64,000 nucleotides of DNA, taken from positions 310,001 to 374,000 of the forward strand of contig WHVD01000062.1 in the NCBI GenBank assembly GCA_015178975.1. The letters run 5' to 3'. This document shows positions 1-64,000 of this stretch, in pieces. The position numbers and the translations under genes were made by a program. Numbering within the stretch: the stretch's first letter is position 1; the number at the start of each line of letters is the position of its first letter. The notes beneath the pieces were generated by a model. It did not search any database, was not told the origin of the DNA, and saw only the letters and a list, made by a program, of their open reading frames with translations. The stretch comes from Hysterangium stoloniferum. Lineage: Eukaryota; Basidiomycota; Agaricomycetes; Hysterangiales; Hysterangiaceae.

Positions 1-232
1 TATATTTTTCCCTAATTTTAGCTAATTTATTTCTGGAGTTATAAGCATTTGAGTTAAGGTTTACTGAACATTGCAACACTTTTTTTACTTACTGTAGTTC
101 AAAACTCTGATTGCGTCGATAGTCAAAGCCCATCTGTGACGGTCAAGACGATACCCCAATCACAACTTACAGGACACTAATCGGTGTCTGGATAAGTCGT
201 GGTTGTGGGGTAAAATGTGTCTGAGTTCTAAC

Positions 233-604
233 TACAGGTGCTAGAATACATAAGCTTGGTGTGTATGTGCCCACAAGAGTTGATGTACCACAAATATAGG
301 TTGTCAAACTAATTATAAGTGTATAATAAAATAGAGAGAAATAGAAATAATAATGGAAATATAGTATGATCTCATCCAGACTATATTTCCTGAGTATATT
401 TCACCATACCTCTCACACTACCAGTGCTAAAATACATAAGTCTGGCATGTATGCACCTACAAGAGTCAATGTACTGAATGCATAGGCTGTCGAACTAAAT
501 ATATGCGTATGATAAAATAGAGAGAAAAATAGAAATAATAATGGAAATATAGTGTGGGTCCATCTGGACTATATTTCGGAGTATATTTCACAGTACCTCT
601 CACA
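233..604. repeat. Two tandem copies of a 186-bp unit from an LTR-like sequence
   Basis: The stretch starting near 233 is repeated from about 420 with a 186-bp period. Both copies share the same order of blocks, ending in GAGTATATTTCAC and TACCTCTCACA. The wording around 190-300 resembles the minus-strand LTR-E copies at 38.2 kb (AGTGTGTCTGAG and the CCCACAAG block). I infer a diverged LTR of the same superfamily that was internally duplicated. Nothing coding is visible in 1-600. Confidence 0.6.
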
Positions 605-850
605 CCCTGATCACCTTTCGCTGTAGACCTAGTTTATGTCTTACGAGTGGTGGTGCTTGGGTAAAAGTGTGTCTCTTTGTTTGGTGCCAAGTGCACCCAC
701 AAGTATACACAGAGCTTTGAACTAATAAAATGGTGCAATATTTGAAGAATATAAAGGATAGAAAAATATGAATAAAATGTGCAAAATATAAATAAAATAA
801 AAGGAGTGTTTTACCACAATGAAACTGTGGTAAAAGCATACCCTTCTCAG
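604..850 (-). mobile_element. LTR-E fragment (gypsy-E family)
   Basis: It matches the first half of LTR-E at 9822-10295 in reverse orientation, including the short palindrome around TTTTACCACAATGAAACTGTGGTAAAA, which would form a hairpin. The other half is replaced by the tandem repeats to the left, so this is a truncated copy. No target-site duplication can be defined. The open frames across it are incidental. Confidence 0.7.
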
Positions 851-1009
851 GGGCTGACAGGTCATTAGGGTTGTCAAGATGGGAACTAGTAATTGGGTTA
901 TTTCAGAGGTCCAATAGGATATCTTTAAAACTTTGTGATATCTATAATAGTGACACTGCAAAGTATTCGTGCAACTAGAGAGGAAGCTTGAAGGGATGCC
1001 ATTAGTTGT
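851..1009. other. Unassigned spacer
   Basis: No coding, RNA or repeat signature was recognised. It lies between an LTR-E fragment and decayed gypsy pol sequence, so it may be eroded retroelement sequence. Confidence 0.3.
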
Positions 1010-1375
1010 TCAGTGGTAAAGATAGGCTTAAAATTGTGTGGGTTGACCACTGTATAGTCATTGGTCCCTCTTTAAGGTAGATGACCTATCATCTAGTAAT
1101 GGTGTTGGGTTTGCCATTTAGGTGGCATATAATCAGATATATTGGTTTCAACAATTATTTGGTGGTCCAGTTGCCAGTGTGTAAGGACAGGTGCCAATAT
1201 GAATGCATCTTTGAGTTGTTGAAAAGCCATTCTGTATTGATCTGTAAAATTCCACAGGGCCTCCTTGTGAGCGAGATGAGTATGGGGGACTAAAATGTCT
1301 GAATAGTTGTGGATGAAATGACAGTAGAAGTTGGTGAAACTTAAGTTGGAGGCTGATGATACAGTACCATGGCTC
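1010..1375 (-). pseudogene. Decayed Ty3/gypsy pol fragment (RNase H / RT tail)
   Basis: Two short blocks line up with the minus-strand gypsy-G pol. The block near 1020-1130 resembles 34800-34930 (the region after RNase H), and 1240-1350 resembles 35840-35960 (the end of RT, around the FYHHF motif). In gypsy-G the two are about 1 kb apart; here they are adjacent, so an internal deletion has occurred. No long frame survives. I matched these by eye. Confidence 0.55.
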
Positions 1376-2099
1376 CCCCTTCACAAGTCTTCAGGACATT
1401 ACATGAAGTATATGGTATCCTACATTGCACACAGTCTTCAGATGGGGTAATTAATGGGGGAAATTAAAATAGATATATTTTCTTATATATTACAGCCATG
1501 TAAGCTTGCTACATATCATAATATTATATGTATATACAAAATTTCAGCATGATACACTTAAAATTGAGCAAAATATTGTTGGACAATTTCTAATCTGTGA
1601 TTTGGGCACTTTGCCTTACATACTGTAGTGCAAATAGCTGTAATAAAGAGTATTTGCAACTAATACATTCAAAATTGACAAAGGGTTGTGGTAGGAGTTT
1701 ATCATGAGCTTAACTCTTAAAAGACTCCACTAAAGATCCTCTGAGTTTGTAGTTCTGGGGATTGTTTTGGTGTATGTGATTTATTCTCCTTTGAGCAGTT
1801 GAGAACAGAGGGACTCTGTATAGTATATGGTGAGCAGTGGAACAGGAGAGTTTAACTTAATAATCACAGCTCATCTGTGTCATTTTTTAATTCCAGCAAA
1901 TTCAAGAATGTGAATGGGATTTTAAATTGATTGATCAGGCACATGTTCTATGTGAACCACATTCAGCAGTTTCGTGGGTTTTGAATTGGATCATGCTCTG
2001 TCCAATTACAGGAAAGATAAAAGGATTCCAGATCATATTGGGCTACACAAAATTGAAGGAGGTTATTTTTAGAAATATAGTAGATGTTTGAGAGATATT
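1376..2099. other. Unassigned AT-rich region
   Basis: I see no ORF with plausible coding character, no terminal repeats and no RNA gene. It is probably old repeat sequence between a gypsy fragment and an LTR-A copy. Confidence 0.3.
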
Positions 2100-2350
2100 T
2101 ATTAAAGGCATAGAAAAGAATTGACCCAGCCTGGGATTGAACCAAGGACCTCCTGGCTTTATATGCAGATGCTCTTAACCACTGAGCTACTGGACCTATA
2201 GTCTAGTATTATATGATGGATTATATATACATATATATAAGGACTTATGATGCCAACTTGTGCTCTTATAACAGTTTATATAACTGATGGCAAGCCTGGG
2301 TCTTATAACAGTCTGTCACATATAGATATTGTATTTTCCCATTTCTAACA
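2100..2350 (-). mobile_element. Solo LTR of TRIM-A, tRNA-like bearing
   Basis: It is 251 bp, the same length as the other LTR-A copies. It ends in TCTAACA on the right, while the left tip has TATTA instead of TGTTA. The tRNA-like part lies at 2122-2196 on the minus strand. The right flank is gypsy-D pol. No matching target duplication is seen on the left, so this copy was probably rearranged after insertion. Confidence 0.85.
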
Positions 2351-2979
2351 CCGCGGTTTACCATTGCGATATACTACAAAGGCTGGCACTCCCCAGGGGC
2401 TTTTAGATGGTTCAATGACACCCTGTTCGAACCAGGTATCCATTTGCTCGTCTATAACACTCCTATTGGCAGGGGACGAAGGGAACATAGGCATGGATAT
2501 GGGCTGGGCTCCCTCTTTCAAGGGGACAGGGACTCTACATTCCACTTGCCCTAACCGTCCGTCGACTCCGAAAGCCTTAACGTTCTCAGTCAAAACTGAT
2601 CTGAGACGTGGCAGGACCTCCGTTGGTATATCTGGTCCCAAATTGACTAACTTGTGAAGATCCTCTGAGGCGAATTTCTCATTATCAGCCACTGCAGCCG
2701 TCTTAGGACCAGGCGGTTCGAAATCGTCTGCAATCTCTGGTTCAACAGATGGCTTAGGCCTTTCTGAGGCGACTTGACGGTCCTCCTCAAGTTGAGAGAG
2801 ACTTTCGATAAGGTGTGCGATCTTGATCGCGCCTGCTACCATTAAACCTTTCTCCTCGAGTGACCTGGGCTTGTGAGCCCAACACGCGGGGTCATGAATT
2901 ATCCCTATTGTCTCCCCTCGTCGGATAGTCTTAGGGGTTAGCGATGGATTGGCTAAAGGTACTGCCGCACTATTCCTTG
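2351..2979 (-). pseudogene. Ty3/gypsy (D family) pol fragment: protease-RT linker and start of RT
   Basis: Read on the minus strand, the frame covers the linker between protease and reverse transcriptase and runs into the first RT blocks (GVIEPSKSPWGVPAFVVYRN, typical of gypsy RT). It stops at the LTR-A boundary at 2350. The same segment occurs at 52781-53217 with a few changes, for example at the position after NGKP. There it continues towards VIDYRKLN before it is cut. Both ends here are broken by LTRs (A on the left, B on the right), so it is a dead fragment. The family is a chromodomain-type gypsy, judged from the D element at 55-59 kb. Confidence 0.8.
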
Positions 2980-3328
2980 TGTTAAAAGTGACCTGTGACT
3001 TACTGTGACACGTGACACACACAAGTCTGAGGAAAGTTGTTACTATTCAGGTCACTAACTACAAGCTTATATATGTTATACATCAGTAGGCTTGTCAGCT
3101 GTCATAAGTGACAGCTGGTTGACAGCTGGTTGACAGCTGTCATAAGTGACAGCTGATTGACAGCTTGAATGAAAACTGACAGCTGATTGACAGCTGGAAT
3201 ACAAAGTGACAGCTGATTGACAGCTGTCATGGGAAATGAACTGGGAATACCCTGGAACATGCTGGAAGCTTCTAGAAGGTTCTAGAAGGTTCCAGAAGGT
3301 TTTGGAGACAGTGGAGGCAGTTTTAACA
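2980..3328 (-). mobile_element. LTR-B, 3' LTR of a copia-1 remnant
   Basis: It is bounded by TGTTAAAAGTG and CAGTTTTAACA (plus-strand reading) and contains the family's CAGCTG-rich subrepeats. The sequence to its right is a copia-1 polypurine tract and pol tail in the same (minus) orientation, so this is the 3' LTR. It interrupts a gypsy-D fragment on its left. Confidence 0.85.
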
Positions 3329-3546
3329 GACCCCCCTGATCTCACATGTCTCCAAAGAAAAAGAAACAGAGAGAGAGAGAGAGAGAGAGAGACTTTGCTA
3401 AACTACAGAGAGTAAGAAAGAAAACAAGAAACTAAGTCCTTATACCCATTCCAGCACAACAAAATTGAACTTTTGGAGTGGATAGAGGTTTCGTTAGAAT
3501 ATCTGCAAGTTGTTCTGCAGTAGGAACATAGGAAGGAGTAATACAC
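3329..3546 (-). pseudogene. copia-1 pol tail (end of RNase H) and polypurine tract
   Basis: On the minus strand this corresponds to the last approximately 40 codons of copia-1 pol plus a GA-rich 3' untranslated stretch and the polypurine tract GATCAGGGGGGTC next to the LTR. It is cut at 3546 by a plus-strand copia-1 inserted within the RNase H coding region. A GA microsatellite (about 3368-3392) varies in length among copies. Confidence 0.8.
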
Positions 3547-3884
3547 TGTTAAAACTGCCTCCACTGTCTCCAAAACCTTCTGGAACCTTCTAGAACCTTC
3601 TAGAAGCTTCCAGCATGTTCCAGGGTATTCCCAGTTCATTTCCCATGACAGCTGTCAATCAGCTGTCACTTTGTATTCCAGCTGTCAATCAGCTGTCAAT
3701 TTCCATTCAAGCTGTCAATCAGCTGTCACTTCTGACAGCTGTCAACCAGCTGTCACTTATGACAGCTGACAAGCCTACTGATGTATAACATATATAAGCT
3801 TGTAGTTAGTGACCTGAATAGCAACAACTTTCCTCAGACTTGTGTGTGTCACGTGTCACAGTAAGTCACAGGTCACTTTTAACA
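3547..3884 (+). mobile_element. LTR-B, 5' LTR of plus-strand copia-1
   Basis: This LTR is 338 bp, TGTTAAAACTG to CTTTTAACA, followed directly by the primer-binding site. The preceding five bases are TACAC. The matching right-hand duplication is lost because the element is truncated at 7363. Confidence 0.9.
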
Positions 3885-3897
3885 GGTTATGGGCCCC
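3885..3897 (+). other. Primer-binding site complementary to the anticodon region of initiator tRNA-Met
   Basis: GGTTATGGGCCCC starts at the first base after the LTR. Its complement, GGGGCCCATAACC, contains the GGGCCCATAACC anticodon stem-loop known from eukaryotic initiator tRNA-Met (anticodon CAT). Drosophila copia is known to prime from a 5' half of that tRNA in the same way. The same 13 bases occur in copia-2 and TRIM-A. Confidence 0.8.
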
Positions 3898-4126
3898 GCG
3901 CTCTAAGCGCTCTAGTACAGTATAACGTTTTGCAAACTCGCTTCTTTTGAGTAAGTTTCAGCCTATACTTTTATATTCCCCTGCCAGGCCCAGCCTTATT
4001 GCTGTTGCTAGTAGGGAGGAACTTGTACGCCACTAAGGCTGAGTTTCCCTCGAGACTACCGTCTGGACCTCGAGTTAAATACCTTTTTTCTCAACTTCTT
4101 TGCGAGTTTGCTCTGTGTATACTACA

Positions 4127-7100
4127 ATGTCATCTTCCATCCCCCAATTCCCTAAACTCAACTCTCATAACTACAACACCTGGTCTGGTGAGATGCAGGC
4201 TTGGCTTCGTGCCCAGGGTGTCTGGCGCATTGTTGAGGCCACCTCCATTGCACCTGCACTATCCTCATCTCCCACAGAGGCCCAGCAAACTGCATTTGAT
4301 GCTTGGGCTCTCAAGTCAGACAAAGCAGCAGGTTGGATGTACTTGAGTGTTGAGGATGATCAAAAGATTCATCTTAAAGGGATTGAGGGTGATCCGGTCA
4401 AGATGTGGACCAGTCTGTGTGATGTACACTTGCAGAAGCGCCCTGGCATGCGCTTCAATGCGTATGATGATCTTTTCTCCATCAGAAAGGAAGAGAATGA
4501 GAATTTGCAAACTCTGATGAATCGGGTGGATCTAGCCATCCGTGCCATCCAGGATCTGCGCCCATTGAATTTTGATCTTGCCAAACTTGATGAGGAACTT
4601 GCATCAATGGCAATGATTAGGGCACTTCCTGAGCAGTTTGACAACTTTGCCTCTTCTCTCCTTCTGATGGACAAGCTGGACAAGGCTACTATCCAACAAG
4701 CTTTTGTCACAGAAGAGTCACAACGCCGTCATCGGGCTTCACAAGCTCCTGCAGTTGCATCTGCACTTACTGTAAAGGGCAATGCATCCACTGCATTTCT
4801 CAAATGTACTTTCTGCTCTATGACCAACCATACTATGGACAAGTGTCATCGCTTCATCAAGATGCAGCAGGAAGCACAGGAGAGTGTCCGTACCAATCGT
4901 ACCAAAGGAAAGAAGGCAAACAGGACTCAGGAGACAATGTCTCAGGACAATGTTGAATCTGCTGGAAATGCACGTCCTTTCTTCTCATCCAATTCTCCCA
5001 CCCTGCAGAATGATTCTGACTTTGATTGGCTTGCAGACACAGGGGCCAGCAGTCATATGACTCCCCATTGTCACTGGCTGCGTAACTACACAGCATTATG
5101 CGTACCAATCAAGTTAGCGGATCATAGTATTATTTACTCTGCAGGAGTTGGATCACTGGTTTTTAACCCAGTTGTAAATGGAAAGGAATTGCGATCTGTT
5201 GAGTTTACAAGAGTCTTGCATGTACCACAATTGCGTAGTAATCTACTATCTTGTCTTTACCTTACAAAGTGTTGTTAAAGGCATAGAAAAGAATTGACCC
5301 AGCCTGGGATTGAACCAAGGACCTCCTGGCTTTATATGCAGGTGCTCTTAACCACTGAGCTACTGGACCTATAGTCTAGTATTATATGATGGATTATATA
5401 TACACATATATAAGGACTTATGTTGCCAACTTGTGCTCTTATAACAGTTTATATAACTGATGGCAAACCTGGGTCTTATAACAGTCTGTCACATATAGAT
5501 ATTGTATTTTCCCATTTCTAACACTTCCCCTGAAATCAATATCTAATCTATACCCTATGCAGCACACCAAGCTCACGGGGCCCATAACCTGTTAAAGGCA
5601 TAAAAAAGAATTGACCCAGCCTGGGATTGAACCAAGGACCTCCTGGCTTTATATGCAGGTGCTCTTAACCACTGAGCTACTGGACCTATAGTCTAGTATT
5701 ATATGATGGATTATATATACATATATATAAGGACTTGTGATGCCAACTTGTGCTCTTATAACAGCTTATATAACTGATGGCAAACCTGGGTCTTATAACA
5801 GTCTGTCACATATAGATATTGTATTTTCCCATTTCTAACAAGTGTAAAGGTCTACTCATTGAGATTGACCAAACAACCATGCGTTTCAAACGCTCTGGAC
5901 AGACTATGTTTACAGCCAGAGTTACTGCACAGAATGCAGGTATCCTCAATGGTGTCACTGCACCTATTATTGAGCAAGCTGGTGCTGTCTCCACCCTTCC
6001 CTTTGATATCAATCTCTGGCATCGCCGTCTTGGACACCACAGCTATGCTGATGTCCAGAAGATGATCAGAGAAGGATTGGTGGTTGGCTTAAACCTTGAC
6101 TCAAAGGAACAGCCTGATCCCATCTGTGAACCTTGCCTTGCTGGCAAAATGACTGCTAGTCCATTCCCTATCTCACCAAGTCATTCTCAGACACCACTTG
6201 AACTTATTCATAGTGATCTACATGGACCACTTCCTGTGCAAACAACTGAGGGTTATCACTACTGGATAACCTTTATTGATGATTGCACCAAGTTGCGAGC
6301 TGTTCTGTTCTTGAAACGGAAGAGTGATGCATTTGAAGCATTCAGGAGATACAAAGCTTATGCTGAGAATCTTCTTGGTTGCAAGGTCAAAGCTCTGCAG
6401 GATGACAAAGGGGGGGAGTATATGTCAAATGCCTTTATCAAGTTTACAGATGAATGTGGAATAGTACGCCGCCATACTACTCGCAATCGCCCTCAACAGA
6501 ATGGAGTTGCAGAAAGAGCCAATCGCACTATGGCTGATCATGTCACTGCCATGATGCATGAGGCGCGTATGCCTGCTTCTTTCTGGAACCATGCTGTGAC
6601 ATCTTATGTTTATGTCTGGAACCGTCTGCCTACTGCACCATTACCTAAAACTACACCCTATGAGCAATGGTACAAGCAGAAACCAGATGTAAGCAACTTG
6701 CGAGTATGGGGATGTACTGCCTATGTTTACATTCAAAGGGACAAAAGGAAGTCACTTCAGTCACACATGGAGAAATGCCTCTTTCTAGGCTATCCTGTGG
6801 GATACAAAGGTTGGCAATTCTACAACCCTGTTACAAAGAAGTTTATCATCTCTGAACGGGCTGTATTTGATGAACGCCACTTTCCTGGTCTATCTACTAC
6901 TGGACCAATGCCTAATATCAGGCTTGTCCCAAATACACCACACTCTAACATTTCTTCATTTGTGCCAGAAGTACAGGGGGATAATGATATTTCTGTTCCT
7001 CTTACTCATATTCCTGCACCTCCTGCTCATATTCCTATACCTCCTGCTCATGTTCCTGCACTTCCTGAACCACCTTTGCCTCCTCTTGGGGTTGAAGAAC

Positions 7101-7363
7101 CCATTCAACTGCCTCCTCCACCTGCACCAGAACCACCACTTCGTCGCTCTCAGCGTGTTTCAAAGCAACCGGGTGAATGGTGGAAGGTACAACCAGCTCC
7201 AGCTCTAGCTGAGGATGATGATGAGGACATTGATTATGAGGAAGTACAGTTTGTTGGAACAGCTTCAACTGCTGATCCACAAAACTACAAGCAGGCTATG
7301 AAAGGTGATGATGCAGATAAATGGCAAGAAGCTATAAATGCAGAGTATAATACACTAGTAGAG
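4127..7363 (+). pseudogene. copia-1 gag-pol (Ty1/copia), interrupted by TRIM-A and truncated
   Basis: The frame opens at the ATG at 4127, with gag (UBN2-like capsid region) followed by a CCHC knuckle (CTFCSMTNHTMDKC). Next come the protease (DTGASSHM), GAG-pre-integrase zinc finger (WHRRLGHHSY...CEPC) and integrase core, with D at HSDLHG, D at QDDKGG and E at NGVAERANR. A proline-rich linker follows, and the frame breaks at 7363 just before RT. TRIM-A (5273-5840) sits in the frame with duplication AGTGT. If it and one duplication are ignored, codons run straight through (LTKC to KGLL), so the host frame was open when TRIM-A landed. The RT and RNase H are missing. The product would be a single gag-pol polyprotein, as in many fungal copia elements. 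Upstream codons before 4127 are open but lack an ATG. Confidence 0.9.
5273..5840 (-). mobile_element. Complete TRIM-A: miniature LTR retrotransposon with tRNA-like LTRs
   Basis: Two 251-bp LTRs (5273-5523 and 5590-5840) flank a 66-bp core (5524-5589). On the minus strand the core begins with the primer-binding site GGTTATGGGCCCC (5577-5589) and ends with a purine-rich tract, TTTCAGGGGAAG, against the 3' LTR. The target duplication AGTGT lies at 5268-5272 and 5841-5845. There is no coding capacity, so movement must depend on proteins supplied in trans. The host copia-1 carries the same 13-nt primer site and is a likely donor. tRNA-like parts lie at 5295-5369 and 5612-5686 on the minus strand. 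Confidence 0.92.
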
Positions 7364-7931
7364 TGTTAGAAATGGGAAAATACAATATCTATATGTGACA
7401 GACTGTTATAAGACCCAGGTTTGCCATCAGTTATATAAACTGTTATAAGAGCACAAGTTGGCAACATAAGTCCTTATATATATGTATATATAATCCATCA
7501 TATAATACTAGACTATAGGTCCAGTAGCTCAGTGGTTAAGAGCACCTGCATATAAAGCCAGGAGGTCCTTGGTTCAATCCCAGGCTGGGTCAATTCTTTT
7601 CTATGCCTTTAACAGGTTATGGGCCCCGTGAGCTTGGTGCGCTGCATAGGGTATAGACTAGATATTGATTTCAGGGGAAGTGTTAGAAATGGGAAAATAC
7701 AATATCTATATGTGACAGACTGTTATAAGACCCAGGTTTGCCATCAGTTATATAAACTGTTATAAGAGCACAAGTTGGCAACATAAGTCCTTATATATAT
7801 GTATATATAATCCATCATATAATACTAGACTATAGGTCCAGTAGCTCAGTGGTTAAGAGCACCTGCATATAAAGCCAGGAGGTCCTTGGTTCAATCCCAG
7901 GCTGGGTCAATTCTTTTCTATGCCTTTAACA
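7364..7931 (+). mobile_element. Complete TRIM-A, second copy, at a rearrangement junction
   Basis: LTRs are 7364-7614 and 7681-7931, and the core is 7615-7680 with the primer site at 7615-7627 and a purine tract ending at 7680. Length and layout are identical to the copy at 5273-5840. Unlike that copy, the flanks do not match (TAGAG left, GCTTG right). The left flank is copia-1 on the plus strand and the right flank is copia-1 gag on the minus strand. The element therefore marks a recombination joint and not a simple insertion. Confidence 0.92.
7518..7592 (+). other. tRNA-like sequence with pol III A and B boxes inside the TRIM-A LTR
   Basis: It is 75 nt and can fold as a cloverleaf. The acceptor GGTCCAG pairs with CTGGGTC (two G-U pairs), the D arm is GCTC/GAGC, and the T arm is CTTGG/CCAGG around TTCAATC. 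The anticodon arm CCTGC/GCCAGG needs one bulged C, and the loop would read ATATAAA. The A box is TAGCTCAGTGG and the B box GGTTCAATCCC. A run of four T follows within 10 nt and could end a pol III transcript. The second LTR has the same sequence at 7835-7909. With the imperfect anticodon stem, I regard it as tRNA-derived, not a working translation tRNA. Confidence 0.8.
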
Positions 7932-8481
7932 GCTTGTCCATCAGAAGGAGAGAAGAGGCAAAGTTGTCAAACTGCTCAGGAAGTGCCCTGATCATTGCCA
8001 TTGATGCAAGTTCCTCATCAAGTTTGGCAAGATCAAAATTCAATGGGCGCAGATCCTGGATGGCACAGATGGCTAGATCCACCCGATTCATCAGAGTTTG
8101 CAAATTCTCATTCTCTTCCTTTCTGATGGAGAAGAGATCATCATACGCATTGAAACGCATGCCAGGGCGCTTCTGCAAGTGTACATCACACAGACTGGTC
8201 CACATCTTGACCGGATCACCCTCAATCCCTTTAAGATGAATCTTTTGATCATCCTCAACACTCAAGTACATCCAACCTGCTGCTTTGTCTAACTTGAGAG
8301 CCCAAGCATCAAATGCAGTTTGCTGAGCCTCTGTGGGAGATGAGGATAGTGCAGGTGCAATGGAGGTGGCCTCAACAATGCGCCAGACACCCTGGGCACG
8401 AAGCCAAGCCTGCATCTCACCAGACCAAGTGTTGTAGTTATGAGAGTTGAGTTTAGGGAATTGGGGGATGGAAGATGACAT
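7932..8481 (-). pseudogene. copia-1 gag fragment, minus strand
   Basis: From the ATG at 8481 the frame matches the copia-1 gag at 4127 almost residue for residue for about 183 codons, then ends abruptly at the TRIM-A border (DKL). The leader 8482-8710 and the primer site and LTR beyond are normal for copia-1. The remaining gag and all of pol are missing in this orientation. Confidence 0.88.
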
Positions 8482-8710
8482 TGTAGTATACACAGAGCAA
8501 ACTCGCAAAGAAGTTCAGAAAAAAGGTATTTAACTCGAGGTCCAGACAGTAGTCTCGAGGGAAACTCAGCCTTAGTGGCGTACAAGTTCCTCCCTACTAG
8601 CAACAGCAATAAGGCTGGGCCTGGCAGGGGAATATAAAAGTATAGGCTGAAACTTACTCAAAAGAAGCGAGTTTGCAAAACGTTATACTGTACTAGAGCG
8701 CTTAGAGCGC

Positions 8711-8723
8711 GGGGCCCATAACC
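8711..8723 (-). other. copia-1 primer-binding site
   Basis: GGTTATGGGCCCC on the minus strand, directly next to LTR-B; complementary to the initiator tRNA-Met anticodon region, as at 3885-3897. Confidence 0.78.
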
Positions 8724-9061
8724 TGTTAAAAGTGACCTGTGACTTACTGTGACACGTGACACACACAAGTCTGAGGAAAGTTGTTGCTATTCAGGTCACT
8801 AACTACAAGCTTATATATGTTATACATCAGTAGGCTTGTCAGCTGTCAAAAGTGACAGCTGGTTGACAGCTGTCAGAAGTGACAGCTGATTGACAGCTTG
8901 AATGGAAACTGACAGCTGATTGACAGCTGGAATACAAAGTGACAGCTGATTGACAGCTGTCATGGGAAATGAACTGGAAATACTCTGCAACATGCTGGAA
9001 GCTTCTAGAAGGTTCTAGAAGGTTCCAGAAGGTCTTGGAGACAGTGGAGGCAGTTTTAACA
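8724..9061 (-). mobile_element. LTR-B, 5' LTR of minus-strand copia-1 fragment
   Basis: It is 338 bp, ends in CAGTTTTAACA, and abuts the copia-1 primer site on the left. Its right flank is the interior of gypsy-E. Confidence 0.88.
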
Positions 9062-9821
9062 TCGGGTTCATTATTACAATCGTACTGAACTCAGTTGATT
9101 TCGTGATTTTTTCTTTTTCCTCTGGACTTGCCCACCTACTCGCAGCATTTCTGGACACTTTCTAGACCTACCATGGGCTAGACCTTTCGGGAACACAGAC
9201 TGCAACCTAACTGTGCACGATAATGGTTAATTTGCGAGATTGTGGTGGAATCACAATATCGCAAAGTGGGGGGCGGTATAGGGGGTATAGGGTATACATC
9301 CTGGCATGCTGCTAGGTCCCATAGACTAGCAGCATGGAAAGATCCTAATCCCGAGTCTTACACTATCTCGCCACAGCAAAGCATCATAAACCTCCTCCGA
9401 TACTCATTTAAGGAGGAGATTCTGATGGACTCTAATGATAGCTTACCCTCCTAACCCCAAGATGCACTGCCCAACGAGTTATATGACAGTCTGTCTGCCT
9501 ACAGGACATCTACTATGAGGAATGCCTCGTGTCCTGAAAGGAGACAATGTGGCAGTGTCTAGAAGGCTATCAAGTAGTCCATTTGCTGTTTGAGGACTGA
9601 AGGAGTGCTCGACTAGGTCCTGGAAGGAAAAGAATGGATCCATTTTTTTCCCCATTTCCACATCAATATTTTCTCTCACCGCTCCTAAACTCACCAACCT
9701 CTCCTCGAATACTTGGGTCTTGGCACCTTGCGTTTTGGGGGGCTCCACACAAGACACCTGGGGGGCATCCCCGAAGCTTTCCAGAACTTCGTATAGCACA
9801 TCCCTTTGAACTGGGGGGCAC
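9062..9821 (+). mobile_element. Gypsy-E interior, 3' end
   Basis: The sequence recurs in reverse at 62017-63140 (including the TTTGCGAGATTGTGGTGGAATC block), which shows that both belong to one family. It ends with a conserved block around ATAGCACATCCCTTTGAACT followed by the polypurine tract GGGGGGCAC and LTR-E. Only short broken frames are present; the minus-strand copy keeps a longer one at 61947-62330, read towards the LTR. No pol domain lies in this part. Confidence 0.75.
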
Positions 9822-10295
9822 TGTGAGGAGTATGCTTTTACCACAGTTTCATTGTGGTAAAACACTCCTTTTATTTTATTTATATTTTACATATTCTATT
9901 CATATTTTTCTATCTTTCATATTCTTCGAATATTGCATATTTCATTAGTTCGAAGCATTGTGTATACTTGTGGGTGCACTCAGCACCAATTAGAACTTAG
10001 ACACACTTTAACCCAAGAACCACCACTCGTAAGACATAAACTAGGTCTACTACGAGCAGTGATCAGGGTAACGTGTCAGCTACTACATAGGTAGCAATAT
10101 CTGAACTATCTAACACTTCTGGCCTCAAACTATAACAGTCGAGGCCTCCACTCAAACCATCGCACTCATTGACTCCTTCGTCATCTTGTGCTCTTTTTCT
10201 CACTTTCTCTTATATTGCACCGAATAGGTCAATATCCTTCCTTTCTACTCATTTCTTCATATATAGAACAGTCAGAACTTCCGCCACTCTTCACA
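9822..10295 (+). mobile_element. LTR-E (474 bp), 3' LTR of plus-strand gypsy-E
   Basis: It starts TGTGAGGAGTATGC after the polypurine tract and ends CACTCTTCACA. Near its start is an inverted repeat around ACCACAGTTTCATTGTGGT. Other copies lie at 25119-27138 and 37940-38390. Confidence 0.82.
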
Positions 10296-10437
10296 CCCGG
10301 ACTCCCCGGGATCCCTGTCCGCCTGTTCGAAATTGGACAACACGATCTAGCGAGGGCCCAGCCTATAAGCTGAAGCCAAGTCCTACCAGATAACCCATGG
10401 GTTTCTCCAGAAACCCGCCCTGTGTGTGTATCCTAAC
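10296..10437 (+). mobile_element. LTR-H end fragment
   Basis: It shares the CCCGGGA...GGACTCC style and the block CTATAAGCTGAAGCCAAGTC with LTR-H at 27247-28298, and ends in CCTAACA. It is probably the right end of an LTR-H copy into which gypsy-E inserted. Confidence 0.55.
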
Positions 10438-10753
10438 ACATGCTCAATATTAACACTAGATGTGATATTTACTTACAAACTAAATCCAACCTAATAGTCA
10501 CCTTTAGTTCCACTCTTGTGTGACCCAAAATATCTATTTTAAGTAAGATTTAGTGCACAATAAAATTCATTTATTAAAGTTCATCTCCTTGGGAAGGATT
10601 TTGCAGTGCTCCAAAAGGGGTTCACCGCAGCAGTGATAATAGCTTTGTGAGTCCATAGGAATACACGAGGGAAAAATTTTTTTTTTTATTCAAGACAGAA
10701 TTATAAAACGGTATTATTTCCGGGAGAGGGAGACAACGGCTATCCTATCTAAC
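10438..10753. other. Unassigned spacer
   Basis: No gene or repeat boundary was recognised. It contains an A/T run near 10676-10686. Confidence 0.3.
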
Positions 10754-11171
10754 TAAGGTAGGCGTCACTTTAGTTCAGCACCTGTTTATGTAAGCAAAAA
10801 AGTGACCTACTCGCACTCCTTTCTGTGCTTCCACAACATAGATAATCTGTAATTAAAGCCCAGGGAAGTGGAGTTGGGATCTATTCCTCCAGTTCTCAGG
10901 TTTAAAACTTGAAAAATAATTCACCCTTGCCAAGTAGTAGGACTTACAAATTTTAACTTTTTTTTTGAGTCTCTGAATGCTTAAAAACTCATTTCCATGT
11001 GATTCTGAGATTTTCAAAATTTCGCAAGTGTCAGTATTGGCTGCTTACATAATCATCACGTGATATATTGGGCAGCCTTGTTTTAAGGGCCTAAAATTGG
11101 GAAAGAAAACTGTATTAAATTCAAATATATGTACTTAATCTTACTTACATAAAAATTCTCCTAAGAAAAAG

Positions 11172-11814
11172 TGTAAAGGGTATGCATATATACATAATTG
11201 GACTAAGGAATAATAGTTGGATTATAGTACTTTATTATTTATCTTTTATTTTCTTTCTTTACATTCTTTCTATATTTCGAGCATACCTTTATTTTGTAGT
11301 TCGAAGCTTTGTGTATACGTATGGGCACTCTTGGTGCCAAAACGAGAGACACTTTTTACCCAGCAGACACCACCTCGTAAACGACCCAGACGTCGAATAG
11401 CGAGAGGTGTCAAGGGTAACGTCTCAACTACCTATAAAGGTAGTATTCTCTCGCATACTAACGTACTTTGGACTCGAACCGCGAAGGTTGAGTTCCACTC
11501 TAAGGTCTTTGCGCTAGTCGACATTATAGTCGACTCCCGCTATCATCTCTTTACTCTAGATATTCAGCTTCGTGTTGATTATCTATTTACATCTAGCTAC
11601 AAGTTGTACTGTGAAGGTCAACTCTTTCATTCTTTCATTCTAGCCGTCAAGAGCAACTGTACAGTTGCTTTTGTGACGCATAGCGTGTCTTCTTACTAGT
11701 ACTGCTTGTCTAGTAATCTACGGTATTGTACTGTACGGTCAATACCTGCTAATAGTAGTTGAATAAACACTATTCTTTGTATATTGAACGGTCAGAATCT
11801 ATCGACTCTTCACA
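11172..11814 (+). mobile_element. Solo LTR of gypsy-D (643 bp)
   Basis: It runs from TGTAAAGGGTATGC to CGACTCTTCACA with a perfect target duplication AAAAG (11167-11171 and 11815-11819). It is the same length as the 3' LTR-D at 61349-61991. It lies within the mariner-like element. Confidence 0.92.
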
Positions 11815-11925
11815 AAAAGAGGGTATAGCTGCACATGTACTTGTGCAGTAAGCTGTGCACTTGATCACAGGCCATATTACATAAGCAGCACAGTGGCAAA
11901 TGGGTGGTTGCACAGTTCTACTACC

Positions 11926-12090
11926 ATGCCTAAGAAGTCTAAAGCTGCACAATCTCGCATCAAAAACCTTGGATCCAAGGCACAACAAAAGCCCTCAGTG
12001 ACAATCAAGGATGTCCCAGATGAAAAGATACCATGGCCATTGTACATTACCTCCAATCATGCTTGCACAAGTACGGCAAGCTCAAATTAA
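11926..12090 (+). pseudogene. 54-codon remnant of a transposon-encoded protein
   Basis: The frame starts MPKKSKAAQSRIKNLGSKA, a basic N-terminus followed by a conserved-looking VTIKDVPDE segment. From memory, similar N-termini precede DDE transposase-like ORFs in agaricomycetes; I could not test this. The frame ends soon after in unrelated residues. It lies in the right half of the TA-flanked element, which supports a transposon origin. Confidence 0.4.
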
Positions 12091-12401
12091 TATGCCTGTA
12101 CCATTATAGTGACTCCAATTCATTTTTTGACTTCATAATAAATTTTTCAAAAATTTGATTCGCAAATTTGGCCGCTCTTGGTGCTTAGTAATATGATTAC
12201 ATAAGGTGCTGAATTAAAGTGACGCCTACCTTATAAGGCGAGCAGCGCTAGTGTTCTGCGCCTAACTGCGGGTGTTATTTGCCTTCGTGTGTCATGAGCT
12301 TTCCTAATTAATATCTTACTTGAGCCATGGGCGCTACACTGTGGCTTTTGCATTGCATACCTATCGTAGAGGCTTCACTTGGACGAGTGTGATCGACGAC
12401 A

Positions 12402-15166
12402 ATGGATACATTGGAAACGCGTTCGAGGGACGTCCAAGAGCGTACTTTCTGTAAATGGTTCGTTGTCTGTTGAGGAGATACCTTGGTATGCTGATGGCTT
12501 CATTCGAAGGCTTAATACCAAATTAGAGATGCATAATTATCCCCCAATGACATCCCTAGTTAAAGATCTTTCAGATGGCGTACGCTTAATACAACTTATG
12601 GTACCGTTTTTTATTTTTATCCTTGACCGTTAATGTGATAGTTCTTGCTAGGAAATTATGGGTGCGGTCTTGTCTGTTTTCCGCTAATGGGTGTTAAACT
12701 AGGTTATACTTAGGTGACGTCTCTTTGGGACGCTATAATAAGAATCCTAGAATCCGTGTGCAGAAGGCGGAGAATGTCACTATGGCTCTGGATTTTATTG
12801 CCAGTCGAGGTGTTAAACTGACTAACATAGGTCCCGAGGGTGAGCATTTCGCCTGACCCTGAACAGTGATGCTCTATGCGCAATTGTCAGACATAATAGA
12901 TGGGAACCTTAAGCTCATCCTGGGCATGATATGGACCCTTATTCTTCGTTTTACTATTGCCGATATCAAGTATGCGGCACTATCCTCACTGTCAGATGCT
13001 AGTGTTCATTTATCACTAGCGAAGAGGGTCTTTCTGCAAAAGAAGGTCTCCTTCTGTGGTGTCAGCGCAAAACAGAGCTTTACGATGAAGTCGATGTGCA
13101 AGACTTCTCTTATAGTTGGAGCGACGGTTTAGCACTGTATGTGACATCTTCCTGATACATGTTCGTTGTTAAAATATATCTTACAGATGTGCACTCATTC
13201 ATGCTCATCGGCCCGACCTCATTGACTTTATTTCCCTAGACAAGGTGAGATCTGGCGTGTATGAAATACCTCATATCTTCATCCTATTTTCGGGTAGTCG
13301 AATAAGTATGCGAATACCCAATTGGCCTTTTCCGTCGCTGAGAAGCATCTCGGAATCCCAGTGAGTGAATCTTGGTGGTGTATATCACTATCGTATCCAT
13401 ACCTACAACCCCGCTTTCAGCAACTTCTAGAGGTAGAGGATCTCTGTGATGCTGTCAAGCCTGATGAACGTAGTGTTATGACATATGTTGCGTCATTCTT
13501 TCACGCATTCTCTTCTCAAGGTAACCTCGAGTATATTGTTTCTTTATCTCGTTCACCCCAGTTATCGACGCTTTAGATCAGGCCGAGACCGTATCGCGCC
13601 GTGTTGTCAAATTTGCCGAGCTCATGCAATCCGTCTGGACAAGTCAAAATGACTACGAACAGCGTGCTCAGGCAGTAAGTCCTGTCTTTTATGCAGCTGG
13701 GTTACTTTCATGTCATCACTCTAGCTACTTGCAGCCCTTTCATCCACGCAGTCCCAGTGGGCGGCATCTAGTTTTACGGGCTCTTATGCTGATGCTAAAA
13801 GTCATTCCGCTGCTTTTCAAGAATATAAATCGAGCAAAAAGCGCCAATGGGTTACCGAACGTCAAGATTTAGTTACACTTTTTGGGAATGTCCAGACAAA
13901 GCTTAAGACATATGGGTTAAGAGAGTGGAAACCACAGCGGGGACTTGATGTTGCGGTTGGTTCTGGCGTCATGCTTCAAATGTCGCGCCGTGTATGTATG
14001 GTCTGACATGTCTCTCAGGATCTTGAATTGGCGTGGAAGGAACTCTTAGTATCAGAAGCGCGCAAATCACGGTCCATAAATGCTCAAATACGAAAGTAAA
14101 ATCCGCTTACGTCTTCAGCACGGTGATTTTACTAACGTATGCCGGGTCAGCATCAAGGAATCATTACGGCATAAATTTTCAGATCTGGCTAATTCATTTG
14201 AACGGCATCTACAGTCTATTTCTTCCGAAATATCAGCCTTAGATGGACCTTTGGAGGTTGCTTTTTCGCTATAAATCTAGTATGTCGGTGTCTGACAAGT
14301 TTTGCGACCTTGCATCCCATAGGTTCAGCAACAGCAGGTTCAGGACATTCAGAAAAGGCTGAAACCCCTCGAAGATGGTCTCGCGGATCTTTTAAGTGTC
14401 GAAGACGAATGCAGAGCAGCGAATGTTGAAGAAAATGACTACACAGTATTTACTTACCAGGATTTGGCGTTTGAACTTGAGCTTGTCGTTCAGGCTATCA
14501 GCAAGAAGATCACATTCATCGACAACCAGGTGGGTCTTATACATCTAGTAAGTTTGGATCACTTGACAGTTGCTACCACAGATTGTGTCGCGAAATATGT
14601 CGAATCTCACACCAGCGCAGCTGGAACAATTCGAAAGCACATTCAGGTACTTTGATCGTGAAAAAACCAATACTTTGGATGTCGATGAGATGGCGGCCGC
14701 CCTTGCCAGTTTGGGCATAGTGTATTCTGTATGATCCCTGCTTGAAATTTGTGCTTTCCGCTTGCTTACTTGGGACATAGGACGGAGATTTAGATACAAT
14801 ATATTCCCAACTGTTAGATGATTACGGGGCGGTGACTTACGAAGCTTTCATTAATCTGCTGGTAAGCTTATCTCATACGTACACTTCCTCAGAATCTATC
14901 TGAAGATTTTCAGGTGGATATCATGGAAGATCAAACGTCGCCGGAACAGTTGCGTGACGCATTCCGGGGCATTGCTAATGACAAGGTGCGAGGCCTGGTT
15001 ATTGGCTACGCTTATTACTTATATCTTTTCTTAGCCGTTCGTGACAGAATTAGACCTGCGGCTTGCACTGTTACCTGCGGGATCGATTGAATATCTGCGG
15101 GAGGCGATGCCTAGGGCAGGCGAGGAATTGGACTATGAATCGTGGCTAGACCAAGTATTTGCATAG
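12402..15166 (+). CDS. ain1: Alpha-actinin (actin cross-linking protein)
   Basis: Eighteen exons joined by GT-AG introns of about 50-70 nt give 1,851 nt in frame, or 616 residues; fission yeast Ain1 has a similar length. Exons: 12402-12457, 12510-12600, 12652-12661, 12714-12839, 12891-12969, 13020-13136, 13187-13244, 13298-13360, 13421-13520, 13577-13674, 13725-13955, 14019-14095, 14151-14256, 14323-14529, 14582-14728, 14781-14861, 14914-14985, 15035-15166. Two calponin-homology domains (about residues 10-230; [31 protein letters not shown]) bind F-actin. A spectrin-like coiled region follows (about 250-470), then a C-terminal EF-hand pair. The first EF loop ([12 protein letters not shown]) lacks the usual glycine and has poor calcium ligands. 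The family forms antiparallel dimers that bundle actin, notably at the cytokinetic ring. The start ATG is the first in frame with the CH domain. Exon 3 has only 10 nt. Confidence 0.95.
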
Positions 15167-15384
15167 TATTTAGATGTTAAAGCACATTCCTAATCATCGC
15201 TATGGATATCATATCTGCAAATTCGTCATTTTTGAGCCTGGTCGCCAGCAATCGATGAGATACGCAGCGTGGGAACCTGTGACTCAGGGGTTACTGTGAG
15301 CACAGCCGCCCAACCATATCTCTATAAATCAGTCATCTCCACCAACGTCTACTCCCCAACCATTTATACTTCCTCTATCGCATC

Positions 15385-15957
15385 ATGGTGAGTACTTGTT
15401 TCCTTCATATCTATTGGTTCATTGATTATTCTGTGAACCAACTTAGCCACTCTCTGGGGTAGAACTTAGTGATGGATGTGTGGAAAAGTTTCAGGAGCTC
15501 AAGCGGGGGAAAAAGCTCAAGTATATCATCTATGCAATCAGCGGTGATAATAAGAAGATTGTCGTTATGAATGCATCCGATTCATCCTCGTATGATGACT
15601 TCCTCTTGGAACTTCCATCGGATGACTGCAGATGGGCAGTCTATGATTTCCATTTCGAAAAGACAGGTGAGGGCCAACGGAGCAAGATGTGCTTTTTCTC
15701 TTGGTTTGTCAGTTATTGCCTTTAAGTACAAATATTTACCGCCTTCTTTAGGTCACCCGATGGTGCCAAAGTAAAGACCAAGATGGTGTACGCGTCCTCG
15801 AAGGATGCCCTTCGCAACGCCCTCGGTATTTCCATTGAAATCCAAGGCACGGATACGGATGAGGTTGAGTATGAATCTGGTGTGTTGTAAGGTCCTATTT
15901 CGCTGGCCTCTACTAATCTTGTGTGTAGTTCTCGACAAAGTATCTCGCGGACACTGA
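15385..15957 (+). CDS. cof1: Cofilin / actin-depolymerising factor
   Basis: Four exons (15385-15387, 15447-15703, 15752-15879, 15929-15957) give 417 nt, a 138-residue protein, close to yeast Cof1. The first exon is the ATG alone. The single ADF-homology domain includes the conserved WAVYDFHF strand and the actin-binding helix region [15 protein letters not shown] (about residues 90-107). Cofilin binds ADP-actin, severs filaments and recycles subunits in the cytoplasm. It lies 218 bp after alpha-actinin in the same direction, so two actin regulators are neighbours. Basidiomycetes do not generally use operons, so the pairing is noted without claiming co-transcription. Confidence 0.96.
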
Positions 15958-16199
15958 GAGCCCCTACCACTTTTGTGTCTCATCGTTCTTACTTTCTTTG
16001 TTGTTTCATCAAATCTTATCATCCAATGTAGAGACAACGAGTTAGTTCGGTAATACATCGAATAATCTGTATCATTTGTCTGACAGTGGGATGAAGTGCT
16101 GAATGAGCCACAATTTCATTCCAACTACTTCACCACTTTATCGCTGGTACTGTCTGTATAATCACAAAATGGAAATACAGACAGTTTCGGTCCAGAGCA

Positions 16200-18774
16200 C
16201 TAAATCACATCGACATTAATGACTTTGATGTCTTCGTAGGGTTTGTCCGCTTTATTAGTGCGGACATTCTCAATTGTGTGCACAACCTCGAGGCCTTGCA
16301 TAACCCGTCCGAATATGGTGTGCTTTTTATCTAACCAAGGTGTTGCAGTTGTAGTGATAAAAAATTGCGAGCCATTGGTACCTGGGCCTGCATTCGCCAT
16401 GCTCACAGTGTAAGGCCTAGTTCTGCATCAGGAACAAGGATATGGCCAAAATGGGAGGAAAGCTCACCGATCATGTCTCAAATCATCACTGAATTCGTCC
16501 TCGAACTCTCGCCCCCATATAGATGTGCCGCCTGTGCCGTCCCCAAGTGGGTCACCGGTTTGAATCATCTAATACAAAGAAAGGATCAGGAAGCGGATGA
16601 ATTTAATCCCAGTGTGCTGCTCACAAATTTGGGTATGACACGATGGAAAATAACACCTTCAAAATATCCAGACCGTGCGTGACCAACAAAATTTTCGACG
16701 GCTTTCGGAGCTTTATCAGGAAAGAGGCGAAGATGCATGTCACCCTCTGTTGTATGAATGACTGCTGACGAGGCAACAGGGGATAGTACAGTGCCTTGAA
16801 CGGGCTGGGAGGATGCCACCGTTTGCTCTTCACGGGTGGGTCGTTCATTGAAAACATCACGATCACCTTGACCCTTGTTATCTCTTAGAAAGGACAGTCA
16901 ATCTAATTATATTGGCATAGCTGCAAAAAGCGTAAACATACTCGGGTTCAGTGCGGGTAAACATGTAGAACCGTTGTCGTTTGTAAGCAGTGCAAAAAAG
17001 AGTCGGATCCCGTGCCTCACGATCAGCAAGGATCGGATTCGTAGATGCTGCCATTGCCTGGAACTATCGTTATGAACTGGACAAACTAAATAGTATAGAA
17101 AGACAAACAGCGGTTTTGAACCCTAGCTTGGCGGGTGCACCTTGATAAAGGCTCAAATTTAACCATCTGCCAGTTTCATCTTTTCCTAATAGCCGGGTTA
17201 CACGGTTAGTCAATGTATTGACAACTACCGATGTGGTTAAAATAGTACTCAGAACCATGGAGTCATGGCGTTGTTTACTCACCCTTAATGCCAAGCAAAG
17301 TGGGGTAGAGGATAAAATTGCCACTCTCATCCCATACCACATTCATAGTTGCAGCTGCCTTCTTCCCTTCCCCTTCTTTTTCCAAATCACGCTCAACGGC
17401 AAGCCTCCTACCAAACTCCATGTCGTCCATCTTGTGTACAGCAGTACCAGCCTGTTGCATTTCCTGAATTGCGGTTAGAGATTCATCGTATTTACGGGTC
17501 ATTTTTCCAGTGAGGAAGTTGAAGATGCGAATCTGACGATCAAACATGGAGAGCGTGACAAAGTGAGAGCAGTTGGGAGAGAAGGTCAGGGAGGTTGGCG
17601 TGCTTTTTGTCTATGATTGATTAAGTTCAACAATCTGCTTCAAGGACACGCTCGATTGTAGGTCCCTCTACCTTTTTGAACTCATACAGATCAGTTGAGC
17701 TTTTGAGCTCCCATAACCCATGAATATATCGAGGGGTTTCCCATGGTTCTTGAGGTTTCCAGTACTCTATAAAGCCAGACTCATCCGCTGACACTACTGT
17801 GTCATAACGGTCTGCATACTAGAAGACACAGAATATCAGTTTTTATTCATGCGGTGGGAAATTCATAAAATTCAAAAACTGACAGCCATTATATGCACAG
17901 GATATCTATGCAGGTTCTCAACGAGTTGGAGGACCTTACCTTCACCTCTTCCATCATATATTCGGATACACCCTGTGGCAGTATCGGAGCTGTTGGCGGG
18001 CTTAGATATGGGATCTGCAACAAGTGTTATCCTACTTACATGGCAAGAAGTCCCTGAGCTTGACCTTTACGATGGACCCAACAGCATGTCAGTGGCCTGA
18101 AATCCAAATTTATCATGTTGATCATGTCTTAACAGAACGGATTCCGTGACATGGAGAACAATGCGATACGAATAAGCCTTACCGAAATTGAGAACATCGA
18201 ACACTTTAGCTGTGCCATCTTCTGCAATACTTGCGAAAAGAGTGCCGTCTGCACTGGCTGAAACAGCGACAATTGGCGTGAGATGTGCACGATAGTGTTT
18301 CACAAACTCAATGCCGGTTTCTCGCTTTTTCCAGAGTTTTACATGGCCATCAACTGAGGTGGTAATAATGAACTCTGTCCTGCGTAACTATATATAAGAT
18401 AGAGGCGGAAAATACAGAAATTGGAAAACAACACACTTGGTCACGGTAACGAAGTTGAGCACATCTCTATGCATGAAACTTTTGGAGTAACGATCTGCAC
18501 TTGGAAGATGATCTAAGAAAAGCCGCTCGTGAGGGAGAACTAGACAACGTCAGATAAATGGTAGAGACAGGTGTAAAACGGGTTTACCTTTCCGTCTCTT
18601 TCTGATAACAGCGGTGTCTGGCATGGGCATTGGACCAATATCATCGTCGTCCTCGTCGTCGTTGTCGAGATAAGTCTTGCTATTGTCATTATCGATTTTT
18701 TCATCGTGTCTCAAACGCTTGCCTAAAATGGAAGGGTCTTCCTCTGCGTTAGTAGCAGCGTCTTCAAAGGGCAT
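16200..18774 (-). CDS. PPWD1: WD40-repeat cyclophilin, PPWD1 type (peptidyl-prolyl isomerase)
   Basis: The gene is minus strand with several short introns; the stop is at 16200-16202. The N-terminus is acidic ([16 protein letters not shown]) with a basic RKRRKG stretch. WD40 blocks follow ([29 protein letters not shown] split here for length, [33 protein letters not shown]), matching the order in human PPWD1. A C-terminal cyclophilin domain has the catalytic FHRVI arginine, [11 protein letters not shown] and the [13 protein letters not shown] loop. The family is associated with spliceosomes and isomerises prolyl bonds. The first ATG in the frame is at 18774; nine upstream codons are open but begin with GTG, so I prefer 18774. 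Exon borders such as the one near 16635 (F before MIQTGDP) use GT-AG. It is convergent with cofilin (242 bp apart) and divergent from VDAC. Confidence 0.93.
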
Positions 18775-18910
18775 TGCGCAAGAACAAGACGAATGAGCCA
18801 CAGCTGGGAACCGTGACCTTCGGAAGTAGCCGGACTGGATAGTTTAAAAAAATAGACGCTTATTCCCCTTGTCCCCTTCTGTCGCCCGAGTTGCACACTG
18901 AAATTTGACT
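18775..18910. promoter_or_regulatory. Shared upstream region of PPWD1 and VDAC
   Basis: Only 136 bp separate the two divergent start codons. A CT-rich stretch (TTCCCCTTGTCCCCTTCTG) precedes VDAC, as is common upstream of highly expressed fungal genes. A bidirectional promoter is an inference from spacing; no defined factor site was identified. Confidence 0.4.
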
Positions 18911-20247
18911 ATGTCTCTTCCCCAGCCAGTTCCCCCATCCTGGAAGGTTCGTTCGTTCGTTTTTAAGTATAGAAGACTTGGAATTTAAATTCCTTCAGGA
19001 CTTGGGCAAAAGCTCAAATGACTTGTTGGGCAAAGATTTCCCCATTCACGGAACTGCTCTTGAAGTAAAGACCAAGACGCCTTCCAACGTCACTTTCAAG
19101 GTTATTTGTCTACTATTTCTTCTTCCGGCTAAGGCTCACATCGCTACGCCTGAAGGTCGCTGGTTCTCGTGACTCAAAGACCACAGGCATTACTGGTGAC
19201 GTTGAGGCTAAGTATGTCGATGGCAAGAATGGACTCACTTTCACCCAAATCTGGACCACCCACAATATTCTCCGCACCAAAGTAGAGCTTGAGAATCAGA
19301 TCGCCAAGGGTCTCAAACTCGACCTCGAGACCTCTCTCATCCCTGATAAAAGTTCCAAACATGCCATCCTCAATGCTGTCTACAAGCAGCCCGGCCTTCA
19401 TTCAAGAGCCTTTCTCGACATCTTCAAGGTAAATGCAACATACCATCCTGTGCACTCACATTTAAACTGTGGAACCTCAATGCTGCTTTTAGGGCCCAAC
19501 CTTCACTGCTGACACCGTTTTGGGCCGCGACGGTTTTCTTCTAGGTGCCGAAGCATCTTATAACGTTACCGAGGGAAAAATTACACGCTACGCTGCCGCC
19601 GCCGGCTTCAGCGCCCCCGAATATGCCGTTACTTTACACAGTCTCAGCAACCTTACCACGTTCGCCGCCAGCTACTATCATTTAGTCAGCCGAGACGTGG
19701 AGGCCGGTGCCAAAGCCGTGTATGACACCAAGGCCACCACCAGCAACGTTCACTTGGAAGTTGGTGCCAAGGCGTACGTAATGTGATGTTCATGGTGAAA
19801 GCCAGGATCTGAGTAAACCGTTTTGACTTATGATATTCTAGCTATCTTGACTCTGCAGCTTTCATCAAGGCTAAGGTAATTCTCTTACGCATTGCAGATA
19901 CTCCATGTTAAACTAATTTATTCATTCAGATTAACTCTGGTGGAATTCTTTCCCTTGGCTGTACGTTTTGAGTATCGTCCGTTCAAATAGATCAAGCTTA
20001 CATCATGTGTAAATAGACACCCAGGGTCTAAGGTATGGGCTATCCTATGGTATGTTATTATACTTCCCTGACATCCTTTGTAGGCCTGGCGTCAAGGCAT
20101 CGTTCGGCCTTGCACTCGACACGCAGAAGCTCAACGACGCGTCGTCTCCTGTTGGACCTGCCCACAAGGCAAGTGTTTCTTACCCGTGTCAGCCTACTAC
20201 AGTTAAACTTTTAAAAGGTTGGCGCTAGCTTCACCTTTGAGGGATAA
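18911..20247 (+). CDS. por1: Mitochondrial outer-membrane porin (VDAC)
   Basis: Nine exons (18911-18946, 18999-19100, 19156-19428, 19493-19773, 19842-19875, 19930-19960, 20017-20032, 20084-20168, 20218-20247) give 888 nt, 295 residues, within the usual VDAC range. The N-terminal helix (MSLPQPVPPSWKDLGK), the repeated amphipathic strands, and the C-terminal part (YTQGLRPGVKASFGLALDT) match the eukaryotic porin family. VDAC forms a 19-stranded beta-barrel that passes ATP, ADP and other metabolites across the outer membrane. The last intron (20169-20217) begins with GC, not GT; using GT instead would break the frame. Exon 7 is 16 nt. The convergent neighbour ends 320 bp away. Confidence 0.96.
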
Positions 20248-20566
20248 TCATTAATATCACTGTTGTCTCCTCGTAAATAAATGAATATTTTTTGAGTGTC
20301 TTGATTGTCATGGGCAGGCCTTCAACTTTTTATAAATACTCAAAACGTCATGCGAAAAATGATGTGAATGCGAAAATCACTCTAGCTTAATAAAAGTATA
20401 CTCGATTGCGACACTGGTTCATAAAAGATAGCCGGCCAAGGACTTCGATTTGATAAAGGGATGCTGCTAGTTACATTAAACACAGGAACAAAACTACAAT
20501 ATTTGAGAAAAAATGTAATTTACTTTATAACTTTGTTTCAGAAATTATAAGCAAGGAGGGGGGGTA

Positions 20567-22545
20567 TCAATAAGTGTTGAAAGAGCCCTGGTCAGTCACC
20601 TTTGCCAGCAAGGACCCTGACTGAAAGCGATTCTTTGTAATACTCGGTCTGGTCGTACTTACTTTGACGAACGGTGCAGTCCGGGCTGAATTTAAGCTCT
20701 TCTCAGGAATTTGCAGCGCAACAGAAGTATCATTCACTAAGGATGGAGTGGTTCCGGGTATACTGAATAAAACTGTTCGCTCTTTGTGAAGTACATAAGA
20801 CTGATGAAAATGAATAGTCCTCAGTCTAGCTTCATATGTTGAAGTACATTAAACTTACTCTAGCGAGTAAAATTCGTTCCATCCAACATGAGCCATCATT
20901 CTGGTCGCAGGCAAAGATATGGAGATAATCCGCAGGATTTTCGAATAAAGTTAGGTTGTCCGTCGACTTCACGGCAAAAACGAATGGCTTAGGCGCCTTA
21001 TGTAGACGCGAGACATAATAACAGTCAAAATTAGACAAAGAACATAGAAATGTTGAGTCTTTTCCCTGTCTTTGGTTTAAGATACTTGCAACATATCACA
21101 TCACAACAACGTACTGTGTTGTTTTTACACAGCCACAAACTGTGTTCTCTCAATTCCATCCAGCGTTTGGTCCATTTGCCACGCTTGCTCTCCCACTGGA
21201 TATAGCCACCAAAAGTAGGAGAACTTGCTGGTATGGCATTGCGTGCTAGTACGGCCGCTAGGGGCGTTCGCTTAATCATAAACGCATTCATCCTGGTGTT
21301 ACTGTTCCAAGAAGCGTACACCTCGTTGGGCAGCTCATAATTACGTAACGGTCGTTCTTGAAAGATACATTAGTGAAAAATATTGCAATAGATGCGCGTG
21401 AACTATACCCATGCCGAATTCTTGAGCTATTTCCCATAGCATCCATCCACCTGCTTCACTCAACGCTTCGTCCTTCAATTCACCTTGCCTGGCGACAGCG
21501 TCCAATATATCACCTGCGCGAGTCTGAGGTCGAATCTCCACGGTGTTGAAACGTTGCATATCGCCCACAAACACTCGCTGCTGAATCGCATCTGTGTCTA
21601 AAACATGTTGCTTGGTATCTGGAAGAGTGGGTGATAAGGCCGGAAGGGGAGGCACGGCGTTGTTTCCGGCTGACGTACGGGCTCTGTGGAGTACTCGATG
21701 GGAGGCAGCCCCACTGAGAGATATCGTACGCGAACGCACGAGTTTAGACTCATGCTGATCAGGTTTATCATTCAAATGGGACTCTGTTGCAACTCGTTTT
21801 GGAAGCTCTCCTTGGCGGGAGGCTACATCCGGTTGTCGCAATGTTGTCGCCGATTGGGTATCTTCGACTGGACGCTGTGACATCATACGAGTGACTATCT
21901 GCGATGCACTAGGATACACGCCTTGACGTGGAGACATCGGTCTTTGGGCATGGCTGATGGACTTGTTCCGCGGTCTCGCAGATGAAATGCTACTCGGAGC
22001 AATTTGGCTGGACCCTGGGTGTTGGCATGCATGACGAGGCAAAGGAAGAGACATCTGTCGCGGATCAGGACGGCGAAAAGTCGAAGGTGAGCACAGAGAA
22101 GATGATACAGAGGTTACGGATCCAGGCTTTGATGAACTGGATGAATGCTGCAAAAGCGTGTGGGTCAAATCCTGGCCGGGGACAGGATCTGGACGAGACT
22201 ACGGCCATGTTTCATCGATACCATTGCAAAGAAAGATGGGCTAAGGTTACTCACAGACCGAACTTGTCGACCAAAGGCGAGCCGTTCCTTTCGTTTGCGA
22301 TCCCTATCGACCTTCTCCTTGATACGAATAGACTTTTGGGCCTTAAGAGCACCAGGTATGCGTTGTGCAAGGGGTATATCGTCCTCAGAATCGTCTTCTT
22401 CCTGAGTGACCTCCTCCTCGTCCGTTTGTGAATCTGACTCTTCATCGTCCGAAAAAACTGAGCCAACGGGATAAAGCTCCCTACTATTGCTATCACTACC
22501 GTAGGCTGTCCGATGATACCTTTCATGACCAGCATTTTCAGACAT
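20567..22545 (-). CDS. Ras-association (RA) and pleckstrin-homology (PH) domain protein
   Basis: The ATG at 22545 opens an acidic, low-complexity N-terminus (SDDEESDSQTDEEEVTQEED). An intron near 22170-22255 then joins to a serine- and proline-rich region (residues about 120-330). An RA-like segment follows (RVFVGDMQRFNTVEIRPQTR, genomic about 21450-21600). A PH domain spans introns at about 20850-21240 (GYIQWESKRGKWTKRWMELR, then FVFAVKSTDNLTLFEN). The stop is at 20567. An RA-PH tandem occurs in MRL and GRB7/10/14 adaptors and in uncharacterised fungal proteins. It suggests a Ras/Rap-type GTPase and phosphoinositide reader at the membrane, perhaps in polarity. I am confident of the domains and unsure of the biological role. 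The last possible intron (42 nt near 20610) keeps the frame whether or not it is spliced. Confidence 0.82.
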
Positions 22546-22801
22546 CGTAGACGCAGGGAAGAAACAAGGGCGTCCGCCGTGCGCCCGTGAATCAACGATT
22601 GGACAATATATGGGACGCTGACAAATCTGATGATCAATGCGACCAGTTTGGTTCGCTGACTTTCATTCGATAAATACCCAGCTGGCTCAGTTTCGCTCTC
22701 TCTTTCGGTCCATCGTCTATTCATTAACTGTGATTACTTCGCAGAACAGCTCCATATCTCAAAAACCGTACTATCATCGCGATTTTAACTTAACTTCAAA
22801 G
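22546..22801. promoter_or_regulatory. Shared upstream region of the RA-PH gene and thioredoxin reductase
   Basis: 256 bp separate the two divergent starts. No TATA box or stress element could be assigned with confidence. The bidirectional role is inferred from spacing only. Confidence 0.35.
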
Positions 22802-24133
<1,332 letters not shown>

Positions 24134-24558
24134 TATCTGATTTCTAGACTGTCCAATAGAAGTGTGAATCTACGACTAGTTTGGAGTTGTAGATTTACTT
24201 TTTTTTGCTGCGCTCCATTCCTGTTCAATCCCATCATGAATAGTTAAACTGGAAGCACTTGTGTCCTTCTCGCGTCCTCTTTATCAACGACAAACTTTTT
24301 TTTCTATTACCGTAAGTGTGGAGAGACAGCGGATAGATAGGATGCAGGAGAGAAGGAAAGGGAACTACTTTAAATAATCAAGTCGCGGCCCGGCGCCTTG
24401 CCTCTTTGGGCCTGTTTATCATATTGTCATTGATTTTATTGAACTTGTAATTTTTTCCAAGGTTCATGAAAAAATGATGATTAAAAATGATGAATACAAT
24501 GTGAATTGCACTGACACACAACTGTATAATTGCCCAGCCATAAACTGCTACACTATGT
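24134..24558. other. 3' flank of TRR1, no feature recognised
   Basis: A T-rich run near 24199-24205 and AT-rich sequence may contain the polyadenylation region of TRR1. No ORF or repeat was recognised. Confidence 0.3.
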
Positions 24559-24835
24559 TGTTAAAATGTAGAAAGTGAATGGCTAGGCTGGGAATTGAAT
24601 CCAGGGTCTTCTGCATATATAGCAAGGGTGTTACCACTACACCACTTGACCTTGGGTAGATCTGGGCTTACACTGTCATGAGTGTACAAGATCAATTCTG
24701 ACAATACTTCAACTTGACTTTCCTTTGACTGACTTTCCTTTGACAATATTTGACTTGATTTCCAATTCAACTTCTCAGATTGACATCATTCATGATTTCA
24801 TTCTTCTTATGTCATATAATAGTCATTGATTAACA
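24559..24835 (-). mobile_element. Probable LTR-like element with tRNA-like sequence (third family)
   Basis: On the minus strand it runs from TGTTAATCAATGAC to CATTTTAACA. A tRNA-like stretch (24580-24651, minus) lies close to the 3' end: GGTGTAGTGG as A box and GATTCAATTCC as B box, in the same place as in the LTR at 47053-47296. Flanks (TATGT, TTGAA) do not match, so the left boundary or integrity is uncertain. The acceptor stem has at least two mismatches. Confidence 0.5.
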
Positions 24836-24888
24836 TTGAAAGGGCACTGAAAGGAGCAAGAGTAGTTGGTAAGAAAATCTGTAACATA

Positions 24889-25098
24889 CAGTGAGTGACA
24901 AAATCCTTCCAATGATTTTTAGGTATGCAAAGATTCTTGAATAACTCAAGAACCACTGCAGCTACAGACCTAAATTCTGGTGGGTGGTTAGATCTATATG
25001 TTATCTATTTACCCTCAAAATTCTATGACATAAGTATCAGTATTTCCTACACTATAAAAGACTAATAAAAACACATTGGAAGGATTTTGTCCTGGTCA
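24889..25098. mobile_element. Short inverted-repeat element (MITE) with mariner-like ends
   Basis: The left end CAGTGAGTGACAAAATCC, preceded by TA, is mirrored by GGATTTTGTCCTGGTCAC on the right. The ends resemble the layout of the Tc1 element beginning 160 bp further on (CAGTGGGTCAAAAAACTG), with the same CCAATG inner border. It is non-coding. The right tip is degraded. Confidence 0.55.
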
Positions 25099-25259
25099 CA
25101 TGATTACAAGTACCTGAGTGTGAAGAGTGGTGGAAGTTCTGACCATTCTATATATGAAGAAATGAGTAGAAGGGGAGGAAGAATGATTCGAGTGAAGGCC
25201 CTGACTAATACAGTTCAAGGCCTGAAGTGTTAGATAGTTCAGATAATACTACCTACATA

Positions 25260-26866
25260 CAGTGGGTCAAAAAACTGCCCCAATGTTTGTGCATTTTAGA
25301 AAGATTGATATTGTGTGAAGGAATTACATCAGCAAAAATTCTGACAAATTCACATAATATACTAGAGCATGTTGGCTATCTACCAACTTAAGAAATCATG
25401 TAATTCCAATCAAAGCTCATTGCTCAATAAATCAAACAAAATAATCACTCATTGGGGCAGTTTTTTGACCCTCTATTATTTTACAATCTAATACTTTGTA
25501 TGACCCCCCTTTGCCTTTAAAACTACTTGTATCCTCTTAGGCATGCTTTCTATTAGCTTCTGAGATGACTCTGGTGGTATTTCAGTCCACTCCTTTGCCA
25601 CCCTGTCCCATAATTCATGTACTCCTTTGGGTGGTATGTCATATTGTTGGAGTTTGGCCTTGAGGTGTTGCCAGAGGTGTTCAATGGGATTTAGATCAGG
25701 GGATTGAGCAGGTCACTTCATGGGAATGATGTTATTGTCAGAAAACCACTGGTCTGCCTTTTTTGAGGTATGTTTTGGATCATTGTCCTGTTGGAAGTAC
25801 CACTTATCCTCAGCCATCTCCAAACTTTCAATGCTCTCCTCCACTCCCTCCTCCAAAATCTCACAATACTGCACTGCATCCATGTTCCCCTGCATCTCTA
25901 TCAGCTTCCCCACCCCATTCCAGCCCATACACCCCCAAATCATCAAGTTATTCCCCCCTCCATGTTTGACAGTTGGTGTGGTGGTCCTGTCTGATACTGG
26001 TTCCCCTTGTTGCTTCCAAACATATACCTTCCCATCTGACCCAATCCTATTGATTTTTGTCTCATCAGTCCACAACACCCTCTTCCAGTCCTCCATAGTC
26101 CAATTTTCATGGTATTGGGCAAACTTTAGATGTTGCTGACAATGAGACCCCTTGAGCATAGGGACTTTCTTCTTTGTTGCTGACCTAAAGCCAGCTTCTT
26201 TCAACACATTCCTAACAGTCTGAGGAGTGACAGAGGTAGATATGATGGAATTTATGAATTGGGTGGCTTGGACAGCATTGTCAAGCTTCCCAGAGCTGAT
26301 TTGACAGATAATTGACTGTTTATCATAAGGGAAAGCTTGGAAGGATGGCCACCAGGATGATTTTCCTTATCCCCCTCTACCTCCTTACTGATCCTGCCAA
26401 TAGTACCCTTCCCCAGGCCAGTCCTAGCTTGAATTTGACAATGGGAATATCCCTCATTGAGGAGAGAAACAACAGAAGAACACTTTTCAGCAGAGATGGA
26501 TTTCATAGTAGTGGTAAGGAGTCAAGGAGATGAATGAACAAAGTTCAACATGCCAAATTGATACAAATAAGGTCACATGACATGTTGATGATTCACATGA
26601 CCCACTCCTACCTTATACTGGTGTGTAACATTGAAAATCAGAGAAAATAATAGAGGGTCAAAAAACTGCCCCAATGAGTGATTATTTTGTTTGATTTATT
26701 GAGCAATGAGTTTTGATTGGAATCACATTATTTCTGAAGTTGGTAGATAGCCAACATGTTCTAGTATATCATGTGACTTTTTCAGAATTTTTGCTGATGT
26801 CATTCCTTCACACAATATCAATCTTTCTAAAATGCACAAACATTGGGGCAGTTTTTTGACCCACTG
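25260..26866 (-). mobile_element. Tc1/mariner transposon with about 220-bp terminal inverted repeats
   Basis: The ends are CAGTGGGTCAAAAAACTG and its reverse, with TA duplications at 25258-25259 and 26867-26868. Inverted repeats extend inward to about 25480 and 26645 at high identity. The inner edge of each arm carries the tip motif again, inverted (CATTGGGGCAGTTTTTTGAC near 25450; reverse near 26655). One broken transposase gene fills the middle. Confidence 0.93.
25488..26506 (-). pseudogene. Tc1-type transposase, inactivated
   Basis: The ATG at 26506 starts a helix-turn-helix region (SVVSLLNEGYSHCQIQARTG) for terminal-repeat binding. A frameshift near 26260-26300 leads to the catalytic part: first D in LWTDETKIN, second D in YFQQDNDPKHTS, and E in SPDLNPIEHLW. 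The spacing between the second D and the E is 34 residues (DD34E), as in Tc1. A TGA stop after IPMK, just before PAQSPDLN, removes the E-containing block from the frame. With a frameshift and a nonsense codon, the copy cannot make active transposase. Confidence 0.9.
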
Positions 26867-27138
26867 TACATATATGGTAGCTGACACGTTACCCTGATCA
26901 CCGCTTGCTGTAGAACCTAGTTTGTGTCTTACGAGTGGTGGTGCTTGGGTAAAAAGTGTGTCTCTTTGTTTGGTGCTGAGTGCACCCACAAGTATACACA
27001 GAGCTTTGAACTAATGAAATGGTGCAATATTCAAAGAATATAAAGGATAGAAAAATATGAATAAAATGTGTAAAATATAAAAAAAATAAAAGGAGTGTTT
27101 TACCACAATGAAACTGTGGTAAAAGCATACCCTTCACA

Positions 27139-28640
27139 CTAAGGCAGAGTTCAAAGTTTAAAAAAAAAATTCTACTTTCAACCCACAGACAAATTGTGCT
27201 GTATCTCAGGAAAGGGACCCAATTAAGACAAACCAATTTGGAGTGTTGTCAGGAACTGGAAAACCCGCCGGCCTCCGGGCCCCTGGACCCCATCCTACAT
27301 GCTCCCGACCCTCTATATTGTATAGTAACAACCGGAGTTCCCACGGGACCCTGTACATCAACTCGTTTATGCCTGACTCTCTGTACGCACCCCACCTGTC
27401 TGCACCTAACCCTCTATGTCTCATACACCAGTCCTCAGACTCCCCGGACTCCGGACTCCACTCTATGTACACCCGACACTCTGTGTCATATGTACCAGTC
27501 ACCAGACTCCGACCGGACTCCTGGAACCCCTCTAACAGAGCATAGAACCCCACTCCTGTTATCTGTCTCTGCGTCTCACACACCAGTCATTGGAAAACCC
27601 ACCGGACTCCACCGGACCTCCTGCACATCAAGCCTGTCTATACCCGACATTATCTTGTGCACCAAGTCACCGGACTCTGACCGGACTTCCGGAACCCCTC
27701 TAACTGAGCCCCGCTCCAGTTATGGTTAAATGATCTGTCATGATTCGTTCCCCGCTCCCGTTCCGTTCCGTCCCTAATTCCCAGTTTAGTATTTACCTGT
27801 TTTGTTTTATGTTTAATAGTTCTGCCTCTCATTAATACCGGATTTGGTATTATTACATTTCACAGTCTATATAAGTCTGCTATGTTCATGTACTTAGAAT
27901 CCAGTTTCAATCTCAAACTAGTTTTCCCCCAAACAAGTTTGATCCTTGAACAGTCTCTAGTCCTCTTGTCTGTCTGCACACTCGATTCCCGGAACTCCCA
28001 CGGGAACTCCGGAATCTATATCTTCCTGTATGCATTCTGTCAGCTCGAAATATGGACACCTGAATGAGTGTACGAGGGCGCAGCCTATAAGCTGAAGCCA
28101 AGTCCATCTCAGTCGTTCACATCTTTCTGGTAATTATTCTGATATCACCGTTCCTTGTACTAATAATCCCCGGAACTTTCCTGGGACCTATTGCCCGGGG
28201 ACTCCGTGGGACTATTTCCCGGAAGCAAGTGTGTGTTCGGAATAGTTACCGGAAACCTCTGCGGGACTATTCGTGGAGCTTTGTTCGGGAACTTAACAAG
28301 TGTGTACACCCTTCAAACAAGTTGTGCCACTTACTGTATGCACACTTGATAGTGAGTAAGGCCTCACAATTCAGATGATATTTAGATACAATACATAGTA
28401 TTAATTCCACCAGCTTATATGCAAATATAGAAAGAATTGAATGAAGGGAAACCATTGCAATGATATTTCACTGAATATTAAATAGCCTCTCTCATAAGGC
28501 CAAATATATATATATATATTTATACAATATCATATACATAGCATGTTATTATGTCTTAATTGCCACTCATTCTGGAGATATGGCACAATTTGTCTGTGGT
28601 GGGATTTTTTTTAAATTCTGAACTCCACCTTAGGTACTCA
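27139..28640. repeat. Older inverted-repeat element interrupted by LTR-H
   Basis: The arm at 27139-27240 (CTAAGGCAGAGTTC, then ACAGACAAATTGTGC) is repeated in reverse at about 28530-28640. LTR-H sits between the arms. The left arm seems to extend to the other side of LTR-E (AGTACCTGAG before 25119). This suggests a foldback-type DNA element hit by two LTR elements in turn. No TA or other duplication could be set. Confidence 0.5.
27247..28298 (+). mobile_element. Solo LTR-H (1,052 bp)
   Basis: It runs from TGTCAGGAACTGG to GGAACTTAACA with a perfect duplication AGTGT (27242-27246, 28299-28303). It is GC-rich with repeated CCGGACTCC-like words and carries the block CTATAAGCTGAAGCCAAGTC at about 28084. 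A 177-codon frame across it has low complexity and is not taken as a gene. Confidence 0.88.
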
Positions 28641-29128
28641 GAACAGCTGTAATACATAACCTTATTGATTATACATATATGTGTGAGAGGTACCCCTTTC
28701 TGGAGAACATGATTTGAATGGTAGGGGGAGGATCTATAGCGGGTGGCTGGGTTTATGGAGTCACAGTATTAGGATAATACTAACAAGGCTACCAAAACAC
28801 AAAAAGAAACAAGAGAGTGTGTGCAAGATAAGGAATAGGAGAATGGAAGTTCTAATGACTTGAGAATATCACACTTGTATTTAGTGGAAATCCTAAGAGA
28901 TTGAAACTGGGGTCTAACTACTGTATGTATATACAGTAAGTACATCTTAGGGTATTTATACATACTAAAGGGAAAACTAAATAAAGTTCTTATTGAAGGT
29001 TCAAATCTTGAAGGAAATTAAAATAAAGTTTACATTTGACACATGTATTGTCATGTGATTGACATTGTGTGGCCGCAAAACAATGTTTCAAGCCATTTCA
29101 TATTTGTGTGACATCACGTGGCACACAC
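28641..29128. other. Unassigned spacer before the minisatellite
   Basis: No gene or repeat boundary is seen. A TA run lies just upstream at about 28506-28520. Confidence 0.3.
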
Positions 29129-30251
29129 GATGCATGCACACTGTGACGATGCATGCACACTGTGACGATGCATGCACACTGTGACGATGCATGCACACTG
29201 TGACGATGCATGCACACTGTGACGATGCATGCACACTGTGACGATGCATGCACACTGTGACGATGCATGCACACTGTGACGATGCATGCACACTGTGACG
29301 ATGCATGCACACTGTGACGATGCATGCACACTGTGACGATGCATGCACACTGTGACGATGCATGCACACTGTGACGATGCATGCACACTGTGACGATGCA
29401 TGCACACTGTGACGATGCATGCACACTGTGACGATGCATGCACACTGTGACGATGCATGCACACTGTGACGATGCATGCACACTGTGACGATGCATGCAC
29501 ACTGTGACGATGCATGCACACTGTGACGATGCATGCACACTGTGACGATGCATGCACACTGTGACGATGCATGCACACTGTGACGATGCATGCACACTGT
29601 GACGATGCATGCACACTGTGACGATGCATGCACACTGTGACGATGCATGCACACTGTGACGATGCATGCACACTGTGACGATGCATGCACACTGTGACGA
29701 TGCATGCACACTGTGACGATGCATGCACACTGTGACGATGCATGCACACTGTGACGATGCATGCACACTGTGACGATGCATGTACACTGTGACTTGTGAT
29801 GCATGCACACTGTGACTTGTGATGCATGCACACTGTGACTTGTGATGCATGCACACTGTGACTTGTGATGCATGCACACTGTGACTTGTAATGCATGCAC
29901 ACTGTGACTTGTGATGCATGCACACTGTGACTTGTGATGCATGCACACTGTGACTTGTGATGCATGCACACTGTGACTTGTGATGCATGCACACTGTGAC
30001 TTGTGATGCATGCACACTGTGACTTGTGATGCATGCACACTGTGACTTGTGATGCATGCACACTGTGACTTGTGATGCATGCACACTGTGACTTGTGATG
30101 CATGCACACTGTGACTTGTGATGCATGCACACTGTGACTTGTGATGCATGCACACTGTGACTTGTGATGCATGCACACTGTGACTTGTGATGCATGCACA
30201 CTGTGACTTGTGATGCATGCACACTTGTGATGCATGCATACTGTGACTCAT
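29129..30251. repeat. Two-domain minisatellite (19-bp array, then 23-bp array)
   Basis: Domain 1 (29129-29774) holds exactly 34 head-to-tail units of GATGCATGCACACTGTGAC with no length change. Domain 2 (29775-30211) holds 19 units in which TTGT is added, giving 23 bp; its first unit has one base change and one later unit has GTAATG. Two irregular units follow to about 30251. Each unit contains the palindrome TGCATGCA. Because 19 and 23 are not multiples of three and the units lack stops, all three minus-strand frames stay open; those frames are artefacts. Confidence 0.97.
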
Positions 30252-30297
30252 CACACACACTTTGTGATATGTGACATGTGACAAATAAACAAAACAA

Positions 30298-30327
30298 AAA
30301 TAAAATAAAATAAAATAAAATAAAATG
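30298..30327. repeat. TAAAA microsatellite
   Basis: About six units of AAAAT/TAAAA follow the minisatellite. Confidence 0.9.
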
Positions 30328-31254
30328 TATGAGCCCTGACACAGTGAGTCACAGCTTTCATCTTCCCTTTCACTTTCTTACTCATTTGGGCAGGTTCCTT
30401 AGTCAGATCCTCATTGGGAACATCAACTTCCATTAGTTCCTCACAAGGCAAGTGAATGGGACTTGTGAGGTATCAGTATTATCTTATAAAATTCTCTTAA
30501 TTTTCTTTGAAATTAATTAGTATTTTTTTGAATTTATTGTATTTTTATTATATTTTTATTGTGAAATATAAGGCCTAGTTCCTTTTAACTTTGGATAATA
30601 ATAGCATATATGAGCTCATATAATGCTATTATATCTTAATTAATTAATTATAATTTTTAACTAATTATTTATATTTTATTTACTTAGTTATTGCTTCTCA
30701 GCATATTGCTTGTTCCTATGTGCACATTTTTGGAGTCATGTGATCTATTACTTAAGTCAACTTCGAGTCATTGGCATTTGATTCTGACCTGGATCTTGGC
30801 CTCTGAACCTTTGAGTTCAGGCTTAGATTGAAGCCCTTGTCTCAGACTGGGGAGTCATAGGATCAAAAAGAGGTAATAAATAGTTAGACATGATATCATA
30901 AAATAATTAAATAGTCAAATAATTAGTTATCAAAATGTATATAAGGAGGGCCAGAAATCCACAATAAATCATCTTATCTCACATATTTTACTGCACAGCT
31001 CAGAAGCTTATCTCATTATCCTAAAGACAATAATAGCCTTAGTCTGATATACTAACTGCAAGTACCTACACTTGCAGAATCCAGAACTCTTTGTCAGCAC
31101 TCTTGAACGTAGCTAATCATCTAAGTTCTCCCAGCCTCACAGCTATCCTTTAGGCTTATTAAATACATAGTAAATCTAATAAGTATCCTTACTGAAATCC
31201 CTGCCAACACTTAGATTATTCAAGGCCCATACCTAAGTTAGTGAATTAATCAAG
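30328..31254. other. Unassigned AT-rich region
   Basis: No coding or repeat structure was recognised, apart from TTAATTAATTAATTA near 30638. Confidence 0.3.
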
Positions 31255-31259
31255 TACAA

Positions 31260-31997
31260 TGTTAAGAACTGAAAACTGACTAAAGTCAGTTGGCCGACAG
31301 GGACCGATTGGAAGGACTTGGCTTCAGCTTATGTGCTGCGCCCTCGCAATTATCCATTGGGTATCCTTAAATTTCAGGCAGGTGAAGACTAGTCCCAATG
31401 AACACCTCTCGGTGAAAACTACTGATTGGAATTGAGGGATAAGTCAAGTGTCGGGCCAAGGGGTCGGGGACCAAAAGGGGACGAGCGCACGTGAAGGCAG
31501 ATAGTGGAATTCTTAGTATGAGATTACTATAGACGTAAGAGGGTGTTCTGAGTCAATATTCTGATTGCCGCCTAGTAACTACAACTACAGCGGGTTTACA
31601 TACAAGTATCAAACATCTAGAAAATACTAACTAGGAGAAGGGTGGAAAACAGTATTAACAATAAGCTTGACTAGGAACGGGAAGTTTATGATTAGTTCGG
31701 AGGCCGTGAGATAACTGAGAGCGGAATTATGGTAAAAGGAAATAGTTCGAGGGTTACAAGTATATATAGACATATGTGAAATATAGGATAAAACGGATCA
31801 TCATAATAAAAAGGGATGTATCAAAGTTTAACCAGATAGTACGAGTATATTTTGATGTGGGCGTAAATGGAGTTTGATCACCGCGAAAGCATATGTCAGC
31901 TTCGGGAGGCCGATGGTTTCCGATGTGGTGACTTGAACAGTAACTTGAATTGTCAATAGGTGGTGATAACTTTGGGGACCGATAGGGTTGTGACACA
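31260..31997 (-). mobile_element. Probable 3' LTR of gypsy-G
   Basis: On the minus strand it begins TGTGTCACAACCC after a purine tract (ATGGGGAGATA) and ends CAGTTCTTAACA. Its ends resemble those of the solo LTR at 35204-35747 (TGTTACGACCC to GTACTTAACA). It contains the reverse of the CTGAAGCCAAGTCC block found in LTR-H. Position and orientation fit the 3' LTR of the minus-strand gypsy at 33-38 kb. The 5' LTR is outside the window. Confidence 0.65.
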
Positions 31998-32232
31998 GTC
32001 ATAATAGTATCTCCCCATTTGGCCAAAATCCCAAGGAGGCCGAAAATCTAGATCCCATACATAAAACTCGTCGGGTACGGTTTGGTGTGTCAAAACATCA
32101 TGTGACTTGGCAAAAATTTCCATATAAAATTTTGAAGGGGGGCGGTGCTTGATTCTTCACTTCTCTTCCCTCGACCACCATGACCATCAGTTTGGGGTCA
32201 AAGCAGTTCCCTGTTCGGTAACAGTCGCTCCC

Positions 32233-33163
32233 ATGTCGGTTCCAGGTGGACCATCCAGCGCGCAAGAGCGCTGTCATCTACTCGATGAGAAATGGAAGGT
32301 GCGTGAAGAGGAGGAGCGGAAGGAGAAGGAGGAGCTGGTGGCCATCGAGGCCGGGGAGAAGAAGCTGGTGGCAGAAGAGGCTGCATGCAAGCACTGGGAT
32401 GCAGTGCTTGCGAAGAAGAAGTAGTGGGAGGCTGATCAGGCACAAGAGGAGGTGGCGAAAAAGAAACGAGAGGGAAAGGTAAGTCGGTTCCCATATCTCT
32501 TGTGAACTTGGCTTATATATTTTTTTTCAGCACAAGGCCACGATGCCTTTGGAGTCCGATGAGGAGGAGGAGAAGACGAAGAGGATGTACCAGGGCTGTC
32601 AAGCCCCAAGGTAGGCTCGGCTTCCTAAAAAAACCTTTTCTAACAATTTTTTCTTATAGAAACAAAAGCAGGCCCCCAAGGTGGGGCCTGAAAATGACCC
32701 TAAGTGCAACTGGTGCACTAAACGGGGTTGGACTTGCCACCCTCGGGCAAATGGTCGGGGCTGCACTTGTCAAGAGTGCACCGATCAAAAGCTCGGATGT
32801 GTATTCCCAGAGGCCAATGGGTCGTACCAAGAGTGACAGGCTGATGCTCTAGAAGAGCAAAACCACCTTATGCAGACCTATTTCTCGGAGACAACAAGGT
32901 TCTGATTCGAGACACTGCGACAACAAGGCTTGATCACCGAACAATTGCAACTATTGGGTGTCGGGCTGGAAAAACAGACCAGCACCATAGAGTCCCTCAG
33001 AGAACAATTAGAGCAGTATTTGGAAGTCTCGAGTTGCGATGGAGTTGGGCTGGGAGTTGTGGTATCGGAAAAGGTCGGTGGAGCGGTATCGGTGGCTGTT
33101 GGTGAGGGAGGAGGTTCGGAAGCCGGAGAGGAAGGGGAGGTTGTAGAAGAAACCTTTAGATAG
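32233..33163 (+). pseudogene. Spliced zinc-cluster protein gene, antisense within gypsy-G
   Basis: On the plus strand an ATG at 32233 opens a charged coiled-coil-like stretch (EEERKEKEELVAIEAGEKKL). Two good GT-AG introns are visible: 32479-32530 (GTAAGT to TTTTCAG) and 32611-32659. Exon 3 encodes a cysteine cluster, CNWCTKRGWTC, then CTCQECTDQKLGC, spaced C-x2-C-x6-C-x8-C-x-C-x2-C-x6-C, followed by a possible coiled coil and an acidic tail. Three in-frame stops (after AKKK, YQE and TRF) and a phase shift at intron 2 show decay. It lies between the pol stop (33254) and the 3' LTR of gypsy-G but on the other strand. It may be an accessory gene of that element or an unrelated gene caught by it; I cannot decide. 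Confidence 0.6.
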
Positions 33164-35203
33164 TAAAAATATAATGGTTTTAAAACAAAACAAAACATAA
33201 TATGAAAAAACATAAGACATAGTCGGAAAGGGGTCAGATACTGAATGATAGACTTATAAAGAATTTAGAGGACCGGGTTTATTCGGATAAGCTTGATGAA
33301 AACCTAAAACAATTTCCGAGGCATTGCCGAGCTCTGTAGCTAGGATCCATGAAGTTTCTTCATCTGTCCCTTCATAGCCAGCACATTTAACCAAATAAAG
33401 TAATTTGCATGAGCATCGGTGATTGTCGATTTTTGAGTCTAGGATTTCTGATATCTCGAATTCGGGTTCTCCATCAATGATCACGGGTGGAGGTGGTGGT
33501 TGTATGTGATCCAGTATACTGTTAGCAACACAAGGTTCTAACATAGATACATGAAATACTGGGTGCACTGCACACATATTGTCGGGAAGCCGAAGTGTCC
33601 ATGAAAGCGTGCCGGCTTGTGCTATAACTTCAAAAGGACCTAAATATTTTTCAGAGAGCTTCTTAGAGGGTCTAGTAGTTCTGAAAAACTCGGCTTTAAC
33701 GAATACTTGGTCTCCGATCTTGAAATCAGGAGGTGGAAGTCTATTCTTATCTGCAGACTGTTGGTATTGTTCTTGGGCCATTGCGATAGTTTTATGAAGT
33801 TCTTGATGTAGCTCGTCAAGGAATGAAGTCTTGAGCATGGGTGGATGCGAGATCACGTTCCAGGTGGATTGCAATATTGGGATTGTAGCCTTTGTTTGCG
33901 AAGAAAGGTGAAATGCCAGTAATGGCATTCGGTGTGTTGTTATATGCGAATTCAGCTAGCGGTAGTAGTGATTTCCAATTGTCTTGTTGATAGTTACAAT
34001 AGACATGGATGTACTGTTCCAAGATTTGATTCATGTGTTCGGTTTGGCCGTCGCCTTCCGGGTGATACCCCGAAGTGAAATGTAGCTTCATGTCTAGTGC
34101 TTTTCCGAGTGACCTAAAAAAGTGAGAGACAAACTCAGATCCACGATCGGATGTGACATGCGACGGAACACCATGCTTAGAAAATACGTGGGTGACGAAT
34201 AATTCGGCTAACTGTACAGATGTTATCGTGTCATATGTGGGAATGAAAATACTTTGCTTTGTGAGCCGATCCACAACAACTAGGATTGCTGTGTGACCTT
34301 CGGATGCCAGTAGATGCTTGATGAAATCCATAGAAATTGAGTTCCAGGGTTTTTCCGGTATCGGTAATTGTTTGAGTAGGCCATATGGTTTGTGTCGCTG
34401 TGATTTAGAGTGTAGACACATTGTACAAGATTTGCAATAGTGCTTAACAAAGTTTTGGATGCCGGGCCATGTATATTCTCTTCTAATGAGTGAAAGAGTC
34501 TTATTGAGGCCGAAATGTCCCGAGATCGGGTGATCGTGCTTATGTTGTAGGATTTGCAGCTGAAGGGTATCGGAATCTAGTACATAGATGCAATTGTCAA
34601 ATCTAATTAAACCTTGTGAGTCTAATGACCATCGGGGTTGGACAGGTTATCGAGGTGTGCTTTGGTGACTGGGTCTAATGGAATTGCCGATAGTATGTCT
34701 TGATGTAACTTTTCGGTATCCATAAGGATAACACTTCGCAAGACTGGATGAATGAGGTAAGTGGCTCGGATAGATGCAGACAGTTGTTCCGATGAAAACA
34801 TAGGCTTGAAATTATGCGGATTAACTGTGGTGTAGTCACTACTCCCCTCCTTAGGATAGACATCCCATCGTCTAGTCATAGCGTCGGGTTTTCCACCAAG
34901 GCGGCCGGGACGGAAGTGGATTACCATATTGAAAGTGGAGAGGTATTTGGACCATCAGGCTTGCCGACGGGTGAGAAGTTTTGTGGTTGAAAAGTAAACT
35001 AAATTTTTGTGGTCGATAATAACATCTATCAGGTGGGCCGATCCTTCCAAATAATGTCGCCATGTCTTGAAAGCTTCTCATAGTTGAGTTCAGGTGCCGA
35101 AAACGTGCGAGACAAAAAGCTACTGGGTGTACTTCACCATTGGTGTCCATAATGGACAATATCGCAGCAAGCGCATAATCCAAGGCATCAGTTTCCACAA
35201 TGA

Positions 35204-35747
35204 TGTTACGACCCTTTTCCGGATGTTTCAATATCCGACTTCCGATCTCCAACTATGGAACATCATAGTTGCCGTATCATCTGCATTCTTCCCTTGTTCT
35301 GCATTTGGTAATTTGTCCGTTGACAAGTATTCACTCGTTTGTTTGTTATATTCCCGTTTTGGAATATTGTCTCCCTAATATGTCTTATTGTATTTCCGTT
35401 TTAAGAACACTTCCATTTCTATCTTATTATGGTCTTAGTTTGTAGTACAATAACGAGTAGACTTATATTAGTTTCCACGAATTTGTACTTTACCTTAGAT
35501 CTGATATCGACTTAGTTTCTTATTCCTTCTCCCGTCTTTCTGTACACTCGATATTTGGAACTCTTCGGAACTCTGAATATCCATATCTTCCATCGTAAGT
35601 CTCACTTCTGAAATTAAGGACTTTGAGCGTTTGCGTAGAGGTGCAGCACATAAGCTGAAGCTGACGTCCTGACCCTATCCAATAGTTCCCGACTTCCCGG
35701 TGACTTTCCGATAGTTCCAGAATAAGTTCCCGACACGGTACTTAACA
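35204..35747 (+). mobile_element. Solo LTR (544 bp) related to the LTR of gypsy-G and LTR-H
   Basis: It runs TGTTACGACCC to GTACTTAACA with a perfect duplication AATGA (35199-35203, 35748-35752). It carries CATAAGCTGAAGCTGACGTCC, a variant of the block in LTR-H. It interrupts the RT-RNase H junction of gypsy-G. Confidence 0.88.
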
Positions 35748-36625
35748 AATGAGTTGAACGTCAGGCTTCCAGTGCGACAAAATAGGGGCAGATGTAAACA
35801 CACTTTTCAATTCTTTGAATGCTGTTCGGCATTCTTTGGAGAAATTCCACGGGGCGTCTTTACGAGTAAGACGAGTGAGCAGAACAGTAATTTTTGAGTA
35901 GTTGTGAATGAAATGATGATAAAAATTGGTGAAGCCTAAAAAGGACTGAATGTCCTTAACCTTTTGGGGTTCCAGCCAATCTTGAATGACTTGAATTTTA
36001 GAGTCGTCCATGCGGAGACCGTCAGGTCCCATCATAAAACCTAAGTATTCAACTGTGTTGACATCAAAAGAACATTTTTTACCATTCACAAAAAGACCAT
36101 GTTTTTGGAGTCTTTAGAGAACTTCACAGACATGTTCATCATGAAGTGTAGGATCTTCGGAGAATATGAGGATGTCGTCTAAGTACACGATGACGAAGAC
36201 GTCAAGGAGGTCGGAAAAGACTTCATTGATAAAACGTTGAAAGACCGACGGAGCATTGGTGAGGCCGAAAGGCATCACTAACCATTCGAAGGAGCCATAG
36301 CAAGTGTGAAAAGCCATTTTCCATTTGTCACCTTCGGTGATCCGAACCAAATGATAGGCATACTTGAGGTCTATCTTTGTATAGATTCGGGCCTGTAGAG
36401 GGGTATCGAGTAAATTGGAGATTAGTGGTAACAGGTACTTATCTTTTCAAGTGATCGCATTTAGTCCTCGAAAGTCAATGCAAAACCGAAGGGAACCATC
36501 TTTTTTCCAAACGAATAGGACAGGGGCTCCATAAGGAGACTTTGAGGGTCGGATAAAACCTATAGCCAAATGTTCGTCCAAGAAATCTTGGATAGCCAAT
36601 AGTTCAGACTGCGAGAGAGGATAAA

Positions 36626-36953
36626 TGTTAAAACTGCCTCCACTGTCTCCAAGACCTTCTGGAACCTTCTAGAAGCTTCCAGCATGTTCCAGAGTATTCC
36701 CAGTTCATTTCCCATGACAGCTGTCAATCAGCTGTCAGTTTGTATTCCAGCTGTCAATCAGCTGTCAGTTTCCATTCAAGCTGTCAATCAGCTGTCACTT
36801 CTGACAGCTGTCAACCAGCTGTCACTTTTGACAGCTGACAAGCCTACTGATGTATAACATATATAAGCTTGTAGTTAGTGACCTGAATAGTAACAACTTT
36901 CCTCAGACTTGTGTGTGTCACATGTCACAGTAAGTCACAGGTCACATTTAACA
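36626..36953 (+). mobile_element. Solo LTR-B in gypsy-G
   Basis: It is 328 bp with a perfect target duplication ATAAA (36621-36625, 36954-36958). It lies in the RT N-terminal region of gypsy-G. Confidence 0.93.
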
Positions 36954-37939
36954 ATAAACTGGGCCTAGGGGTGGATGTGAACCTTCTTCAATATCAATTT
37001 TCAAATCATAAGGCCTGTGAGGAGCCAATCAATCAGCTTTTTGTTTACTGAAGACATCTGCAAATTCATGGTATTTTTCTGGAACACCTTCCAAATCTGC
37101 GATTGGTTCGGTCACTGGGGTTGCAAAGTGACTGGTGACTTCATCAACTTTAAGATTGACTGTAAATGCTCGGAAGCCGTCCAACTTGATGGCTCTCATA
37201 AAGGCTGCGGCGTTTATTAGAGAGACGGGCAGTGGAGAGCTCGGATTTGCCACAGGGGCCAGAGGTGCCGTAGAGGCCATATTTGCCAAAACAGGCAGGA
37301 ACAGACCAGTCGTATTGGGTGCTGATGGGGTTCGGAAATGGATACTGCCCAATACCCAATCAATCAACGGATTGCAGTGGGTGAGCCAGTTATGTCCTAG
37401 AACCACGGAGCAGCTCGGGTCCAACTGTGTTACAAAAAACGTAACTGTCTGAAAGGTTCCACATGGGAGCCGAAGTCAGAGTTCACAGGCTTGCGAGATT
37501 ACAGAGTTTGAGGTACCATCAAAAAGTCAGAGGGGAATCGGATCTATTGAATAGGTTTTTAACTGATTTTTTCGGGAAAAACTTGTATCTATAAAACAAT
37601 GGGTTGAACCTGAATCTATGAGAGCTTGAAAAGTGAGACTCCCAAGGGGTTCTGAAGTAAGATTTATGAACAAGGAATTGGGATCATACAGGGTAGATGT
37701 GTTAAGATGACAATTTTCCAGTGTGTGAGGAGATTCAATGCAACTCTCCAACCACACGGAATCCAGAGAGTTGCTTAATCTTTTTTCGACTCGGCAGCCA
37801 GCTTAGCCAGTTGTGAGGTCATGGCTGTATTGGCCGATCGGGCTTTGGTGGCTTTTGGGCATGTGGTGACTCGGTGTCCAGGATCTGCGCACAACAAGCA
37901 AAGGTTGTTGTCCATTCGACGTTGCTTTTCCTGTGGTAG

Positions 37940-38390
37940 TGTGAAGAGTGGTAGAAGTTCAGACCATTCTATATATGAAGAAATGAGTAGAAAGGAAAGA
38001 TATTGACCTATTCAGTGCAATATAAGAGAAAGTGAGAGAAAGAGCACGAGATGATGAAGGAGTCAACAAGTGCGATGCGAGTGGAGGCCTCGACTGTTAT
38101 AGTTCGAGGCCAGAAGTATTCAGTAGTTCAGATAATGCTACCTATGTAGTAGCTGACACGTTACCCTGATCACCGCTCATAGTAGACCTAGTTTGTGTCT
38201 TACGAGTGGTGGTTCTTGGGTTAAAGTGTGTCTGAGTTCTAATTGGTGCTGAGTGCACCCACAAGTATACACAATGCTTTGAACTAATGAAATATGCAAT
38301 ATTCGAAGAATATGAAAGATAGTAAAATATGAATAGAATATGTAAAATATAAATAAAATAAAAGGAGTGTTTTACCACAATGAAACTGTG
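37940..38390 (-). mobile_element. LTR-E of minus-strand gypsy-E, left part (rest at 61997-62016)
   Basis: It starts TGTGAAGAGTGG and runs to the CTGTG before the gypsy-D insertion. The remaining approximately 20 bp are found 23.6 kb further right, at 61997-62016, followed by a polypurine tract and the E interior. Removing D and one duplication gives an LTR of about 471 bp, close to the 474-bp copy at 9822. Its left flank is gypsy-G. Confidence 0.88.
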
Positions 38391-39027
38391 TGTGAAGGGT
38401 ATGTATATATGCATAATTGGACTAAGGAATAATAGTTGGATTATAGTACTTTATTATTTACCTTTTATTTTCTTCATTTACATTCTTTCTATATTTTGAG
38501 CATACCCTTATTTTGTAGTTCGAAGCTTTGTGTATACGTATGGGCGCTCTCGGCGCCAAACGATAGACCCTTTTCACCCAGCAGACACCACCTTATAAAC
38601 GACCCAGACGTCGAATAGCGAGAGGTGTCAAGGGTAAAGTCTCAACTACCTATAAAGGTAGTATTCTCTCGCATACTAAAGTACTTTGAACTCGAACTGC
38701 GAAGGTCGAGTTCCCCTCTAAGGTCTTTGCGCTCGTCGACACTATAGTCGACTCGTGCTACTATATCTTTACTTTAGATATTCAGCTTCTCGTTGATTAT
38801 ATATCTTACGTCTAGCTACGAGTTGTACCATGAAGGTCAACTCTTTCCTTCTCTCATTCTAGCCGTCAAGAGCAACTGTACAGTTGCTCTTGTGATGCAT
38901 AGCGTGTCTCCTTACTAGTACTGCCAGTCTAGTAATCTACGGTATTGTACTGTACGGTCAATACCTACTAATAGTAGTTGAATAAACACTATTCTTCATA
39001 TATAGAATGGTCAGAATCTATCGACTC
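38391..39027 (+). mobile_element. 5' LTR of gypsy-D, last few bases missing
   Basis: It matches the 3' LTR (61349-61991) but stops at CGACTC, short of the final TTCACA, where LTR-B begins. Confidence 0.88.
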
Positions 39028-39380
39028 TGTTAAAAGTGACCTGTGACTTACTGTGACATGTGACACACACAAGTCTGAGGAAAGTTGTTACTATTCATTC
39101 AGGTCACTAACTACAAGCTTATATATGTTATACATCAGTAGGCTTGTCAGCTGTCATAAGTGACAGTTGGTTGACAGCTGGTTGACAGCTGTCATAAGTG
39201 ACAGCTGATTGACAGCTTGAATGGAAACTGACAGCTGATTGACAGCTGGAATACAAAGTGACAGCTGATTGACAGCTGTCATGGGAAATGAACTGGGAAT
39301 ACCCTGGAACATGCTGGAAGCTTCTAGAAAGTTCTAGAAGGTTCCAGAAGGTTTTGGAGACAGTGGAGGCAGTTTTAACA
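39028..39380 (-). mobile_element. LTR-B, 3' LTR of a chimeric copia element
   Basis: It is 353 bp and adjoins a copia-1 polypurine tract (GATCAGGGGGGTC, minus strand). The other end of this element has LTR-C2, not LTR-B (44675-44979). Confidence 0.88.
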
Positions 39381-39482
39381 GACCCCCCTGATCTCACATG
39401 TCTCCAAAGAAAAAGAAACAGAGAGAGAGACAGAGAGAGAGACTTTGCTAAACTACAGAGAGTAAGAAAGGAAAACAAGAAA

Positions 39483-39996
39483 CTAAGTCCTTATACCCAT
39501 TCCATCACGGCAAAATTGAACCTTGGGAGTAGATAGACGCTTGGTTAGAATATCTGCAATTTGTTCTGCAGTAGGAATATAGGAAGGAGCAATACACTTG
39601 GCATTTACAGCATCCCTAAGCCAATAGTAGCGCAGGTCAAGATGTTTCATCCTTCCATGATGCTCAGGGTTCTTAGCAACACTGATGGCAGACTGGTTGT
39701 CAATGTGTAGAGTGGAGGGTTGATCAACTTGGTAGCCAAATTCACCTAGGATTTGCCGCATCCAGGCAATCTCCTTGCCAGCTTCTACAGCAGAGACAAA
39801 TTCTGCTTCAGTTGTAGAAAGTGTGACAATACTTTGCAGTTTACTACTCCAGCCAATAGCACCTCCAGCCATCATAGTTACATAACCACCAGTGGATCTT
39901 CCAGAATCAATGCAATCACCATGAGCAGCATCAGTGTATGTGGTGAATAATTCAGAGCCACATTTACCAGAGTAATGCAACTTGTAATCCAGTGTA
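39483..39996 (-). pseudogene. copia-1 RNase H segment, fused to copia-2
   Basis: The frame from LDYKLHYSGKCG to the stop at 39483 is copia-1 RNase H (TYTDAAHGD, TEAEFVSAVEAG, DNQSAISVAKN). At about 39996 it joins the copia-2 RT (YILDMY). The join is out of frame, and the region between the RT palm and RNase H (about 110 codons) is missing. Confidence 0.85.
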
Positions 39997-42900
39997 CATG
40001 TCCAAGATGTATTGACGCTGTGATAGAGTAATAGTACGCTTTGTCCTGTCTCTTTCAATGCCAACACCTAACAAGTAAGAAGTAGGACCAAGATCATGCA
40101 ATTTGAAGTGGCTCTTTATATCATCTTTGAGCTTTTTGATAGCCTCCTTGGATTTAGATGCAATAGTCATGTCATCTACAAATACTGGTATAATGACTTT
40201 GACATCACCCTTTTGGAAGACCCAAATGCTATGATCGCATAGCACTTGTTTGAAACCCAAACTGAGCAGGACAGCATTCAACTTCTTGTGCCAGATACGA
40301 GGTGACTGGCGTAAACCATATAGTCCTTTCAGAAGAAGTAAGAACTCATCACGAGCACCTTGGTGAAAACCTTCAGGCTGCTGCAAGTATACTTCCTCTT
40401 CAAGTTCACCATTCAAGAATGCAGAGGAGATATCTACACTCTCAAGTTCCATGTCCTCCAGTGCAGCCAATGCTAGGACAGCACGCAAAGTGGCCCATTT
40501 GGCAGTAGGAGCAAAGGTATCAGTGAAGTCAAACCCTGGTCGTTGTGCATAGCCTTTTGCAACAAGACGAGCTTTGAACTTGTCAATTGACCCATCCTTC
40601 TTACGCTTGATCACCAACACCCAACGAGAGCCAATAGCTTTACGACCCTCAGGTAGTTTAGCAAGGCGAAAAGTGCCATTTTCAAGCAGGGATTGCATTT
40701 CTGCATATGCAGCGTCATACCACTTGTCAGCATCAGGACTTTGTAAGGCCTCTTTGAGAGTTCTCGGTGCATCATCATGAGCACTGGCCTTGTAGGCAAA
40801 CTCAAAGGCTTCATCCACACCAATGTAAAGATCTCCCTCACTGGCAGCTAGGGCTTCTTCCTCAGACTCAACTGGAGGAGGAGAATGTAGTGGAGAATCC
40901 TCTGCCTCATCACTGGACTCAACTACAGGAGTAGATTCTCTATAGTTGTGGATGTGAGCAGGGTCAACTTGCCAGAAACGCTTAGGAGGAACTCTGTTTC
41001 TGGGTGGATTGCGACGTAGTTGAGGAGGAGGACTCGGTGAACGTTCAGAATGTTCAGAATTAGAATCAGAGTTGGAACTAGGACCAGGAGGCAAAGCATT
41101 ATTCTGACCATCTCCCACTGGATTTGGTTCCTGTGGAGCTCCCATCTGATTAGGCTGGGCTCCCACCTGAATAGACCTAGAGGGTCCAGGAATAAACAAA
41201 TCAATAAATTGTGGAGTATCAGGAAGAACATCAGGAGCAGTAGGAGTAGAAGGTATGGCAGGTTTAGACAAGCCTGGTAAGACTCTCTCATCAAAGACAG
41301 CATTATTACTGATAATAGTCTTCTTAGTCAAGGGATTGTAAAACATCCAACCCTTATAATCTGGAGGATATCCAATAAAGACACATTTCTGTGTATGAGA
41401 GCCAAGTCCAATACGTTGATCCTTCTGTACATGCACATAAGCAGTACAGCCAAATACCCTAAGATGTGATACTTCTGGTTTCCTACTATGCCAAACAGTA
41501 TAAGGCACAGAATGCTTAAGAGCAGTGGTAGGTGAGCAGTTGCGCACATGAGTAATGGCAATGACAGCATGTCCCCAGAATGAGGGAGGGAGGTGGGATT
41601 CAGCCATAATTGAAGTAGCCCCTTCTTCCAATGTTCTGTTGAAGCGTTCAGCAACCCCATTCTGTCAGAATGTGGTTCATTCCGCACAGTATGCTGCCGG
41701 CTGATGCCAGCAGTAGAAAGGAAGGTATCAAACTCCTTAGACATATATTCTCCACCCTTGTCATCTCTGAATATCTTGATCTTCTGACCAAGCAAGTTCT
41801 CCACTTTAGCCTTATATTGCTTAAATGCCTGAAAGGCATCACTCTTATTTTTGAGTAATGCAATCGAAGCATAGCGTGAGGCATCATCAATGAAAGTGAT
41901 CCAGTAGCGAAACCCTTCCACAGTTTGTGTAGGCAAGGGACCATGAACATCACTGTGAATGAGTGCAATGTTAGAAATGGGAAAATACAATATCTATATG
42001 TGACAGACTGTTATAAGATCCAGGTTTGCCATCAGTTATATAAACTGTTATAAGAGCACAAGTTGGCAACATAAGTCCTTATATATATGTATATATAATC
42101 CATCATATAATATTAGACTATAGGTCCAGTAGCTCAGTGGTTAAGAGCACCTGCATATAAAGCCAGGAGGTCCTTGGTTCAATCCCAGGCTGGGTCAATT
42201 CTTTTCTATGCCTTTAACATGCAAGTGGTTTAGTATAGCGTGTTGTTGCTATTTTATTAATCACTCTGTTCTGTTTTCCAGCCAAACAAGGTTCACAGAT
42301 AGGATCAGGAGACGTGTGAGAGTCAATATTTATCCCACCAACCAAATCACCTTTGAGGAGCTTCTGGATATCGGCATGATTGAGATGATTAAAGCGACGA
42401 TGCCAAAGTGTGGAGTCCAAGGGACAGGTTGTAACAAGACCTGCATAATCCGTCATAGGTACCGTCATTCCATCCAAATAGGCCTGGTTATGTTCATTGA
42501 CTGTGGCAGTGAAACGCAAGACCTTTCTCAAATAGAAAGACATGGTGGAATGAAAGATAGAGACACGGAAATTCTTTCTCTTTGTCAAATACAAGACGGA
42601 GAGGAGGTTACTTGTGAGATGGGGAACATGGAGAACCCTTTCAAACTCTATTATTACATTTCCATTCCCTTTAGGCTTAAACCGCACTGCTCCTATCCCT
42701 GCAGACATAACTATTTGTCCATTTGCAACTTGGATAGGTGTTTGAAACGGGGTATAACTTGAAAACCAATGACGATGGGGAGTCATGTGCGAAGAAGCAC
42801 CTGTGTCAGCAGTCCAGTCAGAACTAGCATTGACAAGGAGAGCACAAGATGGATCGGTAGAGTCAGGGATAGAAACACTTGCATTTCCAGCACTCTCTGG

Positions 42901-43719
42901 TTTCTTCTCCTCTGATACCTTGTCAGACGCATTAGCTTTGTCAGCCTTAGCAGTCTTTCTTTCTTTATACTCCTTTTTCTTCTGCTCAACTTTGGCCTTT
43001 GCCTGTTTCTGTGCATTTGCATACTCGTAACAATTGTCTTGGGTGTGGGTGGAACCATTGCAGAATGTGCAAGGAACTTTACCAGAAGTGTTGGAAGTCT
43101 TTAACACAATTTTGTTCGCCGTCTCTAAACTTCTGGTAGACTGCAAACTCTCTTGTGATGCAAAGTGAGTTTTGACATCAGAGAATGTGATAGCAGTATT
43201 CATCATTAAAGATGAAGTCCACACAGAGTCAGATTCAGGCAGAGAACGAAGTAAAGTGAGAGCAGCAAGCTCATCATCCAGCATGGCAAGAGTATACCCC
43301 TTTGGACGCAAGTTCTGGACACGTGCACAAACCTTGTCAACACGACTCATTAATGAAGTTAGAGATTCATCAGGTTCCTTCCGAATATTAAAGAGGTCAT
43401 TGTAGGCACTAAAACGAACTGCAGGGAGTTGTTTATTATGTGCCTTGTCAATTTTAGACCACATATCATCAGGACCATCATCAATGTCAACATGGGTGCG
43501 CTGTGTAGGTCCAAGAGAGCGCCATATGATACCAGCTGCTTTATTGGAGCGCTCCAACCAGGCAGACTGTAAACTAGTCTCACTAGGTTGTTTTTCTTTG
43601 CCAGTGGCAATAGAGAGACAGTTCTCCATACGCAAAAGACCAATTACGTCATGTCTCCAATCCTCATAATTATTCTCTCCCAATATGACACTACGTTTGT
43701 AAGTATCACTGGATGCCAT
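39997..43719 (-). pseudogene. copia-2 gag-pol (Ty1/copia), interrupted
   Basis: It starts at the ATG at 43719 (MASSDTYKRSVILGENNYED). Gag ends in a CCHC knuckle (CTFCNGSTHTQDNC). Protease (DTGASSHM), the zinc region (WHRRFNHLNH to CEPC), the integrase core (HSDVHG, FRDDKGGEY), linker, RT (VDISSAFLNGELEEEVYL, FVDDMTIAS) and the break at YILDMY follow. LTR-A (41969-42219, duplication TGCAA) interrupts the integrase. A frameshift near 41665 disrupts the block that should read NGVAER. About half identical to copia-1 by eye, it is a separate family. Confidence 0.9.
41969..42219 (+). mobile_element. Solo LTR-A (251 bp) in copia-2 integrase
   Basis: Perfect duplication TGCAA (41964-41968, 42220-42224). 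The tRNA-like part is at 42123-42197. Confidence 0.95.
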
Positions 43720-43916
43720 GACACGTCAATATCCACCAAGAATTTAACTTAAAAAGAACTAAGTAATTGGACTCGCAGTTGTAACACCGCCTTGCTCAAC
43801 AGGGTTACCGTGATATTGCAAGGAAGGTAAAAACAAAGGCCCACTGAAGAGCACAATGCCAACAGTTCAAGTTCAATGTATCTAAAAGACCGTGTTAAAA
43901 AGGGAAAATGACGTGG

Positions 43917-44265
43917 TGTTAAATGTGACCTGTGACTTACTGTGACACGTGACACACACAAGTCTGAGGAAAGTTGTTACTATTCAGGTCACTAACTACA
44001 AGCTTATATATGTTATACATCAGTAGGCTTGTCAGCTGTCATAAGTGACAGCTGGTTGACAGCTGGTTGACAGCTGTCATAAGTGACAGCTGATTGACAG
44101 CTTGAATGGAAACTGACAGCTGATTGACAGCTGGAATACAAAGTGACAGCTGATTGACAGCTGTCATGGGAAATGAACTGGGAATACCCTGGAACATGCT
44201 GGAAGCTTCTAGAAGGTTCTAGAAGGTTCCAGAAGGTTTTGGAGACAGTGGAGGCAGTTTTAACA
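43917..44265 (-). mobile_element. Solo LTR-B in the copia-2 leader
   Basis: It is 349 bp with a perfect duplication CGTGG (43912-43916, 44266-44270). It lies between the copia-2 primer site and gag. Confidence 0.94.
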
Positions 44266-44661
44266 CGTGGCACAGACCCAGATGATACTGTGAAGTGCTT
44301 GAGGTGTGAGGGAAGAGTGTGACTGGAGAGAGAGGTGACAGGGTGTGACAGGGTGAGTCACAAGAGTGATAAAAATGAAGTTGCCCAAAAAAGGGAAATT
44401 GAGCGACGACAAGCGATTTGGAGCGTGGGAATATATTTCCTTTTATGGACACGGGCGCCTAAATGGGCGAAAAATGCGCACAATCACAGGTGTGAGATGT
44501 GAGTCCAAAAAGCGACCAAATCAGGCCAAAATCCAAGGAGATATAACCAAAATAAAATCCAAACGCAATGTAGAGTGTTTTGGACAAGTAGAAGTTGTCA
44601 GAAAAGATGTGCAAAGTGATGGATTGTGCAGATGACAACTGGATGTACCGGTTTAGAAGCC

Positions 44662-44674
44662 GGGGCCCATAACC
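44662..44674 (-). other. copia-2 primer-binding site
   Basis: GGTTATGGGCCCC on the minus strand directly after LTR-C2; same match to initiator tRNA-Met as copia-1 and TRIM-A, with different sequence beyond it. Confidence 0.78.
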
Positions 44675-44979
44675 TGTTGAAACAGTTGAATAACTCTTGA
44701 CAAACACTCTGTGAGTGTGAGGAAAGTAAACACTTAATGTATTCAACTGTGAAATAACTACATACCTGTGAGTGTGAGGAAAGTAAACACTAAGGAGACT
44801 TTCCCACACCCACAGCGGAGTATACTACAGGGTGCTTACCTAAGCACCTACACATCAGTTACCTTACTAGGTAACTCACTCAATACTGCACCTACAGTGC
44901 TGGGAAAAATACTACAAATATTAGAAAAATATAGGGAACATCATAGACTATGTAAGAGCTGTAATATCATACTCTAACA
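44675..44979 (-). mobile_element. LTR-C2, 5' LTR of copia-2 (305 bp)
   Basis: On the minus strand it runs TGTTAGAGTATG to CTGTTTCAACA. The right flank, CAAGA, is copia-1 gag-pol sequence. The partner flank for that target site is found at 53523-53527, next to the other LTR-C2. Confidence 0.88.
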
Positions 44980-47052
44980 CAAGAAGCAGCAGGAAGCACA
45001 GGAGAGTGTCCTTACCAATAGTGCTAAAGGGAAGAAGAAGCCAAATAGGGCTCAGAAGACAATGTCTCAGAACAATGTTGAATATACTGGAAATGCACTT
45101 GCTTTCTCCTTATCTGATTCCTCCACCCTGCAGAATGGTCCTGACTATGATTGGCTTGCTGATACAGGTGCTAGTAGTCATATGACTCCTCATAGTCATT
45201 GGCTGCGTAACTACACACCATTATGTGTCCCAATCAAGTTAGCAGATCATACTGTTATCTACTCTGCAGGAGTTGGTTCTGTGGTATTCAACCCAGTTAT
45301 AAATGGAAGGAAATCGCAATCTGTGGAGCTTACAAGAGTTTTGCATGTACCACAACTGCGCAGTAACCTACTGTCTTGTCTTTATCTCACAAGGCACAAA
45401 GGACTACTCATACACATTGATCGAACAACAATGCATTTCAAATGCTCTGGACAGACTATGTTTACAGCCAGAGTTACTGCACAGAATGCAGGTATCCTCA
45501 ATGGTGTCACTGCACCTATTATTGAGCAAGCTGGTGCTGTCTCCACCCTTCCCTTTGATATCAATCTCTGGCATCGCCATCTTGGACACCACAGCTATGC
45601 AAGGATTGGTGGTTGGCTTAAACCTTGACTCAAAGGAACAGCCTGATCCCATCTGTGAACCTTGCCTTGCTGGCAAAATGACTGCTAGTCCATTCCCTAT
45701 CTCACCAAGTCATTCTCAGACACCACTTGAACTTATTCATAGTGATCTACATGGACCACTTCCTTTGCAAACAACTGAGGGTTATCACTACTGGATAACC
45801 TTCATTGATGATTGCACCAAGTTGCGAGCAGTTCTGTTCTTGAAACGGAAGAGTGATGCATTTAAAGCATTCAGGAGATACAAAGCTTATGCTGAGAATC
45901 TTCTCGGTTGCAAGGTCAAAGCTCTGCAGGATGACAAAGGGGGGGAGTATATGTCAAATGCCTTTATCAAGTTTACAGATGAATGTGGAATAGTACGCCG
46001 CCATACTACTCGCAATCGCCCTCAACAGAATGGAGTTGCAGAAAGAGCCAATCGCACTATGGCTGATCATGTCACTGCCATGATGCATGAGGCGCGTATG
46101 CCTGCTTCTTTCTGGAACCATGCTGTGACATCTTATGTTTATGTCTGGAACCGTCTGCCTACGACACCATTACCTAAAACTACACCCTATGAGCAATGGT
46201 ACAAGCAGAAACCAGATGTAAGCAACTTGCGAGTATGGGGATGTACTGCCTATGTTTACATTCAAAGGGACAAAAGGAAGTCACTTCAGTCACACATGGA
46301 GAAATGCCTCTTTCTAGGCTATCCTGTGGGATACAAAGGTTGGCAATTCTACAACCCTGTTACAAAGAAGTTTATCATCTCTGAACGGGCTGTATTTGAT
46401 GAACGCCACTTTCCTGGTCTATCTACTACTGGACCAATGCCTAATATCAGGCTTGTCCCAAATACACCACACTCTGACATTTCTTCATTTGTGCCAGAAG
46501 TACAGGGGGATAATGATATTTCTGTTCCTCTTACTCATATTCCTGCACCTCCTGCTCATATTCCTATACCTCCTGCTCATGTTCCTGCACTTCCTGAACC
46601 ACCTTTGCCTCCTCCTGGGGTTGAAGTACACTGGATTACAAGTTGCATTACTCTGGTAAATGTGGCTCTGAATTATTCACCACATACACTGATGCTGCTC
46701 ATGGTGATTGTATTGATTCTGGAAGATCCACTGGGGGTTATGTGACTATGATGGCTGGAGGTGCTATTGGCTGGAGTAGTAAACTGCAAAGTATTGTCAC
46801 ACTTTCTACAACTGAAGCAGAATTTGTCTCTGCTGTAGAAGCTGGCAAGGAGATTGCCTGGATGCAAAAAATCCTAGGTGAATTTGGCTACCAAGTTAAT
46901 CAGCCTTCAACTCTACACATTGACAACCAGTCTGCTATCAGTGTTGCTAAGAATCCTGAGCATCATGGGAGGATGAAACATCTTGACCTTCGCTACTATT
47001 GGCTTAGGGATGCTGTAAATGCCAAGTGTATTACTCCTTCCTATGTTCCTAC

Positions 47053-47296
47053 TGTTAGATTATATAATACCAACCATTGTTCCAACTGGGACCATATGGT
47101 GTACAGCTCTGAGTTCAGTGTGTATATGATCTAATAGGAATGGCGCTTAGGGTTATATCCTTAAGTACAGTGTAAGACCAAACCTACCCAAGGTCAGATG
47201 GTGTAGTGGTTAACACCTTCATTATGTAATCGAGAGATCCTGGGTTCAATCCCCAGTCTGGCTATTCATTTTCTACATTACTCATGTTTTCTAACA
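47053..47296 (+). mobile_element. Solo LTR of a second tRNA-bearing family (244 bp)
   Basis: It runs TGTTAGATTATATAATACC to GTTTTCTAACA with a perfect duplication CCTAC (47048-47052, 47297-47301). It has no obvious identity with LTR-A outside the tips and the tRNA-like part, yet it has the same plan: a tRNA-like segment followed by a tail of about 30 bp. Confidence 0.88.
47192..47264 (+). other. tRNA-like sequence inside the 47-kb LTR
   Basis: It is 73 nt. The acceptor GGTCAGA pairs with TCTGGCT (two G-U pairs), the D arm is GTGT/ACAC, and the T arm CTGGG/CCCAG encloses TTCAATC. The A box is TGGTGTAGTGG and the B box GGTTCAATCCC. The anticodon stem is poor, so a translation role is unlikely. 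Confidence 0.75.
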
Positions 47297-47488
47297 CCTA
47301 CTGCAGAACAACTTGCAGATATTCTAACGAAACCTCTATCCACTCCAAAAGTTCAATTTTGTTGTGCTGGAATGGGTATAAGGACTTAGTTTCTTGTTTT
47401 CTTTCTTACTCTCTGTAGTTTAGCAAAGTCTCTCTCTCTCTCTCTCTCTGTTTCTTTTTCTTTGGAGACATGTGAGATCAGGGGGGTC

Positions 47489-47769
47489 TGTTAAAACTGC
47501 CTCCACTGTCTCCAAAACCTTCTGGAACCTTCTAGAACCTTCTAGAAGCTTCCAGCATGTTCCAGGGTATTGCCAGTTCATTTCCCATGACAGCTGTCAA
47601 TCAGCTGTCACTTTATATTCCAGCTGTCAATCAGCTGTCACTTTGTATTCCAGCTGTCAATCAGCTGTCAGTTTCCCTTCAAGCTGTCAATCAGCTGTCA
47701 CTTATGACAGCTGTCAACCAGCTGTCAACCAGCTGTCACTTATGACAGCTGACAAGCCTACTGATGTAT
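47489..47769 (+). mobile_element. LTR-B, 3' LTR of the plus-strand copia-1, left part
   Basis: It begins after the polypurine tract and is cut at 47769 by the full-length copia-1. The rest continues at 52574-52671. The insertion duplicated TGTAT. Confidence 0.9.
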
Positions 47770-47850
47770 TGTTAAAAGTGACCTGTGACTTACTGTGACA
47801 CGTGACACACACAAGTCTGAGGAAAGTTGTTACTATTCAGGTCACTAACT

Positions 47851-48064
47851 TGTTAAAGGCATAGAAAAGAATTGACCCATTCTGGGATTGAACCAAGGAC
47901 CTCCTGGCTTTATATGCAGGTGCTCTTAACCACTGAGCTACTGGACCTATAGTCTAGTATTATATGATGGATTATATATACATATATATAAGGACTTATG
48001 TTGCCAACTTGTGCTCTTATAACAGTTTATAACATATAGATATTGTATTTTCCCATTTCTAACA
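47851..48064 (-). mobile_element. Solo LTR-A, 214-bp deletion form, in the copia-1 3' LTR
   Basis: Perfect duplication TAACT (47846-47850, 48065-48069). About 37 bp are missing between the TTATAACA words. The tRNA-like part (47873-47947, minus) is retained with one change (CCCATTC). It is among the youngest insertions, as it lies in the recent copia-1. Confidence 0.93.
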
Positions 48065-48438
48065 TAACTACAAGCTTATATATGTTATACATCAGTAGGC
48101 TTGTCAGCTGTCATAAGTGACAGCTGGTTGACAGCTGGTTGACAGCTGTCATAAGTGACAGCTGATTGACAGCTTGAATGAAAACTGACAGCTGATTGAC
48201 AGCTGGAATACAAAGTGACAGCTGATTGACAGCTGTCATGGGAAATGAACTGGGAATACCCTGGAACATGCTGGAAGCTTCTAGAAGGTTCCAGAAGGTT
48301 CCAGAAGGTTTTGGAGACAGTGGAGGCAGTTTTAACAGACCCCCCTGATCTCACATGTCTCCAAAGAAAAAGAAACAGAGAGAGAGAGAGAGAGAGAGAC
48401 TTTGCTAAACTACAGAGAGTAAGAAAGAAAACAAGAAA

Positions 48439-51400
48439 CTAAGTCCTTATACCCATTCCATCACGGCAAAATTGAACCTTGGGAGTAGATAGACGCTTGG
48501 TTAGAATATCTGCAATTTGTTCTGCAGTAGGAATATAGGAAGGAGCAATACACTTGGCATTTACAGCATCCCTAAGCCAATAGTAGCGCAGGTCAAGATG
48601 TTTCATCCTTCCATGATGCTCAGGATTCTTAGCAACACTGATGGCAGACTGGTTGTCAATGTGTAGAGTAGAGGGTTGATCAACTTGGTAGCCAAATTCA
48701 CCTAGGATTTGCCGCATCCAGGCAATCTCCTTCCCAGCTTCTACAGCAGAGACAAATTCTGCTTCAGTTGTAGAAAGTGTGACAATACTTTGCAGTTTAC
48801 TACTCCAGCCAATAGCACCTCCAGCCATCATAGTCACATAACACCCAGTGGATCTTCCAGAATCAATACAATCACCATGAGCAGCATCAGTGTATGTGGT
48901 GAATAATTCAGAGCCACATTTACCAGAGTAATGCAACTTGTAATCCAGTGTACTTTTTAGGTATCTGAACAAGTGCTTCACTGCTGTCCAATGCTTTGGT
49001 CCAGGATTGCCATTAAAACGTGCCAAGTAGGACACAGTATAAGCAATATCTGGACGGGTCATAGTAGCCAGGTATTGTAAAGACCCAACAGCACTGAGAT
49101 AAGGAACACTACGCATGAAATCCACCTCTGCAGCATTCTTAGGACTCATTTCTTTGGAAAGAGATGTACCAGGTGTCATAGGTGTGAGAACTGGATGACA
49201 GTCAGACATGTTATAACGCTCAAGCATGTTGAGAATAAACTGTCGCTGATCAAGAGTAAGGAGACGCTTAGAGCGATCTCTGCCAACTCCCACACCAAGT
49301 AAATAAACAGTGGGTCCAAGATCACGGCATTTGAAATGCAGGGACAATTGCTTGACAGCTTTGTCAATGGCAAGAGTGGACTTGGATGCAAATGTAATAT
49401 CATCAATGTAAATGGGTACAAAGATCTTCACCTCTCCATTTGAATAAATGTAAACAGAGGTATCAGATTCAATTCGTTTGAACTCCATTTCAGTAAGTGC
49501 ACCATGTAATTTGATGTTCCATTGACGAGATCCCTGCTTGAGACCATAAAGTGATTTCAAGAGTCTGAGAACCTTATTAGGACCTCCTTGATGGAAGCCT
49601 TCAGGTTGTCTCATATAGATTGTCTCATCAAGGTCACCATGGGTGAAAGCAGCAGAAATGTCAACAGAGCGCAAGTCCATGTCTTCAATGGCAGCTAGGG
49701 CCAGAATCAAACGCAGAGTGGCAGGTCTAAAAGTAGGTGCAAACACTTCATTGTAGTCAATACCAGGACGTTGTGAGTATCCTTTGGCAACAAGACGAGC
49801 TTTATAACGCTCAATGGTGCCATCTGCATTGTGTTTGACTTTAAACACCCAACCCGAACCAATTGCCTTTGCACCAACTGGGAGGTCAACAAGTTCCCAT
49901 GTCTTGTTTTCTACCAGTGTATTGTACTCTGCATTTATAGCCTCTTGCCATTTATCTGCATCATCACCTTTCATAGCCTGCTTGTAGTTTTGTGGATCAG
50001 CAGTTGAAGCTGTTCCAACAAACTGTACTTCCTCATAATCAATGTCCTCATCATCATCTTCAGCTAGAGCTGGAGCTGGTTGTACCTTCCACCATTCACC
50101 AGGTTGCTTTGGAACACGCTGAGAGCGACGAAGCTGTGGTTCTGGTGCAGGTGGAGGAGGTAGTTGAATGGGTTCAGGAAGTGCAGGAATCTGAGCAGGA
50201 GGTGCAGGAATATAAGCAGGAGGTGCAGGAATATGAGTAGGAGGGACAGAAATATCATTATCCTCCTCTACTTCTGGCACAAATAAAGGAATGTCAGAGT
50301 TTGGTATATTTGGGAAAAGCCTAATATTAGGCATTGGTCCAGTAGTAGATAGACCAGGAAAGTGGCGTTCATCAAATACAGCCCGTTCAGAGATGATAAA
50401 CTTCTTTGTAACAGGGTTGTAGAATTGCCAACCTTTGTATCCCACAGGATAGCCTAGAAAGAGGCATTTCTCCATGTGTGACTGAAGTGACTTCCTTTTG
50501 TCCTTTTGAATGTAAACATAGGCAGTACACCCCCACACTCGCAAGTTGCTCACATCTGGTTTCTGCTTGTACCATTGCTCATAGGGTGTAGTTTTAGGTA
50601 ATGGTGCAGTAGGCAGACGATTCCATACATAGACATAAGATGCCACAGCATGATTCCAGAATGAGGCAGGCATACGCGCTTCATGCATCATGGCAGTGAC
50701 ATGATCAGCCAAGGTACGATTGGCTCGTTCTGCAACTCCATTCTGTTGAGGGCGATTGCGAGTAGTATGACGGCGTGCTATTCCACATTCATCTGTAAAC
50801 TTGATGAAAGCATTTGACATGTATTCACTCCCTTTGTCATCCTGCAGAGCTTTGACCTTGCAACCCAGAAGATTCTCAGCATAAGCTTTGTATCTCCTGA
50901 ATGCTTCAAATGCATCACTCTTCCGTTTTAAGAACAGAACAGCTCGCAACTTGGTGCAATCATCAATGAAGGTTATCCAGTAGTGATAACCCTCAGTTGT
51001 TTGCACAGGGAGTGGTCCATGTAGATCACTATGAATAACCTCAAGTGGTGTCTGAGATTGACTTGGTGAGGTAGGAAATGGATTGGCAGTCATTTTGCCA
51101 GCAAGGCAAGGTTCACAGATAGGGTCAGGTTGTTCCTTTGAGTCAAGGTTTAAGCCAACCACCAATCCTTCTCTGATCATCTTCTGGACATCAGCATAGC
51201 TGTGATGTCCAAGACGGCGATGCCAGAGATTGATATCAAAGGGAAGAGTGGAGGCAGCACCAGCTTGCTCAATAATAGGTGCAGTGGCACCATTTAGGAT
51301 GCCTGCATTCTGTGCAGTAACTCTGGCTGTAAACAAAGTCTGGCCAGAGAGTTTGAAATGCATGGTTGTTCGATCAATGTGTATGAGTAGTCCTTTGTGT

Positions 51401-51978
51401 CTTGTGAGATAAAGACAAGACAATAGGTTACTACGCAGTTGTGGTACATGCAAAACTCTTGTAAGCTCCACAGATCGCAATTTCCTTCCATTTATAACTG
51501 GGTTGAATACCACAGAACCAACTTCTGCAGAGTAGATAATAGTATGATCTGCTAACTTGATTGGTACACATAATGGTGTGTAGTTACGCAGCCAATGACT
51601 ATGAGGAGTCATATGACTACTAGCACCTGTATCAGCAAGCCAATCATAGTCAGAACCATTCTGCAGGGTGGAGGAATCGGATGAGGAGAAAGCAAGTGCA
51701 TTTCCAGTATATTCAACATTGTTCTGAGACATTGTCTTCTGAGGCCTATTTGGCTTTTTCTTCCCTTTAGCACGATTGGTAAGGACACTCTCCTGTACTT
51801 CCTGCTGCTTCTTGATGAAGCGATGACACTTGTCCATAGTATGGTTGGTCATGGAGCAGAAAGCACATTTGAGAAATGCAGTGGGTGCATTGCCCTGAGA
51901 CATTGTCTCCTGAGTGCTGTTTGCCTTCTTCCCTTTAGTCTGATTGACTTTAGGGAATTGGGGAATGGAAGATGGCAT
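48439..51978 (-). CDS. copia-1 pol polyprotein, intact frame, gag capsid part deleted
   Basis: One frame of 1,179 codons runs from the ATG at 51978. After ten gag residues (MPSSIPQFPK) it jumps to the gag tail (QTKGKKANS). A CCHC knuckle (CAFCSMTNHTMDKC), protease (DTGASSHM) and integrase zinc region (WHRRLGHHSY to CEPC) follow. The integrase core has D in HSDLHG, D in QDDKGSEY and E in NGVAERANR. RT (VDISAAFTHGDLDETIYM, IYIDDITFAS) and RNase H (TYTDAAHGD, EAEFVSAVE, DNQSAIS) complete it. Compared with the gag at 4127, about 190 capsid codons are missing and part of the tail is repeated. Enzymes look complete; particle formation would need gag from another copy. An open stretch upstream of 51978 lacks an ATG. 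Confidence 0.93.
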   Translation of the reverse strand: MPSSIPQFPKVNQTKGKKANSTQETMSQGNAPTAFLKCAFCSMTNHTMDKCHRFIKKQQEVQESVLTNRAKGKKKPNRPQKTMSQNNVEYTGNALAFSSSDSSTLQNGSDYDWLADTGASSHMTPHSHWLRNYTPLCVPIKLADHTIIYSAEVGSVVFNPVINGRKLRSVELTRVLHVPQLRSNLLSCLYLTRHKGLLIHIDRTTMHFKLSGQTLFTARVTAQNAGILNGATAPIIEQAGAASTLPFDINLWHRRLGHHSYADVQKMIREGLVVGLNLDSKEQPDPICEPCLAGKMTANPFPTSPSQSQTPLEVIHSDLHGPLPVQTTEGYHYWITFIDDCTKLRAVLFLKRKSDAFEAFRRYKAYAENLLGCKVKALQDDKGSEYMSNAFIKFTDECGIARRHTTRNRPQQNGVAERANRTLADHVTAMMHEARMPASFWNHAVASYVYVWNRLPTAPLPKTTPYEQWYKQKPDVSNLRVWGCTAYVYIQKDKRKSLQSHMEKCLFLGYPVGYKGWQFYNPVTKKFIISERAVFDERHFPGLSTTGPMPNIRLFPNIPNSDIPLFVPEVEEDNDISVPPTHIPAPPAYIPAPPAQIPALPEPIQLPPPPAPEPQLRRSQRVPKQPGEWWKVQPAPALAEDDDEDIDYEEVQFVGTASTADPQNYKQAMKGDDADKWQEAINAEYNTLVENKTWELVDLPVGAKAIGSGWVFKVKHNADGTIERYKARLVAKGYSQRPGIDYNEVFAPTFRPATLRLILALAAIEDMDLRSVDISAAFTHGDLDETIYMRQPEGFHQGGPNKVLRLLKSLYGLKQGSRQWNIKLHGALTEMEFKRIESDTSVYIYSNGEVKIFVPIYIDDITFASKSTLAIDKAVKQLSLHFKCRDLGPTVYLLGVGVGRDRSKRLLTLDQRQFILNMLERYNMSDCHPVLTPMTPGTSLSKEMSPKNAAEVDFMRSVPYLSAVGSLQYLATMTRPDIAYTVSYLARFNGNPGPKHWTAVKHLFRYLKSTLDYKLHYSGKCGSELFTTYTDAAHGDCIDSGRSTGCYVTMMAGGAIGWSSKLQSIVTLSTTEAEFVSAVEAGKEIAWMRQILGEFGYQVDQPSTLHIDNQSAISVAKNPEHHGRMKHLDLRYYWLRDAVNAKCIAPSYIPTAEQIADILTKRLSTPKVQFCRDGMGIRT

Positions 51979-52573
51979 TGTAGTATAGACGCAGCAAACT
52001 CGCAAAGAAGTTGAGAAAAAAGGTATTTAACTCGAGGTCCAGACGGTAGTCTCGAGGGAAACTCAGCCTTAGTGGCGTACAAGTTCCTCCCTACTAGCAA
52101 CAGCAATAAGGCTGGGCCTGGCAGGGGAATATAAAGTATACGCTGAAACTTACTCAAAAGAAGTGAGTTTGCAAAACGTTATACAGTACTAGAGCGCTTA
52201 GAGCGCGGGGCCCATAACCTGTTAAAAGTGACCTGTGACTTACTGTGACACGTGACACACACAAGTCTGAGGAAAGTTGTTACTATTCAGGTCACTAACT
52301 ACAAGCTTATATATGTTATACATCAGTAGGCTTGTCAGCTGTCATAAGTGACAGCTGGTTGACAGCTGGTTGACAGCTGTCATAAGTGACAGCTGATTGA
52401 CAGCTTGAATGGAAACTGACAGCTGATTGACAGCTGGAATACAAAGTGACAGCTGATTGACAGCTGTCATGGGAAATGAACTGGGAATACCCTGGAACAT
52501 GCTGGAAGCTTCTAGAAGGTTCTAGAAGGTTCCAGAAGGTTTTGGAGACAGTGGAGGCAGTTTTAACATGTAT

Positions 52574-52671
52574 AACATATATAAGCTTGTAGTTAGTGAC
52601 CTGAATAGTAACAACTTTCCTCACACTTGTGTGTGTCACGTGTCACAGTAAGTTACAGTTCACTTTTAACA
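52574..52671 (+). mobile_element. LTR-B right part (continues 47489-47769)
   Basis: It completes the LTR split by the minus-strand copia-1, ending CACTTTTAACA. Confidence 0.85.
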
Positions 52672-52780
52672 TACTGATGTATAACATATAAAAGCTTGTA
52701 GTTAGTGACCTGAATAGTAACAACTTTCCTCAGACTTGTGTGTGTCACGTGTCACAGTAAGTCACAGGTCACATTTAACA
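52672..52780 (+). mobile_element. Partial LTR-B at an inversion breakpoint
   Basis: It holds only the last third of LTR-B (from TACTGATGTATAAC), ending ACATTTAACA. Its right neighbour starts GAAGA, the reverse of the TCTTC found after 55018. Confidence 0.8.
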
Positions 52781-53217
52781 GAAGAAAGAACATTTGATCC
52801 CGACAGCACCTGCATGATCTCCGATTGACGTGGTAAAGGGAATTCGTCTGGAACAGTGAGATGATTAAGTTTCCGATAGTCGATGACCACCCACGGTTTA
52901 CCATTGCGATATACTACAAAGGCTGGCACTCCCCATGGGCTTTTAGATGGCTCAATGACACCCTGTTCGAACCAGGTATCCATTTGCTCGTCTATAACTC
53001 TCCTATTGGCAGGGGATGAAGGAAACATAGGTATAGATATGGGCTGGGCTCCCTCTTTCAAGGGGACAGGGACTCTACATTCCACTTGCCCTAACCGTCC
53101 GTCGACTCTGAAAGCCTTAATGTTCTCAGTCAAAACTGATCTGAGACGTGGCAGGTCCTCCGTTGGTATATCTGGTCCCAAATTGACTAACTTGTGAAGA
53201 TCCTCTGAGGCAAATTT
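52781..53217 (-). pseudogene. Gypsy-D pol segment (linker and start of RT), inverted
   Basis: Minus frame: GPDIPTEDLPRLRSVL to VIDYRKLNHLTVPDEFPLPR and SGSNVLSS. The next codons of the same RT appear at 55019 on the plus strand (SSFDALAGFTQLE). Thus this is the missing front of the D pol, now reversed. Its other end stops exactly at LTR-C2. Confidence 0.85.
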
Positions 53218-53522
53218 TGTTAGAGTATGATATTACAGCTCTTACATAGTCTATGATGTTCCCTATATTTTTCTAATATTTGTAGTATTTTTCCCAGCAC
53301 TGTAGGTGCAGTATTGAGTGAGTTACCTAGTAAGGTAACTGATGTGTAGGTGCTTAGGTAAGCACCCTGTAGTATACTCCGCTGTGGGTGTGGGAAAGTC
53401 TCCTTAGTGTTTACTTTCCTCACACTCACAGGTATGTAGTTATTTCACAGTTGAATACATTAAGTGTTTACTTTCCTCACACTCACAGAGTGTTTGTCAA
53501 GAGTTATTCAACTGTTTCAACA
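53218..53522 (+). mobile_element. LTR-C2, solo, with mismatched flanks
   Basis: It is 305 bp, the same as 44675-44979 in reverse. The left flank (AATTT) is gypsy-D and the right flank (TCTTG) is copia-1 gag. Its TCTTG pairs with the CAAGA next to the other LTR-C2, so it is the displaced 3' LTR of copia-2 or a recombinant. Confidence 0.88.
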
Positions 53523-54258
53523 TCTTGATGAAGCGATGACACTTGTCCATAGTATGGTTGGTCATAGAGCAGAAAGTACATTTGAGAAATGCAGTGGATG
53601 CATTGCCCTTTACAGTAAGTGCAGATGCAACTGCAGGAGCTTGTGAAGCCCGATGATGGCGTTGTGACTCTTCTGTGACAAAAGCTTGTTGGATAGTAGC
53701 CTTGTCCAGCTTGTCCATCAGAAGGAGAGAAGAGGCAAAGTTGTCAAACTGCTCAGGAAGTGCCCTGATCATTGCCATTGATGCAAGTTCCTCATCAAGT
53801 TTGGCAAGATCAAAATTCAATGGGCGCAGATCCTGGATGGCACAGATGGCTAGATCCACCCGATTCATCAGAGTTTGCAAATTCTCATTCTCTTCCTTTC
53901 TGATGGAGAAGAGATCATCATACGCATTGAAGCGCATGCCAGGGCGCTTCTGCAAGTGTACATCACACAGACTGGTCCACATCTTGGCCGGATCACCCTC
54001 AATCCCTTTAAGATGAATCTTTTGATCATCCTCAACACTCAAGTACATCCAACCTGCTGCTTTGTCTGACTTGAGAGCCCAAGCATCAAATGCAGTTTGC
54101 TGGGCCTCTGTGGGAGATGAGGATAGTGCAGGTGCAATGGAGGTGGCCTCAACAATGCGCCAGACACCCTGGGCACGAAGCCAAGCCTGCATCTCACCAG
54201 ACCAGGTGTTGTAGTTATGAGAGTTGAGTTTAGGGAATTGGGGGATGCAAGATGACAT
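53523..54258 (-). pseudogene. copia-1 gag, N-terminal part
   Basis: From the ATG at 54258 it matches the copia-1 gag at 4127 to the zinc knuckle (CTFCSMTNHTMDKCHRFIK). It ends at the copia-2 target site. Its continuation is at 44980 on the plus strand. Confidence 0.88.
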
Positions 54259-54487
54259 TGTAGTATACATAGAGCAAACTCGCAAAGAAGTTCAGAAAAA
54301 AGGTATTTAACTCGAGGTCCAGACGGTAGTCTCGAGGGAAACTCAGCCTTAGTGGCATACAAGTTCCTCCCTACTAGCAACAGCAATAAGGCTGGGCCTG
54401 GCAGGGGAATATAAAAGTATAGGCTGAAACTTACTCAAAAGAAGCGAGTTTGCAAAACGTTATACAGTACTAGAGCGCTTAGAGCGC

Positions 54488-54811
54488 GGGGCCCATAACC
54501 TGTTAAAAGTGACCTGTGACTTACTGTGACACGTGACACACACAAGTCTGAGGAAAGTTGTTACTATTCAGGTCACTAACTACAAGCTTATATATGTTAT
54601 ACATCAGTAGGCTTGTCAGCTGTCATAAGTGACAGCTGATTGACAGCTTGAAGGGAAACTGACAGCTGATTGACAGCTGGAATACAAAGTGACAGCTGAT
54701 TGACAGCTGTCATGGGAAATGAACTGGCAATACCCTGGAACATGCTGGAAGCTTCTAGAAGGTTCTAGAAGGTTCCAGAAGGTTTTGGAGACAGTGGAGG
54801 CAGTTTTAACA
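54488..54811 (-). mobile_element. copia-1 primer site and LTR-B (311 bp)
   Basis: The primer site is 54488-54500 and the LTR 54501-54811. It is one subrepeat shorter than the 349-bp copies. It is the 5' LTR for the gag piece at 53523-54258. Confidence 0.88.
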
Positions 54812-55018
54812 CAGTAGGCTTGTCAGCTGTCAAAAGTGACAGCTGATTGACAGCTTGAATGGAAACTGACAGCTGATTGACAGCTGGAATACAAACTGAC
54901 AGCTGATTGACAGCTGTCATGGGAAATGAACAGGGAATATTCTGGAACATGCTGGAAGCTTCTAGAAGGTTCTAGAAGGTTCCAGAAGGTCTTGGAGATA
55001 GTGGAGGCAGTTTTAACA
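54812..55018 (-). mobile_element. Partial LTR-B at the other inversion breakpoint
   Basis: It starts mid-LTR (CAGTAGGCTTGTCAGC) and ends CAGTTTTAACA, followed by TCTTC of gypsy-D RT. Together with 52672-52780 it would form one solo LTR-B with duplication TCTTC. Confidence 0.82.
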
Positions 55019-55038
55019 TCTTCTTTCGATGCGCTAGC

Positions 55039-55289
55039 TGTTAGAAATGGGAAAATACAATATCTATATGTGACAGACTGTTATAAGACCCAGGTTTGCC
55101 ATCAGTTATATAAACTGTTATAAGAGCACAAGTTGGCATCATAAGTCCATATATATATGTATATATAATCCATCATATAATACTAGACTATAGGTCCAGT
55201 AGCTCAGTGGTTAAGAGCACCTGCATATAAAGCCAGGAGGTCCTTGGTTCAATCCCAGGCTGGGTCAATTCTTTTCTATGCCTTTAACA
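55039..55289 (+). mobile_element. Solo LTR-A (251 bp) in gypsy-D RT
   Basis: Perfect duplication CTAGC (55034-55038, 55290-55294). tRNA-like part 55193-55267. Confidence 0.95.
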
Positions 55290-55598
55290 CTAGCTGGGTT
55301 TACTCAATTAGAAATGTTGGAGGACAATAAGCCCAAAACAGCCTTCAGATCCCATAGAGGGCTGTGGCAATTTAAAAGGATGCCGTTCAGGCTCAGAAAC
55401 GGCCCCTCCACATTTCAGCACGTCATGCAAACAGTTTTAGCACCCTACTTGTGGATTTTTTGTTTAGTCTACATCGATGACATAGTTATATTCTCTAAGA
55501 ACTGGGATGATCATTTGCTTTACCTGAATCAGGTGCTTGGCGCTATCGCTTCGGCCGGTATCACTCTCTCTCCCAAGAAAGGTTTTATCGGATATAAT

Positions 55599-55968
55599 TG
55601 TTAAAACTGCCTCCACTGTCTCCAAAACCTTCTGGAACCTTCTAGAACCTTCTAGAACCTTCCAGCATGTTCCAGGGTATTCCCAGTTCATTTCCCATGA
55701 CAGCTATCAATCAGCTGTCACTTTGTATTCCAGCTGTCAATCAGCTGTCAGTTCCATTCAAGCTGTCAATCAGCTGTCACTTATGACAGCTGTCAACCAG
55801 CTGTCAACCAGCTGTCAACCAGCTGTCAACCAGCTGTCACTTATGACAGCTGACAAGCCTACTGATGTATAACATATATAAGCTTGTAGTTAGTGACCTG
55901 AATAGTAACAACTTTCCTCAGACTTGTGTGTGTCACGTGTCACAGTAAGTCACAGGTCACATTTAACA
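55599..55968 (+). mobile_element. Solo LTR-B (370 bp, longest form) in gypsy-D RT
   Basis: Perfect duplication ATAAT (55594-55598, 55969-55973). It has two extra AACCAGCTGTC units relative to other copies. Confidence 0.94.
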
Positions 55969-56724
55969 ATAATTCGATCTTGTTGTTGGGTCATAAAGTA
56001 TCCAGGTTGGGTTTTTCAACCCACCAAGAAAAGGTTCGTGCTATATTGGAACTGGCCCCACCCACTAAGGTTTCTGAACTGCAACGGTTCCTTGGAATGG
56101 TCCTTTACTTTTCAGCGTATATACCATTCTATTCATGGATGGTGTCCCCTTTATTCTCGCTCCTAAAAAAGGGAACACCCTGGACGTGGACCGCTGAACA
56201 TGTCCGAGCTTATGAGGATGTTAAAACCACATTAGGATCAGCTCCAGTGCTGGGACATCCAGTTAGTGGGATGCCCTATCGATTGTATACGGACGCTTCG
56301 GATTTTGCCTTGGGTTGTTGTCTCCAACAAGTCCAGAAGATGGCTTTAGGAGACTTAGTGGACACTAAAATCTATGCCCAAGCCAAGTTAGCTTTTGACC
56401 GTGCGCAGGATGTGCCATCCTTTGTTCATCGGTACAAAACCAAACAGCCCGAGATTGAGTGGTTGGATTCATGGGGACCCACTTTTGAGGCGACCAAAGA
56501 TACTGTTGAACGAGTTATTGCATATTGGAGTCACAAACTGACAAGCGCTGAACGCAACTATTCTGCTACTGAACGGGAAGCGTTAGCAGCAAAGGAGGGA
56601 CTAGTCCACTTCCAACCCTTCATTGAAGGTGAACATGTTCTGCTCATTACGGACCATGCAGCTCTGCAATGGGCTAGATCTTACGAGAACACTAATTGTC
56701 GACTAGCCACATGGGGGGCGATAT

Positions 56725-56975
56725 TGTTAAAGGCATAGAAAAGAATTGACCCAGCCTGGGATTGAACCAAGGACCTCCTGGCTTTATATGCAGGTGCTCT
56801 TAACCACTGAGCTACTGGACCTATAGTCTAGTATTATATGATGGATTATATATACATATATATAAGGACTTGTGTTGCCAACTTGTGCTCTTATAACAGT
56901 TTATATAACTGATGGCAAGCCTGGGTCTTATAACAGTCTGTCACATATAGATATTGTATTTTCCCATTTCTAACA
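56725..56975 (-). mobile_element. Solo LTR-A (251 bp) in gypsy-D RNase H
   Basis: Perfect duplication GATAT (56720-56724, 56976-56980). tRNA-like part 56747-56821 on the minus strand. Confidence 0.95.
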
Positions 56976-57750
56976 GATATACGCTGCATTTCCAGGTCTC
57001 GAGATTTTGCATCGAGCAGGGAGAGTTCACAGCAACGTGGACCCACTATCCAGACTCCCTCGGGTACCAGCCTGCGTGAGCCCTATTAGAGATGACTTGC
57101 AAGCTATCACCTCGACCTCTCTGGACAAGAGTACTGAGGAAAAACTATGGAAGGACGAACCCGCTAAGAAGGCGGTCTTCTCACCTTTTTGAACCTTACG
57201 GCTGAAGGATTCGCACGAATATTTGTCAAACAGGTGGCGAGCCCCTTCGGACTGCCCTCTCGAATAATCTGTGACCGGGATAAGAGATGGACCTGCAGGT
57301 TTTGGTGGGAAGTCTGTAAGATCTATGGTACCACCCTTGTGGTATCTTCGGCTCATCATCCTCAAACGGATGGGCAAACGGAGAATATGAATGCGACCAT
57401 AGAACAGATGCTTCGAGCCTATTGTGCTTCTGCTAAGGAAAGCTGGTCCCAATGGATTGAGGTAGTTGTTCACGCATACAACTCGACTGTTCACAGTTCC
57501 ACAAACTACGCCCCGGCCTTCTTATTAATGGGATACCTCCCAAGAGGAATGTCTTGAGTTCTAGGTGATGAACCCCTAGTTCCTAGAGAACTATCAGACA
57601 GCCCTATGGCCGACCAATGGATCCTCGAGCTAGAAAAATCATCGGCAGATGGCGCGGGATTCAATCGCTCGAGCCCAAGAGATTCAAGCATGAGCGTATA
57701 ACAAGAAGCAAAGACCTGTAAAAGATATCTCCGAGGGAGACTTTGTATTG

Positions 57751-58424
57751 GGAGGATATCTGAAAACTATTAAGTATACCAAATTATAATATACTCTAAA
57801 GGTCATTTAAACATCTGGGATGTGATTCAAACATAATTTGGTTTTTAAAACTTTCAAAAAGTTTTAAACTCTCTTATACATTACAAACTAATGAATCTTT
57901 CTGGACACGACTAGACAATAAAAAAATTAGTAGTTTGAAACACTAATACTTTTAAAAAATAGATACCTTTAAATAGTCCATTCCATCCATATGTATATCA
58001 TTGGCACCTCTAAATACATATGTATTACTTCGGAATAGATCTGTCAATCTAAACAGATTTCTACTTGATTCAACATACCCAGAATATATAGGAGGTTTTA
58101 CTTAATAAAGACAACTGTGGTATGAAAAATTTCCAATAATATTTTACATATTTTACATGGAAATAACTTCATTACAACTTTTAAAAAACAAAATACTAAT
58201 AAAAGTATTAGTAGGCATCTGTAAAAGGAAGGAAATTATATACAATGGAATTCGTTAAATAACTATGGGTTGTATAAGATGTAATATGGAGAACTATTTC
58301 TGATGGTTGTTTTTTGATGATATAATTGTTTCAGAATAGATATCACTATTTAAAGATGGAGTTTTGTAAAAATAAGACTTTTATTAGTAAATATTTGAGA
58401 TTATAGTAATTATAAACACCCTCC
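57751..58424. mobile_element. AT-rich 674-bp insertion of unknown class
   Basis: It begins GGAGGATATC and ends ACACCCTCC, with TTG on both sides (57748-57750, 58425-58427). Taking it out restores the gypsy frame (GDFVL to VNPHSLELV). Base composition is far more AT-rich than the flanks. The inverted tips are only GGAGG/CCTCC. It has no ORF. A 3-bp duplication hints at a DNA transposon, but the superfamily is unclear. Confidence 0.65.
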
Positions 58425-59201
58425 TTGGTGAACCCCCACTCCCTTGAACTGGTGGAAGTCAAGGGAACGGGGAAGAAACTAATACAAAGACGGATTGGAC
58501 CATTCGAGGTCCTTGAGAAATTGAACTCTCAAGTATTTAGGCTTAAGATTCCCCCGGAGTATCCGATGCATCCAGTCATTAATCGGGATCATCTGCGGAA
58601 ATATCAACCCTCTCCTCCCAACCTAGGTCCAAGACCCCAACTTGAGAGCCTAAGAGAGTTGAAATCAGATCATGAAGAATATGAAGTCGAAGCTATTGTT
58701 GGACATAGAAAACAGCGAAATCGTCTGCTATTTAGGGTGCACTGGAAAGGTTATGGACCTGAAGAGGATTCGTGGTTAAGCAGCAATGACCTCAGAAATG
58801 CTCCGGCACTTCTGAGGGCGTACAAGGTGCTGTTCAAAATTTAACGGGATATATGCGCTCAAGGAATCATCTATTCTATCATTTATTCTATCTCTTTCGT
58901 AACTTCCTTTCAGAAATATCTCAGTCATTCAGCGAGCCATCTCATTGGCTTTTATTCTCTTTCATTTTTCTATCCCTCCAGTCGATTGGGACAACCACTA
59001 ATTGGCGGCGGACACATTTACCCAAAACCCAGCCACAATTAATGAAATTTATTTAACGACCAACCGAGCGGAGTTTCAATTCAATATATATAAAAAAGTA
59101 CACGTAAATTCGCATAAATTTTCTTTATCTTTCATACCACGTCCTTCACCTATCTACAGCCCTTCCCTCTATCTTCAACTTCACCACTTTATCGTGCTAT
59201 A

Positions 59202-61238
59202 ATGCTCCCTTTCCAACAAAACAAGCAAGTCCTCCCTAAGTTCAAAAAGGTCCCACAAGCCCCGACAGCCAGTACATCCACGACCGGTGGGGGATTCATC
59301 ACCTGCGTGCCTCGTACAGACAATGTTGAGAGCAATCGGGGTACCCAAGAATCAACCCCCCTGTCGACTTTCTCCTTTGGTGATGAGCCGGGGGGAAATA
59401 CCGGTACGGATTGGAGCAAGCCGTTAGGCCCCTCCGTCAGACCGTCATCTGAGGAAGTCGCTGCTATCATGCGGAAGCAGGAAATGTTTATGGAAGAACA
59501 CAATGCAAGGAGGCTCACCTGCAAAAGAGAAAGGTGCGCTGAGTATAGAAGTCAACAGGAGGCGAGGGGAGCAAGAGAAGGAGTCCCCTCCAAGCGACAG
59601 CGGCGTGAGTACAGAGAGCAATGCGGAAACAGAGCTTCCGCACCGATCCTTCCCCCCCCGGGAGAGAAATGGGCCGACTTCGTGGAGACCAATGATAGTG
59701 AGGGTGGGACGCCTTGCATTAGGACGACGGGAACCAAGAGCTGGAAGGAGAAGGAGGGTACCATCTTTTATGACTGGGAACTACTTCGACGCATTAAGTT
59801 GCAACGAATAGTTCTTACCCAAGGGGACGGTCAAACGTTGCCCCAGCAAGAAAAGGGATACCGTAGGGGACCAATTGATTTTTCCTCAGATGAGGACGAG
59901 GAGGAAGACGAGAACAGGAATGGTGTGTATAGCATCCGATATCTGGGAGAGGATTGCCATGAAGGGTTCCTTCTCCCGTTGAAAGTTCGCTTCGTAACCA
60001 GCGACCCCAATCAAAGACAAACACGGAGACCGTCATCCAGAGTATGGAGGGGTCACCATCCTAGTCAACAGTCACTGGAACGCGAACCTTCCACGATTCC
60101 GGTCCCACATCTTTCGCCAACGTCGAGGCCCCTTCCCATCATTCACCCTACACACACTCCCTCGGCCCCGATTCTAACGCCTCATCTACCTCCCTCCCCA
60201 AAAGCTGTACCGGTCCCAACCTCACTTAGGATGTCGAGGCCCCCTCCCTTCCTTCACCTGGCACACACTCCCTCAGCCCAACATGAACCTTCCCTGATTC
60301 CAGTCCCATGCCTTTCACCAACGTCGAGGCCCCTTCCCATCCTTCTTCCGGCACACACTCCCTCAGCCCCGATTCTGGCGCCTCGTCTCTCTCTCTCCCC
60401 GAAAGCTATACCGGTCCTGACCCCACTTCCGCCATCACCGGGTATCCCTCCCGACTCTCCGTATTCATATTGCGTGTTCTTAGATAGCCCTATCCAGGAC
60501 TTTCCACCAGAGCGAATGGATGTCGATTTGGACCCTCCTACACCGGACGTCATCGTTCCCATGGCAAGCAGAAAGGCGAAGGAGATGCAGAAGGCCACCA
60601 CTCCTCTCCGAGAACAATCCCCTATTCCCGTCCTCGACAGCCCACTTCCCCCCACTGAGCCCGTATCCACAACTTTCTGGATGCGAGTAGCTGTCAACTA
60701 CCCTTCCGAACAGTTTCCTGTCAGAAGGGTGCTATTACAGCTCGTGCCCGTACTTCAGCAACCGGTCCTTCAAGGGAGCCTTAAAGGTTGTCGCGGTCTG
60801 GCTCCATTGTCGGAGATAATGGAGGATTTCTATCTCTCCTTCGAGGATCTCGCAGAGGGGAAGAACTTTGCGCGAGCAGCACAGGAGATTAAACTCTCTA
60901 TGTTCCGGCACATCATAGTGGAGCTTCACCATCTGCCCCCAGACTCAGCGAATGTCCTCTCTATTGCTGGCTTAGTAGATTTACTCGAGGCCCTCGTCCT
61001 GACGCCTCCCACAGAGACCACCATGCAGCCACACGTTCCTGCCCCGCTACCTGCGTCTTCATTTCCCCTTCCCAATGCTCCTCTTCTCGCGCGGATTTCC
61101 GCTCCACCGGTTAGTGTCCGTGCAGTCATTTGTTGCAGAGAGAAAGCCTACAGACGATGGGCCGACTCCTTGTATAGGAATTCTAGTGATTTGGCTCGGG
61201 CGAGAATAGCCAAATCTTTCAGAATAAAAAGGGAATGA
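59202..61238 (+). CDS. Extra ORF of gypsy-D, 678-residue proline-rich protein, function unknown
   Basis: One uninterrupted frame follows the chromodomain stop after 357 bp and ends 110 bp before the 3' LTR. A TATATATAAAAAAG word lies at about 59083 and a CT-rich leader precedes the ATG, hinting at its own promoter. The protein has a basic mid-region (CKRERCAEYRSQQEARG), an acidic patch (DFSSDEDEEEDENR), and a block of about 40 residues repeated three times (PVPHLSPTSRPLPI, HTPSAPIL, SPKAVPV), then a more globular C-terminus. I see no CCHC knuckle, membrane span or signal peptide, so neither ordinary gag nor env fits. That it stays open while the neighbouring pol is wrecked is notable. It could also be a captured host gene. 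Confidence 0.65.
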   Translation: MLPFQQNKQVLPKFKKVPQAPTASTSTTGGGFITCVPRTDNVESNRGTQESTPLSTFSFGDEPGGNTGTDWSKPLGPSVRPSSEEVAAIMRKQEMFMEEHNARRLTCKRERCAEYRSQQEARGAREGVPSKRQRREYREQCGNRASAPILPPPGEKWADFVETNDSEGGTPCIRTTGTKSWKEKEGTIFYDWELLRRIKLQRIVLTQGDGQTLPQQEKGYRRGPIDFSSDEDEEEDENRNGVYSIRYLGEDCHEGFLLPLKVRFVTSDPNQRQTRRPSSRVWRGHHPSQQSLEREPSTIPVPHLSPTSRPLPIIHPTHTPSAPILTPHLPPSPKAVPVPTSLRMSRPPPFLHLAHTPSAQHEPSLIPVPCLSPTSRPLPILLPAHTPSAPILAPRLSLSPKAIPVLTPLPPSPGIPPDSPYSYCVFLDSPIQDFPPERMDVDLDPPTPDVIVPMASRKAKEMQKATTPLREQSPIPVLDSPLPPTEPVSTTFWMRVAVNYPSEQFPVRRVLLQLVPVLQQPVLQGSLKGCRGLAPLSEIMEDFYLSFEDLAEGKNFARAAQEIKLSMFRHIIVELHHLPPDSANVLSIAGLVDLLEALVLTPPTETTMQPHVPAPLPASSFPLPNAPLLARISAPPVSVRAVICCREKAYRRWADSLYRNSSDLARARIAKSFRIKRE

Positions 61239-61348
61239 TGGGGAAACATCATTTTGGACCGCAGGGGGATCCTCACAGGAAGCTTGGGGCGGCGTCCCAG
61301 ATGCTCTTCGACACCTCGTATAGCACATCCCTTCGAACTGGGGGGCAC
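61239..61348 (+). other. Gypsy-D 3' untranslated block and polypurine tract
   Basis: The segment around ATAGCACATCCCTTCGAACT followed by GGGGGGCAC is almost identical to the one before LTR-E at 9785-9821, although D and E LTRs differ. Confidence 0.75.
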
Positions 61349-61991
61349 TGTGAAGGGTATGCATATATACATAATTGGACTAAGGAATAATAGTTGGATT
61401 ATAGTACTTTATTATTTACCTTTTATTTTCTTCATTTACATTCTTTCTATATTTCGAGCATACCCTTATTTTGTAGTTCGAAGCTTTGTGTATACATATG
61501 GGTGCTCTTGGCACCAAATGATAGACACTTTTCACCCAGCAGACACCACCTCGTAAACGACCCAGACGTCGAATAGCAAGAGGTGTCAAGGGTAAAGTCT
61601 CAACTACCTATAAAGGTAGTGTTCTCTCGCATACTAACATACTTTGAACTCAAACCGTGAAGGTCGAGTTCCCCTCTAAGGTCTTTGCGCTCGTTGACAC
61701 TATAGTCGACTCGCGCTACTATATCTTTACTTTAGATATTCAGCTTCTCGTTGATTATCTATCTTACATCTAGCTACGAGTTGTACCGTGAAGGTCAACT
61801 CTTTCCTTCTCTCATTCTAGCCGTCAAGAGCAACTGTACAGTTGCTCTTGTGACGCATAGCGTGTCTCCTTACTAGTACTGCCAGTCTAGTAATCTACGG
61901 TATTGTACTGTACGGTCAATACCTACTAATAGTAGTTGAATAAACACTATTCTTCGTATATAGAATGGTCAGAATCTATCGACTCTTCACA
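61349..61991 (+). mobile_element. 3' LTR of gypsy-D (643 bp)
   Basis: It has the same length and ends as the solo copy at 11172-11814. It is followed by the duplication CTGTG. Confidence 0.93.
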
Positions 61992-62618
61992 CTGTGGTAA
62001 AAGTGTACTCCTCACAGTGCCCCCCAGTTCGAAGGGATGTGCTATACGAAGTTCTGGAAAGCTTCGGGGATGCCCCCCAGGTGTCTTGTGTGAAGCCCCC
62101 CAAAACGCAAGGTGCCAAGACCCCAGTATTCGAAGAGAGGTTGGTGGATTTAGGAGCAGTAAGGGAAGATGTCGATGTGGAAAAAGGGAGGGAAGGGAAG
62201 GGGAAAAAAATAGATCCATTCTTTTCCTCCAGTCCCTAGTCGAGCACTCCTTCAGTCCTCGAACAGCAAATGGACTACTTGATAGCCTTCTAAACACTGC
62301 CACATTGTCTCCTTCCAGGACATGAGGCATTCCTCATAGTAGAGGTCCTGTAGGTGGACAGACTGTCATGTGACTCGTTGGGCAGTGCATCTTGGGGTTA
62401 GGAGGGTAAGCTATCATTAGAGTCCATCGGAATCTCCTCCTCCTTAAATGAATACCGGAGGAGGTTTATGATGCTTTGCTGTGGCGAGATAGTGTAAGAC
62501 TTGGGATTAGGATCTTTCCATGCTGCTAGTCTATGGGACCTAGCAGCATGCCAGGATGTATACCCTATACCCCCTATACCGCCCCCCACTTTGCGATATT
62601 GTGATTCCACCACGATCT

Positions 62619-62925
62619 TGTTAAATGTGACCTGTGACTTACTGTGACACGTGACACACACAAGTCTGAGGAAAATTGTTACTATTCAGGTCACTAACTA
62701 CAAGCTTATATATGTTATACATCAGTAGGCTTGTCAGCTGTCAAAAGTGACAGCTGGTTGACAGCTGTCAGAAGTGACAGGTGATTGACAGCTTGAATGG
62801 AAACTGACAGCTGATTGACAGCTGTCATGGGAAATGAACAGGGAATACTCTGGAATATGCTGGAAGCTTCTAGAAGGTTCTAGAAGGTTCCAGAAGGTCT
62901 TGGAGACAGTGGAGGCAGTTTTAAC
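62619..62925 (-). mobile_element. Solo LTR-B (307 bp, shortest form) in gypsy-E
   Basis: Perfect duplication GATCT (62614-62618, 62926-62930). Confidence 0.94.
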
Positions 62926-63027
62926 AGATCTCGCAAATTAACCATTATTGTGCACAGTTAGATTGCAGTCTGTTTTAACAGATCTCGCAAATTAACCATT
63001 ATTGTGCACAGTTAGATTGCAGTCTGT
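62918..63027. repeat. Tandem duplication of 55 bp spanning the LTR-B edge
   Basis: The last eight LTR bases (TTTTAACA) plus the next 47 bp of gypsy-E (GATCTCGCAAATTAACC to GCAGTCTG) occur twice in a row. Confidence 0.9.
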
Positions 63028-63140
63028 GTTCCCAAAAGGTCTAGCCCATGGCAGGTCTAGAAAGTGTCCAGTAATGCTTCAAGTAGGTGGGCGAGTCTGA
63101 AGGAAAAAGAAAAAATCATGAAATTGACTGAGTTCAGTAC

Positions 63141-63581
63141 AATTGTGATGATGGACCCAAATACGGCACTGAGGTTGGGTCACATAGTTGTGTCCAGATG
63201 GATTTGATCTAAGTGTTGCCCTGCGAGTTATTGAACCTTTTTTTGTAGCTAGTTGACCACCGACAAAGGTAAAGTGGAGGGGTGGAGAGGAAAGAGTCTG
63301 TGTGTGTCGACATGTGTGGGAAGGATGCTCATGAATTCGACTGGGAGTGACAAGCACATTGATGTGAATCGCAAATTTGACTGCAAGCAATGAGCGTATT
63401 TTGTAGGCATTGAAGATGCTAAGAGTACCAGGTGGAGGTGAAATCGAAGATCTGCTGAATTTCTGGGATAGTGAATTTATCGTCGCAGACTCTCTTCTTC
63501 CAAACCCAAACCTGAACCCATGGAAACTTTGTTGAAAAACATCACACGCTGAATCCAAGCCGAACTGAACCGTTAGTCACA
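63141..63581. other. Unassigned sequence, possibly gypsy-E interior
   Basis: A 159-codon minus frame (63079-63558) has no recognisable domain and unconvincing composition. No boundary is seen. Confidence 0.3.
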
Positions 63582-63773
63582 CTTGTTGAACAGTGTGCAC
63601 CGAACCTGTAAGTTGCGAAGGTCAGAAAGGCAAAGCTTCGACTATTTCAGTGCGAAGCTTTAACCCTGAGGAAGGACCTTGTTGAACAGTGTGCACCAAA
63701 CCCATAAGTTGCAAAGGTCAGGAAAGCAAATCTTTGACTATTTCAGTGCAAAGCTTCAGCAGAGGGGAAGGCT
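63582..63773. repeat. Tandem duplication with 96-bp unit
   Basis: CTTGTTGAACAGTGTGCACC begins both copies (63582, 63678). They differ at roughly a dozen positions, several of them C-to-T or G-to-A, so the duplication is old. The rest to 64000 shows no feature. Confidence 0.8.
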
Positions 63774-64000
63774 AAGAGTAGAAGACGGTGTGAAGGCTTC
63801 GTTGTGAGGTGACATGGCCCTGTGTCCACATGTGTCCACAAGTTTTGGAAGTCCGTCCCTTAGTCTGTTTCGTGTTTGACTGTCGGCCTCATATCCTCAT
63901 TGTTTGGAAGGACTGGGTAAGGTATGTCCTAGCACTTCAAACTGCACCCATGCACCGCACTTGTACACTCATGCTGCACGCCCTCGAATTCGTCAGACTC

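Follow-up and report, generated by a model that had tools for sequence, protein, structure and literature searches.

A Helenus-type miniature retrotransposon of Hysterangium stoloniferum with tRNA-like segments in its LTRs and hybrid insertions with a co-resident copia element

How is an element of 568 bp that codes for nothing transcribed, and which proteins move it? The question is raised by a miniature LTR retrotransposon, here called F1, in a window of 64,000 nucleotides of the Hysterangium stoloniferum genome (contig WHVD01000062.1, positions 310,001 to 374,000). An earlier note on this DNA had proposed that the LTRs carry a tRNA-like RNA polymerase III (pol III) promoter, that the family is a fungal counterpart of the plant Cassandra elements and that copia proteins mobilise it. 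Our reading is that F1 is, with good probability, a Helenus-type TRIM which keeps a tRNA-derived pol III promoter in its LTRs and whose RNA would enter copia particles, be primed by initiator tRNA-Met (iMet) and be integrated by copia.

The window holds the two complete elements and five LTR-only copies that the earlier note had counted (Table 1). Each complete element consists of two 251-bp LTRs around a 66-bp core, and the two are 98.8% identical over 568 bp; the LTRs of the minus-strand copy differ from each other at 5 sites and those of the focal copy are identical. The core is, as described, a primer site and a purine tract. With a length below 1000 bp, two LTRs, no coding sequence, a primer site and a purine tract, F1 has the features of a TRIM, and its LTRs, primer site and 5-bp duplications set it apart from a SINE. 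Perfect 5-bp target duplications, claimed for most insertions, were found at five of the seven in the window; the focal copy (flanks TAGAG and GCTTG) and the solo LTR at 2100-2350 have none. The focal copy thus has identical LTRs yet differing flanks, the left one copia sequence and the right one an inverted repeat of 3547-4678, which suggests a rearrangement at the element. In three F1 LTRs the terminal CA is replaced by TA, namely in the one at 2100-2350 and in two elsewhere (L119, L131). The window also contains a long tandem repeat with shifts of ~19 bases (29127-30248) within long minus-strand open frames.

Table 1. Features of the window (positions are those of the 64,000-nucleotide stretch; complementarity to tRNA was read by eye).
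Feature	Positions	Strand	Called by
F1 element, focal copy, LTR-core-LTR, 568 bp, no target duplication	7364..7931	+	
5' LTR of focal F1 copy, identical to 3' LTR	7364..7614	+	
tRNA-like segment, 5' LTR of focal copy, 75 nt	7518..7592	+	ARAGORN, Rfam
TTTT run after tRNA-like segment, candidate weak pol III terminator	7597..7600	+	
Primer-binding site GGTTATGGGCCCCG of focal copy, 14 nt complementary to host initiator tRNA-Met anticodon region	7615..7628	+	by eye
Polypurine tract AGGGGAAG, end of 66-bp core	7673..7680	+	
3' LTR of focal F1 copy	7681..7931	+	
tRNA-like segment, 3' LTR of focal copy	7835..7909	+	ARAGORN, Rfam
Second full F1 element, target duplication AGTGT	5273..5840	-	
F1 solo LTR, terminal CA to TA, no target duplication	2100..2350	-	
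F1 solo LTR, target duplication TGCAA	41969..42219	+	
F1 solo LTR, 37 bp missing internally, target duplication TAACT, inserted in copia LTR	47851..48064	-	
F1 solo LTR, target duplication CTAGC	55039..55289	+	
F1 solo LTR, target duplication GATAT	56725..56975	-	
F2 solo LTR, second tRNA-bearing TRIM family, target duplication CCTAC	47053..47296	+	
tRNA-like segment of F2	47192..47264	+	ARAGORN, Rfam
Relic related to F2/F4, 80% to F2 over 113 columns, tRNA-like segment 24580-24651	24565..24676	-	
Copia element of the family inferred to mobilise F1, target duplication TGTAT	47770..52568	-	
5' LTR (349 bp) of window copia, then primer site GGTTATGGGCCCCGCGC	52220..52568	-	
Copia pol open frame, 1188 aa, integrase and reverse transcriptase domains	48442..52005	-	

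ARAGORN called a 75-nt tRNA-Tyr(ata) in all nine F1 LTRs of the window, and Rfam matched its tRNA model in the same nine (seven at 48.6 bits, one at 46.1 and one at 35.7, threshold 29), which bears out the tRNA-like part noted in each 251-bp LTR. An A box TAGCTCAGTGG and a B box GGTTCAATCCC are present as claimed, together with the TTTT, which starts five bases past the tRNA-like end. Both boxes fit the Helenus pattern (TRGCY..YGG, GGTTC) and are unchanged between the main subfamily, F1a, and a copy (L110) of F1b, a subfamily of F1 with ~82% LTR identity. At gathering thresholds, tRNA was the only Rfam match in the window, and a 5S rRNA-derived LTR segment as in Cassandra was not found. The parent of the tRNA-like segment was not found among the ten tRNA loci shorter than 90 nt that we compared, the best agreeing at 53 of 75 positions; another search for parent candidates scored 63 of 5384. 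Folding of the segment was no better than that of shuffled sequences in F1 (z -0.30) and F1b (z +0.61), and the values for two other families, F2 and F4, were -1.11 and -2.36. We rejected the idea that the LTR tRNA is the element's own primer: by eye, the primer site matches iMet, not the LTR tRNA.

TRIMs with tRNA-derived LTRs have been named Helenus (Kojima 2024, PMC10886601). The element is real, and on its sequence features F1 is a Helenus-type family of a kind already published; the suggestion in the earlier note that the kind was undescribed is not supported, and that of a tRNA-based counterpart of Cassandra in a fungus is supported. As described by Kojima, Helenus elements carry tRNA-derived sequence in both LTRs and count rusts and Agaricomycetes among their hosts; the fungal families have 5-bp duplications and primer sites that mostly lie in a tRNA anticodon loop, iMet being dominant, with some at the iMet 3' end, and a copia partnership has been proposed for them (PMC10886601). 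F1 agrees in its tRNA in both LTRs, its boxes, primer site, purine tract and 5-bp duplications and in the iMet anticodon loop as primer region, a placement made on the published feature description rather than against a consensus sequence. The genome resembles the published cases in harbouring several such families, and tandem arrays, which F1 also forms, were noted for one fish family (PMC10886601). Mobilisation by copia, a further feature proposed for fungal Helenus, is indicated by the genomic hybrids described below, and it is here that the evidence differs in kind: the Helenus partner was derived from primer-site similarity and one shared internal region, whereas ours comes from hybrids with target duplications.

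Other known systems share part of this anatomy. Cassandra, a TRIM about as large as F1, likewise has a pol III-type internal promoter in its LTRs and forms tandem LTR-core arrays (PMC7215508, PMC10853983); unlike F1, it occurs in plants, carries 5S rRNA instead of tRNA, and has autonomous partners that are called unknown in the published account (PMC7215508). Drosophila copia and Ty5 (cited in PMC10886601) use tRNA anticodon-region priming as F1 does, but are autonomous.

We then considered F1 across the 111 Mb of the assembly (554 contigs). The first 26 bases of the LTR gave 225 matches at up to 3 mismatches and the reversed pattern gave 0, so F1 is not a product of chance. With the whole 568 bp as query, and 40 of 345 candidates scored, there were at least 60 matches, 52 of them full-length; within tandem arrays these rows overlap. 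Two core types, of 66 and 67 bp, are flanked by LTRs of the same family. Of 123 near-full LTRs, 120 are 97-100% identical to the focal LTR, and by this measure the copies are young. Perfect 5-bp duplications flank 22/33 full and 14/23 solo copies in 72 fetched stretches; as these were chosen mainly for full copies or core junctions, the duplication and hybrid ratios taken from them are not genome frequencies. The same stretches contain seven tandem chains with at least two and up to six cores, four of them with perfect outer duplications; one, on C4, has its core types in the order A-B-A. Arrays with up to six cores and perfect outer duplications were seen at L104 (C534:47720-50000), L092, L003 and L101, and similar LTR-core arrays are known from Cassandra and other LTR elements (PMC7215508, PMC11899658). 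Two exact-pattern scans of viral contigs found no F1.

If the tRNA-like segment serves as a promoter, its boxes should be kept better than the rest of the LTR, a comparison that the earlier note had called for. We compared the focal LTR (F1a) with the F1b copy L110. The tRNA 5' part with the A box (26/26) and the 3' part with the B box (31/31) are identical. Agreement falls to 13 of 17 sites (one gap) in the anticodon arm and to 109 of 150 (four gaps) in the upstream LTR; in the trailer that includes the T-run, 21 of 22 sites agree. The difference between the promoter parts (57/57) and the upstream LTR is significant (Fisher's exact test, p 4e-7), as is that between the promoter parts and the anticodon arm (p 0.002). 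In three further relatives, L111, L112 and L123, identity is likewise higher in the tRNA part (93-95%) than in the upstream LTR (68-75%). In 121 of the 123 near-full LTRs (two at ~85% identity were left out), singletons number 15 in the tRNA part and 29 upstream, against 4 and 41 fixed changes between subfamilies (Fisher p 0.0045); the ratio of shared to singleton variants, 2:17 in the tRNA and 15:29 upstream, does not differ significantly (p 0.068). The boxes thus show the opposite of random decay, the outcome that the earlier note had named as refuting its proposal. This pattern, which leans mainly on the one split between F1a and F1b, fits selection for a pol III promoter and not for a tRNA. 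The polymerase that transcribes F1 is most likely pol III.

F1 is not the only tRNA-bearing TRIM of this genome. The family F2 is represented in the window by a solo LTR that sits inside a copia reading frame. It is a TRIM of ~656 bp. In each of six full copies that were fetched the two LTRs are identical, a sign of recent movement, and five of the six have perfect duplications. Its primer site TGGTAGCAACTCCA is, by eye, complementary over 14 nt to the iMet 3' end including CCA. The family F4 (copies L147 and L148) is a TRIM of 411-413 bp with a 128-bp LTR whose tRNA begins at base 35, and the two copies read by eye have their primer site at the iMet anticodon and the 5-bp duplications GGGAC and CAGTT. 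F2 and F4 have an internal block in common (by eye), yet make the opposite choice of iMet primer region, a primer switch between relatives to judge by their sequences. These families were traced by scoring 40 of 313 candidates for F1b, 40 of 423 for F2 and 40 of 458 for F4. Their Rfam tRNA scores are 49.0 bits (F2), 49.2 (F4) and 45.4 (F1b), and 11 of the 13 loci given to Rfam tRNA scoring matched, all except the degraded L069 and the F1b copy L117. Five A-box bases are missing from both LTRs of L117, which means either that its A box was already incomplete when it moved or that the bases were lost in its own reverse transcription. At L123 (C113), L124 (C509), L120 and L112, cores of the F1b lineage lie behind LTR-like ends that are neither F1 nor window-type copia, and the same foreign end at C113 and C509 may mark hybrids with another copia.

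A pol III promoter in the LTR poses a difficulty of its own. The TTTT run stands between the tRNA-like segment and the core with its primer site, so a pol III transcript that ended at the first TTTT would be useless for transposition, and this is where it would end if T4 terminates in this fungus. T4 follows the tRNA in F1, F2, F4 and most F1b copies read; among older F1 relatives, L111 and L151 have T7 at this position and L114 is without the T4. In 29 of the 33 other tRNA loci of the genome the first T-run is T5 or longer (11 of 14 when repeated tRNA-Lys loci are left out), T4 coming first in the remaining four, among them one of three iMet genes. In the full comparison, related tRNA-Lys loci are taken as independent and each family enters once, by its common form; without Lys, T4 occurs in 4/4 families and 3/14 other loci (p 0.011). 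The tRNA-Lys(CTT) loci, which have an intron, are many (L047, L052-L054, L058-L061, L065 and L066 on C112; L045, L048, L062 and L067 on C68), and some lie in degenerate repeats ~425 bp apart, a tRNA expansion separate from F1. T-runs are not depleted over the transcribed span relative to single-base shuffles (F1 1 vs 1.8 expected, F2 2 vs 2.7, F4 2 vs 1.9). For budding yeast, A5-A6 has been reported as the shortest run that terminates, with leakage even at T6 (PMC4937561). The T4 of these families, set beside the T5 or longer runs of most tRNA loci and the yeast minimum, suggests a leaky stop, which pol III would run through in the first LTR and obey in the second. Transcription would begin in the 5' LTR, at the tRNA-like segment or shortly before it, pass the short TTTT there, cross the core and halt at the TTTT of the 3' LTR, leaving an RNA with a predicted repeat R of ~80-85 nt at both ends. 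For Helenus we found no discussion of terminators; in the main text of PMC10886601, words in 'terminat' occur twice, on Cassandra.

The position of the TTTT before the core also speaks for a different account, in which pol II makes the F1 RNA from a TATA-like stretch ~25-45 bp upstream of the tRNA-like segment, and the tRNA is kept for processing of the RNA 5' or 3' end, for TFIIIC-bound chromatin or for entry into particles. A suitable stretch, TATATATATGTATATATAA, does lie just upstream of the segment, and the partner copia presumably uses pol II, since ARAGORN and Rfam call no tRNA-like segment in its LTRs. However, between the subfamilies the stretch is not specially conserved (15/20 sites against 109/150 in the whole upstream LTR), F4 has 34 bp of LTR before its tRNA, and the invariant parts are precisely those with the A and B boxes. 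We regard transcription by pol II as unlikely, though it is the strongest competitor of a pol III promoter.

As to the proteins that move F1, a candidate lies in the window itself. The host iMet gene reads GCGCGGGGCCCATAACCCC around its anticodon, and the sequence that follows the 5' LTR of the window copia is complementary to this region over 17 nt (by eye), in keeping with the 14 nt of F1. Across LTR end and primer site, F1 and copia have 21 bp in common; at the purine tract there is no such stretch. Among 120 listed of the 1209 relatives of the window's copia protein, the three that have a species name come from the Agaricomycetes Sparassis, Taiwanofungus and Agrocybe. No gag domain was found in the long frame of the window copia, and its internal region is ~585 bp shorter than that of the copia at C35:906369-911437; this copy may itself be non-autonomous.

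The stronger evidence comes from insertions that are part copia and part F1. Searching for a copia LTR end joined to the primer site and crossing the hits with F1 purine-tract sites, we found 18 junctions where a copia 5' LTR leads into an F1 core: 16 by the crossed search and two from fetched loci, namely C514:408905 and C544, whose primer site has one extra base. A recount over all 84 purine-tract sites gave the same 18 (17 by pattern, plus C514). Twelve are simple hybrids (copia LTR, F1 core, F1 LTR) of which both ends were read, and nine of these have perfect 5-bp duplications: CTGTC, CAATC, CGCGT, TCTTT, TTTAT, CCAGG, TTACA, GATTT and TGGAT, where CAATC and TTTAT were read by eye and TTTAT requires a CA-to-TA change at the terminus. 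The other three (C514:299669, C543:251048 and C68) have none, and the remaining six junctions are truncated or within longer composites. In eight of the nine hybrids with duplications, the copia LTRs are 349, 338, 325 or 319 bp long with 2-16 pairwise differences and the F1 cores are of both types, which points to repeated events and not to one copy that spread.

The reverse junction, from an F1 LTR into the copia leader, occurs in six places. One, at C35:906369-911437, is a reciprocal hybrid that ends in a copia LTR and is bordered at either end by AGAGA, in surroundings of simple GA-rich sequence, with ~2.7 kb of its inside unread. Another, on C2, is a composite of F1 LTR, copia leader, copia 3' end, copia LTR, F1 core and F1 LTR between two TTTTT, with ~1.5 kb of its inside unread. 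The others lie on C14 and C256 and, within composites, at C259 and C35:1081398. A copia LTR after an F1 purine tract was found at none of the 84 sites, one of which, on C135, is itself unrelated sequence.

In the second (plus-strand) transfer of LTR elements it is the primer-site sequence that pairs. Copia plus-strand strong-stop DNA could thus pair with F1 minus-strand DNA to yield a copia 5' LTR, an F1 core and an F1 3' LTR, and the reverse pairing, of F1 strong-stop on copia, would yield the reciprocal hybrid. Integrated hybrids of both types were found, joined only at the primer site; made by such transfer, they would need both cDNAs in one particle. The hybrids and the common primer site can be read from the DNA directly; we infer from them the shared particles, with which strand transfer is in good agreement, and a copia of the window type is the likely mobiliser of F1. 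The mobilisation proposed in the earlier note is thereby backed by hybrid insertions with target duplications and a shared primer site. F1 RNA would enter the particles of the co-resident copia, the 5' half of iMet would prime it at the shared site, and copia integrase would insert the product with 5-bp duplications.

Could the hybrids have arisen between DNA copies instead, by recombination at the 21 bp common to both elements, which would leave shared particles unproven? That stretch would guide DNA recombination as well as strand transfer, and the purine tract has no counterpart of it; this genome also contains tandem arrays and mixed composites, and elsewhere such arrays are often ascribed to recombination (PMC1950507, PMC7215508). 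To make a simple hybrid after insertion, however, recombination would have to act twice, the second time where the outer ends of the LTRs have only ~5 bp in common. Matching 5-bp duplications enclose one copia and one F1 LTR in nine simple hybrids and in the reciprocal one, and four copia LTR lengths and two core types occur in eight of the nine. We consider recombination improbable as the source of these insertions.

Composites by strand transfer and recombination of co-packaged elements have precedents (PMC1950507, PMC5668417). Those of the Triticeae (Sabot and Schulman 2007, PMC1950507) likewise have target duplications and were attributed to abnormal strand transfer between co-packaged RNAs; they fuse similar elements at R, with identical outer LTRs, whereas the F1/copia hybrids combine unrelated LTRs through a common primer site, and do so in both directions. 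In the literature searched, which was covered in part, we found no such hybrids for a TRIM. What the present analysis adds is the evidence on the partner from hybrids, the distinction between constraint on a promoter and constraint on a tRNA, and the terminator idea. Swapping of LTRs between autonomous and non-autonomous retrotransposons was reportedly the subject of a soybean study by Du et al. in 2010, going by its title, and this may limit the novelty of the hybrids.

A more detailed scenario joins the two lines of evidence, and we put it forward tentatively, as possible rather than expected. The weak T4 would let pol III pass the first LTR and stop in the second, the RNA would enter the particles of one copia, and plus-strand strong-stop DNA would often jump at the shared half-tRNA primer site, giving hybrids in both directions, including a copia with a pol III promoter in its 5' LTR.

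Two further explanations are very improbable. The view of F1 as chiefly a disperser of functional tRNA genes might be argued from the full tRNAs called by ARAGORN and Rfam and from the few Helenus families that could encode a tRNA according to Kojima (PMC10886601), but we rejected it, as the anticodon arm is the part that drifts, the F1a anticodon is ATA, that of the F1b copy L110 is incomplete and neither subfamily folds better than shuffles. That a SINE or tRNA gene fell by chance into one founder LTR and is unconstrained baggage would suit the youth of the copies (120 of 123 near-full LTRs close to the focal one), but hardly the strong constraint between subfamilies or the tRNAs that F2 and F4 also keep.

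For TRIMs with tRNA or 5S sequences in their LTRs, the autonomous partner has so far been a guess or unknown; hybrids with target duplications point to one from the genome sequence alone, and wherever Helenus or Cassandra occurs in a long-read genome the approach could be tried. The comparison of F1a with F1b separates constraint on a promoter from constraint on a tRNA, and the T4 idea makes the puzzle of how pol III gets past its own terminator directly testable. For H. stoloniferum itself, more than 200 F1 LTRs together with F2 and F4 would inflate tRNA gene counts.
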